64,000 bases of DNA from contig NZ_CP036291.1 of NCBI RefSeq assembly GCF_007750855.1, forward strand, positions 1,798,001-1,862,000, written 5' to 3'. The position numbers were made by a program, and so were the translations under genes. The notes under the pieces were generated by a model, which saw only the letters and a list, made by a program, of their open reading frames with translations, had not been told where the DNA came from and ran no database searches. This DNA comes from Pirellulimonas nuda (GTDB lineage: Bacteria; Planctomycetota; Planctomycetia; Pirellulales; Lacipirellulaceae). The stretch's first letter is position 1; every line of letters starts with the position of its first letter. This document shows positions 1-64,000 of this stretch, one piece after another.

Positions 1-1
1 C

Positions 2-781
2 GCCATCCGCTGGCAAGAGCTCCTCGGCATCCTCCTCTGTATGGTCTTCGCCCGCAGCACCGCGATGGCGTTTAACCGGCTCGTAGACCGACGGATCGAC
101 GGCGCCAACCCGCGCACGGTGAAGCGGCATCTGCCGGCGGGGATTCTGACGGTTGGGCAGGTGGCTAGTTTTGCGGTGGTCAGCGCCGCGTTGTTCATCG
201 CCAGCACGCTGCTGTTCCGACCGAACCGGTTGCCGTTGTACCTCAGTGCGCCGGTGCTGCTGGTGTTGCTGGGGTACAGTTACGCCAAGCGGTTTACGGC
301 GCTGGCGCACGTCTGGCTCGGGCTTGCGCTCGCGCTGGCGCCGGTGGCGGCGTGGATCGCCATCCGGGGTGAAGCAGTCATGACGAACCCTCTCGACCTA
401 CTGCCGGCCCTCGTGCTGGGCGCCGCGGTGCTGTTCTGGGTGACTGGATTTGACGTGATTTATGCCTGCCAGGACGCCGAATTTGACCGTGCCGCCGGCC
501 TGCACAGCATCCCCGCCAAACTGGGCGTCCGCGGCGCCCTGCGACTTGCCGCCGCGTGCCATGTGCTGACGGTGCTGGCCCTGGCGGCGCTCCCCCTGGT
601 CTACCCCCCGCTGGGTTGGCTCTACTGGACGGCCGTCGGCGGCGTCGCACTGCTGCTGGCGTACGAGCACGCCATCGTCCGCCCCAACGACCTCGACCGC
701 GTAAATGTCGCCTTTTTCAACGTCAACGCAGTGATCAGCCTGGGGCTGCTTGCGGTTGTGTGCGTAGATTTGCTGATCTGA
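2..781 (+). CDS. mqnP: UbiA-family prenyltransferase, probable MqnP (5' partial)
   Basis: Membrane prenyltransferase that would attach a polyprenyl chain to an aromatic acid. The open frame runs off the left edge, so the N-terminus is missing; an ATG at 41 is internal. The first Asp-rich motif is visible as NRLVDRRIDGANPRT and the second as YACQDAEFDRAAGLHSIPAKLG, both typical of UbiA enzymes that bind Mg-prenyl diphosphate. Several hydrophobic segments follow. The next gene on the same strand encodes aminofutalosine synthase, so the most likely role is 1,4-dihydroxy-6-naphthoate prenylation in the futalosine menaquinone pathway (MqnP) rather than ubiquinone synthesis. The family is clear; the exact substrate is inferred from context. 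Confidence 0.88.
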   Translation, partial: AIRWQELLGILLCMVFARSTAMAFNRLVDRRIDGANPRTVKRHLPAGILTVGQVASFAVVSAALFIASTLLFRPNRLPLYLSAPVLLVLLGYSYAKRFTALAHVWLGLALALAPVAAWIAIRGEAVMTNPLDLLPALVLGAAVLFWVTGFDVIYACQDAEFDRAAGLHSIPAKLGVRGALRLAAACHVLTVLALAALPLVYPPLGWLYWTAVGGVALLLAYEHAIVRPNDLDRVNVAFFNVNAVISLGLLAVVCVDLLI

Positions 782-793
782 AAAACTCTCGCT

Positions 794-838
794 GAGACGC
801 AGAGATAAATAGTTCGTTCCTCCGCGTCTCTGCGCCTC
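794..838. repeat. Imperfect inverted repeat between mqnP and mqnE
   Basis: GAGACGCAGAG (794-804) pairs with CTCTGCGCCTC (828-838) with one mismatch, leaving a 23-nt AT-richer loop. It fills most of the 72-nt gap between mqnP and mqnE. It looks like one of the dispersed intergenic palindromes seen elsewhere in this window rather than an intrinsic terminator, as no T-run follows. Confidence 0.55.
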
Positions 839-853
839 CGCGAAAGACCAACT

Positions 854-2014
<1,161 letters not shown>

Positions 2015-2043
2015 CACCCTGTTGAACTAGCGGTTTCAGGGCC

Positions 2044-2460
2044 TTAATTAAAGTCGGTCACTTCGCGTTGCAGGTTGATCGAACGGGTCACCGTGCTCCC
2101 CAGGAAGAACCGGGGGAGGACGTACCCGTTCCGGACGTCGACCGGCACGGAAACGGTCACGTTTACCTCGGGCGTCGCGTCGGAAATGGTCGCGGGCGTC
2201 ACGGTTACCGTGCCGCCGACGAAGCCAAGGATGTCGAGCTCTCCCTGCGCAGCGGCCCGGCAATCTTCTGCGGTGGCGCCCGGCACGATCCCCCTGCGGG
2301 CCCCCTCGGTCGCCGCGATCTTGGCCGTGTGGACCAGCATGTTCGCGCGGCTGAACTCGATCGACGCAAAGGCGAACATGAACAGCAGAGGCGCCGTGAG
2401 CGCAAACTCCACGACGGTGGCGCCGCGTCGGGGCGGGTGGTGTCGGGTGCGGCTGCGCAT
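2044..2460 (-). CDS. TadE-like pseudopilin, last gene of locus A
   Basis: 138-aa protein with a short basic leader (RSRTRHHPPRRG), then ATVVEFALTAPLLFMFAFASIEF, one hydrophobic helix, and an exported C-terminal part rich in beta-branched residues (NVTVSVPV). Gly followed by a hydrophobic stretch with Glu is the TadE/TadF pseudopilin signature. Its start lies 11 bp downstream of the vWA gene that precedes it in transcription, so it is almost certainly cotranscribed. Its closest relative here is the TadE protein at 35595-36005: both begin RRGATVVEFAL. A function in an envelope assembly is inferred; no pilus motor gene is nearby. Confidence 0.85.
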   Translation of the reverse strand: MRSRTRHHPPRRGATVVEFALTAPLLFMFAFASIEFSRANMLVHTAKIAATEGARRGIVPGATAEDCRAAAQGELDILGFVGGTVTVTPATISDATPEVNVTVSVPVDVRNGYVLPRFFLGSTVTRSINLQREVTDFN

Positions 2461-2471
2461 GGGGGTGTTTC

Positions 2472-3611
2472 CTACTCGGTGAGCCGCGCGACTTGGCCGG
2501 CTAGTTCACGGAAGATCTCTTCGAGCCGGGTCGGGTCGGGGGCGTGGAAAAACTGCCCCCGGCCGACGCTGGCCACGCGCTTCATCGCGTCCTGATTGGC
2601 GAAGTCGCCGAAGGTGATGGCGTGGACGCGGATCCGCTGGTCGGCACACGCCTGGGCGGCCGCTTCGGCGCTCCCCTCGTTCTCGGCCCCGTCGGTCAGC
2701 ACGATCATGATCCTCTCGGCGCTCTGCCTAGCACGCGAGGTGTCGGTGAGCGCCTTGACCCCCTCGCGCATGCCGGCCTCGATGTTCGTGTTCCCGTTCC
2801 AGACATTTCCAGTGATCGTGGCAAGGGCGCTGTCGATCCGGGGGATGTCGCTGGTGAGCGGTTCGTCCAGCGTCGCCGCGCGGTTCGACACGCCGCAGTA
2901 TCCCGGCAGGGTCTTGCTCAAGTCGCTGGAATAGCTTGCTAGGGCCACTTTCTCATCGGCCTTGCTCCGGTCGATCGCGTCGGTGAACACCCGAACCGCC
3001 CGATCCACCGCGGCCCACCGCGTGTCCCCGAACGGCGGTTTGCAGAACCTCGTGTCGTTGGTGTACAGCCCCGACTCGGACGAGTCGATGTTCACCTTCA
3101 TCGACGTCGATCGGTCGAGCACCAAGCAGATGTCGACGTTGATGAAGCTCGCGGTGGCCGTGAACGTTGGTTCAAAGCTCGAGGCGCCCACGAGCCGGCC
3201 AAAGAACAGCGGCACCGACCCGGAGTCCGATCCGTTGGTCTTCTGCCCCAGCACGCGCACGGAGTTCGGCGGTGAGGCGCCGGACGTGAACACAAACTTG
3301 CCATTGGCGTCTGGCTCCGAACGACCGAACTCGACCTCCTCGCTCCGCACCTTCAGCGGCAGCCCGGCCACCATGTTGGCGTTGGCCACGTCTTGTGCGG
3401 CGGTCCGCGCCTGGCTCAGGCTGTCGGTGCGGGAGAGCGTGCTCGCGGCGGCCCTTGCCGCGGAGTCGGTCGCCAGGCGGAGCTGCATCCGCGTGTTCTG
3501 CATGTGGGCCACGTCTACGGCGAAGCCGAGGAACAACACCAGCACCGGCAACAGCACCGCGATCAGCGGCAGCATGGCGCCACGACGACGACGCGATTGA
3601 GGGCGGAACAT
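2472..3611 (-). CDS. TadG-like protein with vWA domain (locus A)
   Basis: 379 aa. Basic leader FRPQSRRRRG, then one membrane helix (about residues 12-34) of the TadG/Flp-assembly type, a linker to about residue 155, and a C-terminal von Willebrand A domain. The MIDAS metal site is intact: DRSTS at Asp166 and a later LTDGAEN motif. The protein should be anchored by its N-terminus with the vWA domain outside the cytoplasm. It lies between two TadE genes on the same strand (gaps of 118 and 11 nt). It is clearly homologous to the vWA protein at 34479-35504 in locus B along its whole length, including the linker motif GKFVF. The ligand is unknown. Confidence 0.87.
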   Translation of the reverse strand: MFRPQSRRRRGAMLPLIAVLLPVLVLFLGFAVDVAHMQNTRMQLRLATDSAARAAASTLSRTDSLSQARTAAQDVANANMVAGLPLKVRSEEVEFGRSEPDANGKFVFTSGASPPNSVRVLGQKTNGSDSGSVPLFFGRLVGASSFEPTFTATASFINVDICLVLDRSTSMKVNIDSSESGLYTNDTRFCKPPFGDTRWAAVDRAVRVFTDAIDRSKADEKVALASYSSDLSKTLPGYCGVSNRAATLDEPLTSDIPRIDSALATITGNVWNGNTNIEAGMREGVKALTDTSRARQSAERIMIVLTDGAENEGSAEAAAQACADQRIRVHAITFGDFANQDAMKRVASVGRGQFFHAPDPTRLEEIFRELAGQVARLTE

Positions 3612-3729
3612 ACGGCGGGCTCGAGGTGACAGGGTGAGGAGGGTGCGCCCCGGCGGGCGGCCTGCGCCGCCCGGACCCCGGTTGGTTGAGCGATGCGGGT
3701 GAGAGGAGGATGCGGTCGTGCGGCCGCCA

Positions 3730-4140
3730 TCAGCGGATGGTCACGCCCCGCGTCTCGGCCTGTGTTGAGGGGACGAAAATGACCGGTCCGAACAGGTTCG
3801 GCCCGACCGGCGCGTTGACCACCACGGTCAGCATCTCTCCCGGGGGCACGTTGGCGACGTCTACCCCCAGCGGCAGCGTGCTGACCGTCGCTTCGTGAAC
3901 ATTCATCGCCGTAAGCACCTGCCTGGCGGCGTTGCAAACCGACTCGGTGGTTGCGTTGCTCTTGGCGGCCGCGAGCGTCCCTTCGTACGCGGCGGTGGTC
4001 ACCGCGTGCTTCAGGAACAGCATGTCGCAGGCTTGGAAGGAGCCGAACACCAGCGTCACCAGCACCGGCAGGCAGACCGCGAACTCCATCGCGGCGACCC
4101 CGCGACGACGGTTGTTCGAGCTTCGAGAGGCAATCCGCAT
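3730..4140 (-). CDS. TadE-like pseudopilin (locus A)
   Basis: 136 aa from the ATG at 4140. The frame extends to a TTG at 4200, but the ATG gives the usual short basic leader (MRIASRSSNNRRRG) before VAAMEFAVCLPVLVTLVFGSF. One membrane helix is followed by an exported domain of about 100 residues. Its paralogue in locus B (34062-34472, motif IAATEFAVCLPVL) has exactly the same length, which supports this start. It sits between the two vWA genes of locus A. TadE family membership is clear from the leader, the Glu in the hydrophobic segment and the AAYEG motif after it. Confidence 0.85.
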   Translation of the reverse strand: MRIASRSSNNRRRGVAAMEFAVCLPVLVTLVFGSFQACDMLFLKHAVTTAAYEGTLAAAKSNATTESVCNAARQVLTAMNVHEATVSTLPLGVDVANVPPGEMLTVVVNAPVGPNLFGPVIFVPSTQAETRGVTIR

Positions 4141-4287
4141 ACAACAGCGCCTCGTGTCCGAAAAAGATGAGCGCCGGGCAGAGAACTGCTCGGATACCAA
4201 AAGCCTAGCTCACGATTGCCTCGCGGGTCGGCTTAGAGGTGTTTGCTCAATCGGATCGGCTTTGCGGGCCATCGACGTTTGCCGGGC

Positions 4288-4310
4288 GGGGGGCCGAAGC
4301 CCGGCCCCCC
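4288..4310 (-). terminator. GC-rich hairpin after the large vWA gene
   Basis: On the minus strand, directly after the stop of the 730-aa vWA gene, GGGGGGCC pairs with GGCCCCCC around a short GGGCTTC loop. No T-run follows, so it may attenuate rather than end transcription of the downstream TadE and vWA genes. Confidence 0.4.
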
Positions 4311-4311
4311 T

Positions 4312-6504
<2,193 letters not shown>

Positions 6505-6552
6505 GGCGCGAACGCAGGAAGGGGGTCGGTTTGAGGGGCGCCCGGCGGGCGA

Positions 6553-7038
6553 CTAGCTGCGGCCGGCGGTTTCAGCCGCGCCAGGAGATGGTTCAGCGGG
6601 GGCGGCGTGCGAGGATTGCTCTTCTCGGAGCCGAGAAAGCTCCGCGGAGATGCGGTTAAACTCGCCCGCCAGCTCAAACCAGTAGTCGCCGCCGCGGAAC
6701 GTGATGGGGGCGACCCGCTCGCCGTCGGCCAAGCGGCGCGCTTCACTACGCAGTCGACGCATGGGGCCGGCGAAGCTCAGGCTGAAGCGGAGCGCGTCGT
6801 ACAGCACCAGCGGCAGCAGCACCATCGCCGCGATCAGCGACGGCCCAAACGCCAGCATCGCCCGGTTGATCACCAGCGGCCAGCCGGCCTCTCGGCTCGA
6901 TAGCGCGGCCTGCACGCCGGCCAGCAGCATCATGGCCGCCACACAAACGCACCAATACGTCACCACACGGCACAGCAGCGCCCCCTGCAGCTTCCGGTCT
7001 ACCAACAACCGGGCGCGGAACTTTCGGTTCTTTTTCAT
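6553..7038 (-). CDS. Two-TM HAMP-like membrane protein (locus A)
   Basis: 161 aa from ATG at 7038 (MKKNRKFRARLLVDRK). Two hydrophobic helices, roughly residues 25-47 and 65-87, flank a short loop. They are followed by a HAMP-like segment (FAGPMRRLRSEARRLADGE) and a short polar tail ending in an Ala/Pro-rich stretch. There is no kinase, methyl-accepting or cyclase domain, so it is a HAMP-only protein. It is homologous to 33559-34008 in locus B, sharing the D(A)-FAGP--RLR-LADG-TFR--D-W-ELA-FNR pattern. In both loci it lies just upstream of the vWA/TadE genes. A role in sensing or scaffolding is inference only. Confidence 0.8.
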   Translation of the reverse strand: MKKNRKFRARLLVDRKLQGALLCRVVTYWCVCVAAMMLLAGVQAALSSREAGWPLVINRAMLAFGPSLIAAMVLLPLVLYDALRFSLSFAGPMRRLRSEARRLADGERVAPITFRGGDYWFELAGEFNRISAELSRLREEQSSHAAPAEPSPGAAETAGRS

Positions 7039-7098
7039 GGCTCTCTCTTGCAACGTTTGGCAACAACCATTCCGCTCACCGCCACCGATCGGAGCGGC

Positions 7099-7539
7099 CT
7101 ATTCCACCGTCTCACGCCTCATCACAGATTCTGCACGCAGCACGTGGCCGCCAATGAAGCGTGGGGTCGGCAGCCAGCTCACTTCGGCAAAGGGGATCGA
7201 CACGCTCACGGACACCGACTCGCCGTACTTCGCCGAATCGGGGGGGTCGGGCGTAACCCCGACGGTCGCCGAGTTGACCCCCGCAGAAACCAGGTAGTCG
7301 GCGACCCGCTGGGTAACCTTGTTCTTGGTGGCGCCGTCGAGCACCGCGATGCGGGCGCCCTCACGGGCGGCGTTGGTGATCACCTGCTGCACCATCGCCA
7401 TGCGGCCGAACTCGATCATCCCTAAGATGACGAGGAAGAAGACCGGCGCTACGATGGCGAACTCGGTGACCGCGGCGCCGCGGCGGCGGTCGGTCCGCCG
7501 GCCTGGGCGCCCGGCGCCGATGGTGAGATTGGTGTGCAT
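7099..7539 (-). CDS. TadE-like pseudopilin, first gene of locus A
   Basis: 146 aa from ATG at 7539 (MHTNLTIGAGRPGRRTDRRRG). The frame is open further upstream, but this start gives the basic leader before AAVTEFAIVAPVFFLVILGMIEF. Single helix, then a conserved NAAREGARIAVL segment and an exported beta-rich C-terminal domain. TadE family. It is the leading gene of the locus A operon, 60 bp upstream of the HAMP-like gene, and divergent from the ECF sigma gene. Locus B has no equivalent at this position. Confidence 0.85.
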   Translation of the reverse strand: MHTNLTIGAGRPGRRTDRRRGAAVTEFAIVAPVFFLVILGMIEFGRMAMVQQVITNAAREGARIAVLDGATKNKVTQRVADYLVSAGVNSATVGVTPDPPDSAKYGESVSVSVSIPFAEVSWLPTPRFIGGHVLRAESVMRRETVE

Positions 7540-7634
7540 TTCGCTGCGATCGATGGAGAGGATTCCAGGTTCTCCGAAGCCTAGCTCACGAAATACATCG
7601 ATCCGCAAACGGGGCGGGCCCACCGCATGCGGCC

Positions 7635-7707
7635 CTTGCAATCGTCCCGGCATCGCGGGCCGAACAGGAACTTACCCAACGGCTGGATCGTCTGTACCGA
7701 TTGCAAG
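7635..7707. promoter_or_regulatory. Inverted repeat in the divergent regulatory region
   Basis: CTTGCAATCG (7635-7644) and CGATTGCAAG (7698-7707) are perfect 10-bp complements, and the pairing extends outward through GCGGCC/GGCCGC with one bulge. The arms flank 53 nt that contain the candidate ECF promoter. The position between the divergent locus A operon and the sigma gene makes it a candidate operator or 5'-leader structure. Confidence 0.45.
7667..7694 (+). promoter_or_regulatory. Candidate ECF (sigma-E-like) promoter of the sigma gene
   Basis: GGAACTT at 7667-7673 and GTCTG at 7690-7694 are separated by 16 nt, close to the GGAACTT/GTCT pattern of ECF sigma factors of the RpoE type. The predicted start is near 7701, giving a leader of about 78 nt to the ATG at 7779. 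Self-recognition by the downstream sigma factor is inferred. Confidence 0.5.
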
Positions 7708-7778
7708 GCCGCCGTCGGAGGCGGCATCCGGCCCGGATATTGTTGAACCCTTTGCTCCCCCCACAGCACTCCACTTCC

Positions 7779-8345
7779 ATGCCCGTCGCCATCCAGCCGC
7801 CGGCCGTGACCGTCCAGCCCGCCACGACCCTGACCGAACTCGTCTGCCAGCACCAGGCGGGGCTGTGGCGGTACCTGCGCTACCTTGGGGCGGCGGCCGC
7901 GGAGTCCGAAGACTTGGTGCAGGAGACCTTCCTGAGCGTGGCCCGAGACGGCTTCCAGGAGCGTTCGCCGGCAGAAACCGCCGGCTACCTGCGGACCGTC
8001 GCCCGAAACAAGCTTTTGATGCTGCGTCGCAAACAGAAGCGAGAACCCAAGACCTCAGCAATCGAGGCAGCCGACGCGGTTTGGGCCGAGGCCGCCCAAG
8101 ACGATGGCCTTAGCGGGTGGATCGGTGCGCTACGAGGCTGCGTCGCGCAGCTCGAAGGTCGCGCCCGTCAGGCGGTTGAGATGTGCTACCGAGAGAACGC
8201 GGGCCGCGACGCGATTGCCGAAGCGCTCGACATGAAGCCAGACGGCGTGAAGACGCTGCTCCGTCGCACTCGGGCGCTGCTCAAAGCGTGCGTGGAACGA
8301 CGTTTAACCACGGATGACACGGGCGGCACGGATACAGCACGGTAG
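7779..8345 (+). CDS. ECF RNA polymerase sigma factor
   Basis: 188 aa from ATG at 7779. Region 2 is seen in LVCQHQAGLWRYLRYLG and AESEDLVQETFLSVAR, with GYLRTVARNKLLMLRRK at its end. Region 4 is a helix-turn-helix (MCYRENAGRDAIAEALDMKPDGVKTLLRRTRALLKAC). Spacing is typical of the ECF group. The C-terminal tail (LTTDDTGGTDTAR) is encoded by a copy of the dispersed ACCACGGAT repeat, and the stop overlaps the start of another inverted repeat. The gene downstream encodes a membrane vWA protein whose N-terminus may act as the anti-sigma partner. Which ECF subgroup it belongs to cannot be told by eye. Confidence 0.9.
   Translation: MPVAIQPPAVTVQPATTLTELVCQHQAGLWRYLRYLGAAAAESEDLVQETFLSVARDGFQERSPAETAGYLRTVARNKLLMLRRKQKREPKTSAIEAADAVWAEAAQDDGLSGWIGALRGCVAQLEGRARQAVEMCYRENAGRDAIAEALDMKPDGVKTLLRRTRALLKACVERRLTTDDTGGTDTAR
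8304..8333 (+). repeat. ACCACGGAT-family repeat inside the sigma gene end
   Basis: TTAACCACGGATGACACGGG plus a further CACGGAT matches the outer arm of the composite palindrome at 12483-12509. It lies in frame within the last codons of the sigma factor gene and contributes its C-terminal tail. Confidence 0.6.
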
Positions 8346-8408
8346 GTCAGGCTGTGCCTGACACGGCCCCGCGAAACCAGCCACAACGTCAGGCACAGCC
8401 TGACCTAC
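8342..8408. repeat. Perfect 21-bp inverted repeat between sigma and vWA genes
   Basis: The 21-nt arm at 8342-8362 (starting GTAGGTCAGGCTGTGCC) is perfectly complementary to 8388-8408 around a 25-nt loop. It holds the sigma gene stop codon at 8343-8345 and ends 9 bp before the vWA gene start, so it would fold in the intercistronic RNA and could modulate the second gene. Confidence 0.75.
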
Positions 8409-8417
8409 GAGCCAGCC

Positions 8418-10721
8418 ATGAACGACGACCTTACACCCGACCGCGACGACCTAGCCGACCGGCTGGTTGACCTGGCGCTCGCCGAAGCGATTGGTGGGCA
8501 GTCTCCCCCCGACTTGTCCGACCGCATCGCCGCCCGCTGGGCGGAGGAGGCGGCTTCTCTATCCTTGTCCGCGGAGCACGACGCGATGGAAATGCAACCC
8601 AAAACACGGTGGCCCCGGTACGCGGCGTGGGGCGTGGCGGCGACGCTGCTGTTGGCTGTCGGTGTGAGCTTAAAGCTATCGGATGGCGAAGCGCCGCGCG
8701 ATGTTGCTCTGAAATTCACCCCGGTCGAGACGTCGGAAATCGAATCACCGGAAGACAAGCAGCGGATATGGATGCAACGCAGCGTTCCAATTGATCAGGA
8801 AGAGAAGGCTCGGGTCATCGAAGCCCATGTGGCTGCTGCGCGGGCAAATGCGAACGGCGACGAGTCTACAAGTGCGAGTGCCGGAGACGTCTCGGTGGTC
8901 TATCCGGATCCGGAAGTGTGGGAGGACCTGACGCGGAGGCGGAAGAAATTCGCAAGCGTAGATCTTGAGAAGCAAGCGGCGGTGCGGGCGGCTAGGCAAA
9001 ATTCTTCAACGGTCCGCGGCTTCGACATCAAAGCGAACGGTGGTCAGTCGCTTCCATCGCCGTACTACCTCCAAGATGACGTTCAGTACCACGCCGGCGT
9101 AGAATTTGAAGGTTTGGACCTTGGCACTCGCATGATGGTCACCCCACGCATCATCATCGCGGGGCCAACCGGGATTCACGATCGAAGAATTGAGGACCTC
9201 TCTGAGATTGAAGGCCAAGGCCCCGACGCCGGCGGCGACAAGTACGACCGCATCTACGAGAACCCGTTCATGGAAGCGGTCGGCGAGCGGGCGGTCAGCA
9301 CGTTCAGTATCGACGTCGATACCGCCAGCTACGCCAACGTCCGACAGATGCTGCTGGAGGGTGGGCGGCTGCCGCCGCCCGATGCGGTGCGGCTTGAGGA
9401 GTTCGTGAACTACTTTGGGTACGACTATTCAGGGCCAGAGGTTGATTCCGAGGCTGCCCCCTCCCCCGGCCCCTCCCCCCAGGGGGGGAGGGGAGACGTT
9501 CCCTTTGCTTCGCACATCGAAGTCGCCGGCTGCCCGTGGGCGCCCACGCACCGGTTGGTGCGGATCGGCTTGAAGGGCCGCGAGCTGGCGGCCGACAAGC
9601 GGCCGCTGTCGAACCTAGTGTTTCTGATTGATGTCTCCGGTTCGATGCAGGACTCCAACAAGCTGCCGCTGGTGGTTGAGGGGTTCAAGGCGCTCGTCCG
9701 CGAGCTAGGCGAGAACGACCGCGTAGCGATCGTGGTCTACGCGTCCAGCGAGGGGCTGGCGCTCGACAGCACCCCGGGCGATCAGCAGGACAAGATCCTG
9801 GCGGCGCTCGGTCAGTTGGCCGCGGGAGGCTCGACGGCGGGTGGCGCCGGTATCGAACTCGCCTACAAAATCGCCGAGGACCACAAGATCGCCGGCGGCT
9901 GCAACCGCGTGATCCTCTGCACCGACGGCGATTTCAACGTCGGCACCACCAGCACGGCCGCTTTGCAGCGGATGGTCGAGGAGAAGGCCAAAGAGACCGG
10001 CGTATTCCTCTCAGTCTGCGGCTTCGGCCGCGGGAACCTGAACGACGCGATGATGGAGACCGTCTCCAACAAGGGCAATGGCAGCTACTACTACGTCGAC
10101 GGCATGCGAGAGGCCCGCCGGGTGTTCGTCGATGGCCTTACCGGCACGCTGGTCACCATCGCCAAGGACGTGAAGATCCAGGTCGAGTTCAACCCGGCCC
10201 AAGTCGCCGGCTACCGCCTGCTGGGCTACGAGAACCGTATGCTCCGCACCGAAGACTTTAACGACGACACAAAGGACGCCGGCGAGATCGGCGCGGGGCA
10301 CACCGTCACCGCGCTCTACGAGATCGTGCCCACTGGTGCGAGCGTCCCCGCCGGCGAGGTAGACGAGCTCAAGTACCAACCCAAAAAGCCAGAGGCCCCC
10401 GCTGACGCGGGCGGCAAACCGAGCGACGAGCTACTCACCCTGAAGATGCGCTACAAGCAGCCCGAGAGCGACACGAGCAGCAAGCTCGAATGGGCGGTCA
10501 AGGACGGAGGCAACAGCTTCGCCGAGGCGTCGAAGTACACGCAGTTCGCCGCCGCGGTGGCGTCGTTCGGGATGCTGCTAAGGGGATCGGAGTACGCGGG
10601 GGACGCCACCCTCGACGCCGTGCTAGAGATCGCTGCGAGTGCGACGGGTGACGATCCCAAGGGCGAACGTGCAGAGTTCCTGGACATCGTGCGCGCTGCA
10701 AAACGCATCAAGGCCGAGTAG
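8418..10721 (+). CDS. Membrane-anchored YfbK-type vWA protein paired with ECF sigma
   Basis: 767 aa. The N-terminal 65 residues are acidic and helical and resemble the cytoplasmic part of an anti-sigma factor. One membrane helix follows (about residues 67-87, YAAWGVAATLLLAVGVSLKL), then a linker. Next come a YfbK-like N-terminal module (FSIDVDTASYANVRQML, EEFVNYFGYDY), a vWA domain with intact MIDAS (IDVSGSM, Asp405; LCTDGDFNVG) and a C-terminal DUF3520-like region (KDVKIQVEFNPAQVAGYRLLGYENR). Residues about 347-359 (APSPGPSPQGGRG) look like an in-frame insertion of a dispersed repeat. The gene follows the ECF sigma gene after an inverted repeat, which suggests it senses or transduces an envelope signal; the anti-sigma role is inference. 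Confidence 0.85.
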   Translation: MNDDLTPDRDDLADRLVDLALAEAIGGQSPPDLSDRIAARWAEEAASLSLSAEHDAMEMQPKTRWPRYAAWGVAATLLLAVGVSLKLSDGEAPRDVALKFTPVETSEIESPEDKQRIWMQRSVPIDQEEKARVIEAHVAAARANANGDESTSASAGDVSVVYPDPEVWEDLTRRRKKFASVDLEKQAAVRAARQNSSTVRGFDIKANGGQSLPSPYYLQDDVQYHAGVEFEGLDLGTRMMVTPRIIIAGPTGIHDRRIEDLSEIEGQGPDAGGDKYDRIYENPFMEAVGERAVSTFSIDVDTASYANVRQMLLEGGRLPPPDAVRLEEFVNYFGYDYSGPEVDSEAAPSPGPSPQGGRGDVPFASHIEVAGCPWAPTHRLVRIGLKGRELAADKRPLSNLVFLIDVSGSMQDSNKLPLVVEGFKALVRELGENDRVAIVVYASSEGLALDSTPGDQQDKILAALGQLAAGGSTAGGAGIELAYKIAEDHKIAGGCNRVILCTDGDFNVGTTSTAALQRMVEEKAKETGVFLSVCGFGRGNLNDAMMETVSNKGNGSYYYVDGMREARRVFVDGLTGTLVTIAKDVKIQVEFNPAQVAGYRLLGYENRMLRTEDFNDDTKDAGEIGAGHTVTALYEIVPTGASVPAGEVDELKYQPKKPEAPADAGGKPSDELLTLKMRYKQPESDTSSKLEWAVKDGGNSFAEASKYTQFAAAVASFGMLLRGSEYAGDATLDAVLEIAASATGDDPKGERAEFLDIVRAAKRIKAE
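9456..9494 (+). repeat. In-frame G/C-tract repeat within the vWA gene
   Basis: CCCCTCCCCCGGCCCCTCCC followed by CCCAGGGGGGGAGGGG is a palindromic C/G-tract element. The same type flanks 10737-10893. Here it is read in frame as PSPGPSPQGGRG inside the coding region. Confidence 0.65.
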
Positions 10722-10736
10722 CCAGCGCGTATCCCG

Positions 10737-10893
10737 CTCCCCCTTCAGGGGGAGGGGTTAGGGGCGGGGGGCTGGCGCAGAGCGATCGCCGCTTCTAAAG
10801 AACGCCTCCCCGCATCGATTTCCATCCGTGACATTCTCTCCGCTGCGCACCCATCCTCCGGCCCCTCTCCTTGAAAGGGGAGGGGGGGACGCG
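10737..10893. repeat. Pair of inverted G/C-tract repeats
   Basis: Between the convergent ends of the vWA gene and guaA, CTCCCCCTTCAGGGGGAGGG (from about 10737) and the inverted version GCCCCTCTCCTTGAAAGGGG (from 10861) form an opposed pair about 100 nt apart. Each half is itself a small hairpin. They probably act as a boundary or bidirectional transcription barrier; no other feature is seen in this 180-nt gap. Confidence 0.5.
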
Positions 10894-10901
10894 CGCGTGG
10901 A

Positions 10902-12452
10902 CTACTCCCACTCGATCGTCGCCGGCGGTTTGCTGCTGATGTCGTAGACCACGCGGTTCACCCCCTGCACCTCGTTGATGATCCGGGTGCTGATCCGGCT
11001 TAGCAGCTCGTGGGGCAGGTGGCTCCAGTCGGCGGTCATGAAGTCGTCTGTGTTCACGCTCCGCACGGCGACTGTGTTCTCGTACGTGCGGCTGTCGCCC
11101 ATCACGCCGACGCTTTGCACCGGCAGCAGCACCGCGAACGACTGGCTGGTGGCGCGGTACAGCCCCTCGGCCTGGATCTCGCCGACCACGATCGCGTCTG
11201 CCTCGCGCAGCACGGCCAGCTTTTCGCGGGTCACTTCGCCCAGGCATCGCACGGCCAGCCCCGGGCCGGGGAAGGGGTGACGCCAGACGATCTCCGGCGG
11301 GAGCCCTAACTGCAGGCCGAGCTGGCGGACCTCGTCCTTGAACAGGTCGCGTAGCGGCTCGATCAGCTCAAAGCCCAGCTCGGCCGGCAGGCCGCCGACG
11401 TTGTGGTGCAGCTTGATGGTGTCGGCCGGGCCGTCGACCGCGGCGCCGCTCTCGATCACGTCGGGATAGAGAGTCCCCTGTGCCAAGAAGCGGGCGTCGT
11501 CGATTTTCAGCGCCTCGGCCTTGAAGCAATCGATAAACGTCTTGCCGATCCGCCGCCGCTTTTCTTGCGGGTCGCTCACACCGGCCAGCACGTTGAGGAA
11601 CTCGTCTTCGGCCCGCACGACGTGCAGGTCGGTCTTGAAGTGGCGGCTGAACTCGTCGATCACCGCGGCCGCCTCGTCCTTGCGCAGCAGGCCGTTGTCG
11701 ACCAGGATGCACGAGAGCTGTGGTCCGATGGCGCGGTAGAGCAGGGCGGCAACCACCGCTGAGTCAACGCCGCCGGATAGGCCGCAGATCACGCGAGAAC
11801 TACCGACCGTCTCGCGGACCTTGTTGATCGTCTCCTCGGCAAAATCCCCCAGCCGCCACGCGCCGCTGGCCTTGCAGACGTGCTTCACAAAGTTGCCCAG
11901 GATCGTCTTGCCGGCCACCGTGTGGGTGACCTCCGGGTGGAACTGCAGGCCGTAGATCGGCAGCCGCTTGTGGCGGACCGCGGCGAACGGGCAGGTCTTC
12001 GTCTTGGCGAGCGGCGAAAAGTCTTCCGCGATGGCGGTCACCTGATCGCCGTGGCTCATCCACACCTCCGTGCTGGCGGGGACGTCGGCCATCAAGTCGG
12101 CGTCGTCAACCACGTCGCAGTGCGAGCGGCCGTACTCGCGCGACGGACAGCTCGTCACTTCGCCCCCCAAGGCCTTGCAGGCCAGTTGCATGCCGTAGCA
12201 GATCCCCAGCACGGGCACGCCCAGTTCGAAAAGTTCGGGGTCGCACTGCGGCGCGCCGGGCGCATAGACGCTGTTGGGACCCCCCGACAGGATGATCCCT
12301 ACGGGATCGAGCTCGCGCAGCCGGGCCGCGGTAATGTCGTGCCGGACGATCTCGCAATAAACGTGCTGCTCGCGCACCCGACGGGCGATCAGTTGGGCGG
12401 TTTGCGAGCCGAAATCGAGCACGAGCACACGCTCGTTAGCGGCGTTTGTCAT
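10902..12452 (-). CDS. guaA: GMP synthase (glutamine-hydrolysing)
   Basis: Converts XMP to GMP using glutamine and ATP, the last step of guanine nucleotide synthesis. 516 aa, normal for the family. The N-terminal class I amidotransferase domain has the nucleophile Cys85 in [10 protein letters not shown] and the His/Glu pair in [10 protein letters not shown]. The ATP-pyrophosphatase domain has the PP-loop [10 protein letters not shown]. The C-terminal dimerisation domain ends in PPATIEWE, the usual GuaA terminus. Monocistronic by position, with a large composite palindrome just upstream. The minus-strand leader has a GATAGA box near the ATG. Confidence 0.97.
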
Positions 12453-12482
12453 GGCGGGCGTTCTCTATCTCAAAAGACTTTG

Positions 12483-12686
12483 ACCACGGATAGCACGGAT
12501 TTCACGGATGAGAAGTTGGCCACGAAAAGGCACAAAGAGCACAAAAAGCAATGACCAAGCCTCAACGGCCAAGAAAGGCGCAAGCGATGTCGTCAACGTT
12601 TTGGTCATTGAGACTTGGTCATTGGTCATTCCGTCTTTGTGCTTTTTGTGGCAATCGTATCCGTGAAATCCGTGTCATCCGTGGTT
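12483..12686. repeat. Nested composite palindrome made of three repeat families
   Basis: Three inverted pairs are nested. The outer pair is ACCACGGATAGCACGGATTT... (12483-12509) against ...ATCCGTGTCATCCGTGGTT (12659-12686). The middle pair is the CACGAAAAGGCACAAAGAGC region (12521-12549) against CTTTGTGCTTTTTGTGG (12635-12651). The inner pair is AATGACCAAGCCTCAA (12550-12565) against TTGAGACTTGGTCATT (12608-12623). Together they fill the space between the divergent guaA and surE genes. The outer motif recurs at 8304-8333, and the inner right arm recurs at 24499-24530. Confidence 0.8.
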
Positions 12687-12858
12687 AATTGGCGTCCGTA
12701 GTGCGGGTCGGACTGGATCGGCCGTGGGAAAGCCCGGGATTCTACTGCCGGGGGCGTCCCGTCACTAGCGGTTCGTTGTGGGAGTGGCGGAGGGGGTTTA
12801 GCATGGGGGTAGTCAACCAAGCGAAAACCCTACCTATCCGCCACGGATGGCCCCCGCC

Positions 12859-13674
12859 ATGCAGATCCTGCTGACCAACGACGACGGCATCTACGCCCCC
12901 GGGCTGGTGGCGATGCAACGCGCTCTCGAGCGGTTGGGGGACGTGTGCGTGGTGGCGCCAGACCGCGAGCAGAGCGGCGTGGGGCACTCGATCACATTCC
13001 TGAGCCCGCTGATGGCCAAGGAGGTGTTCGACGTGCGGGGCGATCAGCCAGAACGCCGGATCGGCTGGGCGGTCGAAGGGAGCCCCGCCGATTGCGTGAA
13101 GCTCGCCCTGGCGCGGTTCCCCGGCGGTGAACCGTTGTGCCCCGAAGTACCCGACCTGGTGGTCAGCGGCGTCAACGGCGGCCTGAACGTCGGCATCAAC
13201 GTGCTGTACTCGGGGACCGTGGCGGCCGCCACCGAGGGCGCCTTGAACGACCTGCCGTCGATCGCCGTGTCGCTGGAGTACGACGAGCACGCCCGCTTCG
13301 ACAGGGCCGCGGAGCTGGCGGTCGAGGTGATCGAGCAGATGCTGCGGCACGATGCTTTTTCGCAACACAAGTTGTTTAATCTCAACATCCCGACCGCCGC
13401 GACGCGTGGGCCCACGGGGCTAAAAATTTCCGAAATGGGGGTCATTCGCTGGCCAGCAGAGTTCGAAGAACGCCGCGACCCGAAGGACCGCCGGTACTTC
13501 TGGGCGCGCGGTTTGCCTCCTACCGAAATGCCGGGCGCCACGACCGACCTCACGGGGATCGCCAGCGGCAACGCAACGCTCACCCCGCTGACGATCGACC
13601 GCACCCGCAACGAGTTTCTGGATACGATGCGTAGCTGGAACTTGTCACTGGACTCAAGAAGGACCGAACGATGA
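12859..13674 (+). CDS. surE: 5'/3'-nucleotidase SurE
   Basis: Metal-dependent phosphatase that removes phosphate from nucleoside monophosphates. 271 aa from ATG at 12859, which gives the standard N-terminus MQILLTNDDGIYAPGL; an in-frame ATG at 12847 adds four residues (MAPA). The metal-binding DD pair (TNDD) and the motifs DREQSGVGHSIT, VVSGVNGGLNVG and YSGTVAAATEG are all present. The stop TGA overlaps the ATG of the next gene (ATGA at 13671), so a small lipoprotein is translationally coupled to it. Confidence 0.94.
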   Translation: MQILLTNDDGIYAPGLVAMQRALERLGDVCVVAPDREQSGVGHSITFLSPLMAKEVFDVRGDQPERRIGWAVEGSPADCVKLALARFPGGEPLCPEVPDLVVSGVNGGLNVGINVLYSGTVAAATEGALNDLPSIAVSLEYDEHARFDRAAELAVEVIEQMLRHDAFSQHKLFNLNIPTAATRGPTGLKISEMGVIRWPAEFEERRDPKDRRYFWARGLPPTEMPGATTDLTGIASGNATLTPLTIDRTRNEFLDTMRSWNLSLDSRRTER

Positions 13675-14189
13675 AACGCCTCCTCCGCCCGATCGCGATG
13701 GTCGCCGCCGCCGGCACGCTGGTGTGGCTGCACGGCTGCGGCAAGCCCGAAGGGGGGAGCCTGGCCGAACAACGCCGGCTGCAATCGGAGCGGGCCGCGG
13801 TGGTGGCCACCGAGCAGGCCGACGCCAAGGCCGACGCGGCCGCCAAGGCGCAAGAAGCCGAAGCAGAACGCTTGAAGGACGAGGCGCCGAGCCTGGTGAC
13901 CGAAGACGATTTCAAGAAGGGAAAAAGCCTAAAGGACGGCGGCTATTTGAGCCAGGTCGCGCGAGCGAGGTTTGTCGCCGAGCACCGGATCGCGATGGAT
14001 ATCCAACTGGTGCAGGCGATGGCTTTGTTCAATGCGTCCGAGGGGCGGTATCCCAAGGATCAGAAAGAGTTCATGGAGAAGATCATCAAGGCCAACATGA
14101 TCCAGCTCCCCGAGCTCGATGGCCCCTATGAGTACGTCTACAACGCGGAAGACCACCAGCTCTACAAGCAGCCGATCACGGAGGAGTAG
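13671..14189 (+). CDS. Putative lipoprotein downstream of surE
   Basis: 172 aa, function not recognised. Signal peptide with a lipobox (TLVWLHGC, Cys near residue 24), then an Ala/Glu/Lys-rich helical stretch (about residues 30-65). A C-terminal domain follows with the pattern ALFNASEGRYPKDQKEFMEKII, which resembles the small periplasmic domain of type II pseudopilins or similar lipoproteins. The gene overlaps the surE stop by 4 bp (ATGA). It should sit on an inner or outer membrane facing the periplasm. The lipoprotein call is good; the role is unknown. Confidence 0.75.
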   Translation: MKRLLRPIAMVAAAGTLVWLHGCGKPEGGSLAEQRRLQSERAAVVATEQADAKADAAAKAQEAEAERLKDEAPSLVTEDDFKKGKSLKDGGYLSQVARARFVAEHRIAMDIQLVQAMALFNASEGRYPKDQKEFMEKIIKANMIQLPELDGPYEYVYNAEDHQLYKQPITEE

Positions 14190-14272
14190 GTCTTGGGTTT
14201 TCGGTATTAGTCGTTGGTACGCTTCGGCCTCTACTCACCCTTGGACACTTCGCCCCCGTCCCCACGCAAGAA

Positions 14273-14836
14273 ATGCGATCTCTCCTCTTCATCGCCGCCA
14301 CGCTCGCCTCCCTGATTGCCGATGCGCAGAACTGGGTGTTCCTGCCGAGCACCTTCACGCACGACCCGGTCACCGGGGCGCGGGTGGCGCAGTACGACCG
14401 CATCGCGGCGGTCGAGGAGCTCCCCGACCCGCGGATGGTGACAAGCGGCTACCGACGCACCCGCACCACGCTGCGTGGGCCGGACGGTTCGGTTGATTCC
14501 ACCTACCAGGTGCAGCGGTACACCAGCCCAACCGGCGGGCTGGACGCGGAGTGGGAACGCTTCCACGACGCCTGGCAGGAGTCGCTGCTGACCGGCAGCT
14601 ACTTTTATCAGAACCAACCGGCGCCCACCGGCGCCGTGTACGGCTACCCAGGCGACCCGTACAACCCCGCGTACGGTCCGTCGCTGCCGAACGGGGCGTA
14701 CGGCGACCCACGCTTCGCGAACCCCTACCCACAACGCGGCTACGCACCCTATGGGCCCCCGGCCTACCCCCAGCAGGGGGGCTACGGACAACCGGGCTAC
14801 GGCCCGCGGCGGGACGGAGGTTTCAACGGCCCCTAA
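14273..14836 (+). CDS. Exported Pro/Gly/Tyr-rich protein
   Basis: 187 aa, function not recognised. Signal peptide (MRSLLFIAATLASLIADAQ), a short folded region (about residues 20-115) containing YQVQRYTSPTGG, then a low-complexity tail rich in Pro, Gly, Tyr and Gln (GYPGDPYNPAYGP, GYAPYGPPAYPQQGGYG). Such tails are often disordered or form surface or matrix material. Same strand as surE but 83 nt beyond the lipoprotein gene, so possibly separate. Confidence 0.65.
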   Translation: MRSLLFIAATLASLIADAQNWVFLPSTFTHDPVTGARVAQYDRIAAVEELPDPRMVTSGYRRTRTTLRGPDGSVDSTYQVQRYTSPTGGLDAEWERFHDAWQESLLTGSYFYQNQPAPTGAVYGYPGDPYNPAYGPSLPNGAYGDPRFANPYPQRGYAPYGPPAYPQQGGYGQPGYGPRRDGGFNGP

Positions 14837-14850
14837 CATCGTGCCTGCGG

Positions 14851-15405
14851 CTACTTTCCTCGCCGTAGCTCACTCGCCCCTCGCTGCCACACCTCGCTCC
14901 CTGAATAGTCGGAAATCAGCCAACGCCCGTCAACGCGTCGGAGCGTGACCGAAAGGTCGTCCTGGCCCCCGCCGCGCATGCCCGATCTCCGGTGGGCCGC
15001 CAGCACAAAGGGCTTGAGCTGGGCGACCGCCGTGTCCGGGGGGGAGCCAGTGAGAGTGACTTCGCGAAGGTTCGCGTTGGCGGTCTCGATATGAAACTCT
15101 GGCATCAGCGTTTGGGCGTCGGAGCGGACGTTCGACGCCGCGGGGTCGACCATGGCCAGAACCGCGGGGAGATCATCCGCCTCGATCGCGGCGAAAAGTT
15201 CGCTCAGCGTCCGCACCACCTGTTCGTGGGGGGTCTCGATAGCCAGTTCCGTCAACACCGCCGCGATGGTCAACAGCAGCACCCCCACGAGGGCCGCAAG
15301 GGCCATTCCGCTCTTGTTCGCGGAGTAGATCAACCCAGCGACCGTAGCCGCTACTGCGCCCAGGGCGAGGGCCGGGACCGGCGACTCCAGGAAGACATCA
15401 AGCAT
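14851..15405 (-). CDS. Two-TM protein with NTF2-like C-terminal domain
   Basis: 184 aa from ATG at 15405 (MLDVFLESPVPALALG); the frame is open further upstream but this start leads directly into the first helix. Two hydrophobic helices (about residues 8-25 and 31-52) precede a soluble region that reads like a small NTF2/SnoaL-type fold (LSELFAAIEADDLPAVLAMVDP ... VTLRRVDGRWLISDYSG). No close family recognised. Convergent with the preceding gene, and divergent from the ClpP-like gene. Confidence 0.7.
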   Translation of the reverse strand: MLDVFLESPVPALALGAVAATVAGLIYSANKSGMALAALVGVLLLTIAAVLTELAIETPHEQVVRTLSELFAAIEADDLPAVLAMVDPAASNVRSDAQTLMPEFHIETANANLREVTLTGSPPDTAVAQLKPFVLAAHRRSGMRGGGQDDLSVTLRRVDGRWLISDYSGSEVWQRGASELRRGK

Positions 15406-15549
15406 GGTTTTACGGCTTGGGGGGTGCTTTTCGGTTGCAAAAACATTGCGAATCGGGTTCATTGGGATGAACCAGACCCGCGGTAATTATCGTAGTAGTT
15501 AGCGGTGGCCGCCATCGGGCCCGCAATTTCTTACCCAGGAGAGAGTGCC

Positions 15550-17040
15550 GTGCTGTCCCGCCTATTGTTTGCTTTTGCGTTGTTTTCGTTCGTAAGCGTC
15601 GGCCCGCAAGCCTGGGCGGACGAAGCGCCCCCCGCCCAGGGCCAGCAGAAAAAGGTCCCCTTCAAGGACCTGCCGGACGAGATGAAGGAGAAGATCCGCG
15701 AGGCGATCGAGAAGAACGACCGTATCCCGGACGAGGTCAAAGAGAAGCTCCGCAAGGCGACCGAGGAAGGGGGCTTGAGCTCGTTTGAAGAAGGCGAGAG
15801 CGCTTCAAGCGAAGTCAAGCCGACCGAGAAGAAAGAGGACGCCAAGAAAGAGGAAGAGAAGAAGCCGCAAGAGCCGAGCCTGAACGACAAGGTAAAGGAG
15901 CTGCGCGAGAAGATGCAGCAGATGGACACCGAGTTCCAGTACAAGGTGGCCGAATACAAGGCGCGGTTTGACGAGCAGCGGCTGGCGATCGAGAAAGCGA
16001 AGCTCGACCGGCAGATCGCCGATGCCCAGAAGGCCGAGGAGGAAGCCGATAAGGAAGCCGTCCGCAAGCAGAAGCTGAGCGAGATCAAGGCCGAACTCGA
16101 GCTCTCCGAGTACGAAGCCAAGCTCGCCAAGGCCCGGCACGAGGCGGACCTGATGGCGATGAGCGCACGCAAGGCCCGCGCCGAAGCAGAGCTGGCGACC
16201 CTGGCTGCCGAGGAGAAGTTCCAAGACGCGGTGATCGATGAGCGGCAATACCCGGACCAGCCGTTCAAGAACGGCGTGCTCACGATCAGCGACCGCCGGA
16301 TCGAGCTGAACGGAGCGATCTTCGACGGCGCCGCGAAGTACGTCTGCGACCGCATCGACTACTACAACAACGAGTCGGACAAGCCGATCTTCTTGATCAT
16401 CGACTCCAGCCCCGGCGGTTCCGGGGTCGAGGGCCTGCAAATCGTCCAGGCGATGAAGCACAGCAAGGCGCCGGTTCACGTGGTTGTGAAGCGGTTTGCT
16501 GCGAGCATGGCCGCCATCATCACCACCCTGGCGGACGAGTCGTACGCCTACCCGGGCGCCATCTTGCTGCACCACCAAGCCAGCAGCGGGATGAGTGGCA
16601 ACACCACGCAGCAGAAGGAGTCGCTCGATCGGCTACGCGAGATGTCGGACCGGTTGGTGGGCGCCGTTGCGGAAAAGATCGGCACCACCGAGGATCAGTT
16701 CGTCGAGCAGATGTACAAGAACCGCTCGACGGGGGATTGGGACCTGTTCGCCGACGAGGCCCTCAAGCAGGGCTGGGTCGACCACGTGGTGGATGAGATC
16801 CGCGAAACCGCGGTCCGTAGCCGGCCGACCGGTTCGCGCAGCACGTCGTTCACGATCCGTGGCTTTGGCGAAGCAGACGCGGACGTCGCCGAGCCCGCCG
16901 CGGTGAACGCGGCGATGGAGCGGTACGACGTGCGGCTCAGCGAGCAACAGGACGACAAAGGCCGCCGCTTCGTCCGGCTGCCGCGTCTGGGCCCGATGGA
17001 CCACTGGTTCCTCTACAACCCCGACGAGTACTACCGGTAA
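15550..17040 (+). CDS. Exported ClpP-like serine protease with coiled-coil region
   Basis: 496 aa from GTG at 15550, which opens directly into a signal peptide (VLSRLLFAFALFSFVSVGPQAWA). Residues about 30-100 are highly charged, and 100-230 form a long Glu/Lys/Ala coiled coil. The C-terminal half is a ClpP/crotonase-fold protease: SSPGGSGVEGLQI is the oxyanion strand, with Ser319 in FAASMAAI, His342 in LLHHQA and Asp398 in DWDLFADEA, so the triad is complete. Unlike housekeeping ClpP it is exported and has no ATPase partner here, so it should act in the periplasm or at the membrane, perhaps like SDH/SppA-type proteases. A strong hairpin terminator follows. Confidence 0.85.
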   Translation: MLSRLLFAFALFSFVSVGPQAWADEAPPAQGQQKKVPFKDLPDEMKEKIREAIEKNDRIPDEVKEKLRKATEEGGLSSFEEGESASSEVKPTEKKEDAKKEEEKKPQEPSLNDKVKELREKMQQMDTEFQYKVAEYKARFDEQRLAIEKAKLDRQIADAQKAEEEADKEAVRKQKLSEIKAELELSEYEAKLAKARHEADLMAMSARKARAEAELATLAAEEKFQDAVIDERQYPDQPFKNGVLTISDRRIELNGAIFDGAAKYVCDRIDYYNNESDKPIFLIIDSSPGGSGVEGLQIVQAMKHSKAPVHVVVKRFAASMAAIITTLADESYAYPGAILLHHQASSGMSGNTTQQKESLDRLREMSDRLVGAVAEKIGTTEDQFVEQMYKNRSTGDWDLFADEALKQGWVDHVVDEIRETAVRSRPTGSRSTSFTIRGFGEADADVAEPAAVNAAMERYDVRLSEQQDDKGRRFVRLPRLGPMDHWFLYNPDEYYR

Positions 17041-17120
17041 GGCCGGAGGGCCTCCGCCAAGACGCGGGCCGCCGCGCCGGGCATTCCAAGTTTTTCTGGA
17101 AGGACCCGCTGCTTAGCCTC

Positions 17121-17164
17121 AACGACCGATCCACGCAGGCGCCCGCCTGCGCGGATCGGTCGTT
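17121..17164 (+). terminator. Strong hairpin after the ClpP-like gene
   Basis: AACGACCGATCC...GCAGGCG (17121-17141) pairs with CGCCTGC...GGATCGGTCGTT (17144-17164) over 21 bp with one mismatch and a 2-nt loop, followed by a short T-rich run (TTTGCGTTGTTT). Likely intrinsic terminator about 80 nt past the stop. Confidence 0.7.
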
Positions 17165-17243
17165 TGCGTTGTTTCAGGCCCATCTGCGCCTAGCCACGGC
17201 GGGTCTGTGCGCGTAGGATCGTTCTTCCCCGACGGGAGCCATT

Positions 17244-17303
17244 GCTGGCCTGCCAGCAGCGCAAAGCGGGCGCCCAGCCCCCACTGCTGACTAGCCAGCA
17301 GCG
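17244..17303 (+). promoter_or_regulatory. Two near-palindromic sites upstream of ettA
   Basis: GCTGGCCTGCCAGCAGCG (17244-17261) and GCTGACTAGCCAGCAGCG (17286-17303) match at 15 of 18 positions and start 42 bp apart, four helical turns. The core GCTGG-GCCAGC is palindromic. They lie 44-103 bp before the ettA start, as a pair of operator sites would. A short intergenic repeat is the other explanation. The rest of the 306-nt gap holds only the terminator of the previous gene. Confidence 0.4.
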
Positions 17304-17346
17304 GCTCTCCGTTCTCAATCTCGGCGCCGCCTACCTCAATTTTCCC

Positions 17347-19026
17347 ATGTCGCAGAAGTACATCTATCAGATCGCCGGCCTCACCAAGAAGCATGGGCAG
17401 CGGGAGATCCTCAAGGAGATCAGCCTGGCGTTCTACCCGGGCGCCAAGATCGGCGTCCTAGGGCGGAACGGCGCCGGCAAGAGCACGCTGCTGAAGATCA
17501 TGGCCGGGATCGACAAGGAGTACGAGGGCGACGCCGCGTTGACCGACGGGTTTACCGTGGGGCTCTTGTCGCAGGAGCCCCAGCTCAACCCGGAGAAGGA
17601 CGTGCAGGGCAACGTCGAGGAGGCGGTGGCCCACATCCGCGCCCTGGTCGACGAGTACAACGGCACCTGGGAGAAAATGGCCGAGTTGGCCGACGACGCC
17701 AAGGCGACCGAGAAGCTGATGGCCCGGCAGGCCGAGCTGGACGACAAGATCAACGCCACCGGGGCCTGGGAGCTCGATCGGCAGATCGAGATCGCGATGG
17801 GGGCGATGAACCTACCCCCAGGCGACGCGGATGTCAGCAAGCTCTCCGGCGGCGAGAAGCGTCGCGTGGCGCTCTGCAAGCTGCTAATGCAGCAGCCCGA
17901 CCTGCTGCTGCTGGACGAACCGACCAACCACCTCGACGCCGAGAGCATCCTCTGGCTCGAGCACCACTTGGCCGCCTACCCCGGCACGATCGTCGCCGTG
18001 ACCCACGACCGCTACTTCCTGGACAACGTGGCGAACTGGATCCTGGAGATCGAGTTCGGCAAGTGCATCCCCTGGGAAGGCAACTACACAAGCTGGCTAG
18101 AGCAGAAGCGGAAGCGGCTGCAGCTCGAAGAGAAGCAGGAATCCGCCCGCCAGCGGACGCTCGCCAAGGAGCTGGAGTGGATCCGCATGAACCCCAAGGC
18201 GCGCCAGGCCAAGAGCAAGAGCCGCATCAAGGCCTACGAAGAGCTGGCCGCACAGGACCGAGCAGAGGCGGTAGACGAGCTCGAGATCTCGATCCCGCCC
18301 GGTCCGCGGCTCGGAGACCTGGTGGTAGAGGCAAAGAACCTCTCCAAGTCGTACGGCGACCGGGTAATCTTTGAGAACGTCAACTTCAACCTCCCCCCCG
18401 GGGGGATCGTCGGCATTATCGGTCCCAACGGCGCCGGCAAGACCACGTTGCTGCGGATGCTGATGGGCCAGGAAGAGCCCACCAGCGGCTCGCTTAAGTT
18501 CGGCCCCACAGTGGTGCTGGGCTACGTCGACCAGTCCCGCGACAGCCTGAACCCCGACGCCACGGTTTACGAAGAGATCTCGGGGGGCGTCGACAACCTA
18601 GAGATGGGGGGCCGCACGTTCCACGCACGCAGCTACGTGGCCCGCTTCAACTTCCAAAAGGCCGACCAACAGAAGAAGGTAGGCGTTCTCTCTGGCGGCG
18701 AGCGGAACCGAGTCCACCTCGCCAAGCTGCTGCGCCGCGGGAGCAACTTGCTGATGCTGGACGAACCGACCAACGACCTCGACGTCGACACGCTGCGGAG
18801 CCTCGAAGAAGCGGTCGCCAACTTCGTCGGCTGCGCCGTTGTGGTGAGCCACGACCGCTGGTTCCTCGACCGCCTGGCGACCCACATCCTGGCCTTCGAG
18901 GGGGACGGCTACGTCCACTGGTGCGAAGGGAACTTCCAGGACTACGAGACCCAGCGCCGCGTGCGGATGGGTGAAGACGCCGACGAGCCGAAGCGGTTCA
19001 AGTACAAGAAGCTGCAGCACTCCTAA
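17347..19026 (+). CDS. ettA: Energy-dependent translational throttle protein EttA (ABC-F)
   Basis: Ribosome-associated ABC-F ATPase that gates entry of ribosomes into elongation according to ATP/ADP. 559 aa from ATG at 17347, close to the usual 555; the frame is open to 17242 but [20 protein letters not shown] is the family N-terminus. Two ABC domains carry Walker [10 protein letters not shown] and GPNGAGKTT, signatures LSGGEKRR and LSGGERNR, and Walker [13 protein letters not shown] and [12 protein letters not shown]. The linker between them ([19 protein letters not shown]) and the C-terminal [16 protein letters not shown] are typical of EttA. No membrane segments. Confidence 0.95.
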
Positions 19027-19034
19027 TGTTTTTT

Positions 19035-19104
19035 GTCCGCGAATCACGCGGACAAGCGCGAATGAGGCGGCGGCTTACCGAGTTCTATCCGCGACCTACG
19101 CGGA
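19035..19104. repeat. CCGCG..CGCGG repeat pair after ettA
   Basis: GTCCGCGAATCACGCGGAC (19035-19053) is a small hairpin, and TCCGCGACCTACGCGGA (19088-19104) a second related one. They fill the gap between ettA and the 47-codon gene. Similar in style to the other dispersed palindromes; no T-run. Confidence 0.5.
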
Positions 19105-19141
19105 CACCCGTCCGTAAACCAACCCAAACGAGTACCCGTCC

Positions 19142-19285
19142 ATGAGCGTAGTGCGTACCGGTTCCAACAAGCAGTTCGCCGACAACTGGGAAAACATCTT
19201 CGGCGGCAAGAAGAAAGCCGCCAAACCCGCGCCCGCCAAGAGCAAGACCAGCGCCAAGAAGAAGGCGGCGAAGAAAAAGAAGTAG
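19142..19285 (+). CDS. 47-aa basic Lys/Ala-rich protein
   Basis: Short open frame starting MSVVRTGSNKQFADNWENIF, then GGKKKAAKPAPAKSKTSAKK and a Lys-rich end. The first 20 residues look folded (Trp, Phe, Asn), and the tail resembles histone H1-like or ribosomal tails that bind nucleic acid. I recall similar short proteins in planctomycetes, but this is memory and not checked. It lies 115 nt downstream of ettA on the same strand and could share its transcript. Function unknown; DNA or RNA binding is inferred only from composition. Confidence 0.65.
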   Translation: MSVVRTGSNKQFADNWENIFGGKKKAAKPAPAKSKTSAKKKAAKKKK

Positions 19286-19305
19286 CAGCCCACACAAGAT
19301 GCAAG

Positions 19306-19400
19306 CCACCAAGGGCACGAGGAAACACGAAGGGAAAGAGGAAATAAAACGAGCCTCGTTCTCTTTATTCGCCCTTTGTGCTTCTTCGTGGCCTTGGTGG
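19306..19400. repeat. CCACCAAGG-type imperfect palindrome
   Basis: CCACCAAGGGCACGAGGAAA at 19306 onward pairs with 19372-19400 (...GTGGCCTTGGTGG) over about 29 positions with four mismatches. The loop carries a second inverted pair, GAGGAAATAAAACGAG and CTCGTTCTCTTTATTC. It lies between the convergent 47-codon gene and the Fur-family gene. The CACGAAG units relate it to the repeat at 27683. Confidence 0.65.
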
Positions 19401-19420
19401 TTAGCTCTTCTTTCGCCGCA

Positions 19421-19936
19421 TCAGATCAGATCGACGGGCGAGAGGCGGCGGTGCCGGTTGGTCGCACAGCTCTGACACACGCCGGTCACGATGAGCCGGT
19501 GGCCGGTGACGCGGAAGTTGTGCTCCTTGGCCACTTCTTCGCGGAGCTGTGTAAGCTCCTGGCTCTGGAACTCGATCAGCTTCTGGCACTGCTGACAGTA
19601 GAGGTGGTCGTGCTGGGGGTAGCCGTAGTCGTGCTCGTACACGGCCCGACCATCGAGCGACATCTTCCGCAGCAGGCCCGCCTCGACCAGCTCCTCGAGC
19701 CCCCGGTAAACCGTGGCCCGGCTGACCTGCGCGCCGCCGGCCTGTTTGGCCGTCGACTTGGAGAGCGCATCCATCAATTCATCGGCGTCGAAGTGCTCGT
19801 GCCGGGAAAAGACGTGCTCCACCAGAACGCGACGCTGTTGCGTGATGCGTTTGCCGCGACTCTGCAGGTATTCGTCAAACCGCTCCTGCGGTGACAGGGC
19901 GACTTCGACGTCGTTCAGGGCGAACTGGCTGGACAT
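19421..19936 (-). CDS. Fur-family metal-dependent transcriptional repressor
   Basis: 171 aa. N-terminal winged helix (RGKRITQQRRVLVEHVFSRHEHFDADEL, then VSRATVYRGLEELVEAGLLRK). C-terminal metal-binding and dimerisation domain with YEHDYGYPQHDHLYCQQCQKLIEF and a second pair GVCQSCATNR, the structural zinc CxxC motifs. This fits the Fur/Zur/PerR family; the metal specificity cannot be told by eye. Slightly longer than classical Fur (about 150) because of an N-terminal extension. Single gene, no obvious target operon beside it. Confidence 0.92.
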   Translation of the reverse strand: MSSQFALNDVEVALSPQERFDEYLQSRGKRITQQRRVLVEHVFSRHEHFDADELMDALSKSTAKQAGGAQVSRATVYRGLEELVEAGLLRKMSLDGRAVYEHDYGYPQHDHLYCQQCQKLIEFQSQELTQLREEVAKEHNFRVTGHRLIVTGVCQSCATNRHRRLSPVDLI

Positions 19937-20022
19937 CCGGGCTTTCTAGTCGGTGCGGGCTTGTTCCACATGATTCTAGGCTGCCCGGCTAGAAGCCACA
20001 ACCAACTCCGCGATCCACGCCG

Positions 20023-20289
20023 CTAACCGAGCTGATCAAGCAGCCGTTCCACAGCGGAATCGATCTTTTGAGGCGTTTCGTAGGAGCCGCTAGCGATCTC
20101 AGAGCGGATCCGAGCGACCAAGTCGCTGCGGACGCCGGTCGACTGCGAGGCCGCACGAGCCGCTTCGGAGATCTCTAGCTTGTCGACGGTCTGGGGGGCC
20201 GCGCTCGTGGGGCGGTGGGGCCCACGCAGGGTGTGCGGTGCGTTGACGCCGTGGGCGCTGTGGACGTGGCTGGGGCCAGAGACGTTCAT
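20023..20289 (-). CDS. flgM: FlgM-like anti-sigma-28 factor
   Basis: 88 aa. The N-terminal half is His/Pro-rich and likely disordered. The C-terminal half (VDKLEISEAARAASQ ... LVARIRSEIASGSYETPQ, then KIDSAVERLLDQLG) matches the sigma-28-binding region of FlgM: conserved I-x-x-G-x-Y and a final amphipathic helix. FlgM holds sigma-28 (FliA) until the flagellar hook is complete. No other flagellar gene is in the window, so the target operon lies elsewhere, or the gene was separated from its cluster. Family call is fairly secure; the short length is normal. Confidence 0.78.
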   Translation of the reverse strand: MNVSGPSHVHSAHGVNAPHTLRGPHRPTSAAPQTVDKLEISEAARAASQSTGVRSDLVARIRSEIASGSYETPQKIDSAVERLLDQLG

Positions 20290-20873
20290 GTTGGTAATTC
20301 CACCGGGGTGCTGGGTCGTAGGTTGCGGACGGGTAGGGAACTACCGCGGCAGCATCGCCTGGTTGGCAAGGCTGACACAATCATTCCCTCGACGACTCGG
20401 CTGCGATCCATACAGCACACAGGCGGCGCAGCGGGCTGATCGAATAGCGATTCAGCCTACCAGACGCCTCAGCATCCGTGAGCCGGCCGCCTCGAACGTG
20501 CGACCGATCCTTGAGTCCTACCCAAAGGGATCGGCCATGCGGTCGGCCCACGTCCACGCCGGCGGCCAAAAGGCCGCTCGTGGCTACCAGGACCACTCTA
20601 CGGGGTGTATGGATCGTACGCTGCGGAGCCGTTGCCCGGCAACCTCAGCTCAGTGGTTGCGTGTTGCGTTTCTGCCTCACGCACCTGGGCCGAGGCGGCT
20701 CGGGCCGGCCTTTGAACGTACGTGGAAGGGGTTGACCGGGTTCACTCGGGCGGAGTGGTTTGGCCCGCTCGTGAGGCCTGGCACGGCTGGGGCGGGGTCG
20801 AAACCCTAGGCCCTGTACGGGGTTCCATCTGCTAGCGGGCGAGATCCCAAGACCATAATGACGGACGTACGCC
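20290..20873. other. 584-nt stretch without a recognised gene
   Basis: Open frames here have the composition of chance frames in GC-rich DNA and no recognisable domains. A perfect hairpin GCGGCC-AAAA-GGCCGC lies at 20562-20577. A CATAAT box stands about 14 nt before the ATG of the EF-hand gene. The flgM promoter should lie at the left end on the minus strand. A structured RNA is possible, but I recognise no known family. Confidence 0.4.
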
Positions 20874-22022
20874 ATGTTCGCTTCCCTTTGGTTGACAGCA
20901 GTGCTGAGCGCCGGCGTGCTGGCAGGCCAGCCGACGGACGACCTTTTCTCCCGGCTCGACGCTAACGGGGACGGCCGGATCGAGCGGAGCGAAACCCCGG
21001 AAGCCCATGCCTCCCTCGTAAACCGGCTCCTGCGCAAAGCAGATAGTGACGGCGACGGGTTGCTTGACGCCCAGGAGTTTTCGCAGGGGCTCCGCCCGGT
21101 CGTCGAGGCGAAGCCGATCGAAGAGGCCAGATCGACGGCCTTTGGCGACTTCAACGCCACCCGGGTGTTGCTCCTAAAACTAGACACCGACAAAGACACC
21201 CGGCTCACTCGCGGCGAAGCCCCCGGGGCGCTCCGCGGCGTGTACGACCAGTTGATCGGGGAATTTGACGCGACGAAGGACGGAGTGCTGGATCCGCGGG
21301 AACTTGCCCAAGCCGGCCCGAAGCTGCAGCGGCAGGCTCAGAAAGTCGCCCAGCAGCAGCGCTGGGACCTCGGCAAAGAGCTTGCCGCGCTAGAGCGAAC
21401 GCAGGGAGAGCTGGCCGACCGGTTCGATGCTCCCCCGTCGGCCAGGCAGGTCGTCGGCGATCCAGCCCGGGCTCGTGTTTTGTTCACGCAGTTGGACGAA
21501 AATGGAGACGGCATGCTAGTTCTCGACGAGCTGCCGGCGCCGTTGAAGGAACGGGTCGGCTCGATGCTGCGTCGGGCCGATCGCAACAACGACCGCGCCG
21601 TAAGCCTTGAAGAGTTTCTTTCCGCTTCCGACCGATTGGGGAAGCTGTCCAGGCCGGGCGATGCGACTAAAGCCTCGCCGCAGGCGCAAGCGGGGCCGAC
21701 AGCGGACCAGGCATCCCCAGCGTCCAAGAAGAAATCAGGGCCTCCGGAAGCGTCCGGAGACGCCCGCGTCGCCAAAGCGGCGTCGGGGAACAGCACGCAG
21801 CAGGCTGCCGAGCAGCTCATCTCAAAGATGATCGAACGCGCTGACGCCGACGGCAATGGCGTACTAGAGCGACGCGAAGCAACGGGTCGCCTTGCCAATC
21901 GCTTTCGCCAAGCCGATGCGAATGGCGACGGCCGGCTTGATCGCCGCGAGATTCAGCGGATGACCGAAGCGCTCGCCGCCCGTTTGGACCGCGAGGCAAA
22001 GAATCCGCAGAAGCCGGACTGA
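20874..22022 (+). CDS. Exported protein with eight EF-hand motifs
   Basis: 382 aa with an N-terminal signal peptide (MFASLWLTAVLSAGVLAGQP). EF-hand calcium-binding loops are visible as DANGDGRIERSE (29-40), DSDGDGLLDAQE, DTDKDTRLTRGE, DATKDGVLDPRE, DENGDGMLVLDE, DRNNDRAVSLEE, DADGNGVLERRE and DANGDGRLDRRE; two or three deviate at coordinating positions. A Lys/Pro/Ala-rich linker separates the sixth and seventh. Exported multi-EF-hand proteins are common in planctomycetes; the role may be calcium-dependent adhesion or buffering. No enzymatic domain. Confidence 0.88.
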   Translation: MFASLWLTAVLSAGVLAGQPTDDLFSRLDANGDGRIERSETPEAHASLVNRLLRKADSDGDGLLDAQEFSQGLRPVVEAKPIEEARSTAFGDFNATRVLLLKLDTDKDTRLTRGEAPGALRGVYDQLIGEFDATKDGVLDPRELAQAGPKLQRQAQKVAQQQRWDLGKELAALERTQGELADRFDAPPSARQVVGDPARARVLFTQLDENGDGMLVLDELPAPLKERVGSMLRRADRNNDRAVSLEEFLSASDRLGKLSRPGDATKASPQAQAGPTADQASPASKKKSGPPEASGDARVAKAASGNSTQQAAEQLISKMIERADADGNGVLERREATGRLANRFRQADANGDGRLDRREIQRMTEALAARLDREAKNPQKPD

Positions 22023-22160
22023 CGGGCCGGGTAACTGCAAAAAACTTGCCGAATCCGCGCCGAACCAGGAAACAGCGGCGCCTGTCTTGCGTAAAGACAG
22101 TAGACCGCGTGTCGGCGGGGCTAGGAACGGCCCGGCGATGCGGTTTTGGAGAAGCCCGCC

Positions 22161-22367
22161 ATGAGCACGCCTACCGCCCCCGTCCCGGCAATCGACTACC
22201 CAGACGCACAATGGCTGCAGCCGGTAACGCTGCCGGCGGAGTCGTTTATGGCCTTTAGTGGGCTCCTGGCCGAGAGCCTAGCCGAGCTGGAATCCCGCTA
22301 CCCCAGCGTGCCTTCTGGTCGATTCAGTGTCGGCCCACCCCCGCGCAGTGGGTCGGAATCGCGATGA
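22161..22367 (+). CDS. Small hypothetical protein
   Basis: 68 aa from ATG at 22161 (MSTPTAPVPAIDYPDAQWL). Contains a possible helix FMAFSGLLAESLAELESRYP and ends GPPPRSGSESR. No domain recognised, no signal peptide. It lies 138 nt after the EF-hand gene and 127 nt before ispH, all on the plus strand. Codon use looks coding, but the length leaves room for doubt. Confidence 0.45.
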   Translation: MSTPTAPVPAIDYPDAQWLQPVTLPAESFMAFSGLLAESLAELESRYPSVPSGRFSVGPPPRSGSESR

Positions 22368-22494
22368 CGGGGCCGACGATCGCTCGCTTGGCGGTTACTT
22401 GCTGCCTACGGCCATCGTGAAGTTCTGCCTCGCCTGTTCGCACGCCGCGGGGCGGCTTATCATGCCTCTGGGTAGAGTCCCTGGAGCGTGAGCG

Positions 22495-23472
22495 ATGGCG
22501 ATGAAGGTGATCTTAGCGAGCCCCCGCGGCTTCTGTGCGGGCGTAAATATGGCGATTGATTCGCTCGAGCTGGCGCTTGCCGAGTTTGGAGCGCCCATCT
22601 ACGTGTACCACGAGATTGTGCACAACCAGTACGTGGTGAACCACTTCCGCGACCGCGGGGTGAAGTTCGTCAACGAGTTGGACGAGGCGCCCGAAGGCGC
22701 CACGCTGCTGTTTTCTGCCCACGGCGTCTCGCCTGAGGTCCGCCGCGGGGCCCGTGAGCGGCGCCTCCATGCGATCGACGCCACCTGCCCGCTGGTCACC
22801 AAGGTCCACCTCGAAGCGATCAAGTACGCCAAGCAGGGGTACACGATCTTCTTGATCGGGCACGAGGGGCACGACGAGGTGATCGGCACGATGGGGGAAG
22901 CCCCCGAGGCGATCGTGCTGGTTGAAACGCCGGATCAAGTAGATTCGCTCGAGGTCGCAGACGAGTCGAAGCTGGCCTACCTGACGCAGACCACCCTTAG
23001 CGTCGACGACGCCAATCGGATTATCGACCGTTTGAGGGAACGCTTCCCGGGGATCCATTCCCCCCCGAAGGCGGATATCTGCTACGCCACGCAGAACCGC
23101 CAAGAAGCGGTTGCGCTGCTTTCTACAGAAGCAGACCTAGTGCTAGTGCTCGGGAGCCAGAACAGCTCCAACAGCCAGCGGCTGGCAGAATTGGCGCGCG
23201 AGCGCGGCATCGACGCCCATTTGATCGACGGCCCGCAAGAAATCGATGTGAGTTGGTTCAACGGCGTGCAAACGGTGCTGGTCACCGCGGGCGCCAGCGC
23301 GCCTGAGACGGTGGTCGAGTCGTGCCTCGATCTGCTCCGCGACCGCTTCGACGCCACGGTCGAACCCCGCGTCATCCGTAAAGAAGAAGTGACGTTTCCG
23401 CTGCCGCGTGAGCTGCGGTCCGTCGCCGCCGCCCGCTCCGAGAGCCTCGTCGCAGGCGAGCCGTCGGCGTAA
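22495..23472 (+). CDS. ispH: 4-hydroxy-3-methylbut-2-enyl diphosphate reductase
   Basis: Last enzyme of the MEP pathway: reduces HMBPP to IPP and DMAPP, which feed the polyprenyl chains used by MqnP among others. 325 aa. The three cysteines that hold the [4Fe-4S] cluster are Cys14 (PRGFCAGV), Cys98 (DATCPLV) and Cys196 (ICYATQNRQ). HNQYVV, GHEGHDEVIGT and SQNSSNSQRL are also diagnostic. The last four codons and the stop (GEPSA-TAA) come from a dispersed palindrome that starts inside the gene at 23455. Start at ATG 22495; a second ATG at 22501 is possible. Confidence 0.96.
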   Translation: MAMKVILASPRGFCAGVNMAIDSLELALAEFGAPIYVYHEIVHNQYVVNHFRDRGVKFVNELDEAPEGATLLFSAHGVSPEVRRGARERRLHAIDATCPLVTKVHLEAIKYAKQGYTIFLIGHEGHDEVIGTMGEAPEAIVLVETPDQVDSLEVADESKLAYLTQTTLSVDDANRIIDRLRERFPGIHSPPKADICYATQNRQEAVALLSTEADLVLVLGSQNSSNSQRLAELARERGIDAHLIDGPQEIDVSWFNGVQTVLVTAGASAPETVVESCLDLLRDRFDATVEPRVIRKEEVTFPLPRELRSVAAARSESLVAGEPSA

Positions 23473-23570
23473 GCCGCCGGAGTGATCATCGGGGACATCT
23501 CCTGAGGCGGGAGAACGCGAGCGATAGCAAGCCGCCTGGAAATCTCTGGCGGCTAACGCCGGCGGCTCGC
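23455..23570. repeat. GGCGAGCCGTCGGCG-family palindrome, copy 1
   Basis: Left arm 23455-23481 (begins GGCGAGCCGTCGGCG) and right arm 23547-23570 (TGGCGGCTAACGCCGGCGGC...) are imperfect complements. It lies between the convergent ends of ispH and an ABC permease gene and supplies the ispH stop codon. Other copies: 43397-43506, 47130-47156 and 63153-63184. Confidence 0.75.
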
Positions 23571-23574
23571 ATCG

Positions 23575-24411
23575 TTAGCTGCTAGCGCTGCGGTAGCTGG
23601 CGAGCGCCTGCTGGAAGATCCAGCGGCTGACCACCAGCCCGGCCGCCGTGGCCAGCACCGCGAACCCGGCCAGCCAGGCGTATTGCGGGCTAAACGGTTT
23701 GGCGATCAGGTTCGCCGGCACGTTGACCACCAGCAGGATCGGGATGATGAACGTGAACAGCAACTGTAGCGGCTTGCCGACGGGCCCGCTGTAGATCTCC
23801 ATCGGGTAGCGGGAGAAGTTGGTGATGTAGAACCAGAAGTCGTAGAGAGACTGGTTCCGCCCCAACCAGATGCTGGTGGCCGCCAGCGATATCATCACGC
23901 AGTAGAGCATCAACGCCCCCAGGACGATGTACACCGGGTAGAGGGCCGCGGCCCAAAGCGAAATTGGCCGCCCCGGAAGATGCGCCAGAGAGTACGCCAG
24001 CAGCCCCAGCGCGACCAAGAAGTTCCCCAGGCTCGACCAGTTCATCCGCCGGAGCGAGACCAAGAACTGCGTGTCGATTGGCTTGAGCATCGCGAAGTCG
24101 AGCCCGCCGGTGCGGACCATCTCGCTCAGCTCCTCTGCGTTGGGCATGAAGAACGCCTGCACGACGCTGTTGACAAACAGCGTGGTCGCGATGAACGCGA
24201 AGAACTCGAACTTGCCCCAGCCGTTGATGTCGCCCGTGAACTGAAACACCAGCAAGTAGAAGCCAAGGTTCATGATCATCCAGCCCATGCTGCTGATGGC
24301 TTCGATGATGAAGTTGGCCCGGTAGGTCATGTCGCGGATTAGGCTGTTCCGCGCAAACGTGAGGAACAGCTTCGGATAGACGAGCAGGCGGGTGAGGTTG
24401 GTTTCTGGCAT
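23575..24411 (-). CDS. ABC-2 type permease, third gene of exporter operon
   Basis: 278 aa from ATG at 24411 (MPETNLTRLLVYPKLFLTFARNSL). Six or so membrane helices. The motif FIIEAISSMGWMIMNLGFYL and the overall pattern match the ABC-2 permease type that occurs as a pair with a second permease and a COG4586-type ATPase. The frame continues upstream without stop through the intergenic space, but the ATG is the natural start. Transcribed after the ATPase and first permease genes; the gap to the latter is 125 nt and carries a GGTCATT repeat. The exported substrate is unknown; viologen-exporter-like systems have this architecture. Confidence 0.85.
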   Translation of the reverse strand: MPETNLTRLLVYPKLFLTFARNSLIRDMTYRANFIIEAISSMGWMIMNLGFYLLVFQFTGDINGWGKFEFFAFIATTLFVNSVVQAFFMPNAEELSEMVRTGGLDFAMLKPIDTQFLVSLRRMNWSSLGNFLVALGLLAYSLAHLPGRPISLWAAALYPVYIVLGALMLYCVMISLAATSIWLGRNQSLYDFWFYITNFSRYPMEIYSGPVGKPLQLLFTFIIPILLVVNVPANLIAKPFSPQYAWLAGFAVLATAAGLVVSRWIFQQALASYRSASS

Positions 24412-24498
24412 CGGAGCTAGGCGCGCTTCGGAATTGAATCGGATAGTACGGCGTCCACTGAAACGGCCAATAGGTGTAGCCGGGCGACGCAGCCTCCT

Positions 24499-24530
24499 TT
24501 GGTCATCGAGGCTTGGGCATTGGTCATTCC
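24499..24530 (+). repeat. GGTCATT repeat between the two permease genes
   Basis: 32 nt beginning TTGGTCATCGAGGCTTGGGC match 12601-12632, the inner arm of the composite palindrome upstream of surE, at 29 positions. No inverted partner nearby, so this is a solo arm inside the exporter operon. Confidence 0.65.
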
Positions 24531-24536
24531 TCCCAG

Positions 24537-25406
24537 CTATCCCCCGTACCCGCTGTAACGGCGGAAACCGCGGTGCATCGTCACCCGGCACAGCACGGCG
24601 AACGCAAGCGTCCACAGCGCCTGGATGCCGACCCCCGACCACAGCTCGGCGTGGGGGATCTTGCCGAGGTAGATCGCCGCGGGTTGGTAGGCCAGGTACT
24701 TCAGAGGCAGGTTGTAAATCAGCTCGCCGATCGGGCCGGGCAGGTTGTCTCGCAAGAAATCGAGCGGGAACATGTGCCCCGAAAAGAAAAAGTTGAACAG
24801 CATGTACACGAACAGCAACGCGTTCACTTCCAAGAACCAGAAGCCGATCATGCCGATCGTCGATTCGAGGAAGAACCCCAGCAAGAAGCTCAGCACCAGC
24901 GAGATAAAGAACGCGGCCCAGATCTCCCCATCGGGGATCGGCGGGAAGTACGATCGGCAGAGGAAGAAGACGACCGTGAAGGGGATGATGGCCACCCCGT
25001 AGTAAACCAGCTTGTGACCCAGCCTCGCCAGCAACAGAAAGCCGATCAGGTCGATCGGCTGGATCAAGAACTTCTTGATCTCGCCGTCGCGGATCTGGCG
25101 GGCGACCCCGCTCGCGAGGCCCGGCATGCTGCTGAAGGCCCGGGCGACCATCGTCAACAGGTAGTAGGCGACCACGTCGTTCCGAGTGAACCCGCTGAAC
25201 GAGCCCTTGCCGGCCGACTGGAACACCGCGGTCCAAAGGAAGATCTGCGTCACGATCGGCAAGAACCGCATCGCGGTGCCGATGATGAAGTCTCCCCGGT
25301 ACGCCACCCGTTCGGCGACGCACATTTGCAGGATCGACCACCAGAGTGAGACGCGAGCGACGATGGCGACAGCGGGGGGTTTGAGGGCGGGGCGGGGAAC
25401 GACCAT
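24537..25406 (-). CDS. ABC-2 type permease, second gene of exporter operon
   Basis: 289 aa with about six membrane helices. Motifs YRGDFIIGTAMRFLPIVTQIF, GEIKKFLIQPIDLIGFLL and FFSGHMFPLDFLRDNLP fit the COG4587/COG3694 pair of permeases (membrane subunits of an ABC-2 exporter). It lies 50 nt downstream of the ATPase gene and 125 nt upstream of the third gene, same strand. Forms a heterodimeric channel with the neighbouring permease. The substrate cannot be derived from sequence. Confidence 0.87.
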   Translation of the reverse strand: MVVPRPALKPPAVAIVARVSLWWSILQMCVAERVAYRGDFIIGTAMRFLPIVTQIFLWTAVFQSAGKGSFSGFTRNDVVAYYLLTMVARAFSSMPGLASGVARQIRDGEIKKFLIQPIDLIGFLLLARLGHKLVYYGVAIIPFTVVFFLCRSYFPPIPDGEIWAAFFISLVLSFLLGFFLESTIGMIGFWFLEVNALLFVYMLFNFFFSGHMFPLDFLRDNLPGPIGELIYNLPLKYLAYQPAAIYLGKIPHAELWSGVGIQALWTLAFAVLCRVTMHRGFRRYSGYGG

Positions 25407-25456
25407 TAGCAGCGGAACGGAAACTAGTAGCTGCCGAGCTACGCTCGGCGCGTCCG

Positions 25457-26476
25457 TTAAACCTCCGCCGCCTCTGGGGTCGGATCGGCCTCGTTCGATC
25501 TGGAAAACATCTCAGCGATCACTTCTTCCAGCGGGGGGTCCTCGACGCTCACGTCCTCAACCGGCATCGCCGCAAGCACCTCGGACAGCACCCGCGCAGT
25601 CTGGGGGCGGGGGACACGCAGCTTGATTTTTGGCAGCTCGACCTCCATCACCTCGCCGTGCCGGGCGAGTTGGTCGACGGCGCCCGGCGGCGCGTCGGCG
25701 GCCAGGTCGATCGTAATCACCTTGTAGCTGCTGATGGTGTCGATGATCTGTTCCAGCGATCCGTCGAACACGATGTCGCCGTGATTGATGATCACCACGC
25801 GCCGACAGAGCGCGGCCACGTCTTTCATGTAGTGGCTGGTGAGCAGGATGGTGGTCCGGCGGATCTCCTGGTAGTGCTTCAGGAAGAGCTGGATGTTCCG
25901 CTGCGCGACCACGTCGAGGCCGATCGTGGGCTCGTCCAGAAACAGCACCTCCGGGGAGTGCAGCAGGGCGGCGATCAGCTCCATCTTCATGCGCTCGCCG
26001 AGCGACAGCTCGCGGACCGGCTGATTCAGCAGCCGGCGGACCCCGAGCAGGTCGACCAGCTCGTCGTGCGTGGCGCGGTACGCGGCGGGGTCGATGCGGT
26101 AGATCTGCTGGTGCAGCAGGAACGACTCGCTGGCCGGCAGGTCCCACCACAACTGATTCTTCTGGCCCATCACCAGCGCGAAGCGGCGGCGGTACTCGTT
26201 CTTTCGTTCCCAGGGGACGAAATCCATCACGCGTGCGGTCCCCGTCGTCGGGGTGATCACCCCCGAGAGCAGTTTCAGCGTCGTGGTCTTGCCGGCGCCG
26301 TTCGGGCCAAGAAAGGCGACGAACTCGCCTTCCTCGACGTCTAGGTCGATGCCGCGCACCGCGTGCACATCGCGGTACTCCCGGCGCCAGAGCCCGCGGA
26401 TAGAGGCCGCCAGGCCTTCCTGCTTCTGATAGACGCGGTAGCTCTTGCGCAGGTCGCGTATCTCGATCAAGGCCAT
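25457..26476 (-). CDS. ABC exporter ATP-binding protein
   Basis: 339 aa from ATG at 26476 (MALIEIRDLRKSYRVYQKQE). Walker [13 protein letters not shown]-loop GQKNQLWWDLPA, signature LSLGERMKME, Walker B VLFLDEPTIGLD and switch His in LLTSHYM. The C-terminal extension after residue 240 is typical of the COG4586 group. First gene of a three-gene exporter operon with two ABC-2 permeases. A TATAAT box ends 6 nt before the start codon, suggesting a leaderless or near-leaderless message. Confidence 0.92.
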   Translation of the reverse strand: MALIEIRDLRKSYRVYQKQEGLAASIRGLWRREYRDVHAVRGIDLDVEEGEFVAFLGPNGAGKTTTLKLLSGVITPTTGTARVMDFVPWERKNEYRRRFALVMGQKNQLWWDLPASESFLLHQQIYRIDPAAYRATHDELVDLLGVRRLLNQPVRELSLGERMKMELIAALLHSPEVLFLDEPTIGLDVVAQRNIQLFLKHYQEIRRTTILLTSHYMKDVAALCRRVVIINHGDIVFDGSLEQIIDTISSYKVITIDLAADAPPGAVDQLARHGEVMEVELPKIKLRVPRPQTARVLSEVLAAMPVEDVSVEDPPLEEVIAEMFSRSNEADPTPEAAEV

Positions 26477-26482
26477 GGGGCG

Positions 26483-26488
26483 ATTATA
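26483..26488 (-). promoter_or_regulatory. TATAAT -10 box of the ABC exporter operon
   Basis: On the minus strand TATAAT is followed by CGCCCC and then the ATG at 26476. A start about 7 nt beyond the box would fall on or next to the start codon. No clear -35 hexamer was identified. Confidence 0.45.
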
Positions 26489-26668
26489 GACGCGTGCGGG
26501 CAGCACGCCCAGCGACCGCCCGGAACGTCCTTCCGCGGCGGAGGAGAAACGAATAGATTGTTGGTACCTGGAGCGTCGGCGCCCCGGGGGAGGATCGTTA
26601 CCCGACCTCCGGACGCCGACCCTCCCGGCTCCAACAGCCAAACTCAGCTCCCCAATCGAGCCAACGTC

Positions 26669-26863
26669 ATGAAACTCCCCGGCATCCACATCTCGCTCCC
26701 GGTGATCTTTGTCCTGTGGTGCGGCGGGGCGTACTTGGCCGGGATGACTCCCTTGTTGCTGTACCCGGCGATGTGGATGGCGGTCGGTCTGGTGTTTTTG
26801 GCCCTCGGCGCCGTCTTGAAGGGCAAGCCCGCGGCGCCCGCCAAGAGCCAGCAGGGGACCTAA
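26669..26863 (+). CDS. Small two-TM protein
   Basis: 64 aa from ATG at 26669 (MKLPGIHISLPVIFVLWCGG). Two hydrophobic segments (about residues 7-25 and 28-50, AMWMAVGLVFLALGAVLKG) and a short Lys/Pro/Ala tail. No family recognised. Its stop is 7 nt before the ATG of the rhomboid-like gene, so they are probably cotranscribed. The 192-nt gap before it, shared with the divergent exporter operon, holds promoter-like sequence only. Confidence 0.6.
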   Translation: MKLPGIHISLPVIFVLWCGGAYLAGMTPLLLYPAMWMAVGLVFLALGAVLKGKPAAPAKSQQGT

Positions 26864-26870
26864 GGCCCGG

Positions 26871-27686
26871 ATGTCTTGGCAGAGTCAACTCGAACGCCGG
26901 CTGTCTTGGCTGGCGGTTCCGAACGTGGTGCCGGCCATCGTGGTCGCTCAGGTGCTAGTGTACCTGATCGACAAGACGCAGGCGGGGCAGGGGCCCGCGA
27001 TGAACGTCGGCGCCAAGATCGCGCTGCTCCCTGATCGTGTGCTCCAGGGGGAGTGGTGGCGCGTCGTCACCTTCTTGTTCGAGCCGACCGGCGGGATGCT
27101 GATCTGGCAGGCGTTTACGTGGCTGCTGCTGTGGTCGTTTGCCGGCGCCATCGAACGCGCCTGGGGGACGGTGAGCCTTAATCTCTATCTGATCGTGGGC
27201 TACGTGGCCACGGTCGCCGTTGCGTTCGTGATCCCCGAGGGCCGGGCGACCAACGTCTACCTCTATACGTCGCTCTTTCTGGCGTTTGCTCAGCTCTACC
27301 CAGACACGGTCTTCTACATCTATTTTGTGCTCCCGGTAAAAGCCAAGTGGCTGGCGGCGCTGACCTGGCTGTTCTTCGCACTGCGGGTCTACTCCGGCGG
27401 CTGGCCCGAGGCGCTGCTGGTGTTGGCGACCGTCGCCGACTTCCTGCTGTTCTTCAGCCTCGACTTGTTCCGTTCTGTGGGGCACGCCCGCCGCAAGCAG
27501 AAGTTCAAGAAACTATCCGAGCAAGGCGCCGATCGTCTGACGCACGAGTGCCGGGTTTGCGGACTCACCAGCCAGATGGCGCCGAAGGCGTCGTTCCGGT
27601 ACTGCACCAAATGCGCGGGCACCGCCTGCTACTGCCCCGAGCATTTGCACAAACACGAGCATCTTGTGGCGACCGACGAAGCTTAA
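26871..27686 (+). CDS. Rhomboid-like membrane protein with C-terminal zinc-binding motif
   Basis: 271 aa. Six membrane helices in a rhomboid-type layout: LQGEWWRVVTFLFEP resembles the conserved WR motif, and WLLLWSFAGAIERAWGT resembles the loop before TM4. The active-site GxSG is not seen; the matching place reads LYTSLFLAFA, and no His stands in the last helix. It is therefore probably an inactive relative. The cytoplasmic C-terminus has CRVCG, CTKC and CYCPEHLHKHEH, a likely zinc ribbon. The stop TAA is provided by a repeat (TTAACCACGAAGG). Fold assignment is tentative; loss of catalysis is inferred. Confidence 0.65.
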   Translation: MSWQSQLERRLSWLAVPNVVPAIVVAQVLVYLIDKTQAGQGPAMNVGAKIALLPDRVLQGEWWRVVTFLFEPTGGMLIWQAFTWLLLWSFAGAIERAWGTVSLNLYLIVGYVATVAVAFVIPEGRATNVYLYTSLFLAFAQLYPDTVFYIYFVLPVKAKWLAALTWLFFALRVYSGGWPEALLVLATVADFLLFFSLDLFRSVGHARRKQKFKKLSEQGADRLTHECRVCGLTSQMAPKASFRYCTKCAGTACYCPEHLHKHEHLVATDEA

Positions 27687-27755
27687 CCACGAAGGTCACG
27701 AAGAAGCACGAAGGAAGAAAGAGAAGCGTGCTCCTCGCTGTCCTTTGTGGTTTGG
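27683..27755. repeat. CCACGAAGG-family repeat
   Basis: TTAACCACGAAGGTCACGAA followed by GAAGCACGAAGGA, with a partial inverse TCCTTTGTGGTTTGG at 27741-27755. It fills the space between the convergent rhomboid-like and waaA genes and supplies the rhomboid-like stop codon. Confidence 0.6.
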
Positions 27756-27760
27756 CTCTT

Positions 27761-29089
27761 CTAGGCAGCGGCGCGGCGGGTCTTGGTCAGCAGCGAGTCC
27801 AAGAGATCTACGGTTCTGCCGGTCGCCCCCAGTTGGCTTGCGACCAGGTTCCGGGCGTTTGAGCCAAGTTCGACCGCAAACGCCGGCTCGGTGAGGCAGC
27901 GGCGGATGAAGGCTTCCATTTCTGCTTCGTCGGCTGTCACCTGGGCGCCGCCGGCCGCAAGCAACGCGGCGACGATGTCGCGGAAGTTCCGCGTGTTAGG
28001 CCCGAACGAGGTGGCAACGCCGTAGGCGGCCGGCTCGATCATGTTCTGTCCGCCCCGGCTCCCCAGGCTGCCGCCGACGAAGCCGATGGTCGCCGTGCCC
28101 CACCAGGCGCCGAGCTCGCCGACGGTGTCCACCAGCAGTATGCGGGTTCGCCGCGGGGCTGGGGGCTGGGGGCTGGCGGCAGGGGAAAGGGCGCTGCGGC
28201 GCTCGAACGCTTGCCCCGTCGCTCGGAGCAGGTTGGCGACTTCGGCGAAGCGTTCTGGGTGGCGGGGGACAAGGATCAGGTGCAGGTCGGGGTGGTCGGC
28301 GGAGACGCGCCCGAACACGCGCAGCGCGATTTCTTCTTCGGGCGCCTGTGTACTCCCGACCAGCCACACCCGAGCGGAGGACGATAGTCCACCCTGTTGC
28401 CGCAGGGCGACCGTCTTGGCATTCTCGCGATTGGTCTCGGCGCCGTCGTACTTGAGCGATCCAGTAACGCTGGTCTTGTTTGGATCGGTCGCGAAACAGC
28501 GGAACCGTTCCGCCGTCGCTTCGTCCTGCGCCGCAATCCGATCGACCTGCCGGATGACACGCCGCACCAGCGGCCCGATGCGCTGGTAACCGGCAAAGCT
28601 CCGTTCGCTGAGCCGGCCGTTGACGATCGCGACCTTGGCGCCGTGCGACTTTGCGGCCCCGATCAGGTTGGGCCACAGCTCCAGCTCCGCCAGCACCAGC
28701 AGGCCGGGGCGTACCCGACGCATCGCCGCGTTCACGGCCCAGGAGAAATCGAGTGGGCAGTAGAAGACCGTATGCTCGGCGCCGTACTTTCGGCGCGCCA
28801 GCTCCATTCCAGCCCGTGTGGTGGTAGAGATTGCCAGCTCCCACTCGGGCCGTCGACGTCGCAGCTCGCCGATCAGCGTCCCCAGCAGGTTCACTTCGCC
28901 GACGCTTACCGCGTGGAGCCACACGCAGGGGCGGTCGCCGGCCCGCTTCGGGACGCGGCCGAGGAGCTTCTCGGCATAGCCGTCACGGTACTTGCCTGTC
29001 CGCCACGCCTTCCAGGCGATCACGGGCGAGAGCGCAGCGATCGCCAGCAGGTAGGCCAGGTTCAGCGTCCATGCGATGAGTCTGTTCAA
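27761..29089 (-). CDS. waaA: 3-deoxy-D-manno-octulosonic acid transferase
   Basis: GT-B glycosyltransferase that adds KDO from CMP-KDO to lipid A precursors at the inner membrane. 442 aa with TTG start at 29089. N-terminal membrane helix (LAYLLAIAALSPVIAWKAW), then motifs VWLHAVSVGEVNL, LVLAELELWPNLI, NGRLSERS, and in the second half GSTQAPEEEI, LVPRHPERF and GGSLGSRGGQNMIEPAAYG, all typical of WaaA/KdtA. Around residues 299-313 the segment LSPAASPQPPAPRR looks like an in-frame repeat insertion between two conserved blocks. With kdsB at 55874 it indicates LPS-type KDO. Confidence 0.93.
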   Translation of the reverse strand: MNRLIAWTLNLAYLLAIAALSPVIAWKAWRTGKYRDGYAEKLLGRVPKRAGDRPCVWLHAVSVGEVNLLGTLIGELRRRRPEWELAISTTTRAGMELARRKYGAEHTVFYCPLDFSWAVNAAMRRVRPGLLVLAELELWPNLIGAAKSHGAKVAIVNGRLSERSFAGYQRIGPLVRRVIRQVDRIAAQDEATAERFRCFATDPNKTSVTGSLKYDGAETNRENAKTVALRQQGGLSSSARVWLVGSTQAPEEEIALRVFGRVSADHPDLHLILVPRHPERFAEVANLLRATGQAFERRSALSPAASPQPPAPRRTRILLVDTVGELGAWWGTATIGFVGGSLGSRGGQNMIEPAAYGVATSFGPNTRNFRDIVAALLAAGGAQVTADEAEMEAFIRRCLTEPAFAVELGSNARNLVASQLGATGRTVDLLDSLLTKTRRAAA

Positions 29090-29109
29090 CGGGTTCCTTC
29101 CCGATGCGT

Positions 29110-29168
29110 GTAGGGTGCACGCAGTGCACCAGCCTCACCGCCCGCTTGGTGCACTCCGTGCACCCTAC
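29110..29168. repeat. GTAGGGTGCAC inverted repeat, copy 1
   Basis: GTAGGGTGCACGCAGTGCAC (29110 on) pairs with GTGCACTCCGTGCACCCTAC (ending 29168). Total 59 nt, same length and orientation as copy 2 at 29436-29494. The two copies flank the 72-aa gene. Confidence 0.75.
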
Positions 29169-29196
29169 AAGTGCACAGTGACGAATCCTAGGATCT

Positions 29197-29415
29197 CTAG
29201 AATCGGCGTTGCATCTGTATCTCGTCAATTTTCATGGCCTTCTCGACGCTGTAGTCATCAAGTGTGATGGGGCCCATCGGCCAAGCAAAAGTGAGCGGCG
29301 TCGGTTGCGACAACCGTTTCACTTCTTGCCTCAACTCCCGGTTCTGATACGCGAGCGAAACACTGATCGCCAGCAGAGGCAGAACGACAACCAGCCAAAC
29401 CAGTCGGTATCTCAT
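29197..29415 (-). CDS. Small membrane-anchored protein
   Basis: 72 aa: MRYRLVWLVVVLPLLAISVS is a single N-terminal membrane anchor or signal, followed by a short coiled segment (QNRELRQEVKRLSQ) and a tail ending EKAMKIDEIQMQRRF. Function unknown. It sits alone between secA and waaA, with a 59-nt GTAGGGTGCAC palindrome on each side; it may have arrived with them. Confidence 0.5.
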   Translation of the reverse strand: MRYRLVWLVVVLPLLAISVSLAYQNRELRQEVKRLSQPTPLTFAWPMGPITLDDYSVEKAMKIDEIQMQRRF

Positions 29416-29435
29416 GGCGAAGCCTTCTTCCGCGT

Positions 29436-29494
29436 GTAGGGTGTACGCATTGCACTGGTCCGTCGAACCGCTTGGTGCACTGCGTGCACCCTAC
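29436..29494. repeat. GTAGGGTGCAC inverted repeat, copy 2
   Basis: GTAGGGTGTACGCATTGCAC (29436 on) pairs with GTGCACTGCGTGCACCCTAC (ending 29494). It lies 5 nt after the secA stop on the minus strand and could end or stabilise the secA message. Confidence 0.75.
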
Positions 29495-29499
29495 CGATA

Positions 29500-33204
<3,705 letters not shown>

Positions 33205-33558
33205 AGCGTTTGGGTCGGCGGGCCTATCCTTCCCACGCCAGCCGGTTGGCCCACCCGTAGGGTGGCCGGCAAGGAAGTCGGGTCAGCACGCCGCAGCGGT
33301 AGGGGAGGGGTGGCGCCCGACGGCTGCCGCCCGGGCCACAGATCAAGGAAAGGAAATAGGCGCAACTTGGCCGCACCAAAAATGTTATTGCGATCGGCAA
33401 AACCGGTCAAGGCAACCTGACCGGCACGTGTGGTCCCCATCCGGGGGGGATCGCTTGTGAAAACGAGAGAGCCTGGGGCAATAGGCGGCCTAGGTTTACT
33501 GCGTAGATCCGTATGCAGCCGCCCCGAATGGGCGGCGCCATCAATGGGAACCATCGCC
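33205..33558. other. 354-nt divergent region between secA and locus B
   Basis: No gene seen. It must contain the secA promoter (minus strand) and the locus B promoter (plus strand). A perfect hairpin CCGGTCA-AGGCAACC-TGACCGG lies at 33403-33424 in an otherwise A-rich patch (AAAAATGTTATTGCGATCGG before it). Another G/C hairpin (GCCGCCCC...GGGCGGC) lies near 33519-33538. I do not recognise a riboswitch class. Confidence 0.4.
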
Positions 33559-34008
33559 ATGGCGCGCAACAACCGCAAACGTGAGTACATCGATCCGGCT
33601 GTCCAGGGCGCCCTGATGCGCCGCATGGTGCTTCATTGGCTCGCCTTTACCGTGGTCGCCGGAGGTCTTGCGGTGCTCCTGCAGTGGATGCAGGACCCGT
33701 TCGCTTCGGTCGCCGCCACCTTTCAGCAGGCCTGGTGGTCGTACGGGGCCGTGTTGCTGCTGTTGATCTGCCTGATGCCGGTGTTCGTTTACGACGCGGT
33801 CAAGCTCAGCAATCGGTTCGCCGGTCCGGTGCAGCGGCTCCGCGTCGCCCTGCGAGATCTGGCCGACGGCAAGGGCTCGACCACGCTTACGTTCCGGGAC
33901 GACGACTTCTGGAAAGAGCTAGCCAGCGACTTCAACCGGGTGGCTGAGCGTCTGGAACGGCAAGAACGGAACGATACGGCCGATTCCCCCGACGCCGTCG
34001 GCGTCTAG
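33559..34008 (+). CDS. Two-TM HAMP-like membrane protein (locus B)
   Basis: 149 aa from ATG at 33559 (MARNNRKREYIDPAVQGALM). Two membrane helices (about residues 23-43 and 59-81) and a HAMP-like segment (RFAGPVQRLRVALRDLADGK ... LTFRDDDFWKELASDFNRV), then a short acidic tail. Homologous to 6553-7038 in locus A. First gene of locus B; the next gene follows after 53 nt. No output domain, so signalling would need a partner. Confidence 0.82.
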   Translation: MARNNRKREYIDPAVQGALMRRMVLHWLAFTVVAGGLAVLLQWMQDPFASVAATFQQAWWSYGAVLLLLICLMPVFVYDAVKLSNRFAGPVQRLRVALRDLADGKGSTTLTFRDDDFWKELASDFNRVAERLERQERNDTADSPDAVGV

Positions 34009-34061
34009 GGCCGTCCGCCCGCGGACCTCAGTTATTGCCCCTTGCCGAGCCGAGAAAGAAC

Positions 34062-34472
34062 GTGAAGCACCCAATCCGCCAAATCAGGTCGGGCCGTCGC
34101 GGGATCGCGGCGACCGAGTTCGCCGTGTGCCTGCCGGTGCTGATGCTGCTGCTGCTGGGGATGCTAGAGGCCTGCTCGATGATCTTCATCAAGCAGTCGC
34201 TAGCCAGCGCCGCCTACGAGGGCGCCCATACAGCGGTCGCCCCGGGGGCGACCGCCACCGACGTGCGCCGCGCGTGCCTCGACCTGCTCACCGACCGCCG
34301 CGTCCGCGGTGCGAGCGTCAGCGTGCTGCCCGGCGACCCCCTTGGGGTACCCGAAGGGCAGTTCATGGAAGTGCACGTGTCCGCCGGAACCGACGCCAAC
34401 AGCCTGCTCCCGCTGCGGTTCTTCCGTGGACGCACGCTCACGGCTTCTGCATCGATGATGAAGGAAATCTGA
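34062..34472 (+). CDS. TadE-like pseudopilin (locus B)
   Basis: 136 aa from GTG at 34062, which is preceded by a purine-rich GAGAAAGA. An in-frame TTG at 34035 would add nine residues. The GTG start gives the same length as its locus A paralogue (3730-4140). Leader VKHPIRQIRSGRRG, then IAATEFAVCLPVLMLLLLGML, the pseudopilin helix with Glu, the AAYEGAH motif and an exported domain. Six nt upstream of the vWA gene. Confidence 0.85.
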   Translation: MKHPIRQIRSGRRGIAATEFAVCLPVLMLLLLGMLEACSMIFIKQSLASAAYEGAHTAVAPGATATDVRRACLDLLTDRRVRGASVSVLPGDPLGVPEGQFMEVHVSAGTDANSLLPLRFFRGRTLTASASMMKEI

Positions 34473-34478
34473 TCGCCC

Positions 34479-35504
34479 ATGACGCAAAGCCGCCCCCCAC
34501 AACCGCGGCGCCGTGGCGCCATCCTGGTGCTCGTCGCGCTCCTGCTTCCCGCCTTCGCGATGATGGCGGCGTTTGCGATCGACGTCGCCTGGATGCAATT
34601 GGTGCGCACCGAGCTGCGGACGGCAACCGACGCCGCGTCGCGCGCCGGCGCCAAGACGCTGTCCCTGCAACAGAACGAGGCCCTGGCGCGCACCGCCGCG
34701 ATCGACGCCGCGAGCCGCAACGCCGTGGCGGGATCGCCGATGCAACTGGCGCCGGCCGACGTGCAGTTTGGGTCGAGCGTGCAGAGCGGCAGCGGGAAGT
34801 TTGTGTTTTCCGCAGGGGGGAGGCCGCTCAACGCCGTGCACGTCGACGGCCGCCGCACGGCGGGCTCGCCGGGCGGGCCGGTCGACCTGTTCTTCGGCAG
34901 TCTGATCGGACAACGCACGTTCGAACCCGCTCACGCCGCCACCTCCACCACCCTCGACCGCGATATCTGTTTGGTGCTCGACCGGTCTGGATCGATGAGC
35001 GGCCAGAAGATCCGCGACCTCAAGACGGCCGTGGCGGCGTTCCTGGCCGAGCTCAACCTGACGTTCCCGCGTGAGCAAGTGGCGCTCGTGAGCTACTCAA
35101 CGACTTCGCGGATCGATCAGCAACTCACCTTCGATTACGCCGCTATCCGCAGCGACGTGAACGCCTTCAACGCCAGCGGCTTCACCGCGATCGGCCTCGC
35201 GCTGCAGGACGGGCTGCGGGCGATCGAGGGGCCGTCTCGGCGTCCCTTTGCGTTGCCGACAGTCGTCCTGATGACAGACGGCAACCACAACACCGGCGTG
35301 GAGCCCATCGTGCCGGCGCGTGTCGCTTCGAGTCGCGACATCACGGTCCACACGGTCACGTTCGGCGGCGACGCCGATTTTGCGCGGATGCGGGCCGTGG
35401 CCAACGAGACGGGTGGGCGGCACTTCCACGCGGCGACCGGCGCCGACCTGACCAACGTATTCCGCGAGATCGCCCGCACGCTGCCCGTACTGATGACCGA
35501 GTAG
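34479..35504 (+). CDS. TadG-like protein with vWA domain (locus B)
   Basis: 341 aa. Leader QSRPPQPRRRG and a TadG-type helix (AILVLVALLLPAFAMMAAFA), then a linker and a vWA domain with MIDAS LVLDRSGSM (Asp168) and LMTDGNHNTG. Full-length homologue of 2472-3611; it is shorter mainly in the region after the MIDAS. Predicted to be anchored with the vWA domain outside. Immediately downstream of the TadE gene (6-nt gap), and separated from the following TadE gene by an inverted repeat. Confidence 0.88.
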   Translation: MTQSRPPQPRRRGAILVLVALLLPAFAMMAAFAIDVAWMQLVRTELRTATDAASRAGAKTLSLQQNEALARTAAIDAASRNAVAGSPMQLAPADVQFGSSVQSGSGKFVFSAGGRPLNAVHVDGRRTAGSPGGPVDLFFGSLIGQRTFEPAHAATSTTLDRDICLVLDRSGSMSGQKIRDLKTAVAAFLAELNLTFPREQVALVSYSTTSRIDQQLTFDYAAIRSDVNAFNASGFTAIGLALQDGLRAIEGPSRRPFALPTVVLMTDGNHNTGVEPIVPARVASSRDITVHTVTFGGDADFARMRAVANETGGRHFHAATGADLTNVFREIARTLPVLMTE

Positions 35505-35509
35505 CGCGC

Positions 35510-35576
35510 GGCAGGGCCCGCCTGCCGTGCGTTGGATCCCTACAGTTTGCCCCAAAAACGGCAGGCGGCGCCTGCC
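35510..35576. repeat. GGCAGGSCC inverted repeat inside locus B
   Basis: GGCAGGGCCCGCCTGCCGT (35510-35528) and ACGGCAGGCGGCGCCTGCC (35558-35576) are complements with two mismatches around a 29-nt loop. It separates the vWA gene from the last TadE gene. At the same place in locus A there are only 11 nt, so this looks like an insertion after duplication. Confidence 0.65.
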
Positions 35577-35594
35577 CTACCCGTCGGAACACCC

Positions 35595-36005
35595 ATGCAC
35601 CGCAACCCCGGAAAGAAAGATCGACGCGGCGCCACGGTGGTTGAGTTTGCGTTGGTGGCGCCGGTCTTCTTCTTGGTCATCCTGGCGATGTTCGAGTTTA
35701 GTTGGTTGAACGTCGTGCGACACACGGCGGACAACGCCGCCTACGAGGCGGCTCGTAAGGCGATTGTGCCGGGCGCCGACGCCAGCGAGGCGACGGACGA
35801 GGCGACGCGGATCCTGCGGGCAATCGGCGCGCGCGGGGCGCGGATCGCCGTCGATCCGCCCACCATCACCCCCGAGACGCGCGAAGTGCGGGTGACGATC
35901 GACATCCCGATGCGGGACAACGCGATCGCCTTTCCAAAATTTACGGGCGCCCTGGTCATGCACGCCGAGTCGACGCTGCGGACCGAGCGGGTCTCCACCC
36001 GCTGA
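35595..36005 (+). CDS. TadE-like pseudopilin, last gene of locus B
   Basis: 136 aa from ATG at 35595 (MHRNPGKKDRRG leader), then ATVVEFALVAPVFFLVILAMFEF, one helix with the conserved Glu, NAAYEAARKAIVPGADASEA and a beta-rich exported part ending in HAESTLRTERVSTR. It corresponds to 2044-2460 of locus A by sequence and by position after the vWA gene. Confidence 0.86.
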   Translation: MHRNPGKKDRRGATVVEFALVAPVFFLVILAMFEFSWLNVVRHTADNAAYEAARKAIVPGADASEATDEATRILRAIGARGARIAVDPPTITPETREVRVTIDIPMRDNAIAFPKFTGALVMHAESTLRTERVSTR

Positions 36006-36032
36006 TCGCCCCCACGGCGCGGCCGGAACCGC

Positions 36033-36038
36033 TACAAT
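36033..36038 (+). promoter_or_regulatory. TACAAT -10 box before the MBL hydrolase
   Basis: TACAAT is followed by seven bases and then the GTG start at 36046, so transcription would begin at or beside the start codon. The same arrangement precedes the ABC exporter operon and, as CACAAT (48645-48650, minus strand), the HD hydrolase gene. Confidence 0.4.
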
Positions 36039-36045
36039 CAGCGCC

Positions 36046-36864
36046 GTGACGCTTGAACTACGCACCTCCGACATCTCCGGGGAGCTGATCCTGTTAGGGA
36101 CCGGCACCAGCGTCGGCGTGCCGACGATCGGTTGCGGCTGCCCCGTTTGCACCAGCGACGACCCCAAGAACAACCGCACCCGGACCAGCGCGATCCTGGG
36201 GCTGCCGGGGGGCAACCTGCTGATCGACACGTCGCCCGACCTGCGGCAGCAGCTGCTCCGCGAGAAGATCGGCCTCGTCCACGCCGTGCTGTACACCCAC
36301 GAGCACGCCGACCACGTGTTCGGTCTGGACGACCTGCGGTTGATGCAGTTCTACCTCAAGGGCCCGGTGCCGCTGTTCTGCGAGGAGCGCGTCGAGCAGC
36401 GGATCCGGACCTCTTTCGACTACGCGTTCAAAGAGCTGCCCAACATGCACGCCGGCGCGGCGCCCAAGCTCGCCTTCCGCCGGATCGGGCTCGATCCGTT
36501 CGACGCATTGGGCGCCAAGGTCACGCCGATACGGCTGGAGCACGGCCCGAATTTTCAGACACTGGGGTTCCGGATCGGTGGGGTCGCCTACTGCACGGAC
36601 GTGAGCTTTATCTCCGAGCAGAGCATGGACCTGCTCCAGGGGCTCGACGTGCTGATCCTGGACGCCCTCCGACCGGAGGGGCACAGCACCCACTTCAGCC
36701 TGGACCAAGCCGTGGACGTGGCCACCAGGCTCGCTCCCCGCCGCACCTTCTTCACACACATGGCGCACGGGCTGGATTACGAGTCGACCAACGCGATCCT
36801 CCCTAGCGGCATGGCGCTGGGCTACGACGGGCTGCGGATCCCGCTATCGCTGGGCCTCAGCTAA
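36046..36864 (+). CDS. MBL-fold metal-dependent hydrolase (PhnP-like)
   Basis: 272 aa, GTG start. N-terminal LILLGTGTSVGVPTIGCGCPVCTSDD has the zinc-binding Cys cluster of PhnP-type enzymes. The metallo-beta-lactamase motif YTHEHADHVFGLDDLR supplies the di-metal site, with further ligands in DALRPEGHSTHFSLDQA and FFTHMAHG. PhnP is a cyclic phosphodiesterase, and related proteins act on similar bonds. No phosphonate genes are near, so the substrate is open. Ends in a convergent arrangement with the Prc-like protease. Confidence 0.87.
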   Translation: MTLELRTSDISGELILLGTGTSVGVPTIGCGCPVCTSDDPKNNRTRTSAILGLPGGNLLIDTSPDLRQQLLREKIGLVHAVLYTHEHADHVFGLDDLRLMQFYLKGPVPLFCEERVEQRIRTSFDYAFKELPNMHAGAAPKLAFRRIGLDPFDALGAKVTPIRLEHGPNFQTLGFRIGGVAYCTDVSFISEQSMDLLQGLDVLILDALRPEGHSTHFSLDQAVDVATRLAPRRTFFTHMAHGLDYESTNAILPSGMALGYDGLRIPLSLGLS

Positions 36865-36921
36865 AAGCCCCGAGCCTGACACGATCCCGCGGTTGCGGGT
36901 CGCGCCAGGCTCGGAGGGCTT
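36865..36921. terminator. Bidirectional hairpin between convergent genes
   Basis: AAGCCCCGAGCCTG (from 36865) pairs with CAGGCTCGGAGGGCTT (to 36921), and an inner CCCGC-GGTT-GCGGG hairpin fills the loop. It stands between the stops of the MBL gene and the protease gene. Strong stem, weak T-run. Confidence 0.6.
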
Positions 36922-36943
36922 AATTCTTGTTGCGGTCGCCGAT

Positions 36944-39010
36944 CTAACGCGCTACCGCCACCTTGTTCTCTTTCAGCAGCATGAGGTAATCGACCACCAC
37001 CGAAAGCGCTTCCTTGTTGTAGTGGTTCTTCATGTCGATTACGGGACGGTCGGAGTCGGAAAGTTCCTTCCCGATGTCCTCTTGCTCCTTGTCTGCGTCA
37101 AGCTGCTCGCGTTCCTTGAGGAACTTCTCCAGGTTGAGCGTCACGGTCGGACGGTCCTTCTGCTGCTCGTACAGCTCGATCCGGCGTTGGTCCTTCTGGA
37201 AATCTTCCGATTGAGCGACGCGGTCAGATGACATCTTTTGCAGCTCTACGTTGATCGTGGCGTCGTCCATCCGGAACCGGTCGTGGCGGAGCGCCTTCAC
37301 TCGGTCGAACGCCAACGCGTAGTCGAGGTCCGACTCGCCGACGTCCAGGTGCTGGGTGAAGGACGGAAGCGTCACGTCGGCCAGCACGCCGCGGTTCTGG
37401 GTGCTGTCGCCGCTGGGGCGATAGAACTGCTGGATGGTCATCTTCAGGGCGCCCAACTGCGGCGCCTTGCCGATGCGGAACAGGGCTTGGCCCAGGTCGT
37501 ACAACTGCTGCACGGTTCCTTTGCCGTGGGTCGCTTCGTCGCCGATAATCAATCCACGCCCGTAGTCCTGGATGGCGCCGGCAAAGATCTCGCTGGCGCT
37601 GGCGCTGAACTTGTTGGTCAGCACGGCCATCGGCCCCGACCACACCATGCCGGGCTCCGGGTCGTTGTACGGCTGGGACCGACCGTCCGGTCCCTTCACC
37701 TGAACCACGGGGCCCTGGTCGATGAACAGTCCGGTCAGGTTGACCGCTTCGGTTAGCGACCCGCCGCCATTGAAACGCAGGTCGACGACAACCGCGTCGA
37801 CCCCCTTCTCGTTGAACTCATTCAGCAGCCGGCGGACGTCGCGGGTGGTGCTCTTGTAGTTCGGCAGCCCCTGCCTGGCGCCGTCCATGTCCATGTAGAA
37901 GCTGGGGAGTTGAATGATGCCCAGCTTGTACGCCCCGCCGCCGGGGCGATGACCCCATTCAACAATCTCGCTACGCGCTTCCTGGTTCTTGAGCTCGATG
38001 CGGGCCCGGCTCATCTCGTAGATCTTCGTGTCTTTGGGGTTGTCGATCGGCTTGACCTCCATCCGGACCACCGTGCCCCGCTTGCCGCGGATCAGCGCGA
38101 CCACGTCTTTCAGCTTCATGTCTACGATGTCTTCTACCGGTCCCGAAGTCCCTTGGCCGACGCCGATGATCTGGTCTCCGGCCTTGAGGCGTCCGTCGAG
38201 GTCCGCGGCGCCCCCCGGGATGATTTCTTGAATGGTGGTGTAGCCGTCCTCGCTGCGGAGCGAGGCGCCGATGCCGTCCAGCTCTAGCTTCATGTGGATG
38301 TTGAAGTCTTCCAGCGTCGACTTTGACATGTACGACGAGTGGGGGTCGAAGCCGGAAGTCATCGAGGTGAGGTACAGCTCTAGCAATTCATCGTCGCTGG
38401 TCTGCTCCCAGCGCTTCTTCATGCTGCCGTAGCGCTTCCGCAGCTTGGCCTTGGCCTCTTCCAGTTCTACCTTGTCCGCCAACTCGCTCATCAGCTCGAA
38501 CTTGATGCGCTTCCGCCAACGTTCGGCCGCTTCTTCGGGGGTCTTGGGGTAGGTGGTCGCCTTGCGGTCTCTCACCATCGTCTCATCGATGGTGAAGTCG
38601 TGCTCTTGGTCGATCATCTCGAGGGCGGTCTTCGAACGCTCCTCGATCCGCTGGAGGAAGCGGTTGAAGACGTCGTAGGAGAACTGGACGTCGCCGCTGC
38701 GGATGAAGTCGTCCAACTGATGGCGGTTTTGGCCGAATTGGTCGACGTCCGACTGGAAGAAGTACAGTTTCCAAGGGTCGAGGTCCTTGAGAAACGTGTC
38801 GAGGCAGCGTTCGCTGGCAAGATCGTCCAGCCCACGCGTCGAGAGGTGCTGACGCTCCATCAAGAGCCGGACGGACAAGGTGATCTGGCGGTCGGTCGCC
38901 GTGGGCCCCGCGGGGCTCGCCTCGGCAAGGTGGGCGGCCCCCACGCCCATCAGCGCGGCGACCAGTGCGACGCGGACCTTATTGACGCCCAATCCGAGGG
39001 TGTTTCTCAT
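36944..39010 (-). CDS. prc: Tail-specific carboxy-terminal protease (Prc/Tsp, S41)
   Basis: About 688 aa. ATG at 39010 is preceded by GAAGAGGA at good spacing on the minus strand; a GTG one codon earlier is also open. Signal peptide, then an N-terminal helical domain. A PDZ domain follows (DGIGASLRSEDGYTTIQEII, GDQIIGVGQG), and then the S41 protease domain with VDLRFNGGGSLTEA, NKFSASASEIFAGAIQDYGR (catalytic Ser) and GKGTVQQ (catalytic Lys). The C-terminal DUF3340-like region runs to the end. It acts in the periplasm on proteins with nonpolar C-termini. Monocistronic. Confidence 0.94.
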   Translation of the reverse strand: MRNTLGLGVNKVRVALVAALMGVGAAHLAEASPAGPTATDRQITLSVRLLMERQHLSTRGLDDLASERCLDTFLKDLDPWKLYFFQSDVDQFGQNRHQLDDFIRSGDVQFSYDVFNRFLQRIEERSKTALEMIDQEHDFTIDETMVRDRKATTYPKTPEEAAERWRKRIKFELMSELADKVELEEAKAKLRKRYGSMKKRWEQTSDDELLELYLTSMTSGFDPHSSYMSKSTLEDFNIHMKLELDGIGASLRSEDGYTTIQEIIPGGAADLDGRLKAGDQIIGVGQGTSGPVEDIVDMKLKDVVALIRGKRGTVVRMEVKPIDNPKDTKIYEMSRARIELKNQEARSEIVEWGHRPGGGAYKLGIIQLPSFYMDMDGARQGLPNYKSTTRDVRRLLNEFNEKGVDAVVVDLRFNGGGSLTEAVNLTGLFIDQGPVVQVKGPDGRSQPYNDPEPGMVWSGPMAVLTNKFSASASEIFAGAIQDYGRGLIIGDEATHGKGTVQQLYDLGQALFRIGKAPQLGALKMTIQQFYRPSGDSTQNRGVLADVTLPSFTQHLDVGESDLDYALAFDRVKALRHDRFRMDDATINVELQKMSSDRVAQSEDFQKDQRRIELYEQQKDRPTVTLNLEKFLKEREQLDADKEQEDIGKELSDSDRPVIDMKNHYNKEALSVVVDYLMLLKENKVAVAR

Positions 39011-39202
39011 CACAAATCCTCTTCAGCTAAGTGAAAAGCCAAGAGCGTGGACCCGGATCAATCGTCGACCCGGCAATTTGGCTAAGAGCTAGGGGGAAAA
39101 CGGGTTAGTGAAGCCTAATCTGCTGGTACAAAGCCGGCAAGGTCGCTTACATCTGTGGCGTCAGGCGCCATGTAAAAGCTACGCGGGCCGCCCGCCAACG
39201 GT

Positions 39203-40081
39203 TCATTCGGCTCTGCGGTGGAACAGCCGCCAGCGGCGCGGCGCAGATTCCGATTTCCCATCCGAACCGAAGTCGACGATTTCCGATGCGCTCCACCGAA
39301 CACGCCGGCCGTCGGCGTCGCGTTCGACGGAACTGGCTGAAACTAGGCCCCCTGGCACACGGTCTCCCCGCATCTCGACGCGGTCTACCCGTCCGTTTGG
39401 CCTCTGCGAGACGGAACGGACGAAGTGCGTCTCAAGCACGCCGTCGTCCTCAAGCAGGGGCATCTGCAGTTCTGTGACGGTTTCGCTGATCTCGGTGGGC
39501 GTCGAGTCCGGGGTCTCTGCGACGCTGCGATCGCGCCGGAGCACGAATGGCGAAACGTCCGGCGAATACCATACCGTTTCGGTCCCGGTCCGCTGGCCCG
39601 CTTCGGTCGAGATGCGGAAACGTCGGCAGCGGATGGTGCGGCCTTCGATCGACAGCTCGGCTGGCTCGAGTTCGACTTGCGACGTCACCACGGTCGCGGA
39701 ATCGGTTAGCAGCCGGTAAGAGCAGGCCTCGGTTTGGCCGGGTGTCCTGGCGGCGCCCACTTGGAGCTTGACCGTGGTTTGTAGGGTGTAATTCTCCGCC
39801 GTGACCCCCACAAGTCGATCGGTTTGCTCCGTCTCCGTCCGGGCGACAAAACGCCCCGAGTCGTCAAAAGTCTCGGTCACCACGCGAAGCGTCCGATAGG
39901 CGCCGACCGGGTGACGCGCCCAGGCGTGCTGCGGGCGCGGCAGGGTGAACCACTCCGCCTCGACCGGCGGCGGGGGAAGTACGACGCCGCTAGCGGGAGC
40001 CGGTTGGGCGTGCAGCGTGGCCGCGATCAGTAGCCCCGCCATCCCTAGGGCAAAGCCAACTGGTCTGAAGTTGTTGCTCAA
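39203..40081 (-). CDS. Exported protein of unknown function
   Basis: 292 aa with TTG start at 40081; signal peptide FALGMAGLLIAATLHAQPAPA. The mature part is beta-rich, with repeated Thr/Val/Arg patterns (RVVTETFDDSGRFVARTETE, TELQMPLLEDDGVLETHFVR). Not recognised. Lies alone between the protease and SelA-like genes. A hairpin TTACA...TGTAA near 39149-39175 follows its stop on the minus strand; the rest of the 192-nt gap toward the protease gene shows nothing. Confidence 0.65.
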   Translation of the reverse strand: MSNNFRPVGFALGMAGLLIAATLHAQPAPASGVVLPPPPVEAEWFTLPRPQHAWARHPVGAYRTLRVVTETFDDSGRFVARTETEQTDRLVGVTAENYTLQTTVKLQVGAARTPGQTEACSYRLLTDSATVVTSQVELEPAELSIEGRTIRCRRFRISTEAGQRTGTETVWYSPDVSPFVLRRDRSVAETPDSTPTEISETVTELQMPLLEDDGVLETHFVRSVSQRPNGRVDRVEMRGDRVPGGLVSASSVERDADGRRVRWSASEIVDFGSDGKSESAPRRWRLFHRRAE

Positions 40082-40157
40082 GATCAGCCATCAATGAGAG
40101 CCGCGGCGGCGGAACCGCCGCCCCCGTGTTTCATTGTAGTTGCCGCAGCCTTCCCAT

Positions 40158-41546
40158 TCACCCCACCCCGCTAGCCGGGGGTTGCTCGCTCGGGCCAAGC
40201 TGCGCGGTTATCTCGAGGTCCTGGCGAGGAAAAACCGTACGCAGATCGAGCAGGGCGGCGTCTGCGGTCTGCCGGCAGCGGATCGCCGGAGAGCCCCCCG
40301 CGAGCCTTTCTGCCAGCCCGCTTACCGACATTTCGGCAGGCCGGAGCTCGACCCCCCAAGAGTCGGGGCCACCTACGGATGACCGCAGTGGGCTCCCCAC
40401 GAGCTCGATCTTGACCGCGGTGGCGGCAGAGACGAGGGGGCACTCGGCCAGTAGCAACGCCATCCGCTCGGCGCGTAGCCGCAGGTTTTCAGCCGGGGTG
40501 GTCAAGAGTGACCAAACCGGGATGCGGAGCGCCGCCTCGGCGGGGTCGGCGTACAGGTCAAGCGTAGCGCCGAGCGCGGCCTCGGCCAACGGGTTCAGCT
40601 CGTACAGCCGGCGTAGGTTGAAGTCCCGCAGCGGGGCAAGAGCCTCAGAGCTTGCAAGAACAACCCCGCACTGAGGGCCGCCGACCAGGCCCTGACCCGA
40701 GAGCACGACCATGTCGGCGCCGGCGGCCAACGCGGCCTGCGCCGACTGCCTCGCCAGCCCCTCGTACGACGGCGCGTCGAGCAGCGGGCCCATCCCGAGG
40801 TCGACAACCAGCAGACGCTGCTGTGCGCTGCACAACTCAACCATGGCGCGAAGATCGGGCCGCCGAGAGCCACTCATCGCTAGGCCGTCGATGGTGGTTT
40901 GCAGCACGATCCCTGCGGCAGCCGAGCTAAAGTCATCTGGGGTTACTTCGTCCGTCGCGCCGACTTCTATCAGTGTGGCGCCTGCTTCTTTGGCGAGGTC
41001 GGTAAGGCGGCACCCGGGCGAGACGGAACCGACCTCGCCGCGCGCCACGGCGACGCCCTTGGCCCCGTGCGTCCGAAGCAGCATCAGCAGCGCCGTTTCA
41101 CGAGACTGAAACAGCATCGCGGACTCGGCGCCGCAGAGCGTGGCGAGCCGCGACTCGACGGCGGATGGCTGGGTCCGGTCGGCTGCCGCGGGCGCCAACA
41201 AGAAGTCGACGGCGGCCAGTCGCAACGCCTCGATCGCCTCGGCCGAGAGGGGGGGCTGGCGCCAGTCGGGGCCCCACAGCGCGCCGGTAGCGTTGATCGC
41301 CGCTCTGGCTTCTGCCACGCGTTCCCGCGTGATGTAGCGGCTTAGCTTTTCGACCAGCTCCTGAAACGAAGGGGGCTGGGCGCCGTCAACACGCCGGCCG
41401 ACCTCGGCACGCACCTCGTCGAGGAAGCCGCGCACACGATCGGCGACGGTGGCGGGAGATAGCTTCTCTGCCAGCGGAGCGATCCGCGGGTGCTTGAGCA
41501 GGTCGGAAAACGACGGGAGCTGGCGCAGAAAATCCGAAGGGTTCAT
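40158..41546 (-). CDS. SelA-like protein lacking the PLP lysine
   Basis: 462 aa, the length of L-seryl-tRNA(Sec) selenium transferase. The N-terminal LRQLPSFSDLLKHPRIAPLA and the fold-type I core (AAINATGALW, ESAMLFQSRETALLML, GADMVVLSGQGLVGGPQCG) follow SelA. In active SelA the last motif reads SGDKLLGGPQ with Lys binding PLP; here it is SGQGLVGGPQ, so residue 286 is Gly. The INATG-x-HTNLGR motif is also degraded (INATGALWGPDWRQPPLS). It is probably a non-catalytic paralogue with a regulatory or RNA-binding role. No selB, selD or tRNA-Sec gene in the window. Confidence 0.8.
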   Translation of the reverse strand: MNPSDFLRQLPSFSDLLKHPRIAPLAEKLSPATVADRVRGFLDEVRAEVGRRVDGAQPPSFQELVEKLSRYITRERVAEARAAINATGALWGPDWRQPPLSAEAIEALRLAAVDFLLAPAAADRTQPSAVESRLATLCGAESAMLFQSRETALLMLLRTHGAKGVAVARGEVGSVSPGCRLTDLAKEAGATLIEVGATDEVTPDDFSSAAAGIVLQTTIDGLAMSGSRRPDLRAMVELCSAQQRLLVVDLGMGPLLDAPSYEGLARQSAQAALAAGADMVVLSGQGLVGGPQCGVVLASSEALAPLRDFNLRRLYELNPLAEAALGATLDLYADPAEAALRIPVWSLLTTPAENLRLRAERMALLLAECPLVSAATAVKIELVGSPLRSSVGGPDSWGVELRPAEMSVSGLAERLAGGSPAIRCRQTADAALLDLRTVFPRQDLEITAQLGPSEQPPASGVG

Positions 41547-41619
41547 CGGGCGTGGCCTGGGGCAGAACGGTTTCGTGGCTGCTTTTTACCACGGGCCGAG
41601 GCTGCGCCGCAAACGACCG

Positions 41620-42063
41620 CTACCGAGAAAGCTTAGGGCGTTCCTGAGCCACGAATTCCTGCATGGTTTCGGCTCCACGCGGCTCCGGCTCCGACGCAAA
41701 CATCCGTTGGAAGAACCCCGGGGACTTTGCTTGCGCCGTTGGCGACGGCTCGCCGGTAATCTTGAAGCGGTCAACCGTCCGGTTCCACGAGGATTGAACC
41801 CCGCTCATGGCGGACTGGGTGGCGGAAGAGAGTTTCCGGAACGGCGCCAACAGCACGCTCTCGCTGGGGGCTTGGCCTTCTTCGCCGGCCACTGCCGGTT
41901 GCTTCCACTTGATTTCCGGCCACTTCACGTCGGCGAATGGGGAGCGGAAGAGCCAGCGGCTTTCCTCGCTCGCTGCTTCGTCGCTCGCCTCTTGCGCCGG
42001 GCACTGGCCGGCGAGCAGCAGGATTGCGGATAACCAAAACACGCAAATGGCTTGGGAACGCAT
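41620..42063 (-). CDS. Exported small protein
   Basis: 147 aa from ATG at 42063 (MRSQAICVFWLSAILLLAGQ); upstream in-frame starts at 42078 and 42111 are less likely. Signal peptide to about residue 22, then a Trp/Pro/Lys-containing stretch (WLFRSPFADVKWPEIKWKQP) and an amphipathic helical part (LSSATQSAMSGVQSSWNRTVD). No family recognised. 73 nt upstream of the SelA-like gene in transcription order, so maybe the same transcript. Confidence 0.6.
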   Translation of the reverse strand: MRSQAICVFWLSAILLLAGQCPAQEASDEAASEESRWLFRSPFADVKWPEIKWKQPAVAGEEGQAPSESVLLAPFRKLSSATQSAMSGVQSSWNRTVDRFKITGEPSPTAQAKSPGFFQRMFASEPEPRGAETMQEFVAQERPKLSR

Positions 42064-42272
42064 GATTTCAAGCCTCATTGAGTTAAGAGTCTGCCAAAAT
42101 GCGCTCGTCAAGCGCGGCGGGATTCTGGCAGAACTCTCTGGGACGGTCTAGGCGGATGCGCCCGGCCTTGGTTGGCGGTGGAAAAACGCCGATTGAGCTG
42201 GCCGGCTCGACGACGTAGGATGTTGGTAGGAAACAACTTCGGCACTGTTCGCGACCCCCCCGGCCCGACGAT

Positions 42273-43085
42273 ATGGCATCTGGCAAACTGGCATTCATTG
42301 GCGCCGGCCAGATGGCCACGGCGCTCGCGGGAGGGATGGTCCGCTCCAAGCAGGCCGACGCTCGCCAGATCTGGGCCAGCGACCCCGACCCCAAGGCGCG
42401 GGAGCGGTTCGAAAGCGCGATCCCTGGCGCCAACGCCGTTGCAGAAACGGCTCAGGCGGTCATCGACGCCGAAACGGTCGTCCTGGCCGTGAAGCCCCAA
42501 TACGCAGGCGAAGCGCTTGCGGACGCGGCGCCCGCCATCGACGCTCTGACGCTGGTGGTGTCGATCGCTGCTGGCGTGAAGATCGGCTCGATCGCAGCAG
42601 CCCTGCCAGACGGCGCCAGGGTAGTGCGTGTCATGCCCAACACGCCGTGCCTGATCGGCCAGGGGGCGTCCGCCTACTGCCTGGGCCCCCACGCCACCTC
42701 GGAAGACGGCCGGCGTGTGGCTAAGATCCTGGGCGCGGTAGGCATGGCGATCGAGCTCCCAGAGCGGCTGCTCGATGCGGTGACCGGGCTTTCGGGATCG
42801 GGGCCGGCGTACGTGTACACCGTGATCGAGGCGCTTACCGACGGCGGAGTGCTGGTTGGGCTCCCCCGCGACGCGGCGCTCCGATTGGCCGCCCATACGG
42901 TCGCCGGCGCCGCGGCGATGGTGATCGAAACGGGGCAGCACCCCGCTCAACTGCGCGACGTGGTGACCAGCCCCGGCGGGACAACGATCGCGGGGCTCGC
43001 CGAGTTAGAACGTGGCGGGCTGCGCAGCACGCTGATCGACACCGTGGCGGCGGCTACAGATCGGTCGCAAGAACTCGGTAGATAA
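42273..43085 (+). CDS. proC: Pyrroline-5-carboxylate reductase
   Basis: Last step of proline synthesis: NADPH reduction of pyrroline-5-carboxylate. 270 aa. Rossmann motif LAFIGAGQMATALAGGM at the N-terminus, VLAVKPQ, RVMPNTPCLIGQG, and the C-terminal dimerisation motif LSGSGPAYVYTVIEALTDGGV with DVVTSPGGTTIAGL, all diagnostic for ProC. Divergent from the small exported gene. Confidence 0.96.
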   Translation: MASGKLAFIGAGQMATALAGGMVRSKQADARQIWASDPDPKARERFESAIPGANAVAETAQAVIDAETVVLAVKPQYAGEALADAAPAIDALTLVVSIAAGVKIGSIAAALPDGARVVRVMPNTPCLIGQGASAYCLGPHATSEDGRRVAKILGAVGMAIELPERLLDAVTGLSGSGPAYVYTVIEALTDGGVLVGLPRDAALRLAAHTVAGAAAMVIETGQHPAQLRDVVTSPGGTTIAGLAELERGGLRSTLIDTVAAATDRSQELGR

Positions 43086-43111
43086 CCCCAAAGTTAATCG
43101 GAAGCAGACAC

Positions 43112-43384
43112 GTGGAACCCGAACACACCCCGAATGACGACCACGGCACGTCGATTCTGTGCCGCATCGACGACAAGCAGGTCCCCCTGTACCGCGTGAT
43201 GTGGATCGGCGCGACGCCCCACTTCTGCGGCGAAGAAGACTGCATGCGGGAGGGGTACTACGAGGTAAGGCTCGAACAGGGCGAGAGCGTCTGGGCAAAC
43301 CTCGAAGAACGCGACCGAACCATTGCGAAGCTGGAAGCCTGGCAGGGGGGGATCGGGCCCTCGGAAGATGGCGAGGCCTGGTGA
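43112..43384 (+). CDS. Small conserved-looking protein downstream of proC
   Basis: 90 aa with GTG start at 43112, 26 nt after proC, likely cotranscribed. It is acidic, with Cys residues in ILCRIDDKQVPLYRVMWIG and PHFCGEEDCMREGYYEVRLE, which could bind a metal. No family name recalled. Followed directly by a GGCGAGCCGTCGG palindrome. Confidence 0.6.
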   Translation: MEPEHTPNDDHGTSILCRIDDKQVPLYRVMWIGATPHFCGEEDCMREGYYEVRLEQGESVWANLEERDRTIAKLEAWQGGIGPSEDGEAW

Positions 43385-43396
43385 CGATTGCCTCTC

Positions 43397-43506
43397 GGCG
43401 AGCCGTCGGCGTAAGCCGCCGGAGCTTTGCCCGAGCACTCCCCGCCCATCGGCTTGATTCCCAAACAGTGCTGATCGCCTCCGGCGGCCGACACCGACGG
43501 CTCGCC
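43397..43506. repeat. GGCGAGCCGTCGGCG-family palindrome, copy 2
   Basis: Arms of 27 nt at 43397-43423 and 43480-43506 are near-perfect complements (three mismatches) around a 56-nt loop. It fills most of the gap between the small gene after proC and the next gene. Best preserved copy of this family in the window. Confidence 0.8.
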
Positions 43507-43559
43507 CCAATTGACGTCTGTTGACGATTTCCCCCCGCCCTTTACCCTCTCGCCACGCG

Positions 43560-44054
43560 ATGTCTGATACGAACCCACCCGAGCTCGCTTGGAGGGAAAC
43601 CTACTTCGTGCTCTTCCGCAGCTCCGATCGCCCCACGATCATGCAGCTCGAGTCCGCCATCGCGGACGCCAGCCCGCGGCTAAAGCTGAAGAACCTGGAG
43701 GCGAACGAGGAGGGGTATTTCCAGTCGTTGCTGGTCCAGGCCCCGGAAGACAACGCCGCCATGGAGATCAGCTACGAGGCGGGTGACGTGGTGATCGAGC
43801 AGAGCACCGAACTCGCCAAATCGATGCGGAAGCGGCTCACCGACGACCAGCTCGCCCAGTTGCTGCGGGCCGACGCCCGGCTCGACGTGATGCATTTCGA
43901 GCAGGTTCAGGACGAATGGGACGACCAGCCGGCCGACGAGGAGTTCTTCGACGACACCTTTGACCCGGCCAGCCTGATCAGCGTGGTCGAGGCGTTGGCT
44001 TCCCTGACCGGGGGGGTCGCCATCGACCCCGGCGCCGGCGAGGTGCTGGAGTAG
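43560..44054 (+). CDS. Conserved-looking cytoplasmic protein
   Basis: 164 aa from ATG at 43560 (MSDTNPPELAWRETYFVLFR). An alpha/beta pattern with LESAIADASPRLKLKNLEAN and EISYEAGDVVIEQSTELAK, then an acidic C-terminal half (DDQPADEEFFDDTFDP). No signal or membrane segment. Not recognised. 109 nt upstream of the EF-P-like gene on the same strand. Confidence 0.65.
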   Translation: MSDTNPPELAWRETYFVLFRSSDRPTIMQLESAIADASPRLKLKNLEANEEGYFQSLLVQAPEDNAAMEISYEAGDVVIEQSTELAKSMRKRLTDDQLAQLLRADARLDVMHFEQVQDEWDDQPADEEFFDDTFDPASLISVVEALASLTGGVAIDPGAGEVLE

Positions 44055-44163
44055 GCGGTCCGAAAAGGCCGGGGGATCTTGCGGCCCCACGGTCCGGGAA
44101 CTACCGTCCCGGGCTCGCACGTTTGTGTCTGTCTCCCCTTCATGCGCCGCGGAAAGGCTTCCC

Positions 44164-44727
44164 ATGCTCGCCAAAGACATTAAGCCAGGTGTGATCGTCG
44201 TCAACAACGGGGCGCCCCACCTGATCGAATCGCTCAGCGTTCAGTCCCCCAGCGCGCGGGGCGGCGCCACGCTCTACAAATTCCGCGCGCGCAACCTGGT
44301 GACCAAGCAGAAGGCCGACATCACCCTCAAGGGGACAGAAGGCCTGGATGACGCGGACTTCGAGAAGCGGGCCGTCTCGCTGATGTACGCCGACACGGAG
44401 GTCGCTCACCTGCTCGACGGAGAGAACTACCAGCAGTACGAACTCGCCCTCGCCGACGCCGCGGACGACCTGCTGTACGTCACCGACGGGCTCGAGGGGA
44501 TGTTCGCTCTGATCTACAACGGCGAGTGCGTGGGCATCCAACTGCCGACCACCGTCGAGCTAACGATCACCGAGTGCGACCCCGGCGTCAAAGGCAACAG
44601 CGCCACCGGACGCACCAAGCCGGCCAAGATGGAGACGGGCCTGCAGGTGAACGTGCCCGAGTACCTGAAGCAGGGCGAGAAGATTAAGATCGACACCCGC
44701 ACGGGCGAGTTCCTGTCGCGGGCGTAG
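44164..44727 (+). CDS. yeiP: EF-P paralogue of the EfpL/YeiP type
   Basis: 187 aa from ATG at 44164 (MLAKDIKPGVIVVNNGAPHL). Three-domain elongation factor P architecture. Domain I carries the ribosome-facing loop as QSPSARGGATLYKFRARN, matching the EfpL/YeiP signature SPSARGAATLYK, with Arg at the tip in place of the modified Lys of EF-P. Domain III ends GEKIKIDTRTGEFLSRA. These factors help ribosomes pass polyproline and related stalls. That suits this genome, whose vWA protein has long Pro runs, but that link is speculation. A separate canonical EF-P would be expected elsewhere. Confidence 0.88.
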   Translation: MLAKDIKPGVIVVNNGAPHLIESLSVQSPSARGGATLYKFRARNLVTKQKADITLKGTEGLDDADFEKRAVSLMYADTEVAHLLDGENYQQYELALADAADDLLYVTDGLEGMFALIYNGECVGIQLPTTVELTITECDPGVKGNSATGRTKPAKMETGLQVNVPEYLKQGEKIKIDTRTGEFLSRA

Positions 44728-44770
44728 CGCCAGACCGTCCGTTCCAGCCGCCTTTACCGAGAAACAACGG

Positions 44771-45553
44771 ATGCCCGAGGTCACCCTTATCACCGGCGCC
44801 AGCTCGGGCATCGGCCTCGAACTAGCCAAGCTGTTCGCCGCCGACGGCGCCAATCTGGTGTTGGTGGCGCGCAGCGAGGGCAAGCTGCACGACCTCGCGG
44901 GGCAACTCCACGCAGAGCACGGCGTTGAATCGCTGGTCGTGCCGGCCGATCTTGCTGACGCCGCTGCGCCGCGGTCCATTTTCGATCGCGTCGCCGCGGC
45001 CCGCTGGCAGGTCGATGTGCTGGTGAACAACGCCGGATTCGGCGAGCACGGCTACTTCGAGCAAGTCCCCCTCGAACGCCAGATGAATATGGTGCAGGTG
45101 AACGTCGCCTCGCTCGTGCGGCTAACCCACCTGCTGCTCCCGGGCATGGTGCAACGCGGCCGGGGCGGGGTGCTGAACGTCGGCTCCACCGCCTCGTTTG
45201 TGCCGGGCCCCACGATGTCGATCTACTACGCCAGCAAGGCGTTCGTGCGGTCGTTCACCGAGGCGCTCCACGAAGAGCTGCGTGGCCAGCCGCTGAAGAT
45301 AAGCTGCCTCTGCCCCGGCCCGACCGACACGGGCTTCGTGAAAGAAGCGAGCCTGGAAGGATCGACCATCGCGGCGACCGCTGTGCCGGTAGAAGGGGTG
45401 GCGCGCGCCGGCTACCGCGGATTCCGCAACAACAAGGCGGTTGTGGTGCCGGGGCTTAGCAACAAGCTGATGGCGTTTGCGGTGCGTTTCGCGCCCCGCT
45501 GGCTGGTGCGACGGATCGTGACGGCGATCCAGCCCCTGCCGCCGAGAGGGTAA
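44771..45553 (+). CDS. Short-chain dehydrogenase/reductase
   Basis: 260 aa. Cofactor motif TLITGASSGIGLELAKLF, VDVLVNNAGFGEHG, catalytic Ser in NVGSTASF, and YYASKAF (Tyr-x3-Lys). COG0300-type classical SDR with NADP-preferring Arg in LVLVARSEGKL. C-terminal segment (KLMAFAVRFAPRWLVRRIV) may touch the membrane. 43 nt downstream of the EF-P-like gene. Substrate unknown, possibly a lipid or ketone. Confidence 0.9.
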   Translation: MPEVTLITGASSGIGLELAKLFAADGANLVLVARSEGKLHDLAGQLHAEHGVESLVVPADLADAAAPRSIFDRVAAARWQVDVLVNNAGFGEHGYFEQVPLERQMNMVQVNVASLVRLTHLLLPGMVQRGRGGVLNVGSTASFVPGPTMSIYYASKAFVRSFTEALHEELRGQPLKISCLCPGPTDTGFVKEASLEGSTIAATAVPVEGVARAGYRGFRNNKAVVVPGLSNKLMAFAVRFAPRWLVRRIVTAIQPLPPRG

Positions 45554-45572
45554 ACAAGCGACCGACCGTTGC

Positions 45573-45598
45573 GAGCCGGAGCGCCCCGCCGCCGGCTC
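45573..45598. terminator. Hairpin between convergent SDR and purB genes
   Basis: GAGCCGG (45573-45579) and CCGGCTC (45592-45598) form a 7-bp stem. Lies between two convergent stops; no long T-run in either direction, so a weak candidate. Confidence 0.35.
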
Positions 45599-45676
45599 GG
45601 TGGCGCAACTCTCGCAATCAACTCTTCTCGACCACGCTGGGGGTGGTGACGCCCCGGCTCACGCGGGTTGTTGCTG

Positions 45677-47101
45677 CTACACGGCAAGCTCTTCGGCCCC
45701 GCTGATCTCGTCCGCGTAGCGCTGGCGGATGGGCCCCGCCACATCGCGCAGGAACTCATCGACCTGCTCCGGCGCTCGGCCCACCAGCTTTGCCGGGTCG
45801 AGGGCCGCTTCCAGGTCGACGCCGGCAAAGGCCGGGTCCGCGGCTAAACGCTCCATGAGGTCGCTCACGGCGCCTTCTTGCTTCACCCGGCCCGCCGCGG
45901 CTTGGCTGTGCTGGCGGATGTGCTCGTGCAGTTCCTGGCGGTCGCCGCCGGCCTGTACGGCGACCATCAAGATGTTCTCGGTCGCCATGAACGGGAGCTC
46001 TTCTCGCAGGTGCTTGGCGATCACCTGAGGATAAACCACCAGCCCGCTCGCGACGTTGTGGTAGATCCGCAGCACCGCGTCGACCCCGAGAAACGCCTGC
46101 GGGAGCGTCAGGCGTCGGTTGGCGCTGTCGTCCAGCGTGCGCTCCATCCACTGCGTAGCGTGGGTCGCGGCGCCGTTTCCGGCGAGGCTCATCACGAAAC
46201 GGGCGACGCCGCAAATCCGCTCGCACCGCATCGGGTTGCGTTTGTAGGCCATCGCCGACGAGCCGATCTGCTCCGCCTCGAACGGTTCTTCCATCTCCTT
46301 GCGGTGGGCGAGCAGCCGGATGTCGGTGGCGGCCTTGTGGGCGCTCGCGGCGACCCCCGACAATGTGTCGAGCACCTGGGCGTCGACCTTCCGCGGGTAG
46401 GTCTGGCCGGTGACCGCGTAGGTGCGTTCGAAGCCCATTTTCTGGGCCACTAGCCGTTCCAGTTGCGCCACCTTGGCGTGGTCGCCGTCGAATAGCTCGA
46501 GGAAACTCGCTTGGGTCCCCGACGCGCCCTTGATGCTGCGTGCCGCGAGCGCTTCGATGCGGTGTTCTACTTCTTGTAGGTCGAGCGCCAGGTCGTAGGC
46601 CCACAGCGTCGCCCGTTTGCCTACCGTCGTCGGCTGTGCCGGTTGGAAGTGGGTGAAGCCTAGCGTCGCGAGCGACCGGTGCTGCTGTGCGAACTTGGCA
46701 AGCGAATCGATCACCGACACCAAGCGGCGCCGCACGATCGCCAGTGACTCCCGCAGCAAGATCAGGTCGGCGTTATCGACCACAAAGTTGCTCGTGGCGC
46801 CCAGATGGATGATGCCCCGGGCCTGAGGGCAACGGTCGCCGTAGGCGTGCACGTGGGCCATCACGTCGTGCCGCAGCCGCCGCTCGTACTGTGCGGCCGC
46901 GTCGAAGTCGATGTCGTCAACGTGCGCGCGCATCTCGTCGAGCTGCGCCGCGGAGATCGGCAGACCGAGTTCTGCTTCTGCTTCGGCCAGCGCCACCCAG
47001 AGCCGCCGCCAGGTAGAGAACTTCCGCTGCGCGCCCCACAGGGAGGCCATCTCGCGCGACGCATAGCGGGTAATGAGGGGGTTTTCGTAGAGGTCGGACA
47101 T
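45677..47101 (-). CDS. purB: Adenylosuccinate lyase
   Basis: Cleaves SAICAR and adenylosuccinate with release of fumarate in purine synthesis. 474 aa from ATG at 47101 ([18 protein letters not shown]); the frame is open upstream through a repeat but this is the normal N-terminus. Fumarase/aspartase superfamily motifs: [33 protein letters not shown], and the signature [17 protein letters not shown] with the catalytic Ser. Together with guaA it covers both branches from IMP. Confidence 0.95.
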
Positions 47102-47129
47102 TGCTTGTGGGTCAGTAGTCGAATGGGAT

Positions 47130-47156
47130 GGCGAGCCGTCGGCGTCAGCCGCCGGA
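47130..47156 (+). repeat. GGCGAGCCGTCGGCG-family repeat, solo arm
   Basis: A 27-nt single arm (begins GGCGAGCCGTCGGCG) upstream of purB, with one base different from copies 1 and 2 (TCA for TAA in the middle). No inverted partner is found; a short AAATAG-CA-CTATTT hairpin follows at 47166-47179. Confidence 0.65.
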
Positions 47157-47227
47157 GGACTCAAGAAATAGCACTATTTGCTGATGGCGCCCCGACAATA
47201 CTCCGTTGGCTTGCCCAGATCGCCCCG

Positions 47228-48637
47228 CTACATGTTTGTCAGGTCATCCTCGCCTCGCGACCCAACGATCGCGTCGAGCGCGGCCCCAACGGCCCGGGCC
47301 TCGGCCGGCGTGTGGTCTTTGTGCAGGTACACGCGGCACGCGCGGTGGGCGATCGGCAGTTGGGCGAACACTTGGTCGTCTGTCAGCGGGTAGACCCGGT
47401 TGGTGGAGGGGTTGTACAGGTAGTTCTGCCCCGCCGTGGCCGCGAGCGCATCGGGGCGGTAGATGTGCCGGGGGAGGTCGATCTGCATGTCCAGCCCGCG
47501 CATCTCGGCGGGGAGTTCTGAGCGGATCTTCTGCTCCACCATGGCCGCGTCGCTGAAGATGCTCATCCGTTCCGACTCGCCTTCGGTGATCGTTTGATTT
47601 CGGTCCTCCACCGCGATCCACTCCACCTGCCTCGCGAGCAGACGGTCCCAGCGCACGCCCAGCTCGCGCGTCCGCGGGTCGTCGCTTGCCGACCACCGCG
47701 CGACGTCCACCAGCAGCGACCACTCGGTAAAGCCGCGATAGGCGGCCAGGTGCTGCAGCGGATTGCCCGGGAAGAGCAGCTCGCGGCTGTCACGGAACAG
47801 CCCTTCGAGCGTCTTGTCGATCGCCCGCACCGTGCGGTGGAAGTAGACCGCCCGGAACAACTCGCTCTTGGTCTGCATGAACTTGACCAGCGCGTTGACC
47901 CCCTTCTTGTGGATCGTCAGCCCCTTCTCACTGAAGAAGCTGTAGCGCAGCAGGCGGTCCGCGTCGAACGACCGGACGCTGTAGCCAGACATATACGCGT
48001 CTCGCAGCACGAAGTCCATGTTGTCGACCGTGTAGAGCCCGCAGAAGAGGCTGCGCAACAGCACCAACCACCGCGGGTGTTCTCGGCCGTCGTGCTCCTT
48101 GGGTCGCATGATGAGCGTCGCGATTTGATGTGGGTCGATCGCCTCGCCGTCTGCGATCCGGCTTGTGGGGCACTCGCGGACCCCGCGGAGCAGGTCCCCC
48201 AGTTCGTGCACGATGATGTGGGCGCCCAGCGTCTCGTGGTTTAGTCCGAAGTGGGGCTTCAGGTAGTGCGCGTCGAAGAAATGTCCGAACGGCCCGTGGC
48301 CGACGTCGTGCAAAAGCGCGGCGCAACGGGCTAGGCACTCGACGTAGCCGCGGCTGGGGACATCGCCCTGGCACGCCTCGCTCAACGAGGGGTAGAGGGC
48401 CTCGACCGTACGGCTGGCCATGTGCATGGCGCCCACCACGTGCTGGAACCGCGTGTGCTCGGCCGAGGGGTACACCCACCAGGCCGTCTGCAACTGGTGG
48501 ATCTGCCGCAGGCGTTGCAGCCAGGGGTGGTCCAGCAGGTCACGCTCCGAGGTTTCCCCGGCGGGGACCACCGACACGAACGGGATGTACCCATGAACCG
48601 GGTCGTGGCACAGGCTCTCGCGGGCGAAGTCCTTCAT
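47228..48637 (-). CDS. HD-domain phosphohydrolase (COG1078 type)
   Basis: 469 aa from ATG at 48637 (MKDFARESLCHDPVHGYIPF). Metal-binding HD motifs: EHTRFQHVVGAMHMA, LLHDVGHGPFGHFFD and HETLGAHII. It resembles the dGTPase-related COG1078 enzymes, which remove triphosphate or phosphate from nucleotides. The C-terminal half is longer than the core and not recognised. A CACAAT box stands seven bases before the ATG. Monocistronic. Confidence 0.88.
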   Translation of the reverse strand: MKDFARESLCHDPVHGYIPFVSVVPAGETSERDLLDHPWLQRLRQIHQLQTAWWVYPSAEHTRFQHVVGAMHMASRTVEALYPSLSEACQGDVPSRGYVECLARCAALLHDVGHGPFGHFFDAHYLKPHFGLNHETLGAHIIVHELGDLLRGVRECPTSRIADGEAIDPHQIATLIMRPKEHDGREHPRWLVLLRSLFCGLYTVDNMDFVLRDAYMSGYSVRSFDADRLLRYSFFSEKGLTIHKKGVNALVKFMQTKSELFRAVYFHRTVRAIDKTLEGLFRDSRELLFPGNPLQHLAAYRGFTEWSLLVDVARWSASDDPRTRELGVRWDRLLARQVEWIAVEDRNQTITEGESERMSIFSDAAMVEQKIRSELPAEMRGLDMQIDLPRHIYRPDALAATAGQNYLYNPSTNRVYPLTDDQVFAQLPIAHRACRVYLHKDHTPAEARAVGAALDAIVGSRGEDDLTNM

Positions 48638-48805
48638 GCCGGGTATTGTGCAGGGTAAGGGCGGAAAGGCCAAGGACGCGATAGATGGGGCATAAAGCGT
48701 CGTTCGCCGCCGAGCTACGCCACAGCAGGCCGCTGTCCCGTCGCGACAACCCTTGCGACCCTTAGAAGCGGACTTTGGTTTGACCCGTCCGCTTCCCGGC
48801 TCACA

Positions 48806-51205
48806 ATGAAGGGTGGGAATCCTCGCCTAACCGAAATTGCCGTGAACTTGCACCAATCAATCTGGCTCGGAGTCGCAGCCGGCCTACTCATCGCCTACGG
48901 CTCACACGCCGCCACGATCCAACTGGAAGACGGCCGCACGCTGGTCGGTAAGATCGGCGAGACCTCCGGCGTGGCGGAAGACCCCACCAAGCCCAGCGCC
49001 CCCGCCGGGGGGGTCAAGGTGACGCCCATCTTGATCGTCGACGACGGGCTGCGGCGGACCTTCGTCCCCAAGGCGTTCGTCCGCGACATCATCGATCAAG
49101 AGGCCGAGCGGCAGATCAAGATCCGCGTCTGGCAGAACGACGCCGAGCACGGGATGGGGCTGGGACGGGTCGGGCGGATGGTTCGGGTGACCCCTTTCGA
49201 CCAGTTCGGCCGGCGTATCTATGAGATGCAGGGGCCGGGGGGCGTGATCTCCGTGGTGCAGGGGATCACCGAGATCACGCCCGTGTACACACGCGTGCGT
49301 GGCCTTAGCGCGGAGCCCACCAGCTACGTCTGGGACCAGCGGATCGCTACCAGCAGCATCCCACGCGAAACGCTGTCGATGATCCTGCAGCAAACGGCTG
49401 AGCAGGGCGACCTGGAGGCACGGCTCCAGGTCGTGAGGCTCTACCTGCAAGGGGAACGTTACGTCGACGCCCGGCGGGAACTGGAGCAGGTGCTGATCGA
49501 CTTCCCGGAGGCGGAAGACCTAGCGGCCGACGCGCGGCAGCTACGCCAGTTGGGCGCCCGCAGCATCCTGAAGGAGATCGAGCTCCGCCGCGACGCCGGG
49601 CAGTACCCGTTGGTGCGACAGCTCCTGGAAACCTTTCCCAGCGACGCGGTCGCCGGCGAAACGCTCCAGCAAGTGCGTGAGATGCTTAAGGCGCTGCAAG
49701 AACGTGACGCCTTGCAAAAGGAGGTGCTCGATCGTCTGCGGCAGGTAGTCGAGGGGATCGCCGAGCCCAAGGTGCGAGCGATCGGGGAATCGGTCGAGAA
49801 GGAAATCGCGGCGGAGCTGAACGACATCTCGCTCCCACGCATGGTCGCCTTCCTCAACCTCTCGGACGGCGACGCTCTCTCCAATGAACAGAAGTGCGCC
49901 CTGGCCATAAGCGGTTGGCTGTTGGGCGCCAACCAAGCGACCGACAACCTGCCGACCGCGCTTTCGCTGTTTCACGTGCGAGAAAAGGTGCTTGCGTATT
50001 TGCGGGAGCCTACCCCGGCGGTGCGCGACCGACTGTTGGTTGATATCCGCGACATGGAAGGCGCTTCGGTGGCCCGCGTAGCAGAGCTTCTGAAGCTGAT
50101 GGCGCCCCCGCTGCCGCTGCCAGAAGAGGCGCAACAAGCGCCCGGCCAGTTCGAACTGTTTACTCCGATCGGCGTCGGCCAGGGCGACGTGCGATACCTG
50201 GTGCAACTGCCGCCGTACTACGACCCGCTCCGCAGCTACCCCACCATTGTGACGCTCAATGGGCTGGGCTATCTCCCCGAGCAGCAGCTCGACTTCTGGT
50301 CCGGACCGCTCCCAAAAAATGAGCCCGATAACGATCGGGGCCGCATGGGGCAGGCCATGCGGCACGGCTACATCACGATCGCGGTCGATTGGCAGAAGCC
50401 GCACCAGTTTCAGTACGATTTCTCGGCACGCGAGCACGCCAGCGTGCTGGCGGCCCTACGCGACGCGATGCGGCGCGTGGCGATCGACACCGATCGCGTC
50501 TTCCTTACCGGGCACGATATGGGGGGGGACGCCGCTTGGGATATTGGATTGGCGCACCCCGACCTGTGGGCGGGGGTCATCCCGTTCTTGGCGCGCCCAG
50601 AGAAGTTCGCACTTTGGTACGGCAAGAACGCCGAGTACGTCCCTTGGTATTTCGTTCAGGGAGAGCTCGACGGGGGCAAGGTCGCGGCCGGCGCGCGAGA
50701 GTACGACCGCTACCTCCGTGGCCGCGACGACATGACCGTCGTTGAGTTGCTCGGCCGCGGGCACGAGCCCTTCAGCGACGAGATCCAGCGGCTCTTCGAC
50801 TGGATGGGGCGCAAGAAACGCCGACCGCCCCCGGAGCAGTTCGAGGTGGTCTCTATGCGGCCCTGGGACAGCTTCTATTGGTGGCTAGAGGTGCAGGACC
50901 TCCCCGAAAAATCGATGGTCCACCCCGACAACTGGCCCCCCGAGCGGGGCGTCCGAGCGGCCCCGCTCCGGGGTCGCAAGTACGCAGGCAACAAACTTGG
51001 GGCCGTGGCGCCTGCGGGACGGGTGACGGTTTGGCTTTCGCCGGACATCGTCGACTTCGACAAGCCGGTGGAAGTCGAAATCAACCGCCGCAGGGCCACC
51101 AGCCGCGCCGCCGGAGCAGAGCCCGACCTGGCCGTGCTGCTGGAGGACGCCCGCACCCGCGGCGACCGCAAGCGGCCTTTCTGGGCCAAGGTGGAGTGGC
51201 CGTAG
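48806..51205 (+). CDS. Large exported protein with alpha/beta-hydrolase domain
   Basis: 799 aa from ATG 48806; a GTG at 48842 gives a tighter signal peptide (SIWLGVAAGLLIAYGSHA). Residues 40-130 form a beta-rich domain. A TPR-like helical part follows (residues about 180-400, with LEARLQVVRLYLQGERYVDA), then an alpha/beta hydrolase (about 440-670). The nucleophile elbow reads LTGHDMGGDAAWD, with Asp571 where esterases have Ser. GRGHEPF holds the likely catalytic His. Asp nucleophiles occur in dehalogenases and epoxide hydrolases. A hairpin (48765-48795) precedes the start. Substrate unknown. Confidence 0.78.
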   Translation: MKGGNPRLTEIAVNLHQSIWLGVAAGLLIAYGSHAATIQLEDGRTLVGKIGETSGVAEDPTKPSAPAGGVKVTPILIVDDGLRRTFVPKAFVRDIIDQEAERQIKIRVWQNDAEHGMGLGRVGRMVRVTPFDQFGRRIYEMQGPGGVISVVQGITEITPVYTRVRGLSAEPTSYVWDQRIATSSIPRETLSMILQQTAEQGDLEARLQVVRLYLQGERYVDARRELEQVLIDFPEAEDLAADARQLRQLGARSILKEIELRRDAGQYPLVRQLLETFPSDAVAGETLQQVREMLKALQERDALQKEVLDRLRQVVEGIAEPKVRAIGESVEKEIAAELNDISLPRMVAFLNLSDGDALSNEQKCALAISGWLLGANQATDNLPTALSLFHVREKVLAYLREPTPAVRDRLLVDIRDMEGASVARVAELLKLMAPPLPLPEEAQQAPGQFELFTPIGVGQGDVRYLVQLPPYYDPLRSYPTIVTLNGLGYLPEQQLDFWSGPLPKNEPDNDRGRMGQAMRHGYITIAVDWQKPHQFQYDFSAREHASVLAALRDAMRRVAIDTDRVFLTGHDMGGDAAWDIGLAHPDLWAGVIPFLARPEKFALWYGKNAEYVPWYFVQGELDGGKVAAGAREYDRYLRGRDDMTVVELLGRGHEPFSDEIQRLFDWMGRKKRRPPPEQFEVVSMRPWDSFYWWLEVQDLPEKSMVHPDNWPPERGVRAAPLRGRKYAGNKLGAVAPAGRVTVWLSPDIVDFDKPVEVEINRRRATSRAAGAEPDLAVLLEDARTRGDRKRPFWAKVEWP

Positions 51206-51229
51206 AGCCCCGTGTCGGCGGCCGCCGCC

Positions 51230-53149
51230 TTACCCCGCCGCCTTGCTCAACACCACGCCGGTGACGAGCCAGCCGTCCTTGTCCGTACGGATCGCCCGAG
51301 CGCTGGGGCCGAAGTACCGACGCGCCACCTCGAAGCTCGGGAGCGATGCGCCGTCGATCCGCTGCTTGCGGATAACGCCGCGTTCCAGGTCTTGCTCGGT
51401 GGTGAGCATCTTGTTCATCAGCCGGCCCAGGAACGTCTCGGCCTCCGGCATGCGGTTGGCGCGGATTAGCTCGTACGTGGGGCGGACGATCTCCTCGGTG
51501 CGGACAAAGGCCCAGGCGCTACGCGCGGCCGGGGCGACCCGGTCGAGCTCGCTCACGGCGGCCTGGAAGTCGTACCCCTCGGCCAGCGACTCTCGCCGAG
51601 CGACCCCTTCCAACACCTGAGCCAAGAACTCCGCATCCGAGGCTACCAGCAGGTCGGCGCCGTGCAGGCAAACCGCCGCGCGACGCAGCACGCGTTCTTC
51701 CTGTGGCTCTTGAGCGAAGTCGTCCTCCAGCGGCAGCAGGCTGCCGTCGTAGTTCGTCGAGGTCTGCGACTGCTGCTCGGGGAGCACTTCCCAGTACTCA
51801 ACCCCCGCGAGCGACTTGCGGACCGCGTTGTCCTTCTCCATCAGCCGGTTGATCGGCGCGGCTAGCGCCGACGGGTTCTTCGTTTCGATGACGATCAGGT
51901 AGCGCTCGCAGTCTGGCACGATCGGCTGTTTGTAGTCGGTGACAAATGTCACGCGGCTCCCAAGGTGACGCACCAACTGCTCACGCAGGTTTACCTGGGC
52001 GCCGAACGGGTCTTTCTCGAAACCGTCAAGCGTGGTGCGGTAGGCGTCGTCGTAACCGGCCAGCGCGTTGTAGAGCGGCTCGACCTTGTCGAACGCGTTG
52101 GGGATATCAAGGCTGAACGTCGAGTACTTCGCGGCCATCCGCGGGGCCCACGGCTGGATCGACAGGTCGTTGCGGTTGGGGAGCTCGGCGATCTGCATCG
52201 CCAGCCGGTACTTGTCGCGGGCGTGGTCGCTGCGGGCGCCCGGCTGCGCGGGGGCGTAGATGGTGGTGCGGTGGATGAAGTCGCGCCCGGGGTCAACCGC
52301 CACGTGAACGAAACCGGCGACGCCGCGGATCCCGTCGAAGCCCTGCTCGCGGAGGATCGTCAGCAGGTCTTTCTTGTCGGGCAGGGCGAGCTTCTCTTGC
52401 AGGCTGCGCGAGGCGATGTCGTACTCGCTGGGCACGATGAACCAGCGCAGGTTCGCGGCGATGCCTTGGTCCTCGGTCTTGAGCCGACGCATCGCGGCGC
52501 GGTAGGCCTCGCTCGTGGAGAGCGAGGCGTCGCCGCCCCCGGCCGCACGCGCTAGCAGGCCGCGCATCCCGGCGGCGTCGTCGGCGGCCAGCACGAGGTC
52601 GCCGGCCGTCGCGATCAGGATCTGAGCCTCGCGGGGCCGCTTCTCGGTGGGGGGAAGCGTGTAGGTTGTTACATGAGCGGCGCCAACGGTCTGGGTAGCG
52701 GCGCGTGCGCCGCGGGCCCGCAGCCGTTGATCGACCCGGGCGAGCATCGCCTGTCGCTCGATCTGTTTGCCCGTGCAGTCGATCGTCGCCAACACGGAGG
52801 CCTGATCCGCAGCAAGCTTCACCAAGCCGATCGAGGCCTCGCCGCCGGCGGCGGCGACAATGTCGTCTAAGGCCACCCCCACACGTTCGGGAGCGGCGCC
52901 CAGTTGCTTCTCGATGCCGGCGCGGATCTGGTCCGCGAAAGGCCGCATAGTGGGGTCGCGCAGCATCAAGCCGACCTGCGTCTGATCAAACCGGTCGCGC
53001 AGCTCTGCGGCGTCCGGGATCGACACGAAGCCGACGGTGGCCGCGGGCATCAATTGGTCGGCCGCGGGAGCCGCAAACGTCTGGGCGCACGTCGCGGTCA
53101 GCAGCAAGAGGGCGACGCGGGAGCAGGCACAACGGACTTGGATTCGCAT
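51230..53149 (-). CDS. Large exported protein of unknown function
   Basis: 639 aa. Signal peptide RVALLLLTATCAQTFAAPA. The rest is a soluble protein resembling DUF3352-like exported proteins: repeated VGFVSIPDAAELRDRF, ASVLATIDCTGKQ, DLVLAADDAAGMRGLLARA and AAVCLHGADLLVASDAEFLA segments suggest two or more related alpha/beta units. No catalytic motif seen. Convergent with the hydrolase gene, 24 nt apart. A -10-like TATAAA lies about 110 nt upstream. Confidence 0.7.
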   Translation of the reverse strand: MRIQVRCACSRVALLLLTATCAQTFAAPAADQLMPAATVGFVSIPDAAELRDRFDQTQVGLMLRDPTMRPFADQIRAGIEKQLGAAPERVGVALDDIVAAAGGEASIGLVKLAADQASVLATIDCTGKQIERQAMLARVDQRLRARGARAATQTVGAAHVTTYTLPPTEKRPREAQILIATAGDLVLAADDAAGMRGLLARAAGGGDASLSTSEAYRAAMRRLKTEDQGIAANLRWFIVPSEYDIASRSLQEKLALPDKKDLLTILREQGFDGIRGVAGFVHVAVDPGRDFIHRTTIYAPAQPGARSDHARDKYRLAMQIAELPNRNDLSIQPWAPRMAAKYSTFSLDIPNAFDKVEPLYNALAGYDDAYRTTLDGFEKDPFGAQVNLREQLVRHLGSRVTFVTDYKQPIVPDCERYLIVIETKNPSALAAPINRLMEKDNAVRKSLAGVEYWEVLPEQQSQTSTNYDGSLLPLEDDFAQEPQEERVLRRAAVCLHGADLLVASDAEFLAQVLEGVARRESLAEGYDFQAAVSELDRVAPAARSAWAFVRTEEIVRPTYELIRANRMPEAETFLGRLMNKMLTTEQDLERGVIRKQRIDGASLPSFEVARRYFGPSARAIRTDKDGWLVTGVVLSKAAG

Positions 53150-53493
53150 TACGGCGGATTCCTTCGCAGCGGTAAGGGGAGGGCGAACCGCAGCTCTAGA
53201 GCGGGAAGACGGTGAACCGGCTAAGTACTCTTCGGTCGGCGCCCCCGCCGACGATTTTTATATCGAGACTCAACGCTCGACCTTCGCTAGCAGCACCGAC
53301 CGATGCGACTGACACGCCCAGCGCCAGCAGCACAGACGGAATCAGTCGATGTCAAGATGGGTAGTTTATCATGGTGGCGGGGTGCCGCCCACTACTCCGA
53401 GGACGCTCACCGATGGTCTGGATCTAGCGGGGCGCGTGGAACGGTTGCCTTCGGCTGCGTCCGATGTATTCGCCACAAGCGGGAGATCCGCTG
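53150..53493. other. 344-nt gap with a plus-strand terminator-like hairpin
   Basis: No gene seen. GTCGGCG-CCCC-CGCCGAC (53235-53252) is followed by GATTTTTATAT, the form of an intrinsic terminator on the plus strand, yet no plus-strand gene precedes it. Read on the minus strand the same patch (ATATAAAAATC) could be the -10 region of the exported protein gene. Confidence 0.4.
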
Positions 53494-55206
53494 CTACGCA
53501 AGGATTTCCCGCCTGCGGTTCACGTAGTCCCAGACGACGTAGCGGTCGAGGTCGCGGCCGGCCGTGAAGAACACGCGCCCGGTGGTGGATTCCGCCAGCC
53601 GGTAGGCGAACCGCACGTCTTCCTCGGTTTGCGACCAACTTGGCAGCAGGAACAGGTTGATTGTGATCCCTTCGCGTTGGCACAACCGACCCTCGCGCAT
53701 GGTCGCTTCCTCGGTGCGTGGGTCCGGCGGGTAGAGCAGAAAAAGTTCTTGCCCCTCAAAATGCGCGGTCGGCAAACCATCGGTGATCAGCACGATCTGT
53801 CGGTTTGGGGTGTCCTGCACGCTGAGCATCTTCCGCGCCAGCGACAGGCCGTGCTGCAGGTTGGTGAAGTGCGGCGGCACCATCTGCTCGGAGACGTCGG
53901 GGTTGCTCATGTCGGCCCGCAGCCGCACCACCGGGTTGGAGATCGTCACCGGTTTGGGCATCAGCGTCACCAGCTTCGAACGTTCAACGACCCTCGCGAA
54001 GCTGAACGCCTCGATAAAGCCAAGCCAGTCGCCAGGGAACTCCTTCCGCATCAGTCCTTCGAGCGCCAGGGCCATCCGCTTGACGTTGATGTACTGGCCG
54101 TCGTAGCGCATCGAGCCACTCATGTCCATCACCACGGCGGTGGCGCACTTGGGGGTGTTGCGCGTGCGGTGGATCAGCAGGTCGTCCGGATGAAGGGCGA
54201 ACGTCGAGGCTTCCTCGGCGTTTTTCTTGCTGCGGATGACGGTGTTGGTGATGGTGCTCACGAGGTCCATGTTGGCGATCGAGTCGCCAAACTCGTACGC
54301 TTTGGTCGACTGCGTTTCGACGGCGCCCTCGCCTACCACCGGGCCCTGGTGCCGGCCGGTGCGCGAGGCCTGCAGGTCGCTGAACAACCGGCTTAGCAGC
54401 TTCCCTTGGAACACGCGGTAGGCCTGCGGCGTGAGCCGGAAGTTCCTGCCGGAGTGCTCCAGGCCCTGACGCTCGGCCGCCTCGCGCAGGTAGTCCTGCA
54501 CCTGTTGTTGCAGCGTCGAGAGCTGCTGCACGTCTCCCGGCTGGGCGAACTCCGCGAGCAGCTCCATATCGATCAGGCCGATCTGGGCCGTCTTGGCCGC
54601 CTCTTCGAGCTGCTTGAGCAGCTCCTCAATCTTGTCGAGCTCCTCCTTAACCGCGATTGCCTCGGCGACCGTGAGCGACTGGTTGCCCGTGAAAGCGTAG
54701 CGGGCGACCAGTTCCTCGATCTCGTACTTCTCGCCCAGCCGCTCTAACACCCGCACCAGCCCGCGGGCGAACGAGCCCTGGTCGTCTCCCGCGGCGTACC
54801 ACAGCCGCTCCATGTCGCGGAGCTGCTCGCTCTGCACCGCGTGGTGGAAGCGGTCGCGGTGCTGTTTTGGCGCCTCGGTCTCGGCCGCCTGCTTGCGGAA
54901 CGCCTTGGCGGCCCGTTTGCGGACCGAGCGTGTCTCGTAACGCTCCAGGATCTTCCGCTTCCGCTCTTCCAGCATCGCCCGCAACGCCTCGATGCTGGGG
55001 CCCAGCCCGGCGATCTGGCTCGGGTCGAGTCGAACCGCGCGCGCCAGTTCTTCTTCGGAAAGCTCCCGCCCCTCGCCGAACATCAACATGTGTTCAAACG
55101 CGGCCGACACCAGGTCGGGCGGTTCTTCGGTGGGGCTGGGGAACCGCGCGGGGTCGTACTTCTGGTACGTGTGAATCACGCCCCCCAGATTGTTTCGATC
55201 AGCCAT
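53494..55206 (-). CDS. Cytosolic vWA protein of the MoxR-associated type
   Basis: 570 aa from ATG at 55206 (MADRNNLGGVIHTYQKYDP). Long helical N-terminal part (about residues 60-300, with coiled coil VKEELDKIEELLKQLEEAAK), then a vWA domain with MIDAS AVVMDMSGSM and VLITDGLPTAHF. No signal peptide or membrane helix. Such proteins usually work with a MoxR or magnesium-chelatase-like AAA+ ATPase to insert metals or remodel complexes. No ATPase gene is adjacent, so the partner is elsewhere. Family call by pattern. Confidence 0.85.
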   Translation of the reverse strand: MADRNNLGGVIHTYQKYDPARFPSPTEEPPDLVSAAFEHMLMFGEGRELSEEELARAVRLDPSQIAGLGPSIEALRAMLEERKRKILERYETRSVRKRAAKAFRKQAAETEAPKQHRDRFHHAVQSEQLRDMERLWYAAGDDQGSFARGLVRVLERLGEKYEIEELVARYAFTGNQSLTVAEAIAVKEELDKIEELLKQLEEAAKTAQIGLIDMELLAEFAQPGDVQQLSTLQQQVQDYLREAAERQGLEHSGRNFRLTPQAYRVFQGKLLSRLFSDLQASRTGRHQGPVVGEGAVETQSTKAYEFGDSIANMDLVSTITNTVIRSKKNAEEASTFALHPDDLLIHRTRNTPKCATAVVMDMSGSMRYDGQYINVKRMALALEGLMRKEFPGDWLGFIEAFSFARVVERSKLVTLMPKPVTISNPVVRLRADMSNPDVSEQMVPPHFTNLQHGLSLARKMLSVQDTPNRQIVLITDGLPTAHFEGQELFLLYPPDPRTEEATMREGRLCQREGITINLFLLPSWSQTEEDVRFAYRLAESTTGRVFFTAGRDLDRYVVWDYVNRRREILA

Positions 55207-55429
55207 ACACCAGCGCGTGGTTGGAACTACTAGGACTCGCGGTATTCTAGTCAGGCGGCTCAAAAAGGCACGCGAACGCGTTCACGCAAAACGAACTGCC
55301 AAGTGCGCCGGGGCTAACGAAGTCGGGCCGAAAAGCGATCGCGTCGGCATTGCGCGGCCCGGCAGAAACGTGTTTCCTCGTGCTTGCGTGCGCCTTTGGT
55401 GGCGAAAATCCCTAGAACCAGGAGAAGAA

Positions 55430-55870
55430 ATGGACCCGTTCCTTGCTGCGGCGATCGAGGAGGCGCGCCTGGGGCTCGCCGAAGAGGGGATCCCCATCGG
55501 CTCGGTGCTGGTGCTTGATGGCGCCATCGTGGGGCGGGGACACAACAGGCGGGTGCAGCGGGGGAGCGCCATCCTCCACGCCGAGATGGACTGCCTAGAA
55601 AACGCGGGCCGGCTTTCGCCCGCCCAATACCACCGGGCGACGCTCTACTCCACACTCTCCCCGTGCGACATGTGCAGCGGCGCCGCGCTGCTGTACGGGA
55701 TCCCGCGCGTAATCGTGGGGGAGAACCGCACGTTTCAGGGGCCGGAAGACTACCTCCGCCGGCGCGGCATCGACCTGGAGATCCGAGACGACGCCGAGTG
55801 CGTGGCGCTGATGGAGGCGTTCATCGCGGCCAGCCCAGAGTTGTGGAACGAGGATATCGGCCAGGAGTGA
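55430..55870 (+). CDS. Yeast-type cytosine deaminase
   Basis: 146 aa from ATG at 55430, preceded by AGGAGAAGAA, one of the few clear ribosome binding sites here. CDA-fold deaminase with zinc ligands His50 (HAE, proton shuttle Glu52), Cys79 and Cys82 (SPCDMC). The surrounding blocks GRGHNRRVQRGSAILHAEMD, LYSTLSPCDMCSGAALLYGI, PRVIVGENRTFQG and the C-terminal PELWNEDIG closely follow yeast Fcy1. It probably deaminates cytosine to uracil, rather than tRNA adenosine, where TadA has a different C-terminus. Stop lies 3 nt before the convergent kdsB stop. Confidence 0.87.
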   Translation: MDPFLAAAIEEARLGLAEEGIPIGSVLVLDGAIVGRGHNRRVQRGSAILHAEMDCLENAGRLSPAQYHRATLYSTLSPCDMCSGAALLYGIPRVIVGENRTFQGPEDYLRRRGIDLEIRDDAECVALMEAFIAASPELWNEDIGQE

Positions 55871-55873
55871 CCG

Positions 55874-56617
55874 CTACTTGTCCCAGTCCGCGGCGAGCCG
55901 ATTGGCGGCTTCCAGCTCTTCGGGGGTGTTAACCTCTGGCACCGACGCGTCCACCAGCGAGACCCCGATAGTGTATCCGTGCTCTAGCACGCGGAGCTGC
56001 TCTAGTCCCTCGCTGGCTTCGAGCGGCGTGGGCGTGAGTTGGGCGTACTGGGCGAGGAAGTCGCTACGGAACGCGTACAGGCCCAGGTGATGATAGGCGG
56101 GCGCGGGGCCTGGATTGCGAGGGTACGGGATCGCAGACCGAGAAAAGTAGAGCGCCCGGCCGTCGACGCCCGTGATCACGGTCACCACGTTCGGATCGTC
56201 GGCGCCATCAGCGGGCAGCGGGCAGCCGATGGTCGTCATTTCTGGCCGCTCACCCCGCAAATAGGGGGCGACCAAGGCCTCCAGCAGCCCCCGGTGCACA
56301 AACGGCTGGTCTCCCTGCACGTTGGCGACCACGTCGTAGTCCGGGTAGCGGGCCGCGACTTCGGCCACTCGGTCGGTGCCGGTGGCGTGATCGGCGCGGG
56401 TGATCTCTACCTCTCCCCCCGCGGCGGTCACCACCTCGGCAATCCGCTGATCGTCCGTGGCGACAACCGTCTTGCCAAAAACCCCGCTTTGGGCGGTAGC
56501 GCGGTGCACCCGCACGACCATCGGGATGCCCCCGACCAGCGCCAGCGGCTTGCCCGGGAAGCGCTGCGAGGCGTAGCGGGCGGGGATAACCGCAAGAAGC
56601 TTGGTGGGGGCAGGCAT
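55874..56617 (-). CDS. kdsB: CMP-KDO synthetase
   Basis: Activates KDO with CTP to CMP-KDO, donor for WaaA. 247 aa from ATG at 56617 (MPAPTKLLAVIPARYASQRF). Nucleotidyltransferase motifs IPARYASQRFPGKPLA, ADHATGTDRVAEV, VANVQGDQPFV, ALYFSRSAIPYPR and YHHLGLYAFR are those of KdsB. Immediately downstream of a tRNA-Lys gene on the same strand (20 nt), so they may share a primary transcript. Confidence 0.95.
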   Translation of the reverse strand: MPAPTKLLAVIPARYASQRFPGKPLALVGGIPMVVRVHRATAQSGVFGKTVVATDDQRIAEVVTAAGGEVEITRADHATGTDRVAEVAARYPDYDVVANVQGDQPFVHRGLLEALVAPYLRGERPEMTTIGCPLPADGADDPNVVTVITGVDGRALYFSRSAIPYPRNPGPAPAYHHLGLYAFRSDFLAQYAQLTPTPLEASEGLEQLRVLEHGYTIGVSLVDASVPEVNTPEELEAANRLAADWDK

Positions 56618-56636
56618 AGCAGAAACACGCAAAAAA

Positions 56637-56709
56637 TGAGCCCGGCGGGATTCGAACCCACGACCCACGGATTAAAAGTCCGTTGCTCTACCGACTGAGC
56701 TACAGGCTC
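56637..56709 (-). tRNA. tRNA-Lys(UUU)
   Basis: 73-nt cloverleaf on the minus strand: acceptor GAGCCTG/CGGGCTC with one G-U pair, discriminator A, D-arm GCTCAGTCGGTAGAGC, anticodon stem ACGGA/TCCGT with loop CTTTTAA (anticodon TTT), and T-arm GTGGG-TTCGAAT-CCCGC. CCA is not encoded. Confidence 0.97.
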
Positions 56710-56861
56710 GCGACGCCTCATTTTTAGCAGATTGACGGCCGATCACCCAGCGTCCCATCGATGGCGAACTCGGCGAGCCGCAGTGGCGTAGGGGGTGGCG
56801 CAGCCGACCGGACTCCGCCGGCAAAGTTCGCTCGGTTTCCCCACGCCGCACCCGGAGGACG

Positions 56862-58022
56862 CTATTCCGAGGGGGCGTGCGGCTCTTCGGCGCCCTTGTT
56901 TTCACGTTCTACCGAGCACGACTGTACGATCGCCCGGATCGCCTCGACCGCCTTCTCAATATCTTCTGGTTCGCTAATGACCTCGTTGTTGATGACGAAC
57001 TGCATCCGCACGAACTTATCGGCGTGGGGGCGCCAAACCGCGTAGAGGCTGAGGCGTTTCACGTCTCGTCCGTCTTCTGTCTGGAAGCTCATCTCCAGCG
57101 GGTCGCTCACCCACACGTGCTCCAGCTTCGACTTTGGTTCTGGCGCAAAACGGATCATGGCGTTCAGCCGGGTGTGGGACTCTACTTGCTCGGAATACCT
57201 TTGCGTTTGGAGCTGGAGCGTGTCGCCGTTTTCGGGGTCTGCGACTTCTAGGGCCATGAGGATCGCGTCTTGCTCCGCGCGGTAATCGAACACCACGATC
57301 CCGTCAGACCCGGGTCCCTGCATCGTCAGGTCGCGGCGGGCCGCTTTAGGGATACGGAGCGTTCCGACGTTGTCCAGCACAGCGACCGGGTCGCCCAACT
57401 CCAGGTGGTCGACGGCCCGCGCCGTGTCGCGCCACCGCCAACTCTGGATGGTCGCAGTCGCTAGCGGGAGTTCTTGGGGGCCATCCAGCAGGAACAAGAT
57501 CCGGTAGATCGACCCGCCGCGAGCGCAGGCGACCACCGGCGAGGGCATCGATCGGTGCCGCTCGACCAGCTCGGGGTTTGCATCTTTAGGAACCGAGGGC
57601 TTGGTAAGGCGGACCGCCGGGAACCCGTCGAGCTGGAATTCTTCGAGCGCGTATCCCTGACGCGTGAAGAGATCGGCGGCGCCGCGGAGGCTCTTGCCAC
57701 GGCTCGGTTGCAGGTCGATCGCGAACTGCGACCAGTCGTCGTCCGCGTCGTTCTCGGGAAGCCAGCGCCCCACAAACCCGGCCGGGGCCATCGCGGGGTC
57801 GCGGCGCCATCCCGGCGGAGGCTTGATCGCTAGGCCAAAGGTCGGAAAGTCGTCGTAGCCGGCTGGCAGCCCGGCTTCCGCGGGCGTCCCAACCGGTGCG
57901 GTCGGCGGGGCCGCGGCTTCGCGCGCCGCGGGGGCAGGGGGCGCCGGCGCCGGTTTTTCGCAGCCGGCCGTTAGCAGCGTCAGGCAGGCGAGCGACAGGG
58001 CTTGTCGTAGGATTTTTTGCAT
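56862..58022 (-). CDS. Lipoprotein of unknown function
   Basis: 386 aa. Signal peptide with lipobox LLTAGC (Cys near residue 21), then a Pro/Ala-rich linker of about 30 residues. A soluble domain follows, beginning YDDFPTFGLAIKPPPGWRRD, like PsbP/DUF-type domains that start with a PP-GW motif, and it continues with alternating beta strands (AILMALEVADPENGDTLQLQ; KRLSLYAVWRPHADKFVRMQ). Exposed on a membrane surface. No name recalled. Confidence 0.72.
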   Translation of the reverse strand: MQKILRQALSLACLTLLTAGCEKPAPAPPAPAAREAAAPPTAPVGTPAEAGLPAGYDDFPTFGLAIKPPPGWRRDPAMAPAGFVGRWLPENDADDDWSQFAIDLQPSRGKSLRGAADLFTRQGYALEEFQLDGFPAVRLTKPSVPKDANPELVERHRSMPSPVVACARGGSIYRILFLLDGPQELPLATATIQSWRWRDTARAVDHLELGDPVAVLDNVGTLRIPKAARRDLTMQGPGSDGIVVFDYRAEQDAILMALEVADPENGDTLQLQTQRYSEQVESHTRLNAMIRFAPEPKSKLEHVWVSDPLEMSFQTEDGRDVKRLSLYAVWRPHADKFVRMQFVINNEVISEPEDIEKAVEAIRAIVQSCSVERENKGAEEPHAPSE

Positions 58023-58187
58023 TGAGGGGCTGCCTTTCGGAAGCTACGGGTGCGGCGATCAGCCGGTGCGCTAGGGGGCGACCCTCGCGTCGTCCGCGAC
58101 TAGGCCTCTAGACTAGCTGGCCTTGAGAGCAACGGAAACGTCCCGCCGGGCGGCTGCCCGCCGCCCCCCACCCCCGAGTGAGGGCCC

Positions 58188-59264
58188 GTGTACTGGATCG
58201 TCTGGAGCATCGTTGGCGGTTTCATCGGACTGATCGCCGGGGGGGAACTGCTGGTCCGCGGCGCCACGCGGCTCGCCCTGGCGGCGAAGATCTCGCCGCT
58301 GGTGGTTGGCCTAACCGTGGTGGCCTTCGGCACCAGCGCGCCCGAGCTCGCCGTCTCGGTGCAGTCGTGCTACGCGGGTCAGACCGACCTTGCGATCGGC
58401 AACGCGGTGGGGAGCAACCTGGCGAACATCCTATTGATCTTAGGCGTCAGCGCCATTGTCACTCCGCTCGCGGTCAACGTCCGGCTGTTCAAGCTGGATG
58501 TTCCGGTGATGATCGCCACGGCGGTCGCCTTGTACTTAGTCGGCCGCGACGGGGTGATCTCGCCGCTGGACGGGGTCGGGTTCACCGTTGCGCTGGTCGC
58601 CTACTTTGCGTGGACCCTGGCGGTCGGGCGACGGGAATCGCAGCTCTTGGCCGCGGAACTCGACGAGCTTGCGCCCGCGCAGCCCGGCGGGGCCTTCATG
58701 GCGGGAGGACTCGCGCTGCTGGTCGTGGGGATCGCGCTGCTTGTTTACGCTTCGGGGATCCTCGTCGAAGGTTGCACCGAGCTAGCACGCTTGGCCGGCG
58801 TCAGCGAGCTGGTCATCGGGTTGACCGTCGTTGCGATCGGCACGTCGCTTCCCGAGCTCGCCACAAGCATCATGGCTGCCGTGCGCGGCAAACGCGACTT
58901 GGCGGTTGGCAACGTGGTGGGCAGCAACATCCTCAACATCCTCGGCGTGCTCGGCCTCTCTGCGATCGTCTCGCCCGGCGGGATCGCGGTATCGGCGCCG
59001 TCGTTGGCTTTCGACATCCCACTGATGATCGCGGTCTCGCTGGTCTGCATGCCAATCTTCAGCAACGGCATGGCGATCCACCGCTGGGAAGGCGCCGTGA
59101 TGCTAGCGTTCTACGCGGCCTTCCTTGCGTTTTGTGGGTGGTCAGCGGTCTACCTGCACGGCGCTCCGGCCAAGCCCTGGATGCTGGCTGCGTTCGTCGT
59201 GCCGCTGATGGTGGTGACCGGCATCTCGCTCATCGCTAGCAAGAAAAGAGTAGACCGCCAGTAG
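58188..59264 (+). CDS. Calcium/sodium antiporter (CaCA family, YrbG-like)
   Basis: 358 aa, GTG start at 58188. About ten membrane helices in two inverted repeats. The alpha-1 region is VVAFGTSAPELAVSVQSC with GNAVGSNLANILLILG, and alpha-2 is VVAIGTSLPELATSIMAA with GNVVGSNILNILGVLG. The Glu residues of the two ion-binding motifs are present. Short central loop (ESQLLAAELDELAPAQPGG). Exchanges Ca2+ or K+ for Na+ or H+; exact ions unknown. Confidence 0.93.
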   Translation: MYWIVWSIVGGFIGLIAGGELLVRGATRLALAAKISPLVVGLTVVAFGTSAPELAVSVQSCYAGQTDLAIGNAVGSNLANILLILGVSAIVTPLAVNVRLFKLDVPVMIATAVALYLVGRDGVISPLDGVGFTVALVAYFAWTLAVGRRESQLLAAELDELAPAQPGGAFMAGGLALLVVGIALLVYASGILVEGCTELARLAGVSELVIGLTVVAIGTSLPELATSIMAAVRGKRDLAVGNVVGSNILNILGVLGLSAIVSPGGIAVSAPSLAFDIPLMIAVSLVCMPIFSNGMAIHRWEGAVMLAFYAAFLAFCGWSAVYLHGAPAKPWMLAAFVVPLMVVTGISLIASKKRVDRQ

Positions 59265-59311
59265 CGCGTCCAACGTCGAACCCCCCTCTACGTCGCCGTG
59301 CGCGACAGATG

Positions 59312-60454
59312 CTACTTGGGCGCCGCTTGCTTCTCTTTCTTAAACTTCAGTGACGCAGAGTTGATGCAAAAGCGCTGGCCGGTTTCGGTGGGGCCGTCGT
59401 CAAAAAGATGCCCCAAGTGGGCGTCGCAGCGGCTGCACCGCACTTCGGTCCGCACCATGCCGAGGCTGTTGTCTGGCTTGAGTACCACCGCGCCATTGGC
59501 GGCCGCTACGTCGAAGCTGGGCCAGCCGCAGCCCGATTCGAACTTTGAGTCGGACTCAAACAACAACTGGCCGCACCGCACGCAGCGGTACTCGCCGTCT
59601 TCGGTGACGTTCCAGAACTCGTTCTGGAAGGGTCGCTCCGTGCCGGCTAGCTCAGTCACGCGGTACTGCTCCGGCGTGAGCAACTTCTTCCAGTCGACCT
59701 TGGAGAAGTCGGTCCCGGGCGGCAGCTCATCGGGCAGCGGCTGGGGGGCCTCGGCCGTCGTCTCCGGTTCGTCCTTGCGGAGCTTGTCCGCGAAGACCTT
59801 GCGGAACTTCTCCAGCTTCGGAACGATCACGAGCTGGCAGTAGCGCTGCTCGGGGTTTTCAGCGTAGTAGTCCTGGTGGTAGCCCTCGGCCGGGTAGAAC
59901 TCTGCCGCGGGGACGATCTGGGTGACGATCGAAGCGTTGAACGCCCCCGACTTATCGAGCTTCTCCTTGAGTTCTTCCGCCAACGCCTGCTGCTCCTGGT
60001 CGTGGTAGAAGACGGCGGATCGGTACTGCGTGCCGACGTCGGCGCCCTGGCGGTTGAGCGTTGTGGGGTCGTGCGTCTTCCAGAACACTTCGAGCAAGTC
60101 GGCATAACCGATCTGCTTGGGGTCGTACTCGACCTGGATCGCCTCGGCGTGGCCGGTGACGCCCATGCCGACCTGTTGGTAGGTGGGGTTGGCGACCGAG
60201 CCGCCGGTGTAGCCCGAGGTGACGCCGTAGACGCCGCGCAGCTCGCGAAAGACCGCCTCGGTGCACCAGAAGCAGCCGTTGCCGAAAGTCGCAAGCTTCA
60301 GGTTCTCCGGCTTGGGAGCGGAGCCCTGGGGGCGGGGGCTGGTCGTCTCGGCGCTATGGCTGTTCATGGCGAAAAAAGTTCCTGCGGCTATCCCAGCGAC
60401 CAGCAGCGGCGTAGTCGCCCAGAATCGGCGGAGTGGATTGGAAGCGAACGGCAT
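59312..60454 (-). CDS. msrAB: Exported MsrA-MsrB fusion
   Basis: Repairs both S- and R-methionine sulfoxide. 380 aa from ATG at 60454 with an N-terminal membrane anchor or signal (RRFWATTPLLVAGIAAGTFF), so the enzyme acts outside the cytoplasm. MsrA domain first: FGNGCFWCTEAVFRELRGV with nucleophile Cys61, then GHAEAIQVEYDP. MsrB domain follows: YRCVRCGQLLFES, CSRCDAHLGHLFDDGP with zinc Cys pairs, and the catalytic RFCINSASLKF. Order A then B is one of the known fused forms. Convergent with the antiporter gene. Confidence 0.95.
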   Translation of the reverse strand: MPFASNPLRRFWATTPLLVAGIAAGTFFAMNSHSAETTSPRPQGSAPKPENLKLATFGNGCFWCTEAVFRELRGVYGVTSGYTGGSVANPTYQQVGMGVTGHAEAIQVEYDPKQIGYADLLEVFWKTHDPTTLNRQGADVGTQYRSAVFYHDQEQQALAEELKEKLDKSGAFNASIVTQIVPAAEFYPAEGYHQDYYAENPEQRYCQLVIVPKLEKFRKVFADKLRKDEPETTAEAPQPLPDELPPGTDFSKVDWKKLLTPEQYRVTELAGTERPFQNEFWNVTEDGEYRCVRCGQLLFESDSKFESGCGWPSFDVAAANGAVVLKPDNSLGMVRTEVRCSRCDAHLGHLFDDGPTETGQRFCINSASLKFKKEKQAAPK

Positions 60455-60632
60455 GGGCTGCTCCTTGTGGGCAGAGGGGCGACTCTTTCCAAAGGTACGT
60501 CTTTGACAGCGGAATGGTTTCGGCACGCGTGGGGGCGGCTCGCCGTAGTGTGCGGTGGACCCCACTTATTGTAGCGTTGCTAGGAGGAACTGACCCGCGG
60601 AACGGCCTGAAGTTCCGCCGCTTTCCGGTAGC

Positions 60633-62186
60633 CTAGAACCCCCGCCCGGTCGTAAACCCGCCTCCCGTCGGACGCCGGACCGATGGCGCCCGCGCAGCCG
60701 GGCGGCGGGGCAGGGAAGGGCGGGGGGGGCTCCACCTGCCGCGGCTCCCTCCCCCCGATCGCATGTCAAACCCCCCCCGCGCCGCGTGCTGGATCGCGGC
60801 GCCGGCCGCCTCGGCCAGCACACGCATCAGCACGTAAGAGAACTCGCTGTCCATCACGCCGCCGCGGCGGCCGTACTCGCGCTCTACCCAGTGGGGGGCA
60901 AAACGTTGTTGGGTCGCTAGCTGTGTCCACAGCTTCTCTGCGCTCAACTCGCCCCGCAGCAGTTGATCGACCCACGACGCCGGGCTGAAGCCTTCGGGGA
61001 ACACCGACCGCACCGAATCGAACTCGTGCGACCGGAACCGACGGGCAATGTCGGCCAGTTGCCCCGCGCCGGCAACCAGCTTCTGGCCATCCGCGCGGAC
61101 ATCGGCGGCTTGCCGGCCGGCTTCCGCGACCCGTCGATTGAGCGCGGCGATCTGTTCCACCAAGCGGTCGTCGGTCGTCTCCGGCGTCGCCCGCGCCCGC
61201 GCCGCGAGGGCGGACTCCTTCAACTCTCCGAGCGCCTGCTCGACACGATCAACCGCCTGCTTGTAGAAGGCGTTCTCACGCTGGGCCAGCGCGTGCTGCT
61301 CTTGCTCGATTTCATCGCGCCGGCCCTGCTCTGCTTCGAGGCGGGTGATGAGTGCGTCGCGTTGCTTGCCCGCTCGGACCCCCTCGGTGAGCGCGGCCGT
61401 CAGCCCGATCGCGTCGGAGTGCTGCTGCTCGATGGCCTCGACCTGCTCCATCAAGCCGGCGAACTCGCTCCGCCGCCGCTCGACCTCGGCCGCCATCAGC
61501 TCGGGGGTGATGCGTAAAAAATCGTAGCTCTGCCGCGCCCGGGGCCAGTCCACCAGCTTGGCGACCCAGCGGTCGAGCCGCCGCGTGAGCCCGCGCCCGG
61601 CGTAGCTGGGCGCGCCATAGTTGCGCCCTACCAGGTACTTGAACATGCGGCTCCGCTCGTACGCGGGGAGCTTCGCCTCGGCCTCCTGCTTGGCTTCTGC
61701 GACGCGCTGCTCGTTCTGGTGGAGGGCGGCTTCGGACTTGATCGCCTTGGCCGAGAGTTCTGCGAACTGCGCGTCTGCTTGAAGCGTCTCTGCCAACCGC
61801 AGTTCGAGAGACTCGCGACGCTCGACCAGCTCGTTGAGCGACGCCGTGGCCTGCTCCAACTCTCCCTCGATCGCCTGCCGTGCGTCGAGGGTGGCCTCCC
61901 ATCGCTGCCGCAGCTCCGCTTCGCGCTGCTGCTTGCGGGCCAGCAGCTCCGAAACCTCGCCGCGCACCTCTCGGATCGAGCGTGCGACGGTCTCGCGGTC
62001 GAGCCGCGGCAAGTAGTGCTCTGCCAGTTGCTCGAGGGCGCCCGCCCGCTCACGCAGGTCGGCCTGGATGTGAGACTCGAGTTCGGCGGTCCCCCGCGTG
62101 TGGCGTTCGGCATCGGAGCGGGCGGCGCGCGCCGCCGACTCGAGCACGCGCAGGACATCGGCGCCGCGGGTGTAGGCGTTTACCAT
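60633..62186 (-). CDS. Long coiled-coil protein with Gly/Arg/Pro tail
   Basis: 517 aa from ATG at 62186 (MVNAYTRGADVLRVLESAAR). Residues about 15-400 are nearly all helical with heptad patterns (LNELVERRESLELRLAETLQ; MEQVEAIEQQHSDAIGLTAA). Between them lies a less charged patch, FKYLVGRNYGAPSYAGRGLT. The last 50 residues are Gly/Arg/Pro/Ser-rich (SGGGSRGRWSPPRPSLPRRP). No signal peptide or membrane helix. Start overlaps the stop of the preceding gene by 7 nt, so the two are coupled. Function unknown; a scaffold is suggested by shape only. Confidence 0.75.
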   Translation of the reverse strand: MVNAYTRGADVLRVLESAARAARSDAERHTRGTAELESHIQADLRERAGALEQLAEHYLPRLDRETVARSIREVRGEVSELLARKQQREAELRQRWEATLDARQAIEGELEQATASLNELVERRESLELRLAETLQADAQFAELSAKAIKSEAALHQNEQRVAEAKQEAEAKLPAYERSRMFKYLVGRNYGAPSYAGRGLTRRLDRWVAKLVDWPRARQSYDFLRITPELMAAEVERRRSEFAGLMEQVEAIEQQHSDAIGLTAALTEGVRAGKQRDALITRLEAEQGRRDEIEQEQHALAQRENAFYKQAVDRVEQALGELKESALAARARATPETTDDRLVEQIAALNRRVAEAGRQAADVRADGQKLVAGAGQLADIARRFRSHEFDSVRSVFPEGFSPASWVDQLLRGELSAEKLWTQLATQQRFAPHWVEREYGRRGGVMDSEFSYVLMRVLAEAAGAAIQHAARGGFDMRSGGGSRGRWSPPRPSLPRRPAARAPSVRRPTGGGFTTGRGF

Positions 62187-63142
62187 TGCGTGATTTGCCT
62201 TCCGCGTGCGACCGGGGCGCCCTCGGCGCCCGACATCTGCACCTCGACGTCTGTCTTGCCGCGTTCTTTGCTTGCGAACACCGCCTCGTCGAGAACGCCG
62301 TCGGCCTGCTTGTCCGCGGCGATCCGCTCGAAGACCGCCTCGGGGACCTGCTCGCCCCAGGTGGTGACGGTCTTGAGCTGCCCCGTTTCTGCGTCGCGGA
62401 TCTCCATCGGCAGCGGCCGGCCCGCGGAGTCGAGCGCTTGGACGATCACGTACTGGCCACTCACGCGTTTGCCCGATTCGTCCTCGAAGTTCCGCTCCAC
62501 GCCCGATCGCGGCTGCTGGACAATCCGCAGCGTGTACTCCTGCTTGAGCGTCGACTCGAGGCTGGCGATCGACGCCAAGACGCTCCGCATGTCTTCGGGC
62601 CTGCCCGACTCGCGGAACGCTTCGGCCGACTTGACGAACGAATCGACCCTCGCCTGTACGTCGGGGACGACGGCCATTTCCTGCACCGCCGCGGCGCTTT
62701 GTTGGATCTGGCCGAGCAGGTCGTCCGCGATCCGCTCGTTGCGGGCCGTCCCCGGCAGAACGCCGCTGGTTGCGAGCGCCCACCACAGGACGGCGGCCGA
62801 GGCGATCCCGACGGCCCATTTGGCGATCGGGCCGCGGCGGACATAGACGCTCGCCGCGAACGTCTCCATCCCCGGCTCTGGCGGCTTGAACTCGTGGAGG
62901 TTCTCGAAGTAGGCCGCGATCGCGGCGTCGATCTCTTGCTCGGTCACCGGGTCGCCCGAAACACGGGCCGCCTCCAGCAGCCGCTCTCGCAGCATCTGCT
63001 TGGTTTCGTCGCGGCTGAGCTGCTGCTCGGCAATCCGGCGTTCGCGGCGCAGCGTGCCCGCCACGTCCATGATGCGCGTCATCTCCGCGACGGAAAGCTC
63101 CGCGGCGGCGGGGGGCGGAGCGGTTTGCTGTGCGGCGGGCAT
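62180..63142 (-). CDS. DUF6384-like protein with one membrane helix
   Basis: 320 aa. Cytoplasmic N-terminal part with a short helical domain (ELSVAEMTRIMDVAGTLRRE; EQQLSRDETKQMLRERLLEA), then one membrane helix near residues 105-125 (IAKWAVGIASAAVLWWALAT), a helical segment and a beta-rich C-terminal domain. I associate it with DUF6384 from memory, not verified. Coupled (7-nt overlap) to the long coiled-coil gene and divergent from the gene at 63280. Confidence 0.65.
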   Translation of the reverse strand: MPAAQQTAPPPAAAELSVAEMTRIMDVAGTLRRERRIAEQQLSRDETKQMLRERLLEAARVSGDPVTEQEIDAAIAAYFENLHEFKPPEPGMETFAASVYVRRGPIAKWAVGIASAAVLWWALATSGVLPGTARNERIADDLLGQIQQSAAAVQEMAVVPDVQARVDSFVKSAEAFRESGRPEDMRSVLASIASLESTLKQEYTLRIVQQPRSGVERNFEDESGKRVSGQYVIVQALDSAGRPLPMEIRDAETGQLKTVTTWGEQVPEAVFERIAADKQADGVLDEAVFASKERGKTDVEVQMSGAEGAPVARGRQITQW

Positions 63143-63152
63143 GCGTTCTCGT

Positions 63153-63184
63153 GGCGAGCCGGCGGCTGACGCCGACGACTCGCC
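63153..63184. repeat. GGCGAGCCGTCGGCG-family repeat, compact hairpin copy
   Basis: A 32-nt hairpin starting GGCGAGCCGGCGGC and ending GCCGACGACTCGCC, with TGAC as loop. In the reverse orientation it reads like the arms of the copies at 23455 and 43397. Located in the divergent promoter region of the coiled-coil locus. Confidence 0.6.
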
Positions 63185-63279
63185 TTGGGTTCAAAGGATT
63201 CTTGTCGCGGCGCCGCGATTATTGTCTACTTCCGTTGCAGAACCAATTCCCCGTTGTCCCTTTGTCTAGCAGCACCGCT

Positions 63280-64000
63280 ATGGCCTCGCAGACCGCCGTC
63301 AAGACCGAGCCGACCCTCGACGCCAAGTCCGGCTCAGGGTCCGGCATGCAGAAGTACCTCGACCGCGCCAAGGAGGTGCTGGAAAAGTTCGGGCTCAAGC
63401 CGGGCGAAGAGGCCCAGAGCGAGCTGGTCCGCTTGCTGGAAGAGGTCCGGCACGTCGACGAGCCGAAGGTGGTCGCGATCGCCGGCGTCGTGAAGCACAT
63501 GAGCGCCTTCAACCAGTTGGTGCGCGACAACGTAGAAAACATTAATGTCGGCAATCGCTACCTCGACATCAGCCAGGCGTTCGACTCGATCCGCGAAGAC
63601 TCAAAGCGGCTGATCGCCCAACTCGACGACGGCAAGATCAATTTCACCGAGCGGATGAGCAACCGCTGGATGAACCTCCGCCGCGGCTCGCCCCACTCAC
63701 GGTTCGAGAAGATCGTCGACACCTACCAGGACGTCTGCAAAGACACCAAGGACCAGTTGGTCCGCGAGCAGCAGATCATGGACGGCTACATCGACTTCCG
63801 CTTCGCACTGAAGGAGGCCGAGGTGCTGGCGCGTGAGGTGCTCGAAGAGCAGATCCCCCACCTCGAAGCGGCCAAGGCCGCCCTCGCCGCGGCCCAGCAG
63901 GCCGTGAACGACTACAAGGGGGACGACGAGAGCCAACAATCGCGGCTCGAGCTGGCCCGCGACGAGGCGAACGACGCCTACCAACGCGAAGACCGCGTCT
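63280..64000 (+). CDS. Coiled-coil protein, possibly TelA-like (3' partial)
   Basis: First 240 aa from ATG at 63280 (MASQTAVKTEPTLDAKSGSG); the frame is open to the window end. After an N-terminal linker the protein is helical: ELVRLLEEVRHVDEPKVVAI, LVRDNVENINVGNRYLDISQ, SRFEKIVDTYQDVCKDTKDQ. The last block resembles the tellurite/toxic-anion resistance TelA coiled coil, but this is weak. Divergent from the DUF6384-like gene, about 137 nt apart, and likely part of the same locus. No signal peptide seen. Confidence 0.6.
   Translation, partial: MASQTAVKTEPTLDAKSGSGSGMQKYLDRAKEVLEKFGLKPGEEAQSELVRLLEEVRHVDEPKVVAIAGVVKHMSAFNQLVRDNVENINVGNRYLDISQAFDSIREDSKRLIAQLDDGKINFTERMSNRWMNLRRGSPHSRFEKIVDTYQDVCKDTKDQLVREQQIMDGYIDFRFALKEAEVLAREVLEEQIPHLEAAKAALAAAQQAVNDYKGDDESQQSRLELARDEANDAYQREDRV

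Follow-up and report, generated by a model that had tools for sequence, protein, structure and literature searches.

How can genes for Tad-type minor pilins and vWA proteins serve a pilus when no motor lies beside them? The window considered here, a stretch of 64,000 nt (positions 1,798,001–1,862,000) of the 6.62 Mb single-contig genome of Pirellulimonas nuda, contains two such groups of genes. Locus A lies on the minus strand and consists, in the order of transcription, of TadE, HAMP-like, giant vWA, TadE, vWA and TadE genes. It begins with A1 (7099..7539), a TadE minor-pilin-like gene (Pfam TadE 64.9 bits; start ATG 7539) whose product carries the site RRG^AAVTEF with Glu5 present. A2 (6553..7038) codes for a HAMP-like protein with two predicted TM segments, classified by a sub-threshold Pfam HAMP match, its place in a tree and topology prediction. 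It is followed by A3 (4312..6504), coding for a giant TadG/CpaL-like protein, A4 (3730..4140; start ATG 4140), a TadE minor-pilin-like gene of the first-TadE type (VAAMEFAVCLP), A5 (2472..3611), which combines a TadG-like N-terminus with a vWA domain, and A6 (2044..2460), TadE minor-pilin-like of the second-TadE type (ATVVEFALTAP). Locus B is on the plus strand and has four genes: B1 (33559..34008), coding for a HAMP-like protein again with two predicted TM segments, known from a sub-threshold Pfam HAMP match and an AlphaFold2 model; B2 (34062..34472), TadE minor-pilin-like (IAATEFAVCLP), with start GTG 34062 in a longer ORF from 34035; B3 (34479..35504), coding for a TadG-like predicted pilin stalk plus a vWA domain with MIDAS residues; and B4 (35595..36005), TadE minor-pilin-like (ATVVEFALVAP), with start ATG 35595 in a longer ORF from 35532. 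The presence of all ten genes, as claimed in the original prediction, was confirmed by Pfam and ORF inspection. Pfam TadE was above cut-off in all five TadE genes of the window, and Tad, Tad_C and VWA in all three vWA proteins (A3, A5 and B3); NCBIfam gave nothing beyond weak partial matches. The gene order that had been claimed for locus A is its transcription order, and the extent 2044–7539 is correct if A1 starts at ATG 7539. The length of 136 aa given for the TadE proteins holds only with the chosen starts (ATG 4140 for A4, GTG 34062 for B2 and ATG 35595 for B4).

It had also been claimed that no motor ATPase or prepilin peptidase is adjacent, and there is indeed no T2SSE ATPase or A24 match within the window. 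This absence, together with the several dispersed copies, would fit the view that A and B are self-contained modules which need no Tad motor and whose TadE and vWA proteins act as adhesins that remain anchored in the membrane. The rest of the genome argues against it. A TadA protein search (E ≤ 1e-60) found its sole genome match at 4.445 Mb, in a cluster coding for Flp, TadV, RcpC, secretin, TadZ, TadA, TadB, TadC, an unnamed secreted-looking protein and TadD, the Flp pilin being one bit below the Pfam cut-off. This motor cluster lies 2.6 Mb from loci A and B, and TadE, TadF or TadG were not detected beside it. TadE matches (E ≤ 0.001) occur at three genome sites only: locus A, locus B and a locus C at 0.697 Mb, which has TadE, TadE and a giant vWA protein of 626 residues. 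TadA of this type was found in 28/28 genomes of the family sample, own included, with best matches 82–100% identical. In 21/21 family motor clusters (own and 20 fetched) no TadE, TadG or HAMP was seen within 16–20 kb of the motor, nearness of TadE to the motor being judged from the fetched clusters. One family genome, G013, which is without HAMP, has only two TadE matches; these adjoin a giant vWA gene on a contig other than the TadA contig, which leaves its motor with no minor pilins detected other than remote ones. Since no minor pilins were detected beside the motor, and given the case of G013, the minor pilins of this motor lie at a distance, and the sets at its disposal in this genome are A, B and C. 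The prepilin-type site and Glu5 of the TadE proteins are also conserved, as described below. On these grounds the self-contained motorless module was rejected and is considered very improbable; as the motor cluster is remote and without detected TadE/F/G, minor-pilin/tip sets are the better interpretation of the modules. Multi-locus Tad systems are called 'very rare' in the available part of one survey (PMC6668835).

A different filament could also be the partner. The T2SSE (PF00437) search returned ten ATPases above cut-off in this genome, of which TadA is one, and a second A24 peptidase is present; the cassettes might thus serve T4aP or T2SS instead of the Tad pilus. TadE and TadG, however, are Tad-family proteins, and TadE-TadE-TadG follows directly after TadC in 4/4 fetched second, divergent Tad clusters, which makes this alternative very improbable. 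In other families of the order eight motor clusters were inspected; four had one TadE between TadV and RcpC, and in the other four no TadE was seen, two of these being clusters in which only TadA, TadB and TadC were recognised.

The order HAMP-TadE-vWA-TadE is conserved in relatives. The family sample comprised 28 genomes, own included; frames were taken stop to stop, and vWA frames over 600–650 aa (YfbK-like proteins) were left out of the cassette orders. A HAMP-like gene is present in 26/28 of these genomes and the four-gene order of the B kind in 23/28, own included, so its absence from related genomes, named beforehand as refuting, did not occur. All 39 strong HAMP loci of the family outside the own genome were fetched. 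The order HAMP-TadE-vWA-TadE was found in 25 of them; one more has it with the vWA frame in two pieces and was counted separately. In six loci HAMP is separated by some 1 kb from a different kind of TadG-type protein, which TadE follows. One of these loci was read; its gap contains a gene of 215 aa with no Pfam assignment, and its TadG-type protein matches Tad and Tad_C but not VWA. A single locus is TadE-HAMP-giant vWA. HAMP stands alone in five loci, and in one more it is alone in view at a contig end, which was not counted as alone. HAMP was thus found with three different cassette architectures. The reverse also exists: among 15 HAMP-free loci, chosen for TadE without HAMP and so speaking for existence and not frequency, nine are TadE-vWA-TadE, five TadE-TadE-giant vWA and one TadE-TadE-TadG-type. 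HAMP as an obligatory partner of the cassette was rejected because HAMP-free cassettes and solitary HAMP genes both exist. Among 80 named HAMP loci, 63 had at least 3.5 kb downstream, 28 of these being linked to tip genes and 35 not, and the remaining 17 were too short downstream to count. On a tree built from 89 HAMP-like sequences, no fewer than 13 switches between the linked and the solitary state are required to explain the scored rows.

The relation between the two loci is less simple than a duplication. Pairwise alignments were scored against 100 shuffles per pair, and the four pairs that had been named are related far above the shuffled controls: A2-B1 (51/147 identical, z 36), A4-B2 (50/115, z 35), A5-B3 (140/327, z 84) and A6-B4 (50/107, z 31). 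The TadE cross pairs are weaker (A4-B4 z 12, A6-B2 z 21). The member-by-member pairing therefore stands for these four, but it is not strictly reciprocal among the TadE proteins, since the extra TadE A1 matches B4 (58/133 identical, z 41) and B2 (50/124, z 37) as well or better. The giant A3 resembles A5 and B3 only across its N-terminal 170 residues.

The original prediction saw locus A as locus B plus one extra TadE and one giant vWA gene. This did not hold, as HAMP and vWA in locus A are related to different cassettes. In the tree A2 falls together with the HAMP gene of a TadE-HAMP-giant vWA cassette in genome G026 (support 98), and the vWA protein of A5 groups with those of HAMP-TadE-vWA-TadE cassettes in G026, G025 and G006 (support 99–100). 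The latter cassettes share the slot of locus A, with an MqnC-like gene on one side and an ECF sigma factor and YfbK-like vWA gene on the other. A plain unit duplication of B was rejected on account of these different nearest kin and of the HAMP-TadE-vWA-TadE order in the same slot of three relatives. By these groupings, two cassettes appear to have fused in locus A. Most simply, a TadE-HAMP-giant vWA cassette would have been inserted into the slot, with its HAMP taking the place of the one already there. HAMP stands alone in the locus A slot of G005, and alone in the locus B slot of B. hoheduenensis, before the same beta-lactamase-fold gene; both cases argue against a strict one-to-one pairing of HAMP and cassette. 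They suggest that HAMP can persist after its cassette has been lost, and that it may work in trans.

What could such a cassette do for a distant motor? All five TadE proteins of the window have a prepilin peptidase-type site with Glu5 and with Gly or Ala before it. In the family, the prepilin-type site and Glu5 were found in 27/27 first TadE and 33/33 second TadE proteins (30 by pattern, three by eye). The TadG-type vWA protein has Leu in place of Glu at position 5. Two TadG proteins from the wider order have Gln there and not Leu. MIDAS residues (DxSxS, T, D) are invariant or nearly so in the A5 alignment of 26 rows. A3 has DLSGS at residue 164 and TDG at 618, its vWA domain being split by a long insert which includes a run of 21 Asp (residues 321–341) with poly-Pro on its flanks. 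The predicted model of B3 is a pilin stalk plus vWA, and its best solved-structure matches include pilus-tip proteins. These are the minor pilin PilB of S. sanguinis (7b7p) and the tip protein Mfa5 of P. gingivalis (6tnj); it is essentially the vWA part that is matched, and the pilus classes differ.

Our data are best accounted for if A and B are alternative tip sets for the remote Tad pilus and the HAMP-like protein is a predicted inner-membrane accessory, which may relay the state of the tip to the cytoplasm; we give this reading a probability of about one half. The two TadE proteins would be cut by prepilin peptidase and stack through Glu5, and the TadG-type vWA protein, having Leu and not Glu, would sit at the end of the filament as a cap, its vWA domain facing outward. 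Such a cap could prime pilus growth, driven by the distant TadA/B/C motor, and attach to targets via the MIDAS metal. The HAMP-like protein, by its predicted topology, would have two membrane helices, an outside loop of about 20 residues and a HAMP-like helix pair inside, with no output domain, and could couple laterally, by way of its membrane helices, with the tip or the platform, either before the pilus extends or once it has retracted. We infer further that all three sets, A, B and C, are used by the one conserved motor. The surface module that had been proposed thus survives in part: a module of HAMP-like, TadE, vWA and TadE genes recurs and a role as adhesin is plausible, but it is not self-contained.

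The HAMP-like protein is the novel element of this system. Its Pfam HAMP (PF00672) scores fall below the 25-bit cut-off, with E 0.012 and 16.4 bits for A2 and E 0.011–0.022 and 15.5–16.5 bits for B1; among its relatives 27/42 match PF00672 at E ≤ 0.05, the best at 1.2e-5. In A2 no sensor or output domain was recognised. The AlphaFold2 model of B1 (pLDDT 90.4), a predicted monomer, has a TM helix and then a helix-connector-helix fold at residues 87–149 which resembles the HAMP domain of VicK at about 2 Å. Foldseek with the HAMP-like model returned none at E ≤ 0.001, and the family profile run against solved-structure sequences gave five matches at E 0.12 to 0.85, of which two are chemoreceptors in the right region. 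Likeness to the HAMP domains of VicK (4i5s) and Aer2 (3lnr) lies in this helix-connector-helix. Those domains sit inside larger receptors, whereas the HAMP-like region of the present protein comes after two TM segments and is followed by no recognised domain.

Such a protein need not signal. It is possible, if less probable than the reading above, that the tip sets use the remote motor and that the HAMP-like protein carries no signal, being a membrane protein for assembly or stability or a mere passenger. The HAMP-free cassettes, the HAMP genes without a cassette (two syntenic slots with HAMP alone included), the want of an output domain and the sub-threshold score would all agree with that. 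On the other side, HAMP accompanies three cassette architectures, and the motor ATPase is present in 79/80 HAMP-positive genomes of the order. The two-by-two association of HAMP and TadA was rejected as independent evidence, as its p of 1e-14 over 147 genomes becomes 0.029 without the family having neither and 17 unlisted genomes. At the other extreme, the HAMP-like protein could be the missing inner-membrane receptor, which, itself lacking a sensor domain, reads a docked or strained tip via its membrane helices and converts surface contact to a cytoplasmic signal, so that a cassette could bring its own adhesin and relay; this stronger form is rather doubtful. It is stated in the available text of PMC12607857 that the passage of surface contact across the envelope by Tad pili is poorly understood. 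A HAMP-like protein travelling with tip operons in many Pirellulales is a concrete, removable candidate for such a relay, and the tip-set reading as a whole points to a Tad system in which a single fixed motor is combined with a number of scattered tip cassettes, something that annotation locus by locus would overlook. The cassettes also give a natural series of vWA tips for comparison in planctomycetes.

The original prediction knew of no named system of this composition, and no description of a HAMP-like, TadE, vWA and TadE module was found in the open-licence literature searched by titles and abstract openings; a tad cluster receives a brief mention in the available part of a study of freshwater Planctomycetes (PMC6461901). 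We favour a split Tad system with scattered tip cassettes, interchangeable as in Kil and CpaL, and regard it as a new arrangement within a known kind of system. The canonical single-locus tad operon, with TadE/F/G beside TadA/B/C, has the same component families, but there they form one locus, while in P. nuda the motor and the minor pilins occupy separate parts of the chromosome (adjacency in 0/21 family clusters). Caulobacter CpaJ-CpaK-CpaL resembles the cassettes in its pilin-like stalk plus vWA with MIDAS and its two small minor pilin partners. The vWA of CpaL is split by an insert as in A3, whereas those of A5 and B3 are unsplit and shorter, and the available text on Caulobacter describes one such set and no HAMP-like partner (PMC12607857). 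The Kil Tad pilus of Myxococcus xanthus (KilL/M/N) is alike in that one Tad-type pilus has several tip sets, each of three TadE/F/G-like proteins. According to the accessible portion of that report (PMC12075869), the KilN4 tip domain is without a known fold, in place of the vWA found here, no HAMP-like partner gene is described, unlike in P. nuda, and one tip set is encoded within a kil cluster, while none adjoins the motor here.

The third TadE locus of the P. nuda genome, locus C, encodes two TadE proteins and a giant vWA protein in that order (L001, the sequence holding this locus, positions 11805-14701). The TadE-TadE-giant vWA order also exists in 5 other genomes of the family (L206-L210), which include both of the family genomes without the HAMP-like gene, and because of this recurrence it may constitute the core tip set. 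Another arrangement was observed at six loci (L154, L158, L159, L160, L164 and L165): the gene for the HAMP-like protein comes first, then a gap of roughly 1 kb, and beyond the gap lie a different kind of TadG-type protein and a TadE. Of these six, only L159 was read; its gap contains a 215-aa gene with no Pfam family, and no VWA match was seen in its TadG-type protein.

A match to TadA, the Tad motor ATPase, at E 1e-100 was missing from only one of the 80 HAMP-positive genomes, G037, which holds three HAMP copies and has an assembly of about 430 contigs. In the Tad motor cluster of P. nuda (L013), a secreted-looking protein of 204 aa is encoded between TadC and TadD (6192-6806); a Pfam search found no family for it at E<=0.01.

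Beside locus A, window positions 7701-10721 encode an ECF sigma factor and an adjoining YfbK-type vWA protein with YfbK_C, vWF_A and VWA domains. A TM-like stretch lies near the chain start of the latter. Both genes adjoin the locus A slot in 4 further genomes (L153, L157, L161 and L162). They possibly form a sigma/anti-sigma-like pair, and such a pair could be an output route for surface sensing.

Within locus A itself, the giant vWA protein A3, encoded on the minus strand, carries a run of 21 aspartates (window 5482-5544) between two poly-proline runs. The run falls within an insert that interrupts the vWA domain. At that place, the related giant vWA protein of L152, a TadE-HAMP-giant vWA cassette, has instead a Pro/Thr-rich linker without the Asp run.
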